This document shows, piece by piece, positions 1 to 22,684 of a stretch of DNA of 22,684 nt. Position 1 is the stretch's first letter. Every line of letters begins with the position of its first letter. The translations under genes and the position numbers were made by a program. Source of the DNA: a virus. Below the pieces are notes generated by a model. It had not been told where the DNA came from, did no database searches, and was given only the letters and a program-made list of their open reading frames with translations. The DNA lies in the IMG/VR virus record IMGVR_UViG_3300046655_000285, positions 1 through 22,684 of that record. One strand, given 5' to 3'.

Positions 1-17
1 AGCTGAGCTACTGGTCC
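1..17 (-). tRNA. Partial tRNA (5' end only), runs off the left edge
   Basis: Read on the minus strand, the last 17 bases give GGACCAGTAGCTCAGCT. This fits a 7-nt acceptor strand (GGACCAG), then U8, A9 and the start of a D arm (GCTCAGCT), the commonest pattern in bacterial tRNAs. It begins 11 nt after the tRNA-Leu 3' end, as expected in a phage tRNA cluster. The anticodon lies outside the window, so the isoacceptor is unknown. Confidence 0.7.
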
Positions 18-28
18 ATATTGTTTAG

Positions 29-114
29 TACCCGAGGACGGGCTCGAACCGTCACGGACATTACTGTCCAAGGGATTTTAAGTCCCTCGTGTCTACCAAT
101 TCCACCACTCGGGC
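29..114 (-). tRNA. tRNA-Leu(UAA)
   Basis: Minus strand. The acceptor stem GCCCGAG pairs with CTCGGGT (last pair G-U), followed by discriminator A at 29. U8 is present. The anticodon stem AGGGA/TCCCT encloses CTTAAAA, giving anticodon TAA (78..80), which reads UUA. A long variable arm (GGAC..GTCC stem) and the T arm GGTTCGAGCC are typical of leucine tRNA. CCA is not encoded. In an AT-rich genome UUA is a heavily used codon, which would explain carrying this tRNA. A promoter-like element lies about 50 nt upstream. Confidence 0.96.
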
Positions 115-163
115 ATTTGGTACTAAATCTAGATGTCAAAGAGCCTTGTTGTTAATTACAGTA

Positions 164-205
164 CTAATATACGAAATTAATCTGACAATAAAAAATCTGA
201 GGGCA
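164..205 (-). promoter_or_regulatory. Three-box promoter-like element, copy 1 (tRNA cluster)
   Basis: On the minus strand: TGCC (202..205), GTCA (183..186) and TATATTAG (164..171), continuing as GTACTGTAATTAA. The box starts are exactly 19 nt apart, as in the two other copies (2542..2583, 2780..2821). TATATTAG is one base from the TAnnTTTG -7 element of Bacteroidota. The element lies just after the stop of the 49-aa gene and before tRNA-Leu, so it probably drives the tRNA cluster. Confidence 0.7.
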
Positions 206-206
206 A

Positions 207-356
207 CTAATTTGTTAAATTGTTAAAGTTTTCTGCTTTGTAGTTCTTGATGCATTCTTCTTCCATCAACTCTACCATTTTAGAGTAAGAGATTTCTTCT
301 CTGCTGAGTTTCCATTCCAACTCTCTTACAAATCCTTGCTTTAAGTATTTAGCCAT
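207..356 (-). CDS. 49-aa protein, truncated paralog of the neighbouring 149-aa protein
   Basis: An ATG at 356 opens a 49-codon frame ending in TAG at 207. The first 39 residues match the 149-aa protein encoded just upstream except for two substitutions (Q16K, N18S). The last ten residues (KAENFNNLTN) are unrelated to it. The ATG overlaps the stop of the 149-aa gene (ATGGCTAA, 8 nt), so translation is probably coupled. At the DNA level this is a near-perfect copy of 681..798. No function is recognised; the shared segment is charged and looks helical. It is either an independent small protein, perhaps able to interact with its parent, or a recent duplication remnant not yet lost. The retained open frame and the coupled start favour translation. 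Confidence 0.65.
   Translation of the reverse strand: MAKYLKQGFVRELEWKLSREEISYSKMVELMEEECIKNYKAENFNNLTN
239..356. repeat. 118-bp direct repeat, copy 1
   Basis: Positions 239..356 match 681..798 (offset 442) over 118 bp with two mismatches (304/746 and 311/753). The repeat ends exactly at the ATG codons of the two genes and diverges on both outer sides. It looks like a recent partial gene duplication. Confidence 0.97.
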
Positions 357-798
357 TGTCTTTGGTGTTAAAGGTTATTGGTTTCAAGTGGGTAAAACCC
401 AACTCCTCATTCAAATCTATATTATATGCTTCCATCTTCCTAAACATCACCTCAGATAGTGTTTCACCATCTAACAATAAACTATCTTTATCATATAGCT
501 TTAGACTATCTAATATAGATAACATACAGGAAGCCATATTGTGTACTTTGTCTTTGCTCATCTCTCTTTTGGTGTTAAAGGTATCTAATATATCTTTAAT
601 TACGTCTAATTTACCAGTTACGTAATCGTCTTGACCCATTAAAGACATTAAGTTTAATCTATACTCTTTCAACCATTCCATGTAGTTCTTGATGCATTCT
701 TCTTCCATCAACTCTACCATTTTAGAGTAAGAGATTTCTTCTCTGTTGAGTTGCCATTCCAACTCTCTTACAAATCCTTGCTTTAAGTATTTAGCCAT
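349..798 (-). CDS. Hypothetical 149-aa protein, parent of the truncated duplicate
   Basis: Function not recognised. The protein is mostly charged and predicted helical by eye, with no signal peptide, membrane segment or catalytic motif visible. It begins MAKYLKQGF; the first 39 codons are the part duplicated downstream. It starts 2 nt after the stop of the IMPDH/GMP reductase gene, so it is in the same transcription unit. Its last 8 nt overlap the start of the 49-aa paralog. The ATG at 798 is preferred because it is the first in the frame after the upstream stop and matches the start of the duplicated copy. Confidence 0.8.
   Translation of the reverse strand: MAKYLKQGFVRELEWQLNREEISYSKMVELMEEECIKNYMEWLKEYRLNLMSLMGQDDYVTGKLDVIKDILDTFNTKREMSKDKVHNMASCMLSILDSLKLYDKDSLLLDGETLSEVMFRKMEAYNIDLNEELGFTHLKPITFNTKDNG
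681..798. repeat. 118-bp direct repeat, copy 2 (parental)
   Basis: The partner of 239..356. It covers the first 39 codons of the 149-aa gene, including the ATG. Because a full-length gene continues from it, this is probably the source copy. Confidence 0.97.
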
Positions 799-800
799 TA

Positions 801-1844
801 TTATGAAATTAAGTGAGGTTTGGCTTCAGCTAGTCCTGCATTTGTAACTACATTATATTCTGCTTGATTAAAATATTCAAGTAGATCATTAGCTCCAGCG
901 TATGAGAATGCTGATTTGATTCCATCGGTTAGTCCATTGATAATAAACCTAGCGCCACCTTTAAATGGAATTGTAGTAGACTCGCCTTCAACATTACGTT
1001 GCTTTTGAGCGTGTGTAATTTTAGTCTCTAAAGATGCAGAACCGCGGTAGCGTTTGAAAAGACCTGCTGGAGTTTCTAGGATTGCACCTGGAGATTCTTT
1101 TGTACCTGCTAGTAGAGAACCGACCATAACACAGTCGGCTCCTACTGCAAGTGCTTTTGCAATATCACCTGAGGACTTAATTCCCCCATCAGCCATGATG
1201 GGAACTCCGGCTCCGTCAGCTACTTTAAATACATCCTCGATTGAAGTAACGTTTGGTACACCAAAGCCTGTTTTTACTCTTGTGGTACATAGCGATCCTC
1301 CGCCAATACCAACTCTAAGTCCGTCTGCACCCCACGTGATAAGATCTTCGGCTGCATCGGCTGTTGCGATGTTTCCTGCAATTACGTCAGTAACATCTTC
1401 TTGCAAATTTTCTTTTAGCATGCTAATAGCAATTTCCATATTCTCGTGATGACCATGTGCAACATCAATCAAAATAATGTTACATCCTGCTTCTTCAAGT
1501 TCAATTGCTCTTTCAAGATAGTCTCCTACCACACCAACGGCTGCCATAACAGGCAAGTGTGCCATTGACACATCAGTTTCTCTAAATGCAACTAGTTTTT
1601 TAACTTGAGCCACCTGTTCTTCAATAGACATAAAGCGGTGAATGCAACCAACTCCACCCATTTCCATTAGTGTTGCTGCCATTTCATATTCCGTCACAGT
1701 GTCCATACATGAACCTACAAGTGGAATATTGATTGACCAGTTTCTACTAACATTAACTGCCAATGAAATATTCTGGCGTGTTGGAATGTCAGAAAAATTA
1801 GGGATGAGCTGAATGTCATCGTACGTTAGTGCTTGCTTTCGCAT
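801..1844 (-). CDS. IMP dehydrogenase/GMP reductase family enzyme without CBS domains
   Basis: A TIM-barrel purine nucleotide oxidoreductase, 347 aa, the same length as E. coli GMP reductase. Visible motifs: the substrate region around CMDTVTE (46-52); IDVAHGH (126-132); GNIAT (157-161); the catalytic loop GGSLCTTRVKTGFG with nucleophile Cys186; MADGGI (217-222); and YRGSAS followed by a VEGEST..PFKG flap region (266-296). The tandem CBS domains of most IMP dehydrogenases are absent. VKTGFG resembles GMP reductase, while IHRFMSIEEQV (68-78) resembles IMP dehydrogenase, so the direction of the reaction (IMP to XMP, or GMP to IMP) cannot be settled by eye. With the guanylate-kinase-like gene at 4438 it suggests the phage adjusts the host guanine nucleotide pool. 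It lies downstream of the sigma gene after a 62-nt gap with an A/T-rich leader. Confidence 0.93.
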   Translation of the reverse strand: MRKQALTYDDIQLIPNFSDIPTRQNISLAVNVSRNWSINIPLVGSCMDTVTEYEMAATLMEMGGVGCIHRFMSIEEQVAQVKKLVAFRETDVSMAHLPVMAAVGVVGDYLERAIELEEAGCNIILIDVAHGHHENMEIAISMLKENLQEDVTDVIAGNIATADAAEDLITWGADGLRVGIGGGSLCTTRVKTGFGVPNVTSIEDVFKVADGAGVPIMADGGIKSSGDIAKALAVGADCVMVGSLLAGTKESPGAILETPAGLFKRYRGSASLETKITHAQKQRNVEGESTTIPFKGGARFIINGLTDGIKSAFSYAGANDLLEYFNQAEYNVVTNAGLAEAKPHLIS

Positions 1845-1906
1845 TTTGTTTTTAATTTAAAAGGTAAGAATTTGATAGTTATACTATGACTATCTGTGTT
1901 TGTTTC

Positions 1907-2503
1907 TTAAACTTTGCCAGCAATTATAGCTTTTCCTCTACGAATTCTATTTTTGATGGTCTGAAGAGGTAGGTCATACTTCTTAGCAATGTCTTCATAT
2001 TTCATATTGTTAAGTAGTCTATCTTCTAGAATACCTTTGTACATTGGCTTAAGAGTTTCGATACCTTTTAGAGCAGCTTCATATCTATTCATTAGGTCAT
2101 CATCTTCATCGATCCAATCTTGTTCAGATTTGTATTCCATTTCAACAAGTAAATCTTTTGCAGAAGTTCTAGCATAATACCTAGATACTTCTATTCCACT
2201 ATCTTGAAGTGCATCGATAGATCTCTTTCTATTTCTTTGACGTATCCATCCAAGACATTCATTGAATGCAATTCTATAAAGCCATGTTGTAATTTGATAT
2301 TGTGGATCGTATTGATCTGCTTTAGTCCACAATTTAGTAAGTGTATTAGTGACAATATCATCTTTAGCCTCATTGTCTTTAACTACGTTAAATACGTAAT
2401 TTTCTAGGCCTGGTTTAATTTTTTCATAAAGGACTTTGTAGTCTTTTTCTGATCTGGTTGTAATAAAATTTTCTGCTAGTTCTCTGTAGGATATTTTTGA
2501 CAT
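1907..2503 (-). CDS. ECF-type RNA polymerase sigma factor
   Basis: 198 aa with the two-domain layout of ECF (group 4) sigma factors. Region 2 spans about residues 20-93 and includes DDIVTNTLTKLWT and TTWLYRIAFNECLGWIRQRNRKRS, which binds the -10 element and core polymerase. Region 4 spans about 145-193 and ends in a helix-turn-helix (YEDIAKKYDLPLQTIKNRIRRGK) for -35 recognition. An acidic linker (SEQDWIDEDDDL) separates them. Region 1 and most of region 3 are absent, as usual for ECF factors. The gene sits directly downstream of promoter-like copy 2. It may redirect host polymerase to phage promoters, either the three-box class or the late GATATATAA class. It holds the role gp55 has in T4, but descent from gp55 cannot be shown here. 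Confidence 0.92.
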   Translation of the reverse strand: MSKISYRELAENFITTRSEKDYKVLYEKIKPGLENYVFNVVKDNEAKDDIVTNTLTKLWTKADQYDPQYQITTWLYRIAFNECLGWIRQRNRKRSIDALQDSGIEVSRYYARTSAKDLLVEMEYKSEQDWIDEDDDLMNRYEAALKGIETLKPMYKGILEDRLLNNMKYEDIAKKYDLPLQTIKNRIRRGKAIIAGKV

Positions 2504-2541
2504 ATATGCTTTTTTTTAGGTTAAACTTCTTAATAACTGTA

Positions 2542-2583
2542 CTAATATACGAAAAATAATTGACATAAAAAAGTATTTCGGCA
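2542..2583 (-). promoter_or_regulatory. Three-box promoter-like element, copy 2 (sigma factor gene)
   Basis: Minus strand: TGCC (2580..2583), GTCA (2561..2564) and TATATTAG (2542..2549), then GTACAGTTATTAA. Spacing between box starts is 19 and 19 nt. The element ends about 40 nt before the sigma factor ATG at 2503. Confidence 0.72.
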
Positions 2584-2591
2584 ATTATTTT

Positions 2592-2628
2592 GTCTCTCAA
2601 TAGTATAATTACATACTTTTTGAGAAAC
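2592..2628 (-). other. Stem-loop between the 38-aa gene and the sigma gene promoter
   Basis: Minus strand: GTTTCTCAA pairs with TTGAGAGAC (9 bp, one G-U). It encloses a second stem AGTAT/ATACT with loop GTAATT. It lies just after the 38-aa gene's stop (2639) and just upstream of promoter-like copy 2. There is no T tract on the minus strand, so it is not a classical intrinsic terminator. A processing, mRNA-stability or protein-binding role is possible. Confidence 0.5.
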
Positions 2629-2638
2629 TTACATATTT

Positions 2639-2755
2639 TTAGTTAAAATCTTCATAAATTTCCATTACTTTAGCTTTTTCGCTTGGAGTTAAATTCCATA
2701 TTGATTTTTCTGGAAATAATTTGTTTGCTATCATTATTAATTGTGTACTACTCAT
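2639..2755 (-). CDS. Small 38-aa protein, unknown function
   Basis: ATG at 2755, stop TAA at 2639. The translation begins MSSTQLIMIANKLFPEKS and ends MEIYEDFN. It contains an apparent helix-forming segment (TPSEKAKVMEIYEDF). It has its own promoter-like element (2780..2821) with the -7-like box about 25 nt upstream of the ATG, the same arrangement as the sigma gene, which supports it being a real early gene. The leader is A/T-rich with no Shine-Dalgarno. No family is recognised. Confidence 0.65.
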   Translation of the reverse strand: MSSTQLIMIANKLFPEKSIWNLTPSEKAKVMEIYEDFN

Positions 2756-2779
2756 AAGTTCTAAGTTTTAATTACAGTA

Positions 2780-2821
2780 CAAATATACGAAAAAAAACTG
2801 ACATAAAAAAATTCTATGGCA
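2780..2821 (-). promoter_or_regulatory. Three-box promoter-like element, copy 3 (38-aa gene)
   Basis: Minus strand: TGCC (2818..2821), GTCA (2799..2802) and TATATTTG (2780..2787), then GTACTGTAATTAA. TATATTTG is a perfect match to the Bacteroidota TAnnTTTG element. Spacing between box starts is 19 and 19 nt, identical to the other two copies. Confidence 0.75.
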
Positions 2822-2848
2822 GTTATTTTGTAAAAGTTATTAACAATT

Positions 2849-3367
2849 TTAGAAATCTTTGAAAATATCTACAACTTTGTGTAGTTCTTGAGGTTTATGA
2901 CTCCACAAATCAGTAGATGCATTAATAATTCTTTTCTTAGGATCTGATTTGAATTGCTTAGCTGGATAACCAATAATAGAAAACCATTTCTTAGTTTTAC
3001 CTGGCCAAGCTCCTAGTGGATAATAAGAAAGTGAAACTTGATTTTTTGTATCTGTTTCAATACATTTAATAATCTCACATCCAGGTCTAAACATTTTCTT
3101 TGAATCTAAATGTTCTATCGCCTGGTCATGTTCACCTAAACAGAATTTAATATTACCGTTTAATCGAAGCATCGCATCTTGTGCAGTTTTAGGGTCCCAT
3201 GCAAAATTACCTAAATAATAGACAGTATCTTCTCTTGTTACGACTTCATTCCAGTTTGCAATTAGCTTATCTGTCATTTCATCAACATTAGCAAAGTCTC
3301 TTTTATACTTCTTAATTGCACCGGGTCTACCTAATTGTAGATTTGATGTTACGAATATTTTACCCAT
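2849..3367 (-). CDS. Degenerate calcineurin-like phosphoesterase, probably catalytically dead
   Basis: 172 aa. The backbone pattern is that of phage and bacterial calcineurin-like phosphoesterases: a first strand and loop, then MTDKLIANWNEVV..EDTVYYLGNFA (31-56), RLNGNIK, a GxHD motif and LSYYPL (113-118). The metal-binding residues are nearly all replaced. The expected SD.HFGH reads SNLQLGR (8-14), GDFA reads GNFA (53-56), GNHD reads GEHD (78-81), LSHYP reads LSYYP, and the final GH.H reads GYPA (133-136). Only H80 and D81 remain. The frame is otherwise intact and of normal length, so this looks like a maintained pseudoenzyme. It starts on the stop of the nuclease gene (TAATG), so the two are translationally coupled and may work together, for example in binding nucleic acid or a partner. 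Confidence 0.8.
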   Translation of the reverse strand: MGKIFVTSNLQLGRPGAIKKYKRDFANVDEMTDKLIANWNEVVTREDTVYYLGNFAWDPKTAQDAMLRLNGNIKFCLGEHDQAIEHLDSKKMFRPGCEIIKCIETDTKNQVSLSYYPLGAWPGKTKKWFSIIGYPAKQFKSDPKKRIINASTDLWSHKPQELHKVVDIFKDF

Positions 3368-3903
3368 TAGGCTACTATAAATTTTATATTGTAATTATCC
3401 CAAAGCTCGTTACAAACTGCCTGTTCGTTTACACCACCCTGTGCATTTTGAATTCTCTTATCGTCTGATATATCTACAAAAAGATAGAGTACAAAATCAT
3501 AATGAGTTGCATAAATTAAAGACTGTCCAATACCAGCTCTAAGGTCTGAACCTCTTTTTCCTTTCTTGAATTCAATAGCAATTTTAATACCATTCATTTC
3601 AACTACCATGTCGGGTCTATTTCTAGTTCCCATAAAAAGGATATGATTAACAGTAGTGTTAACATCACCTTCCCATTTAACAGAAGACTTTACTATTTCT
3701 TTTGCCTTCTCTTTATCATCCTCACCTTCAGAGACTAAATAATTTGTTAAGTCTCTGACAAGGTGTGGGTAAATAAATTGTTTGATCTGATCTTCTGACT
3801 TTTTCTTATAGTTCAGGGTTCCGAATATATCTTCATGTGTGATAGACTCAGAAATAAGATCTAAAAATTCTACTCTCTTCGAGGATTTACTTGCTTGTTT
3901 CAT
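3367..3903 (-). CDS. PD-(D/E)XK nuclease-like protein
   Basis: About 178 aa from the ATG at 3903; a TTG two codons earlier is less likely. The core motif is NRPDMVVEMNGIKIAIEFKKG (about 98-117 counted from the TTG): Pro-Asp followed after one strand by Glu-Phe-Lys, the PD-(D/E)XK signature in which Asp, Glu and Lys coordinate metal and cleave DNA. A GIGQSLIYATHYDFVLYLFVD segment follows, resembling the conserved Gln helix and strand of RecB- or Cas4-like nucleases. The N-terminal third is charged and helical. The gene overlaps the upstream coiled-coil gene by 17 nt and the downstream phosphoesterase by 1 nt, so the three form one coupled cassette. The substrate is unknown; DNA processing, host DNA degradation or anti-defence are all possible. 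Confidence 0.72.
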   Translation of the reverse strand: MKQASKSSKRVEFLDLISESITHEDIFGTLNYKKKSEDQIKQFIYPHLVRDLTNYLVSEGEDDKEKAKEIVKSSVKWEGDVNTTVNHILFMGTRNRPDMVVEMNGIKIAIEFKKGKRGSDLRAGIGQSLIYATHYDFVLYLFVDISDDKRIQNAQGGVNEQAVCNELWDNYNIKFIVA

Positions 3904-4396
3904 GTGCAACTGGTTCTACTTCAGCTTCAACATCTTCAGCACCTTGAATCTGAGCTTCTACTTCTGCAATTTCTTTATGAAGATCTGCAATTTCTTGATT
4001 CAATGCTGCTAGTTGTTGCATAGCATTAGATACAGTTTCACCAACATGAGTTAACATGGTAATAAACTTTCTTGCGCTTTCAATACCAGTGCCTTCTACA
4101 TTTAGTAGTGCTTGATAAAGAGCGTTTAGTTCATGTCCTCTTAGACTGATGATAGTATCTTCGCTATCTGAATTTAATAATGCTTTATTTTGCGATTTAA
4201 GTTGATCGTAAAGAGTAACTACCACAGCGGCATTATTAGTTTTCCACGTATATCCCTTGTTTAAGTGGTCCATTAATACTTTAACCATCTTTCTATCATC
4301 AAATACAATGTCGAAAGTTTTTTCAGCAGCATCAATTTGTGCTTGGTCTACCTTTTTGGTAAGTTCTTCTTTTTGTTTTGTAAGAGTCTTGCTCAT
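3887..4396 (-). CDS. Coiled-coil protein, unknown function
   Basis: 169 aa, not recognised. The N terminus (1-25) is Lys-rich. The middle contains a WKTNNAAVVVTLYDQLK segment. Residues about 115-155 form a heptad-like coiled coil (NAMQQLAALNQEIADLHKEIAEVEAQI), followed by an acidic tail. This suggests an oligomeric, cytoplasmic protein. It is first in a coupled three-gene cassette with the nuclease and the degenerate phosphoesterase, and a TATATAAATT box lies 24 nt upstream of the ATG. It could be a scaffold or structural component; nothing in the sequence decides. Confidence 0.75.
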   Translation of the reverse strand: MSKTLTKQKEELTKKVDQAQIDAAEKTFDIVFDDRKMVKVLMDHLNKGYTWKTNNAAVVVTLYDQLKSQNKALLNSDSEDTIISLRGHELNALYQALLNVEGTGIESARKFITMLTHVGETVSNAMQQLAALNQEIADLHKEIAEVEAQIQGAEDVEAEVEPVAHETSK

Positions 4397-4419
4397 TTTA
4401 TTAATTAATTTAGTGATAT

Positions 4420-4431
4420 AATTTATATATT
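4420..4431 (-). promoter_or_regulatory. Possible late-type promoter box
   Basis: Minus strand AATATATAAATT, containing TATAAATT, one base from the T4 late consensus TATAAATA. It ends 24 nt before the ATG of the coiled-coil gene. Weak evidence on its own because the DNA is AT-rich. Confidence 0.35.
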
Positions 4432-4437
4432 GTTATT

Positions 4438-4911
4438 TTAAAAGTCTTCATTTTTGACTCTTAAGTCAAAATCCCTGAAGTTTTTAAACTGGTCATCATC
4501 AGTATTCATCCTTCTAACGATAGAGTCATTTAGATCGTTTCTATATTCTAACCTTTCAACTCTAGAGATTCTAGGTGGATCTAAATATATTACCATACAT
4601 TGGTCTCTATACTCTTTTGGTAAAACATCTAAGCCGTCTTTTGACATTATCATTACATCGGCAAGATCGAAATCTTTCTTTGTTTGACCATAATACCAAC
4701 CATTGAATTCCATATACTCTACGAAGTCTCCACAAGAAATCATATCTTCAAATTCTTGTTTATCAACAAAGTGATAGTCTTTATGATTCACTTCATTCTC
4801 TCTAGGAGGTCTAGTAGTGTGGCTAACACCGCTTACAAATCCTTTCTTAGCTAGTCTATTCTTTAAAAAATCTTTGCCTGCGGCTGCTTTACCTACTAGT
4901 ATTAACTTCAT
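4438..4911 (-). CDS. Guanylate kinase-like (deoxy)nucleoside monophosphate kinase
   Basis: 157 aa, somewhat shorter than cellular guanylate kinase (about 200). It has an N-terminal P-loop GKAAAGKD (7-14), then the GMP-binding region SHTTRPPRENEVNHKDYHFV (about 30-49) and FVEYMEFNGWYYGQTK (63-78), both close to the canonical STRPPR.GE..G.DYHFV and E....G..YGT. The P-loop ends in Asp where Ser or Thr is usual. The GKD form is known in some phage-type dNMP kinases, so it need not mean inactivity. The expected reaction is phosphorylation of (d)GMP to (d)GDP with ATP, which complements the IMPDH/GMP reductase at 801. It sits 5 nt after the stop of a small membrane protein gene. Confidence 0.88.
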   Translation of the reverse strand: MKLILVGKAAAGKDFLKNRLAKKGFVSGVSHTTRPPRENEVNHKDYHFVDKQEFEDMISCGDFVEYMEFNGWYYGQTKKDFDLADVMIMSKDGLDVLPKEYRDQCMVIYLDPPRISRVERLEYRNDLNDSIVRRMNTDDDQFKNFRDFDLRVKNEDF

Positions 4912-4916
4912 AGTTC

Positions 4917-5165
4917 TTATACTGATTCTTTAGTTTTTGTTTTATTCTTCTTAGTTCTTTTTCTTTTCTCAGGAACTGTACTAGGAGTCCTACTAAAATT
5001 ACCCATGCCGTCGTAATCCATATTATCAGGCTGGCCATGTCTAGCATAGTAATCTGGATAGTTCTCTTCTCTATTTCTTTTAGAATTATGAAATATATTC
5101 CAAATTAAGAAATACAAGTAAGCTGCAAAAATAATACCACCTACAAGGAACATTACCGGATTCAT
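4917..5165 (-). CDS. Small single-pass membrane protein
   Basis: 82 aa. One hydrophobic segment at residues 4-24 (VMFLVGGIIFAAYLYFLIWNIF region) is followed by a polar stretch with YPDYYARHGQPDNMDYDGMG and a very basic C terminus (KRKRTKKNKTKTK). By the positive-inside rule the tail is probably cytoplasmic. The start overlaps the stop of the 65-aa membrane gene by ATGA. It is third in a run of three small membrane proteins. No family is recognised; a role in lysis, superinfection exclusion or envelope modification is possible but not shown. Confidence 0.75.
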   Translation of the reverse strand: MNPVMFLVGGIIFAAYLYFLIWNIFHNSKRNREENYPDYYARHGQPDNMDYDGMGNFSRTPSTVPEKRKRTKKNKTKTKESV

Positions 5166-5359
5166 AATTTTCTATTTTTACTATTGTTTTGAATTTGATT
5201 TGCAGCGATTGCAAATAGAAGAATAGTACCTGGCCAATGTGCAGAATATTGTGCTTCTGCAAAACTACCTGTTAAACCCAGTCCTACTGAGTAAAGCAAA
5301 CAGCCGAATGCAAAGATAACTGCATACCATTCGAATAAAATATTTTTAAGCTTTTTCAT
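5162..5359 (-). CDS. Small two-helix membrane protein
   Basis: 65 aa with two hydrophobic segments: about residues 11-31 (WYAVIFAFGCLLYSVGLGLTG) and 40-55 (AHWPGTILLFAIAANQI). The two are joined by a short polar turn, and both ends are basic or polar. Size and layout resemble a class II holin (two segments, charged C terminus), but this is only architectural. It overlaps the 44-aa gene upstream by 14 nt and the 82-aa gene downstream by 4 nt, so all three are probably co-translated. Confidence 0.75.
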   Translation of the reverse strand: MKKLKNILFEWYAVIFAFGCLLYSVGLGLTGSFAEAQYSAHWPGTILLFAIAANQIQNNSKNRKL

Positions 5360-5480
5360 ATTTGTTTTTTATTGATTTAATAACTAATGAAGCTATGAGT
5401 GCCATAGCCGTGATGTTAATTGCATTAGGATGCCAGTGTTCTCCACAGAAACCCATTATGTGATAAATAAAATCTGTCAT
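5346..5480 (-). CDS. Small 44-aa membrane-associated protein
   Basis: ATG at 5480, TAA at 5346. The frame begins MTDFIYHIMGFCGEHWHPN, and one hydrophobic stretch (ITAMALIASLVI, about 23-34) is followed by a Lys-rich C terminus. The start codon overlaps the stop of the oxidoreductase gene as ATGA, and its 3' end overlaps the next gene by 14 nt. This compact coupling on both sides is strong support for a real gene despite its size. The cluster FCGEHWHP contains Cys, His and Glu that could bind metal, but no family is recognised. Confidence 0.72.
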   Translation of the reverse strand: MTDFIYHIMGFCGEHWHPNAINITAMALIASLVIKSIKNKYEKA

Positions 5481-6097
5481 TTTTGTTTAATTTGATGCTT
5501 CTTTAAGTCTTTTACCACGTCTTTGCGAACTGTTTCTAAATACTTCTTTCTCTTTGCTGTAGAAACAAATGGCACTGACCAGAATTGTTTAGTCTTAGTC
5601 CATAAACTTGCTCTCCAACCGAAGACAAATGTAAATACTCCCATTACTAATCTAAGTTTAGGAGAGTTCAAATAAAGCGTTCTAACGGGCAGTGCAGGTG
5701 CGCCATGTGTTATATAGGTTCTTACCTTTTTGTCGTTTAGAAACGGTCTGGGATATGCGTACGGACCTATAACTGGTACAAATTGGTATGCATAGCCTGG
5801 AGTTAGTACTTCATCAAAGAAGATCTCCATTCTTGGTGTTAATCTAAACCACCATACTGGTGAAACAAAGTAAATACGATCTGCCCATTTAACAAGTTCT
5901 TTATACTTATCAATTAAATCTGTTCTAGGCCTAGCAAAACTGTCTCTGTATAAATCGATAACTTCAATTTCATTCAGATAACCGCCCTCTTCTAATAGAG
6001 TTTTCTTAATCGTCTTAAATATGCCGTTGTAACAGAATGATTTCTCATCTGGGTGTCCAACGACTATTAAGTTTTGCATTCTTTCTTTCTTTTTCAT
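5477..6097 (-). CDS. NAD(P)H oxidoreductase, flavodoxin-like fold (MdaB/KefF/NQO type)
   Basis: 206 aa from the ATG at 6097; an ATG six codons later gives MQNLIVVGHP, which fits the family start better and cannot be excluded. Family pattern: GHPDEKSFCYNGIF (14-27), the FMN phosphate region; IEVIDLYRDSFARP (44-57); WADRIYFVSPVWWFRLTPRMEIFFDEVLTPGYAYQF (about 71-106), matching the P.WW..P...K...D.v...G.aY block; and ITHGAPA (129-135). It therefore probably uses FMN and NAD(P)H to reduce quinones or other small acceptors. Such a gene is unusual for a phage; it may counter oxidative stress during infection. It is coupled downstream to the 44-aa gene and separated by 3 nt from the 80-aa gene. Confidence 0.87.
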   Translation of the reverse strand: MKKKERMQNLIVVGHPDEKSFCYNGIFKTIKKTLLEEGGYLNEIEVIDLYRDSFARPRTDLIDKYKELVKWADRIYFVSPVWWFRLTPRMEIFFDEVLTPGYAYQFVPVIGPYAYPRPFLNDKKVRTYITHGAPALPVRTLYLNSPKLRLVMGVFTFVFGWRASLWTKTKQFWSVPFVSTAKRKKYLETVRKDVVKDLKKHQIKQK

Positions 6098-6100
6098 TTT

Positions 6101-6343
6101 TTACGGTGTATTTTCTGGTGCGGCTTGCACTTCTAGAATTTTATTGTAAGCTATTATATCATTTTCTTTTGTCCAAGCTTTCCAGTGCTCCACGTATTTG
6201 ATAGCCTTGGCTTTACCACTGCCTGGAGTTATCCCCCATTTAATAAAACGCACCGCATCTAATACGTCTTCTAAGTGTAGTGTTTTGTAAGCCTCTTCCA
6301 TGGTTTGTGGCCTATCATCATAATGTTCGTGGAGTCCCATCAT
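6101..6343 (-). CDS. Hypothetical 80-aa protein
   Basis: Not recognised. The start is MMGLHEHYDDRPQTMEEAY; a helical middle follows and WGITPGSGKAKAIKYVEHWKAWTKEND sits at about 36-62. GSGKAK resembles a P-loop fragment, but no ATPase context surrounds it, so no nucleotide binding is claimed. The ATG overlaps the stop of the 59-aa gene (ATGA), and the stop is 3 nt before the oxidoreductase gene. Confidence 0.75.
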   Translation of the reverse strand: MMGLHEHYDDRPQTMEEAYKTLHLEDVLDAVRFIKWGITPGSGKAKAIKYVEHWKAWTKENDIIAYNKILEVQAAPENTP

Positions 6344-6519
6344 AAAAATTTAGTATATTTAGTTAATTCTTGTTTTCTTGCTTCCTCTAATCTCTTTGCA
6401 TGATATTCTTTTGCATACTGCTCCATGATTTTACTCATTTGAGTGTAATGTGAAAATGCATCACTGTCGACAGCCAGATCTGGCCATTCGTTTTTATCTA
6501 GCCAATCCGCCGCGCTCAT
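6340..6519 (-). CDS. Small 59-aa helical protein
   Basis: ATG at 6519, TGA at 6340. It begins MSAADWLDKNEWPDLAV, followed by a long charged, probably helical segment (MSKIMEQYAKEYHAKRLEEA) and a basic end. It overlaps the 3' end of the glycosylase gene by 26 nt and the next gene by ATGA. The overlaps fill what would otherwise be a 150-nt gap, matching the packing of the region. Function unknown. Confidence 0.72.
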   Translation of the reverse strand: MSAADWLDKNEWPDLAVDSDAFSHYTQMSKIMEQYAKEYHAKRLEEARKQELTKYTKFL

Positions 6520-7330
6520 ATAAATACTCTCCTAAATCGTCTCTACTTGTTGGTACATCATCCCATTTTGGATCGTACCAAAATGTTCTACCATTTCTAT
6601 CCTTTCTCTTTGACATTTCGGCATTACCATAACACAACATAAACCGCTCCTGGATAGCTTCATCTCCAAATGGATTATCCCAATCCTTAATGCTTCCACC
6701 ACCTTTAGCATACGCTAGAAGTGGAATATCACGGCATAGATCTAGTAGTTTAGGGTATCTTGCGAATTGCATGCCAGCTGGTAAGAATGGATCTACATCA
6801 CCAGCTCTATAAATAATTTCTGCTCTTAGGTAATTACCAATACCATTGAAATATTTTTGGTCCATTAGCATTTCATAAAGTGGCTTCTTTAGTTTAGTCA
6901 AGTTAGTCATGACTTTATCCCAAAATGCTTTATACTCTGTTGTTGGATCTGGACCTCTATTATCAGACCAAGCTACACCCTGTTTCCACTTACCAAAACG
7001 TCTAACGTCTACAAAGGACATTGTAGTTCCGTCTTTTCTATAAAATTTCAGGTGGGCGTGTTTTGGCTCGGCGCCGGTATTAGTCAGTTTAAAATGTCCG
7101 GACATACCCATCGTGATTCTCACAGGAATGTATTGGTCTGAATGTTTATCTAAAAAGTAAAGTACCATTTCTTTACCTTTAGAAACTGCTTTAATTTTAA
7201 ATGTTTCAAATGGAATATTAAGGTCATCACATTTGTGGATTGGATTCTTCTCCACTCTCACGTAAGTCATACCTTCTGATACTTGATTGACGTAATCTGC
7301 TGTAAACTTGAGTTCCGCTAACTCTGGCAT
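6494..7330 (-). CDS. Fpg/Nei-family DNA glycosylase/AP lyase, NEIL1-like, zincless finger
   Basis: 278 aa. It removes oxidised bases and cleaves the abasic site. The N terminus MPEL carries the catalytic Pro2 and Glu3 after Met removal. The beta-hairpin lysine is probably in SKGKEM (50-55). MGMSGHF (74-80), HAHLKF and VDVRRFGKW (107-115) are family motifs. The helix-two-turn-helix is FNGIGNYLRAEIIYRAGDVDPF (161-182), close to NEIL1. The C-terminal zinc finger of bacterial Fpg/Nei (four Cys) is missing: the region reads LCYGNAEM...NGRTFWYDP (232-254) with one Cys. It keeps the GRTF turn carrying the DNA-binding Arg, as in NEIL1-type zincless fingers. The gene is in the middle of a dense small-gene operon and probably protects phage DNA from oxidative damage, together with the oxidoreductase two genes downstream. 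Confidence 0.94.
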   Translation of the reverse strand: MPELAELKFTADYVNQVSEGMTYVRVEKNPIHKCDDLNIPFETFKIKAVSKGKEMVLYFLDKHSDQYIPVRITMGMSGHFKLTNTGAEPKHAHLKFYRKDGTTMSFVDVRRFGKWKQGVAWSDNRGPDPTTEYKAFWDKVMTNLTKLKKPLYEMLMDQKYFNGIGNYLRAEIIYRAGDVDPFLPAGMQFARYPKLLDLCRDIPLLAYAKGGGSIKDWDNPFGDEAIQERFMLCYGNAEMSKRKDRNGRTFWYDPKWDDVPTSRDDLGEYLYERGGLAR

Positions 7331-7348
7331 AATAAACTGATTTAGTTA

Positions 7349-7441
7349 TTATAGAGAATTATCGTCACTTGTTTCAATCTTTACAGGTTCGTTCCAAGAG
7401 TCTTCCCAATAGATATAATCATTAGAACTGATAGTCGTCAT
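7349..7441 (-). CDS. Small 30-aa acidic protein (candidate)
   Basis: ATG at 7441, TAA at 7349. The translation begins MTTISSNDYIYWEDSW and is acidic with two Trp. It overlaps the 3' end of the preceding 53-aa basic gene by 20 nt and is followed 18 nt later by the glycosylase ATG, matching the local overlapping style. Very short frames arise by chance, so this is a moderate call. Confidence 0.45.
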   Translation of the reverse strand: MTTISSNDYIYWEDSWNEPVKIETSDDNSL

Positions 7442-7583
7442 ATTCATCTAGATCTTGTAGTGATTTAACATTCTTGAGATTTACTCTCGGTTCTTGGTTA
7501 CGTTGCTTTTTCTTTTTAAACTGCAACTTTCTCCGGCGTTCGCCTTCGTCTAGGGCCTTCTCTGGCTTGCTCGACTTTTTCAT
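7422..7583 (-). CDS. Small 53-aa basic protein
   Basis: ATG at 7583. The frame stays open much further upstream, but that extension is antiparallel nonsense inside the 83-aa gene, so the ATG directly after that gene (MKKSSKPEKALDEGERRRK) is chosen. The protein is strongly basic in its first 35 residues (RRRKLQFKKKKQRNQEPR) and acidic at the end (DLDEYDDYQF). Likely a nucleic-acid- or ribosome-binding small protein by composition alone; no family is recognised. Confidence 0.65.
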   Translation of the reverse strand: MKKSSKPEKALDEGERRRKLQFKKKKQRNQEPRVNLKNVKSLQDLDEYDDYQF

Positions 7584-7602
7584 TAGAAAATTTATTTGAA
7601 AT

Positions 7603-7854
7603 TTAGTTTTCTGTAGGAGGGGTAAATTTGGTATCTTTATACTCCCAGTTATCTCCTGCTGCTGGAGTATTAAGAGTATCTGTTGAACACCATATTGGAG
7701 GTGGTGTTGTATTAGGAGTATCGTAATATGGATTAGGAGTATACATTGGATAAGCAGGTGGGATATAGGTATCACCTTTAAGAAGTACTACTGCTTCTTC
7801 TGCAGTAATTTGCTTTTCGTCTAATAGTCTTTGTACAATGCTTGCCTTTGTCAT
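7603..7854 (-). CDS. Hypothetical 83-aa protein with SHOCT-like helix and Pro-rich tail
   Basis: The N terminus (about 5-27: SIVQRLLDEKQITAEEAVVLLKG) resembles the short helical SHOCT-type motif (L..L...G.IT.EE...L). It is followed by a Pro/Tyr/Thr-rich low-complexity tail (IPPAYPMYTPNPYYDTP onward). No catalytic residues are visible. It is separated from the 102-aa gene by 5 nt and from the 53-aa gene by 19 nt. Function unknown. Confidence 0.75.
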   Translation of the reverse strand: MTKASIVQRLLDEKQITAEEAVVLLKGDTYIPPAYPMYTPNPYYDTPNTTPPPIWCSTDTLNTPAAGDNWEYKDTKFTPPTEN

Positions 7855-7859
7855 ATAAT

Positions 7860-8168
7860 TTATATATTATCCGTAATTTTTGTTTCTATCTCTATAATTA
7901 ATTTATTTAGATCTTCTCTACTCTGCCACCCTATTACTTGATCTGCACCTTCAACAAATTTTTCTGTTATGAAATCTCCACTTGTATTTAAAATTGCTAT
8001 TTCAAATAAATTATATTCATTAGGACTTCTTAAAGATAATTTAGGCTCACAGTAAAAGTGAGGTCCACATACTACTGATAATTTAGTACCATCGTCAAAA
8101 GACATGATACCAGCCCATGCAGAACCCAATGGATGTTGTTTAAATGTTATATCATCAAATGTACTCAT
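7860..8168 (-). CDS. Hypothetical 102-aa protein
   Basis: Not recognised. The first 45 residues look beta-rich (PLGSAWAGIMSFDDGTKLSVVCGPHFY), then FEIAILNTSGDFITEKFVEGADQVIGWQSREDLNKLI (about 55-91), ending in a helix. It looks like a small cytoplasmic alpha/beta domain. It begins 12 nt after tRNA-Ser and is followed closely by the 83-aa gene. Confidence 0.75.
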   Translation of the reverse strand: MSTFDDITFKQHPLGSAWAGIMSFDDGTKLSVVCGPHFYCEPKLSLRSPNEYNLFEIAILNTSGDFITEKFVEGADQVIGWQSREDLNKLIIEIETKITDNI

Positions 8169-8179
8169 AATTTAATTTT

Positions 8180-8265
<86 letters not shown>

Positions 8266-8270
8266 TGTTT

Positions 8271-8369
8271 TTATAGTAGAGGGCCTGCGCTACATGAATA
8301 GATAGCAGCTTTCATTCTCTGCTCTTCTAACCATTTCATATAGGTCCAAATTTGTTTTAATCTTTTCAT
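8271..8369 (-). CDS. Small 32-aa protein (candidate)
   Basis: ATG at 8369, one nt after the stop of the KTSC gene; TAA at 8271, just before tRNA-Ser. It begins [20 protein letters not shown], a basic amphipathic-looking helix, and ends CSAGPLL. The tight fit between neighbours supports translation; the small size keeps the call moderate. No homolog is recognised. Confidence 0.5.
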
Positions 8370-8370
8370 A

Positions 8371-8649
8371 TTAATTATCTAATTGATAATCAGCAGGTGG
8401 TAATTCATCTAATAGACTACCTGGTGCTTTTTCTTCATACTTAGCATATTCATATTCACCTTTAATAAATTCATTAAGTGCCTTGCCTTGAGAATCTGCC
8501 ATATTAAATTTATCCCATGTATGTGAATCAACTGCTTCATAGACATAAGTTGCCCATTTAAAATTAATGGTTAGTGTTTTATCTGCAAAGTTATATGTTG
8601 CAGAATCAATAGTTGAACTCTTATACCGGGATGTTGTGCTAATTACCAT
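8371..8649 (-). CDS. KTSC-domain protein
   Basis: 92 aa. Residues about 9-70 follow the KTSC domain pattern: S.I.S..Y....KTLTI.F.W...Y.Y..V....W..F..A.S.GKALNEFI. KTSC is a small, widespread domain, common in phages and also found fused to other proteins; its biochemical role is not well defined. The C terminus is acidic and polar (PPADYQLDN). It lies 48 nt after the tape measure gene, so it may be co-transcribed with the late genes or begin the accessory block. Confidence 0.82.
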   Translation of the reverse strand: MVISTTSRYKSSTIDSATYNFADKTLTINFKWATYVYEAVDSHTWDKFNMADSQGKALNEFIKGEYEYAKYEEKAPGSLLDELPPADYQLDN

Positions 8650-8697
8650 AAAATAGAATTTATGAGTTATACTAAAATATCGATAAAAGTTTCTAGA

Positions 8698-11600
8698 TTA
8701 ACTAAAGAACCCAGAGCCAGATTTCTTAACTTTAATACCTTGGCTAACAAGCGTAGATTGTAGTTTATTAATTGCAGCAACAACTTGTGTATTATCTCCG
8801 CCAGAAGATCTACTTGATGAACCACCGCCTGTAATTTTCTTAATAGCTCCAGAAATTACTCCTCCAGTTTCAACTTGAGCTGCAGCACCTTCTTCTACAC
8901 TACCTTTAAATTCTGCTAACATGTCTGCTAGATTCTGTAACGCCGCCTCAAGTGATTCTCCCATTTGTGCTAATATATCTGAAGGCTCGCCACCTTCTGA
9001 CAATACACCTAGTGCTTCAAATAAAGTTCTAAGTTCAGTTACTTTAGCAAGATCCATTGAGTTAATTGATTCAGCAATTGCAGGCATACTTTCTGAAGTC
9101 TTAACCATAGTTCCGCCAATTGTTGCCCATAACGTAGCCTGTTTAGCATAGCCCTCTGCTCTAGCTCCTTCATCAACAGGTCCTAATAACGCGCCGAAGA
9201 ATTGATTACCTACTTCTGGGTTGTAACCATTAATTGCTGTAATAACACCAGGGACAGAATTGCCCATTTTCTCAAAAGTATTTCCAATGGCAGCAATCAT
9301 CCATCTTTGTTCTTTAATAGCTTGTGGATCTGCTCCCTCGCCTACATTAGTAAATACTCCAATAATATCTGCCATTTTACCAGCAAACGCTTTAGAGTCC
9401 ATATTACCTACTATTTCAATAATGGTTTTTACGGATTCACCTAATTTCTTATATGGTTCGCCAATCATACTAACAATTTCAATACCCTTTTCAAAAGTGG
9501 TTTCGCCTCCCCACCATGATGATGTTTGAGCCTTGCCACCACCAATTGCCATAAGAGTATCTGTTAGAGCCTCGATTAACATTTGAGTATTGGTTTTTAT
9601 CTTATCTTTTAGACCTTCTGCATTTCCAATAGTCTGATAACCAGTAATTTTACCGTCTTTATCGTAAATAGGGAACTTTAACTTGGCCATAGCTTCTACA
9701 CCCTTCGCTAGGTTTAATAGAGGCTCACCAATACCCGTTACAATTGCAATACCTTTTTCAATAGTGGATTTACCACCCCACCATGAACCATTCTGCGCGT
9801 TTGGATTACTTCCAATTTCCTGGAATGTACCTGTAAGTGAACCAACTAACATTTGAGTATTGTCAGCAACTGCTTTAGCATCGTCTACGTTAAATTGTCT
9901 ATAACCTGTAGCTTTACCCTCTTTATCAAAACCAGTTGGGAATTTAAGCAATGCCATATCTTGTACACCGCCTGCAATATTACTTAGGGCTTGTCCCATG
10001 TTCATTACAGATTTAATACCCATTTGAACAGCACCGCCACCTGATAAGAAGCCTAATAGACCGCCTGAACTTGGTTTACCAAAATCAACCGTTATTGGAT
10101 TACCATCCGGGCCTAGAATTTCTTGTTCACCACCCATTCCAATCTTAGCGAAAGGAACTGCAAGTGAACCAACCATCATCATTGTATTAGTAATTACTTT
10201 CTTGAATGCATCACCACCAATAGTCTCAAATGATGTTGGGTTACCTTCTTTATCAAAAGCAGTTGGGAATTTAAGGTTGGCCATAGCCTGAACACCTTTA
10301 GCAATACCTGTAAGTGCCTTACCCATATTTAGAGTTGATGCAACACCTACTGCAACTGTATTCTTTTTACCTAAGCCAAATAAGCCGCCACCGCCACCTC
10401 CAAATTTAACTTTAGTAATTGTGCCGTCTGCGCCTAGAACTTCCATCTCTTCACCAGCACCAATTTTATGGAATGGTACTGCTAATGTACCTAACATTAA
10501 CGAGATATTTTTACCTAGTTCTGGTAAATCAAGCCCCTCATTCTGTAGTTTAGCAAATCTTTTAAGACCAAGACCAACTGTCATTAAAGCAACACCTGCT
10601 GCAACCATTGCGCCTGAACCTAATAAGATACCTGCTGCTGTCCATGGCCACATAACAAATGCTTCACCAATTGCTTTAAAGACGGGTACTAAACCAGTCT
10701 TTTCATCGGTTAGTTTATCAATATTACCACCAGATAAAACTTTAGATATAACAGCAATACCCGCTCCTACTGCTAGTAAAGCAACACCTGCAACTATCAT
10801 TGCTCCAGCCCCTAATGCAATAAACGCTGGAATTGGTCCTGCTCCTGCAATACCAAAGACTATACCTAGACCGCCAATTAGGGCCATTGTAGCTCCAATC
10901 ATTGGTAGTGGATCCGGACCTAATGCTGCTGTAATAATTTTAAAACCTATTCCTATAACTATTAAGGATGCTCCGACAAGTATCATAGCGATAGCTCCTT
11001 TCTTAATAAATTGTTCACCAAGGCCAATTAATGCAAATCCAGCTGCTAATAGACCTATTACTAAGAGTGCTCCTAAACTTTTAGCAGCCTCTTCACCAGT
11101 AATATTGCCAATTATTTTACCAAAGAATAGGAGTGAAAGACCTAATACGATAATGGATAAAGAAACCCATAATAATGATTTTGCTCCGTTTTCAATATAA
11201 TCTCCAGCAATGCCGACTAGTGCAAACGCAAGTCCAATTGCAATTACAGTACCCACAACCATTAATACGGTAGTAATGTCTGGCATAAGTACTTGGAATA
11301 GAGCTAAAGAAACACCTAATGCTAAAATTGATAGACCAGCAAACATAAGCCCTTTACCGGCTTTTTCCATGTTATCTATAACACCAAACTCTTCTAATAC
11401 ATAAAATGCTAATGCAATTGCACCAATTACAAATATTGATAAGATAGCACCTTTAATCGCAGGACCTGCAATTATACTAACTAGTGCAAATGTAAGTGAT
11501 AATGCTAATAGGCCTAATGCAACGTCTAGGACGGCAGTACCCATGGATTTCATTTTATCTAATACTTTATCTGGAATTGCGTATGCAATTAATGCAATAG

Positions 11601-12249
11601 TACCTATTAATAAAACACTTACTAAAGCTCCCTCGAGTGCGGATTTTGAAATTAAAGTAACTAATGCTAAGGTAGCTGCTAATATCAGTATTGATTTACC
11701 GACATCTCCCATCATTTTAACCTTCTCTAGCTTTTCTTGATCTAAATTCTTAGTACCAAAATTAATACCTGCTATAAGTGCCCTTAATGTAAGTGCTATG
11801 AGTGGAGTACCTAATACTGCTACCATTAATAATGGGGTGGCTAATACCATATATCCAGCAAACTTTAGTATTGATTTACCGACATCTCCTAGTAGAGTAA
11901 TACCTGCTGCTAAGCCTTCCATTTTGGCTTTAACATCTTCTCCAGTATCTTCTAGATTATTTACAGCGTCTACAACAAATTGCAAACCTTTACCAAGAGG
12001 TTCCATGGAAGGTGCTAGTATTGCAATTGCCATGGCATTCCCTAGACCTCCGCCTACGCTCTTACCCTTTCCGTCTCTAATGTCTTCAATGGCAGTGGCC
12101 ATAGCGTCCATTCTATCATAGAATTCGCCACCTACTGCTAATGATACTGCAGTATTTTCAGTATTAACTGCTATTTGACCTAGAACATTGCCCTGGCTAC
12201 CTAACTTGTCGAAGGCGCCAGCTAATGATTTCATGAAATTTTGAGCCAT
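8698..12249 (-). CDS. Tail tape measure protein
   Basis: 1183 aa, the longest gene in the window, placed after the chaperone-like pair as tape measure genes usually are. It sets tail length and is ejected through the tube. Residues 1-70 are polar. About 130-560 is a long series of hydrophobic Gly/Ala/Ile-rich segments able to span membranes, typical of tape measure proteins, with GDVGKSIL occurring twice. About 584-960 contains four degenerate tandem repeats. The C terminus is Gly/Ser-rich then basic (KVKKSGSGFFS). T4 gp29 is 590 aa; at the usual roughly 0.15 nm per residue this protein predicts a tail of about 175 nm (inference). Its leader contains a stable stem-loop. Confidence 0.9.
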   Translation of the reverse strand: MAQNFMKSLAGAFDKLGSQGNVLGQIAVNTENTAVSLAVGGEFYDRMDAMATAIEDIRDGKGKSVGGGLGNAMAIAILAPSMEPLGKGLQFVVDAVNNLEDTGEDVKAKMEGLAAGITLLGDVGKSILKFAGYMVLATPLLMVAVLGTPLIALTLRALIAGINFGTKNLDQEKLEKVKMMGDVGKSILILAATLALVTLISKSALEGALVSVLLIGTIALIAYAIPDKVLDKMKSMGTAVLDVALGLLALSLTFALVSIIAGPAIKGAILSIFVIGAIALAFYVLEEFGVIDNMEKAGKGLMFAGLSILALGVSLALFQVLMPDITTVLMVVGTVIAIGLAFALVGIAGDYIENGAKSLLWVSLSIIVLGLSLLFFGKIIGNITGEEAAKSLGALLVIGLLAAGFALIGLGEQFIKKGAIAMILVGASLIVIGIGFKIITAALGPDPLPMIGATMALIGGLGIVFGIAGAGPIPAFIALGAGAMIVAGVALLAVGAGIAVISKVLSGGNIDKLTDEKTGLVPVFKAIGEAFVMWPWTAAGILLGSGAMVAAGVALMTVGLGLKRFAKLQNEGLDLPELGKNISLMLGTLAVPFHKIGAGEEMEVLGADGTITKVKFGGGGGGLFGLGKKNTVAVGVASTLNMGKALTGIAKGVQAMANLKFPTAFDKEGNPTSFETIGGDAFKKVITNTMMMVGSLAVPFAKIGMGGEQEILGPDGNPITVDFGKPSSGGLLGFLSGGGAVQMGIKSVMNMGQALSNIAGGVQDMALLKFPTGFDKEGKATGYRQFNVDDAKAVADNTQMLVGSLTGTFQEIGSNPNAQNGSWWGGKSTIEKGIAIVTGIGEPLLNLAKGVEAMAKLKFPIYDKDGKITGYQTIGNAEGLKDKIKTNTQMLIEALTDTLMAIGGGKAQTSSWWGGETTFEKGIEIVSMIGEPYKKLGESVKTIIEIVGNMDSKAFAGKMADIIGVFTNVGEGADPQAIKEQRWMIAAIGNTFEKMGNSVPGVITAINGYNPEVGNQFFGALLGPVDEGARAEGYAKQATLWATIGGTMVKTSESMPAIAESINSMDLAKVTELRTLFEALGVLSEGGEPSDILAQMGESLEAALQNLADMLAEFKGSVEEGAAAQVETGGVISGAIKKITGGGSSSRSSGGDNTQVVAAINKLQSTLVSQGIKVKKSGSGFFS
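9370..10500 (-). repeat. Four degenerate repeats inside the tape measure protein
   Basis: Units begin near residues 584, 690, 798 and 888 (spacing about 106, 108 and 90 residues). Each opens with a (M/Q)ML.(G/E).L....IG segment. Units 1-3 continue with G....NLAKGV.AMA.LKFP and DK(E/D)G; unit 4 ends GEPYKKLGESV and lacks the LKFP part. Units 3 and 4 share SSWWGG/GSWWGG, whereas units 1 and 2 have a Gly-rich loop. Boundaries are approximate. Confidence 0.85.
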
Positions 12250-12282
12250 GTATAAGTACCGCTGATTATTTTTTAGTATATA

Positions 12283-12310
12283 GGAACACCACTGTAAAAA
12301 GTGGTGCTCC
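12283..12310 (-). other. Stem-loop in the tape measure gene leader
   Basis: Minus strand: GGAGCACCAC, loop TTTTTACA, GTGGTGTTCC; a 10-bp stem with one G-U. It is followed by TATATACTAAAAAA rather than a T tract, so it is not a typical intrinsic terminator. It lies between a GATATATAAT box and the tape measure ATG, suggesting a 5' mRNA-stabilising or processing element. Confidence 0.7.
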
Positions 12311-12317
12311 TTATTAC

Positions 12318-12331
12318 TATATTATATATCT
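12318..12331 (-). promoter_or_regulatory. Candidate late promoter box (tape measure)
   Basis: Minus strand AGATATATAATATA. It shares GATATATAAT with the boxes before the sheath gene and before the neck-like gene. It lies about 70 nt upstream of the tape measure ATG, with a stem-loop in between. Confidence 0.45.
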
Positions 12332-12643
12332 CTACAACTTCGGCATCTTAATAGATGGAGTCTTGAGAGATGGGGTGCTTGGCATCTTAGGCGGTTTATA
12401 TTGAGATCTCATTGATGACATCTGACTCGCCTGTTGTTCTTGTTGCTCCCCTTGCTGTTTATTCTTATTCTTGATGTATTCCGAAAGATTCTTAACGTAG
12501 TACCAAAATTCGTAGTAATACATATTTTCAATCTCGCTCGGTTGCATCCTAAGATGAATACCCAGGTAGAACTTTGTCTTAAAGTAGTTCTCCAGCGAGA
12601 TCTGAAATAATGAAAAGACTTTTGATGCCACCTGGGAACTCAA
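12332..12643 (-). CDS. Downstream frame of the tail assembly chaperone pair (gp51-like position)
   Basis: The frame is open from just after a TGA (12655..12653) to 12332. It has no ATG in its first 32 codons; the listed start is a TTG. It overlaps the end of the 334-aa gene by 65 nt in the +1 frame. The predicted protein has an aromatic helix (MYYYEFWYYVKNLSEYI), then a Gln/Lys-rich and Pro/Ser-rich low-complexity tail ending in KMPKL. Lying just before the tape measure gene, it fits the frameshifted T part of gpG/gpGT chaperones, or the position of T4 gene 51 after gene 26. The lack of a good start suggests it is made mainly as an extension of the upstream protein (about 416 aa total), but TTG initiation by coupling is possible. 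Confidence 0.75.
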   Translation of the reverse strand: MSSQVASKVFSLFQISLENYFKTKFYLGIHLRMQPSEIENMYYYEFWYYVKNLSEYIKNKNKQQGEQQEQQASQMSSMRSQYKPPKMPSTPSLKTPSIKMPKL

Positions 12644-13583
12644 GAGGGGCTTTCACCAACTCTCCTTCAAAGGTAGTTTCTAGTGTAGTAGATACACCAA
12701 TTTTCATTCTTTCAGCCAATCTATAGATTACCATGAACTTTTTCTCATCCCATGCTTTATAGTCAACTTCGTGTTGGAAAATCTTACTTAAACCTAAAGT
12801 TCTCCAATCTGGTTGCATATAAGGCAATACCTGAATAAATGCTCTATCAAAATCTTGATCTTTTTCTTGTCTATCTTTAAGATATGAAGTAATCTCTTGC
12901 ATAACACCAATTGTAGGTGGTTTCATTCTAACTTCACCAGCAGAACGTGTTTTGATTACATAAGTTCTTTCTTTTTCAGAATAATATCTTTCGATTTCTT
13001 CATCAATTTCACTTGGAACTAAATTCTTAACAGCTAATTCAACGTCAACTTGTTTTTTAGTTTTTTCAGTTTTACCCTTTAAGACTAATTTATTCTCAGG
13101 TTCTGGAAATGTTAAATCTCTGACACTTAATAGAACTACAATTCTATCCTCTTCTAAAAGATCTTTCCAAGAAAGTCTTTTCTTATTTGCAGACATTTGC
13201 ATACAAGTTTCAATAATAGAATTTAACTTTTCTTCCATATCAATATAGTTATTTTCATCCATTGTAGAAAAGTGTCTAATCTCAGCTGCTTTTGCAGATC
13301 TAATTTTAATTACACTATCTTTAGGATAAAATTTACCCATTGATGGTAAAGTCTCTTGGTCTAATATGTGCCATCCTAATGCAGAATCAGATGATTGTGC
13401 TTTGTCTGGTCCAAAATCTGACATATTAACCCTTCCTAATCCACTAGAATCAACTGCAGCTTCAATACCAGCAGCATCACTATTTGTAGATTCGACATTA
13501 GCTTTATTAATATTATCTTTAGCTTCTAAAGCTTTTGCCATTTTTTGCTCTTCAGGAGTCATTTTGTTTTTGTCTTCGCTCAT
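12579..13583 (-). CDS. T4 gp26-like baseplate/tail assembly protein (chaperone-type)
   Basis: 334 aa. The N-terminal 60 residues are polar and disordered-looking. LPSMGKFYPKDSVIKIRSAKAAEIRHFSTM (about 79-108) matches the opening of the T4 baseplate protein family (gp26): LPS.G..Y...I.VR....E. It is followed by helical segments including EEIERYY and MKPPTIGVMQEITSYLKDRQEKD. It is longer than T4 gp26 (about 208 aa), mostly because of the N-terminal extension. Its place between tail tube and tape measure, and the overlapping out-of-frame continuation, are the hallmarks of tail assembly chaperones that coat the tape measure protein. It starts 2 nt after the RHH gene's stop. The family call is from pattern memory, not a search. 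Confidence 0.72.
   Translation of the reverse strand: MSEDKNKMTPEEQKMAKALEAKDNINKANVESTNSDAAGIEAAVDSSGLGRVNMSDFGPDKAQSSDSALGWHILDQETLPSMGKFYPKDSVIKIRSAKAAEIRHFSTMDENNYIDMEEKLNSIIETCMQMSANKKRLSWKDLLEEDRIVVLLSVRDLTFPEPENKLVLKGKTEKTKKQVDVELAVKNLVPSEIDEEIERYYSEKERTYVIKTRSAGEVRMKPPTIGVMQEITSYLKDRQEKDQDFDRAFIQVLPYMQPDWRTLGLSKIFQHEVDYKAWDEKKFMVIYRLAERMKIGVSTTLETTFEGELVKAPLEFPGGIKSLFIISDLAGELL
12617..12626 (-). promoter_or_regulatory. Candidate +1 frameshift site
   Basis: Minus strand ATCAAAAGTC. In the upstream frame this reads ATC AAA AGT. A Lys tRNA on AAA can slip one base forward onto AAA again (AAAA run), after which GTC TTT continues in the 103-codon frame. Other slip points in the 65-nt overlap cannot be excluded. 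Confidence 0.4.
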
Positions 13584-13585
13584 TT

Positions 13586-13804
13586 TTATTTGCTTTTTAA
13601 GTTTTTAAGATTTTGTTTAATGTAGGATCTTTGCTCTACATCTCTTCTACTAAGTTCTTCCTGTATTAAATTACGGATAAACGCACTGACGGATATTGGT
13701 CTAATTTCACGATCTAGAGCCTCATTCAAGATGACTCTATTGACTTCGCGAACTTCGTCCTCTGTCAGTAGAACCTGTAGTTTTTTTGTTAGTTTATCAC
13801 TCAT
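13586..13804 (-). CDS. Ribbon-helix-helix DNA-binding protein
   Basis: 72 aa. A likely beta strand KLTKKLQVLL (4-13), helix EDEVREVNRVILNEAL (15-30) and, after a short loop, the second helix SVSAFIRNLIQEELSRR (38-54) give the ribbon-helix-helix layout of small dimeric repressors (Arc/CopG type). S.SAFIR.LI is the typical start of the second helix. It is the first gene after the intrinsic terminator and the only regulator-like gene among the structural genes, so it may control expression of the chaperone/tape measure unit or of other phage promoters. It is tightly linked to the next gene. Confidence 0.75.
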   Translation of the reverse strand: MSDKLTKKLQVLLTEDEVREVNRVILNEALDREIRPISVSAFIRNLIQEELSRRDVEQRSYIKQNLKNLKSK

Positions 13805-13845
13805 AATCTCTTATTATTAGGATATTATATTATGTTTTTTAAGTT

Positions 13846-13880
13846 TAAAAAAAGAAGGAATTCGTAGAATCCCTTCTTTT
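13846..13880 (-). terminator. Intrinsic terminator after the tail tube gene
   Basis: Minus strand: stem AAGAAGGGATTC / GAATTCCTTCTT (12 bp, one G-U, 3-nt loop) directly followed by a run of seven T. It lies about 20 nt after the tail tube stop (13900). The complementary side also ends in CTTCTTTT, so it could act weakly in both directions. Confidence 0.92.
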
Positions 13881-13899
13881 ATTAGTTTCTAAATTAAAT

Positions 13900-14457
13900 T
13901 TAATTCAATTCTTCTGAGTAAGTATCACACTTCCATGTTACTTCTAATGCTTGTGCATCAGCAGTCTCATAGTTAAGTTCTGCTACTAGGTTAACACCTG
14001 ATGTAATGAAACAATCATCTAATGTGATTTTTCTGTAGATGTCACCTTCTCTGTTGAACTGAACAACAACGATTGTACCAACATAATTCTTTTTAAGACC
14101 CATTTCGCCAGTTTCCGGATTGTAAGCCGCTCTGTACCATTGTCTCATTGATTTATATAAGTACGCTTGGTTTGAATCGTTCAGGTTTAACGTAAAGTTG
14201 ATTGTAATGTCAACAGCAGTTTGTCCAGGCATACCTGCGTATGATCTGTCAGCAAACTTATACTTTTGACCGATTGCATCAACAGCCGGAGCTAATGCGT
14301 CTAAACCAGAGATTGAATTAACGTGTTGTAAAAATAACTCCTGTCCTGCAACACCTGCTGGAGGTAATAATGTCACCTCAAATAGGTTAGCTTGTACTGG
14401 TTCGAAATTTCTACCCTTCTTGCTAGTTTGGTCCTCTGAATAATGTGGTAAAGCCAT
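13900..14457 (-). CDS. gp19: Tail tube protein (T4 gp19 family)
   Basis: 185 aa; T4 gp19 is 163 aa. It forms the stacked hexameric rings of the inner tail tube. N-terminal NLFEVTLLPP (25-34) is the first strand of the tube beta sandwich, followed by the long loop region ending KFADRSYAGMPGQTAVDITINFTLN (about 67-91), then the YKSMRQWYRAAYNPETG segment and a C-terminal strand pair ending EVTWKCDTY. It directly follows the sheath gene (38-nt gap), the universal gp18-gp19 order. A TATAAATA box ends 17 nt upstream of the ATG, and an intrinsic terminator follows the gene. Confidence 0.93.
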   Translation of the reverse strand: MALPHYSEDQTSKKGRNFEPVQANLFEVTLLPPAGVAGQELFLQHVNSISGLDALAPAVDAIGQKYKFADRSYAGMPGQTAVDITINFTLNLNDSNQAYLYKSMRQWYRAAYNPETGEMGLKKNYVGTIVVVQFNREGDIYRKITLDDCFITSGVNLVAELNYETADAQALEVTWKCDTYSEELN

Positions 14458-14473
14458 ATCTTAATTTTCTATT

Positions 14474-14487
14474 TTATTTATATATCT
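14474..14487 (-). promoter_or_regulatory. Candidate late promoter box (tail tube)
   Basis: Minus strand AGATATATAAATAA. It contains a perfect TATAAATA (14475..14482), the T4 late promoter consensus. It lies 17 nt upstream of the tail tube ATG. Confidence 0.5.
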
Positions 14488-14495
14488 TTGTTTTC

Positions 14496-17363
14496 TTATG
14501 CAAAGTTACCTGTTGCAATTTCACCTGTATTTAGTACAGTTACTCTCGATACTAGAATCTCAAGACCTTTAACTGGTTCTACGAATGTATCTAAAATACC
14601 CATGTTGTTATCAATAACATCTGTTGTGTTATTTGATGTGTCCATGATATTCTTATAGTCGTATACACCACCATCTTTTTTCACTGATTCCATGAAGTTA
14701 TCAGCTAAAGTTTTGATCTCTAATCTAGTTTGAGCACTGTTGAACTCAAATAGGTAGTTTTTAAGAATTTCAGCTAAACCATCTTCAATATAGATAAGAA
14801 CTTCTCTTACGTGTGCTGAAGATAAAGCTGATTGAATTCCTTGTTGTGCAGTTTTATTACCTTTGATTGTTAAACCAACGCCTCTTTCAAATACGATTGG
14901 GTTGTAACCAAATGGCTCAAGTACGTCTCTGTCATTCTTGTCGAATGCAAATTCTAGAGACTGAACACCTGTTCCACCTACAACACCTCTTCTTGGGCCT
15001 GCGATGATTGACCATGGTAATGCATCTAAATATTTATCGATATAGTTGTTAGATACGTAAGCTGCTGGTGGAATAACTTTAGTTCTACCGTTCTCAATTA
15101 CATTAAGACCAGGACCGTAGTAGAATGCGTAGTTTGCACCTTCGTTGATCGATGGTAATGTGTATAATTGAGTTGGGTTATTTTCTAAGTTACCTCCAGT
15201 TGCTACGTGATTTACACTAAATCCATAAGGAGCGGTTGAATCTTTGAAAGAAGGATTAGTTGATGCTTTAAATTCTTTCACCATTGGTGCATTAAGAATT
15301 GCTGAAGCATTTTGTCTTTCCTTACATAGGAATGATAATTCTTCTTTATTTAAGATACCACCGTTTTCTAATGAACCGAATGTATCAACAACATATCTGA
15401 ATGTAATGTTATCTTTATCTACTAAAGCGTTACCTAAACCAGTACCTGGCTTAATTGCTGTTAGTAATTCTGCAATAGATTTTGTAGTTTGAGTTGCTCC
15501 TTCTAATGGGAATGTCTTATAGAATCCACCTGCATCCTCGTATCTCTTAAGAGCATATTCTGGTCTTGAAGATACTGGTCTATGAGTTTCAAATCTATAG
15601 TAAGTTGAACCATTTTCAACAGATCTCTTAATTGACTTAATTCTAGATAGTTTACCATCATCACCAGGTACATACATACCTACTTTAATTGGTTGGTTAC
15701 CATTAGAATCTACTGGGAAGTAAACATCACCTGTTTTAGAGAAGTTAAATCTTCCAGCTTCAGCACCACCAAAATCCCAGCCGTCACCAGCTAATGTTGG
15801 GAACATTACTGTTCTTGCATTAGGCTGTAAAGACCATGATTTGAATTGGCTAGATACTGCTCTCTGCTTAACTCCTAATGAAGTTAAGTTTGCACCAGCA
15901 TAATCTGCACTAAATCCAACAGAACCTGAAGGAGATACTGTAGTAATACCTGTTCCTCCGTCTACTGTTACATCATTAATTGCAACATATTCTCCAGCGT
16001 TTTCTGATAATAAGAAGTAGTTTCCACCACTCTGTAAGTTACCATAAGCATAAGGAGCTTCAGATAAAATTAAGTTACCGTTAGCATCTACTGTAATAGT
16101 AATTCCATTTTGCCATGTTGCAGCATTTGCATCAGAGAATTTCTCGTAAGATTTAGAAATTGGTCCGTTAGCTTCGATAATAATACCTTCGTTAACATTA
16201 ATTGGAGTAATTCCTGTAATTTTTACATATTCTCCATTAACTGAAGCATTTAAGTACTTTTCGTTATTAAGATCAGCTGCAAAAGTATTAGCATCTAAAC
16301 CTGTTCCTGTAATAGTCATTACAGAACCATCAACAGCAACAATACCTGAAACTGTAGTAAAGTCTAATTCAACATTAGATTTCTCTTGATTAACTTTATG
16401 TGATAAAACTTCGTAATCTTGACGAATATCAAAGTTATTACCGATTAGATCGATTTGTGGAAGTGCATCTTCTTGTACAGCACAGAATAAACCTGTTCTT
16501 CTAGCCTCTAAGTTAATTAGAGTTTCAATGTACATTTGATTACCTTCAGCATCAATAAATTCAGGGATTAAAGATAATCCGTTATATTGTGCTAAAAGAG
16601 TTACTTCTCTTAAACCTGCAAACTTAGCAAATTCTGATTTGATTAAACCGTCTGCGTCAAAATAGTTTCCGTAGTTAGGGTCGTTATTTAATTCTTGTGC
16701 ATCAAACTTACCTTTGAATACAAATACATCTACCATATAGTCTGAGATATATTCATCAGCGTCGATACCTTCTGGAATACCAGTTTCACCATACCATTCT
16801 CTTGCTGTTAATTCAAAACCTCTAGTATCTGCAGCTTGTCTAATGATAACTGTAATAGGATCTTGTTTGATATTAACAAATGAAATTGCGTGGTTTGTGT
16901 CTTCTGCAGATGCAACTAATAATTTTTCATCGTTAGGTACCCAGAACTTATCTGTATCAAATACATCTGTAAATTTCTTAGAAGATGCGTTTGAAGCTTG
17001 AAGTGTATTAGCTGATAAACCTTCTTGAGATGAGTTAGTTGCTGGAGAGAAAATTGATACTCTGTCAGCAGCATCATCTGAAGTTAAGTTTAATGCTAAA
17101 ATCGGACCTCTAGATAGAGCCTCGATAGCTGATCTGTGGAAATACATTCCTTTCTTTTCTAATGACTTATCTACGCCACCGAAAACTTGTTTGAATTGTT
17201 CAACATCTTCTACTAGAACTGGAGTGTTGTATGGACCTTTTTTAGATCTACCTACAACTAACCTGATAGTCTCAGCAGGAATGTTCACGGTTTGTGATTT
17301 GTCAAACTCTAGACGATATACGCCTGAGCTTTTGAACTGTAGTAATTGAGGACTTAATGCCAT
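14496..17363 (-). CDS. gp18: Contractile tail sheath protein (T4 gp18 family), extra-long
   Basis: 955 aa against 659 for T4 gp18. The N terminus (SSGVYRLEFDKSQT, 12-25) and IRLVVGRSKKGP (33-44) are the usual sheath start. The C-terminal 200 residues carry the conserved domain: VFERGVGLTIKGNKTAQ, VREVLIYIEDGLAEILKNYLFEFN and VYDYKNIMDTSNNTTDVIDNN, ending in a beta strand (ILVSRVTVLN) that links neighbouring subunits. Residues about 330-490 are a beta-rich insertion with two similar segments (NASVNGEYVKITGI, 372-385; LLSENAGEYVAINDV, 451-465), probably exposed on the outside of the sheath. A GATATATAAT box lies 28 nt upstream. It is followed by the tail tube gene. Confidence 0.95.
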   Translation of the reverse strand: MALSPQLLQFKSSGVYRLEFDKSQTVNIPAETIRLVVGRSKKGPYNTPVLVEDVEQFKQVFGGVDKSLEKKGMYFHRSAIEALSRGPILALNLTSDDAADRVSIFSPATNSSQEGLSANTLQASNASSKKFTDVFDTDKFWVPNDEKLLVASAEDTNHAISFVNIKQDPITVIIRQAADTRGFELTAREWYGETGIPEGIDADEYISDYMVDVFVFKGKFDAQELNNDPNYGNYFDADGLIKSEFAKFAGLREVTLLAQYNGLSLIPEFIDAEGNQMYIETLINLEARRTGLFCAVQEDALPQIDLIGNNFDIRQDYEVLSHKVNQEKSNVELDFTTVSGIVAVDGSVMTITGTGLDANTFAADLNNEKYLNASVNGEYVKITGITPINVNEGIIIEANGPISKSYEKFSDANAATWQNGITITVDANGNLILSEAPYAYGNLQSGGNYFLLSENAGEYVAINDVTVDGGTGITTVSPSGSVGFSADYAGANLTSLGVKQRAVSSQFKSWSLQPNARTVMFPTLAGDGWDFGGAEAGRFNFSKTGDVYFPVDSNGNQPIKVGMYVPGDDGKLSRIKSIKRSVENGSTYYRFETHRPVSSRPEYALKRYEDAGGFYKTFPLEGATQTTKSIAELLTAIKPGTGLGNALVDKDNITFRYVVDTFGSLENGGILNKEELSFLCKERQNASAILNAPMVKEFKASTNPSFKDSTAPYGFSVNHVATGGNLENNPTQLYTLPSINEGANYAFYYGPGLNVIENGRTKVIPPAAYVSNNYIDKYLDALPWSIIAGPRRGVVGGTGVQSLEFAFDKNDRDVLEPFGYNPIVFERGVGLTIKGNKTAQQGIQSALSSAHVREVLIYIEDGLAEILKNYLFEFNSAQTRLEIKTLADNFMESVKKDGGVYDYKNIMDTSNNTTDVIDNNMGILDTFVEPVKGLEILVSRVTVLNTGEIATGNFA

Positions 17364-17390
17364 AATTGTTCGTTATTATTTTTTATTCTT

Positions 17391-17403
17391 TTATTATATA
17401 TCC
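17391..17403 (-). promoter_or_regulatory. Candidate late promoter box (sheath)
   Basis: Minus strand GGATATATAATAA, 28 nt upstream of the sheath ATG and just after the terminase stop. The core ATATATAATAAAA and the distance to the ATG are the same as in the box before the neck-like gene. Confidence 0.5.
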
Positions 17404-17419
17404 CTGTCTTTCTGCAAAT

Positions 17420-19252
17420 TTATTTAAGCAGGTCATAAATATCAAATTGTAAATCTCCTTGTTGGTCACTATCTTTAAATAGTATAGCTTCCATCTTATC
17501 GTGAAGATCCGGGTCAATGAAATCTAAGAGCTCCTCTACGAAATCTGCGTAATCCGTTGTATTAAAAAATTCTGTTGCAGTAATGCAAGTCATTATCACA
17601 TCGTCGTTGCCCATTTGGGCTCCATAACTTCCATTTGGTAAAGTACCAAAAAGACTAGCTTCCGTCACTGTAACTTCATCTGTTAAATCTAATCTATTTA
17701 TCTTATACAATTTCGCAAAGTTCTGGCAAAAGATAGCTTTATTGTCAGATTTTAGTTTAATACCTGGTTTTAATGATTTCCCATCATGTCGATGTTTAAA
17801 TTTAACTACCATTTCATCATCGAAATCATTTCTTTGTGGAAATATACTTCTTAGGTATTGGAATAGTACTGTACCATAAGTATTATACTCAACAATCATC
17901 TTCACATTCTCTGAATAGAATATATCGACCGATAGAGTATATAGTACTTTTGCGAAATCTTCAATTACATGTTCATTTGATCTAAATCTACAGACTTGTG
18001 TAAATTTAAAAAAATCGTACATTGCACCAGGGTTAACCACATTCTTAATTTCTTCATAATTCATTGGATCGACCTGGAATACATTAATTACCGATGAGTC
18101 ACCACCATTACCTTCTGCAATATCTACTGAGAATACCCAAAAGTTTTCTGGGTCTCTACAAGTATCAATATCAAAGTCTGGATCCCACTCTAAGAAACCT
18201 TTTGTATCAATTGAAATATAATCAAATTCATCAAAGTCATGATAAACATAGGGCTTCATTCTCTTTCTCATCTTCTTCATATCGACTGGGTCTAATAGGA
18301 GGTTAGATGAGCTGACGAACTCATTTCCATACTGTTTATTAAATGCTTCAATTGAACCTAAGTTTGCTAATTCTCTATCATACCAAGCTTCATCTCTATC
18401 TGGGTGTTGCCACCAGTCAATTCTTGTTGCTAGATATTCATTATCACCTCGATCTGCCGCAGCATAAATTTGATAGAACTTATTAAATCCGTTTGGTGTA
18501 GATGTAATTGTTATTCTTGAGACTTTCGACGAGGATAATGTAGGATATACATTCTCGTAAAAAGAATCAGCAATCGATGGATGGACGTGGGCAAACTCAT
18601 CTAGGTATAGATTATGGATTGTAAAACCAATACCGGATTTTGCTGTGGTTGATTGTCCTATTAGTCGACAACCATTATCACATCTTACATTCATCACATC
18701 ATATTTAATAATACCAGGTTTCATAAAGAACGGTAAGTTCTCAATTACTGTTTTGGCTTTATCAATAATTTCTTTTGTTGAGTCAGATTTGTTGGCAAGT
18801 AACAAAGTATTCTTATCCATATTAAATGTCAAATACCATGCATTGAAAATAGATGCGGTTACTGTTTTACCCATCTGACGAGATGCTAACACAATATTAA
18901 ATCTATCATTCTGAAAATTCTTCAACATGGTCTTCTGATAATCTCTCAGCTTTACCTGTTGAATACCTTCATCTGTCATTACTACTGCATACTTCTCTGC
19001 AAAATAGACAATATCTTTGGCACATCTAGCTAACTCTTGAATTTCCTCATCAGTATATTCAAATACAATATTACCCTTCTTTAGAAATTGTCTACCCTCG
19101 TAGAATGGTAACTTAATCTTAGGGCGATAACCCTGGTCCATAGCAACCAACAAGTCGTTGATTTGCCTGGTAGACCAGACAATTCTCTCCGAGGCTGCCT
19201 GTGGCCCTTCCTCTTTGGGAATCCATTTATTATCTCCTATTCCGTCTGACAT
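17420..19252 (-). CDS. terL: Terminase large subunit (T4 gp17 type)
   Basis: 610 aa, the same length as T4 gp17. This motor packages DNA into the prohead and cuts concatemers. ATPase domain: Walker A SRQMGKT (124-130), Walker B LYLDE (215-219, D218 and catalytic E219), coupling motif ITSTPNG (249-255). RNase H-like nuclease domain: Asp377 in FSVDIAEGNGGD, Glu455 in MIVEYNTYG, Asp550/551 in GNDDVIMT, corresponding to the T4 triad. All key residues are intact. It follows the probable small subunit with a 3-nt gap, so translation is probably coupled. The gp17 type suggests headful packaging (inference from family). Confidence 0.98.
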   Translation of the reverse strand: MSDGIGDNKWIPKEEGPQAASERIVWSTRQINDLLVAMDQGYRPKIKLPFYEGRQFLKKGNIVFEYTDEEIQELARCAKDIVYFAEKYAVVMTDEGIQQVKLRDYQKTMLKNFQNDRFNIVLASRQMGKTVTASIFNAWYLTFNMDKNTLLLANKSDSTKEIIDKAKTVIENLPFFMKPGIIKYDVMNVRCDNGCRLIGQSTTAKSGIGFTIHNLYLDEFAHVHPSIADSFYENVYPTLSSSKVSRITITSTPNGFNKFYQIYAAADRGDNEYLATRIDWWQHPDRDEAWYDRELANLGSIEAFNKQYGNEFVSSSNLLLDPVDMKKMRKRMKPYVYHDFDEFDYISIDTKGFLEWDPDFDIDTCRDPENFWVFSVDIAEGNGGDSSVINVFQVDPMNYEEIKNVVNPGAMYDFFKFTQVCRFRSNEHVIEDFAKVLYTLSVDIFYSENVKMIVEYNTYGTVLFQYLRSIFPQRNDFDDEMVVKFKHRHDGKSLKPGIKLKSDNKAIFCQNFAKLYKINRLDLTDEVTVTEASLFGTLPNGSYGAQMGNDDVIMTCITATEFFNTTDYADFVEELLDFIDPDLHDKMEAILFKDSDQQGDLQFDIYDLLK

Positions 19253-19255
19253 TTA

Positions 19256-19912
19256 TTATTCTTCTGTTGGTTCAACATCCTCAATATCCTCTTCAGCAGC
19301 ACCATGTATACCTGCTTGAATTGCAGCCATTAAGTCTTTAGTACCCCTTTGGATATTTTTATTACCAGTGTCTCCACCAGCACCTTCGATTTCAGATTGA
19401 TTTGCTCTTTGCTGATATATCTCAATATCTCTAGCAATTCTTTTTGTACCCTCTTCTGCTGCCATTAAATACATGGTCTGAGATTTAATAATATCTAACA
19501 TTGACTTCTGTAGAGTTGCAAGAACTTCAAACATTCTTGGTGCTAATTCACCAGAGTCAATTGTTTCTAATAGAGTAGTTAAGGCTTTTTCACCAGCCTG
19601 TAATTGATAAATTAGAGAAGACATCGTCATCTCATCCATTTGCTTTTTAGCCTTAATATATTCGTCCTTTTCAATAATATCTGCATCGAGATAAAATTTC
19701 ATAAGAGACGTAATAGTTTTCTGAGCCTTTTTACTAGCTCCAGCTTTTAGCTCTGTATAATTTACCATCGGAGCTAACGCCGTTGGTTTAGCCTGAATAG
19801 GCAGGTCTTTAGGATCGTTTTCAACATCAAGAGGAGAGTCTCCAATTAATGCATCTAATTCTTGCCTAATATCATCTGCTTGTTCGGCTATTGTTTTTTT
19901 CTTTTCACTCAT
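19256..19912 (-). CDS. Probable terminase small subunit (gp16 position)
   Basis: 218 aa. An acidic N terminus (IRQELDALIGDSPLDVENDP) is followed by a long helical centre, about residues 55-175, with AQKTITSLMKFYLDAD, MTMSSLIYQLQAGEKALTTL and MFEVLATLQKSMLDIIKSQ. This suits the central coiled-coil oligomerisation region of T4-type small terminases, which recognise the DNA and stimulate the large subunit. The C terminus is acidic (EEDIEDVEPTEE). The main argument is position: it lies directly before the large subunit with a 3-nt gap, the gene 16-17 order of T4. No helix-turn-helix is obvious. T4 gp16 is shorter (164 aa). Confidence 0.68.
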   Translation of the reverse strand: MSEKKKTIAEQADDIRQELDALIGDSPLDVENDPKDLPIQAKPTALAPMVNYTELKAGASKKAQKTITSLMKFYLDADIIEKDEYIKAKKQMDEMTMSSLIYQLQAGEKALTTLLETIDSGELAPRMFEVLATLQKSMLDIIKSQTMYLMAAEEGTKRIARDIEIYQQRANQSEIEGAGGDTGNKNIQRGTKDLMAAIQAGIHGAAEEDIEDVEPTEE

Positions 19913-19971
19913 AATATGATATTATATTCTATATATCTAGAAAATAATGTAACAAATTTTGTCTATTATTG

Positions 19972-21933
19972 TTACCTGCTTTGATTATACTTTCTTAATT
20001 GAATAGAAGGGATTGCATTATCGATAATCTGAGTTAATCTATTATCTCTAACGATATATTGTTGTAAAATATTCTTATGCTGATCTTTTCCTACGATTTT
20101 TGTATATAGCCTAATATTAGTCATTGCTAATTTACCAGGCATTAGGGACCATTTTTTTGGAGTTACCCAACCAGCAGGTGAAGTTAGATCTACAGTTTGA
20201 TCCATTACTTCTGTCATAGTATCAGATACTGACATCTGAGTTAATGTATTACTCTTGTTATTTAACTTGTAAACATAAGCGCCAGTACTGGTAAATGAAT
20301 TATTTAGATTGTAAACTATTCCATACCAATTATCATTTACTATATTATCTGTAAATGGATATGAAAATACATTGTCATTAATATATGCTTTAACTGATGT
20401 TTCATTAACAGTTAATTTAAGTCCTTTTTGATTTTCAAATCCATCAAATAAAACTTGTTCTGCAGACCCAGTAGTTAAATTAGGTTTAAACCATGCAGAG
20501 AATGCTAAGTTATCTGATGTTTGTAATTGAGAATATTTATTATAGACTAGACATTCAATACCTAAATCTTTTACAGAGTTTAAATCATAGTGATTTTTAG
20601 AAATAATAGTCCATTTATTTCTAATATCTTTATCAGAAATTACAAGGCCATTATGAATTCTATCTCTAATTCCATCGCCTACTTCAGAAAATACTGTTTG
20701 ATATTGTTCTGGTTTTGTAGATTGTCTATATTCTCCCTGGATTTCTTCTCCAAGTACTTCTTCCACGCCAGTAAATAATTGATCCATTTCTTGGTCAATT
20801 GCTTGGCCTACTACATCATCGCCGACAATACTAGAAGTTCTCTCTTCATATTTTTTCAACATAACTCTCCAATAAGTCATGTTCTGATTAAATTCATCAG
20901 CAAAACTTACAGAAGATACTTCATACATTCTATTCATTCTAGGAATATACATATAGTCTCTAGGTCTTGGGTGAATACCCTCTCCAAACGCTGATTCCAT
21001 TTGACCTTTCGTGATATGAATTTCAAAATCTTCAAAGCCCATACCAAAAATATCATACGTGAACTCTCTAGTTGGCATCTCATTATCTGGTACCACAACT
21101 TTTAATTCACCTTGTGCTGCTACATTATATAGTGAGTATTCCATTAAGATTACATCTCTAGATCTATTATCTGGTTCTACTCTAAAATATTTTACTGGGT
21201 GACCCCACATATTAGCCGATAATTCGCTAATTTCTTCATAGATAGCAGTCGGCTTATTTAAGCTATACGGATCGTAAATAGGATCTGAACAATCCACTAC
21301 AATGTTTGTACACCCCGCAATATAAGGGTCGTTACAATCTGTACAAATTTGTGGACAAGATTCTATAGTTCCCTGTTCAGTTTCTAATTCAAATGTAACT
21401 GATAAAAGACTTAAACTATGAAGACTAGATAATCTATATGCTTCTAATCTTACATCAATCCAAAGTGGTTTTGTAGGGTCAAATTCAATACCCATTAAAT
21501 CTCTTGGGCCGATACCCATTGTAAGTGGTCTTAGCTCTGACATTTGGCCACCATCAGATGATATATCATCTTGAGACCATCTAAAATCATAAGTAAAATA
21601 ATTATCATTATCTGGATATTCATACCACTTTGCAGAGGAAGCTGTAAATGCGGCTGGTTCAGTAGTAGTAATTGTATTACCATCAATAGTATCTACTGTA
21701 AATACTTGAGATCCTACAATAAAATTATTACCAGCACTCATAGAAAAATTAGTATTTGTACCTACAATTTGATTGCTACCCTGTACTAATTCTAACGTAC
21801 CTATTGAATTTGGAGAATTAACACCAACTAAGATATTCCATCCAATAACCTTTTTAATGTTAGAGTATGGTTCTTGTAGTTTAGCGAAGAAATAATCTCC
21901 GATTGTATCTGCTGTAAAATTTGTTACCGCCAT
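19972..21933 (-). CDS. Neck-like structural protein (gp14-like block) with LamG-like domain
   Basis: 653 aa, much longer than T4 gp14 (256 aa). About 43-108 is a GTLELVQGSNQIVGTNTNF..AGNNFIVGSQVFTVDTIDGNTITT beta domain, common as an insert in phage structural proteins. A five-Cys cluster (193, 197, 200, 208, 215) follows. Residues about 290-368, with FGEG.....DYMYIPRMNRMYEVSSVSF and YWRVMLKKYEERTSS, resemble the conserved part of T4 gp14 neck proteins. About 472-612 (LAFSAWFKPN, WYGIVYNLNN, MTNIRLYTK) looks like a LamG/concanavalin-type sandwich, which often binds sugars. Its position before the terminase genes fits the T4 order 13-14-15-16-17. Neck function is inferred; a receptor-binding or decoration role for the LamG part is possible. 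Confidence 0.65.
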   Translation of the reverse strand: MAVTNFTADTIGDYFFAKLQEPYSNIKKVIGWNILVGVNSPNSIGTLELVQGSNQIVGTNTNFSMSAGNNFIVGSQVFTVDTIDGNTITTTEPAAFTASSAKWYEYPDNDNYFTYDFRWSQDDISSDGGQMSELRPLTMGIGPRDLMGIEFDPTKPLWIDVRLEAYRLSSLHSLSLLSVTFELETEQGTIESCPQICTDCNDPYIAGCTNIVVDCSDPIYDPYSLNKPTAIYEEISELSANMWGHPVKYFRVEPDNRSRDVILMEYSLYNVAAQGELKVVVPDNEMPTREFTYDIFGMGFEDFEIHITKGQMESAFGEGIHPRPRDYMYIPRMNRMYEVSSVSFADEFNQNMTYWRVMLKKYEERTSSIVGDDVVGQAIDQEMDQLFTGVEEVLGEEIQGEYRQSTKPEQYQTVFSEVGDGIRDRIHNGLVISDKDIRNKWTIISKNHYDLNSVKDLGIECLVYNKYSQLQTSDNLAFSAWFKPNLTTGSAEQVLFDGFENQKGLKLTVNETSVKAYINDNVFSYPFTDNIVNDNWYGIVYNLNNSFTSTGAYVYKLNNKSNTLTQMSVSDTMTEVMDQTVDLTSPAGWVTPKKWSLMPGKLAMTNIRLYTKIVGKDQHKNILQQYIVRDNRLTQIIDNAIPSIQLRKYNQSR

Positions 21934-21960
21934 ATTAAAAGAGTCAAAGCTCTGCTATTT

Positions 21961-21973
21961 TTATTATATATCT
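21961..21973 (-). promoter_or_regulatory. Candidate late promoter box (neck-like gene)
   Basis: Minus strand AGATATATAATAA, overlapping the stop of the upstream 215-aa gene and 28 nt before the neck-like ATG. It matches the sheath box in core and in distance to the ATG. Confidence 0.5.
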
Positions 21974-22611
21974 GACTCCCAATCGGTGATTAAAAGAATT
22001 TCAGGGTTATCGTTCTCATAGCCCTCTAGTGTTTGAATAAATGCATTAGTTACTCCTAGTACTTCGGTTGTATTGTTTGCATCTTGATATAAATCTAATG
22101 CCCTTAAAAATTCAGCTAGTTTAAAGACTGAAAACTTTTGATTTAATTTTAGTAAACCAGCTTTTTGTAAAATTATATTTGATAATTTTAATTCATGTTC
22201 ATTAAATAAGTCAAACATACGAACACTACCTCTAAGGACTTTAATATCATACTTGATAGTTTTTACCTGATCTACATTTACAATTCTATTATAGCTTGAA
22301 TTCTTATTTAGATTAACCTTAATATATTTAAGGTTTTGCATAGTCTGTAATATTTGCCAAATAAAATATACAGATGTTGCCTCTTTATGGATATTAACGT
22401 CACTAACTGTATGGAATCTATTAAGATCTTTCTTAAATGCATAATTAAGATATTCTAGCATTCGATCTTTTGTAACTAGCATACTTTCATCACTAGCCGA
22501 TCTAGCTTTAACGTCTCTATTAATTATTCCCCACAGCTTTAAGTCAATTGAATTGTACTTGTAAAGTGTGATGTCAATAACTTCTGTAAACCAATCATTT
22601 TGTGTAGACAT
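21964..22611 (-). CDS. Hypothetical 215-aa protein, probable head-tail connector region
   Basis: The ATG at 22611 (MSTQNDWFTEVIDI) is chosen. The frame is open further upstream, but only to a TTG, and that extension overlaps the end of the upstream gene in another frame. The chosen start overlaps that gene's stop by 17 nt. The sequence is basic and helical, with no catalytic motif; segments such as SVYFIWQILQTMQNLKYIKVNLNKNSS and FSVFKLAEFLRALDLYQD stand out. Its position before the neck-like gene matches where T4 has gene 13, but no sequence resemblance to gp13 is claimed. Confidence 0.75.
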   Translation of the reverse strand: MSTQNDWFTEVIDITLYKYNSIDLKLWGIINRDVKARSASDESMLVTKDRMLEYLNYAFKKDLNRFHTVSDVNIHKEATSVYFIWQILQTMQNLKYIKVNLNKNSSYNRIVNVDQVKTIKYDIKVLRGSVRMFDLFNEHELKLSNIILQKAGLLKLNQKFSVFKLAEFLRALDLYQDANNTTEVLGVTNAFIQTLEGYENDNPEILLITDWESDI

Positions 22612-22684
22612 CAATCTGTTGTTCAATTTTTTTAAGATCTGCATATAAATCCTCTTTGGCAAATTTTAATAATTCACCGAATTC
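22595..22684 (-). CDS. 3' end of an upstream gene (partial, runs off the right edge)
   Basis: A frame open from the window edge ends in TGA at 22595. It gives 29 C-terminal residues with a charged, heptad-like pattern (LLKFAKEDLYADLKKIEQQ). It overlaps the start of the 215-aa gene by 17 nt, the usual arrangement in this genome. Identity cannot be told from this fragment. Confidence 0.65.
   Translation of the reverse strand, partial: EFGELLKFAKEDLYADLKKIEQQIDVYTK

Follow-up and report, generated by a model that had tools for sequence, protein, structure and literature searches.

Genes at the locus

The window, by which we mean the whole 22,684-nt stretch of IMG/VR virus record IMGVR_UViG_3300046655_000285 that was analyzed, encodes the following proteins around the gene of interest, listed from upstream to downstream:

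4438 to 4911, minus strand: guanylate kinase-like protein, 157 aa (phrog_1815, 5.6e-39), found in 72 of 84 loci
3887 to 4396, minus strand: coiled-coil protein of unassigned function, 169 aa, found in 77 of 84 loci
3367 to 3903, minus strand: PD-(D/E)XK nuclease-like protein with an ATG at 3903 (the listed ORF extends to a TTG at 3909), TAATG-coupled to the next gene
2849 to 3367, minus strand: pseudo-metallophosphoesterase, 172 aa, so called from its ORF, its phrog_547 match, its predicted fold and its uniformly eroded relatives
1907 to 2503, minus strand: ECF-like phage sigma factor, 198 aa (Sigma70_r2, Sigma70_r4_2, phrog_1740), the constant downstream neighbor
801 to 1844, minus strand: protein that reads as IMP dehydrogenase-like (phrog_9582 "dehydrogenase", 7e-94), downstream of the sigma factor

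The one-strand order from guanylate kinase to sigma factor recurs across the first 84 loci that we collected, with the nuclease gene in 60 of them and the sigma gene in 80. With the guanylate kinase gene on one side and the IMP dehydrogenase-like gene on the other, the module is flanked by genes for guanine nucleotides. A defense-system reading of the cassette was dropped, as PADLOC gave no meaningful match.

Fold and descent of the 172-residue protein

The ORF runs on the minus strand from an ATG at 3367 to a stop codon ending at 2849, and the phrog_547 "phosphoesterase" profile matches its product over residues 1–170, that is, over its full length (E 3.1e-22). PF00149 gave no match in a Pfam search, as expected given that the motifs are lost, and neither did any other Pfam or NCBIfam model, those for known anti-sigma domains included. 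AlphaFold2, run with a 17-row alignment, nevertheless produced a model with a mean pLDDT of 90.0 and a pTM of 0.86. Foldseek aligned this model with phage metallophosphatases over 176 columns (E 1e-11, TM 0.83) and found Aquifex aq_1665 (1xm7) as the best PDB match (E 5e-8, TM 0.73), and profile–profile comparison with intact phage homologues by hhalign gave 99.7% (E 4e-26). The protein is a calcineurin-like metallophosphoesterase by descent: the original prediction of this fold, for which structure prediction had been proposed as the check, is borne out by both the family profile and the model.

The protein has its fold, its length and its non-catalytic conserved stretches in common with aq_1665 and with the phrog_547 / COG4186 phage phosphoesterases, examples of which are BBA65441 of Xanthomonas phage XacN1 and XAI97355 of Leptolyngbya phage Lbo-JY46. 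Its close relatives all lie on uncultured contigs, and the nearest records in phage collections are about 34–38% identical. Bacterial genomes yielded a single relative, on a MAG contig; single-sequence scans with two family members added one (L022 protein) and none (L104 protein).

The erased metal site

In this fold, metal site 1 draws on an Asp and a His in motif I, on the bridging Asp and on the final His. The bridging Asp also serves metal site 2, together with the Asn of motif III, the His of motif IV and the His that comes first in motif V. In the window protein, the corresponding segments read as follows:

3326 to 3346, minus strand: former motif I, SNLQLGR (residues 8–14), with Asn9, Gln11 and Arg14 in place of Asp, His and His
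3200 to 3211, minus strand: former motif II, GNFA (residues 53–56), with Asn54 in place of the bridging Asp
3125 to 3136, minus strand: former motif III, GEHD (residues 78–81), with Glu79 in place of Asn; the His80 position drifts in relatives
3017 to 3031, minus strand: former motif IV, LSYYP (residues 113–117), with Tyr115 in place of His
2960 to 2971, minus strand: former motif V, GYPA (residues 133–136), with both His of GHxH lost

All five readings had been made from the DNA beforehand and hold in the ORF translation. Of the seven residues that should bind metal (D, H, D, N, H, H, H), not one remains, compared with seven of seven in the canonical set. Judged by these residues, the protein lacks a canonical metal site and has presumably lost phosphoesterase activity, and the label "phosphoesterase" that annotation pipelines would give to proteins of this kind is probably wrong.

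Fixed replacements rather than decay

We scanned IMG/VR with two profiles, which returned 165 and 185 relatives, and analyzed the best 80 of each; both profiles used peptide patterns of the eroded family, and the outcome was re-checked on copies retrieved by way of the neighboring sigma gene. All or most ligands are lost in 52 of 52 non-redundant relatives, while all seven are kept in 23 of 23 canonical phrog_547 / COG4186 homologues, arguing that the loss in the window protein is not a chance event. The sigma-fetched set gives the same picture. It comprises 62 distinct full-length copies, not one of which has the His of motif I, the Asp that bridges the metals or the second GHxH His; 42 of them retain no ligand at all, and the best copy keeps four. 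The bridging-Asp position is Asn or Gly in all 62.

Within the window's own group (group A, 37 non-redundant rows), Asn9, Gln11, Arg14, Asn54 and Tyr115 are each invariant (37/37), and position 79 is Glu or Asp in 36/37; the catalytic His position (80) and GHxH positions 134 and 136 vary. Because half of the site columns are fixed and half drift, the conservation of all eight pooled is unexceptional, with random column sets as low in 8% of draws. Close homologues are under purifying selection (median pairwise dN/dS 0.14 over 70 pairs). These patterns indicate that the old pocket has been partly rebuilt and fixed rather than abandoned. Alignment of phage homologues had been proposed as a check on the idea of repurposing, and that idea is well supported by the fixed substitutions, by the low dN/dS and by the half-eroded series described below. 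Random decay to a pseudogene is rejected in view of the fixed replacements, the dN/dS of about 0.14 and the intact frames in nearly all relatives. In one locus (L087, 6001–6509) the frame is broken after about 41 aa, through either an assembly error or a true frameshift.

A stepwise series of metal-site loss

A sister group (group B) carries the motifs SDTWFGR / LGNFAWDP / GN(T,S,A)D / (C,S)HYP / HGHTVF, which preserve the Asp of motif I, the His of motif IV, the His that comes first in motif V and, for the most part, the Asn of motif III. Read in terms of the two metal sites, group B no longer has the bridge, the catalytic His or the greater part of site 1 but keeps most of site 2, and group A has lost both sites. 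Other half-eroded types (L201, L313, L318, L322 and L333) sit at the same sigma locus, and the half-eroded relatives taken together form a stepwise series. A tree built without any motif columns separates canonical from eroded proteins (UFBoot/SH-aLRT 100/99) and recovers group B as a clade (99/94); group A comes out as one side of a split in roughly half the bootstrap trees, and its placement relative to B is tentative. The AlphaFold2 model of a group B protein was weak (pLDDT 60.9) and was left out of the fold search, so the fold prediction refers to group A.

Could these proteins still be enzymes, working with a single metal or with none? Group B, with most of its site 2 ligands, is where this is most plausible. 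We consider it very improbable overall, given that the bridging Asp is gone from every sigma-linked copy, that the catalytic His position drifts, and that 42 of the 62, in group A, have no ligand left.

Canonical and eroded copies coexist in some of these phages; several encode an intact phrog_547 paralogue and a larger gp47/SbcD-like phosphoesterase as well. Contigs G011, G012, G015, G019, G021, G025, G028, G031, G032 and G036 (records L017, L019, L315, L319, L079, L093, L090, L195, L197 and L336) each combine the eroded copy with a strong phrog_547 match (about 206–233 aa), often accompanied by a gp47/SbcD-like protein some 370 aa long. With canonical, half-eroded and fully eroded copies all present in related phages, each step on the way from enzyme to scaffold is open to testing.

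The sigma factor gene is the constant neighbor

The sigma gene, which the original prediction did not mention, lies 345 nt downstream of the pseudo-phosphoesterase gene in the window. Its product has sigma regions 2 and 4, both above cut-off (PF04542, Sigma70_r2, 5.7e-11; PF08281, Sigma70_r4_2, 3.1e-6), and matches phrog_1740 (6.8e-19). Taking as testable every distinct locus whose sequence continues for 900 nt or more downstream, we found a co-directional downstream sigma gene in 113 of 113. Around 80 canonical phosphoesterase loci, no co-directional sigma gene was found within 3 kb (0/80), with a weak opposite-strand match in four; canonical family members, which keep all seven ligands, do not lie beside this sigma gene. 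In the reverse scan, starting from sigma, 72 of 79 loci had an eroded copy no more than 3 kb upstream, and no locus had a canonical copy there. Four of the seven misses have an eroded copy about 3 kb away, just past the fetched flank, and the other three are contigs with the pseudo-phosphoesterase about 5.5 kb upstream, so that overall an eroded copy lies upstream of sigma in 79 of 79 contigs and a canonical one never does. Adjacency this constant (113/113 and 79/79, against 0/80 controls) is what bacterial-type sigma / anti-sigma pairs display.

The spacing differs between groups: the pseudo-phosphoesterase and sigma frames overlap by 8–14 nt in 28 of 34 group B loci, and in group A the gap is 73–750 nt, with one of 5.5 kb. 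The other cassette genes are less constant. Linkage to sigma persists in loci L058, L060, L061, L062 and L070, which have no guanylate kinase, coiled-coil or nuclease gene; in these five, the genes upstream of the pair encode large proteins instead, of median length 688 aa and with a start that resembles a signal peptide. Group B has no detectable coiled-coil gene, and in most of its loci the guanylate kinase gene is about 2.7 kb upstream. As direct neighbors, only the pseudo-phosphoesterase and sigma genes are common to group B, the 462-kb phage LR756500 and the MAG contig.

The partner named originally was the nuclease gene, and the coupling itself is real: the nuclease stop and the pseudo-phosphoesterase start overlap in a TAATG at 3369–3365. 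The nuclease family shows the D...ExK pattern (D98 in 57/60, E111 in 60/60, K113 in 52/60, Q127 in 60/60), and the PD-(D/E)XK call is motif-based, the window's protein having no significant Pfam match. As main partner, however, the nuclease is demoted, because its gene is missing from roughly one in four of the loci collected first and none was detected near group B copies, in LR756500 or on the MAG contig. The constant partner is the downstream sigma factor, and the nuclease coupling is secondary. That the pseudo-phosphoesterase is an accessory subunit of the nuclease, as the coupling and the nuclease's presence in 60 of 84 loci might suggest, is the least probable of the readings considered here: besides these absences, the partial distance correlation with the nuclease is about zero, and in three nuclease homologues the nuclease motif itself is lost with the pseudo-phosphoesterase still present. 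In these three (L095, L097 and L098), Lys replaces the motif Asp and Ile the Lys, L098 reading IES for EFK, and this type of nuclease is possibly inactive.

The pseudo-phosphoesterase might have a separate function with no tie to sigma, the two staying together only as members of a genome block that is passed on and controlled as a whole. Several genes do stay together in group A, and all cassette genes co-vary in mirror-tree comparisons, a signal that does not single out sigma. In most group A loci the pseudo-phosphoesterase–sigma gap contains a promoter-like TATATTTG/TATATTAG element, so the sigma gene there appears to have its own promoter-like element and co-transcription with the pseudo-phosphoesterase would not be required. 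Against this, the linkage outlives the block in group B, in LR756500 and on the MAG contig, and the frames of the two genes overlap in group B. We regard a separate function as unlikely, but as the alternative to be taken most seriously.

A proposed non-catalytic role in phage transcription

We favor, at roughly even chances, the reading that a dead phosphoesterase now serves the phage sigma/RNA polymerase system as a repurposed, non-catalytic partner. An ancestral phage phosphoesterase gave up its catalytic His and bridging Asp along with the greater part of metal site 1, and in the window's lineage metal site 2 is gone as well. The fold was retained, with a new polar cluster (Asn9, Gln11, Arg14, Asn54, Glu79 and Tyr115) fixed in the old pocket. 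We infer that the protein binds sigma, or the sigma–RNA polymerase complex, through this re-fixed face and that it acts without catalysis on the sigma factor encoded downstream, either as an anti-sigma or as a co-activator or assembly factor. Counting against this are the other causes for which adjacency can persist, the sigma gene's own promoter-like element in group A, the unspecific mirror-tree signal, and a search for pseudo-phosphoesterase/sigma gene fusions that found none.

The rebuilt pocket might instead serve as a ligand sensor, binding some nucleotide, such as a guanine nucleotide or an alarmone, uncut and signaling to the surrounding transcription and nucleotide-metabolism genes. 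That the pocket is polar and fixed would fit, as would the guanylate kinase gene near most copies and the IMP dehydrogenase-like gene after sigma in the window and in some relatives. Guanylate kinase is absent, however, from some loci that keep the sigma linkage, and both the openness of the pocket and the ligand are putative; we think this explanation improbable.

The role as a sigma partner has precedents in part. Eukaryotic retromer uses the phosphoesterase fold of VPS29 as a protein-interaction scaffold (by the title of reference 27 in PMC7539009); VPS29 has other partners, and the parallel of binding proteins through the former active-site face is one of analogy. The B subunits of eukaryotic DNA polymerases keep an inactive calcineurin-like phosphoesterase fold as a regulatory subunit (PMC4996933), in replication rather than transcription and with a different domain set. 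Dead phosphoesterases are therefore already known in eukaryotes, and the present case is phage-borne; the literature that we searched described no phage pseudo-phosphoesterase. In T4, the late-transcription co-activator gp33, which binds RNA polymerase, works with the phage sigma gp55 (PMC7892883). Like the window pair, this is a phage sigma with a separate phage protein, but gp33 is small and helical (five helices; PMC7892883), an unrelated fold. Bacterial ECF sigma / anti-sigma pairs likewise consist of an ECF-like sigma and a constant adjacent gene, overlapping in the case of group B, and differ in that the window partner has a phosphoesterase fold, lacks a known anti-sigma domain and occurs in a phage.

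More tentatively, these proteins may form a widespread new class of phage transcription regulator, in which a phosphoesterase was turned stepwise into a dedicated non-catalytic sigma partner with intermediates surviving. If so, the intermediates would record the order of metal-site loss. The constant sigma linkage points to an unstudied layer of control in large phages, probably of Bacteroidota.

Virus type, host and promoter-like elements

Terminase, tail sheath and tail tube genes in the window identify a contractile-tailed phage. The best NCBIfam match of the sigma factor is a Bacteroidota subfamily, at a score below that model's cut-off, and the host is probably a member of the Bacteroidota, an assignment resting on the sigma subfamily and the promoter-like elements only. 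Allowing up to three mismatches, the element TTTTCGTATATT(A/T)GTAC has 4 matches where 0.5 are expected. Three near-identical copies lie on the minus strand at 161–177, 2539–2555 and 2777–2793, and are candidate promoters of the Bacteroidota type; two of the three sit between the pseudo-phosphoesterase and sigma genes.
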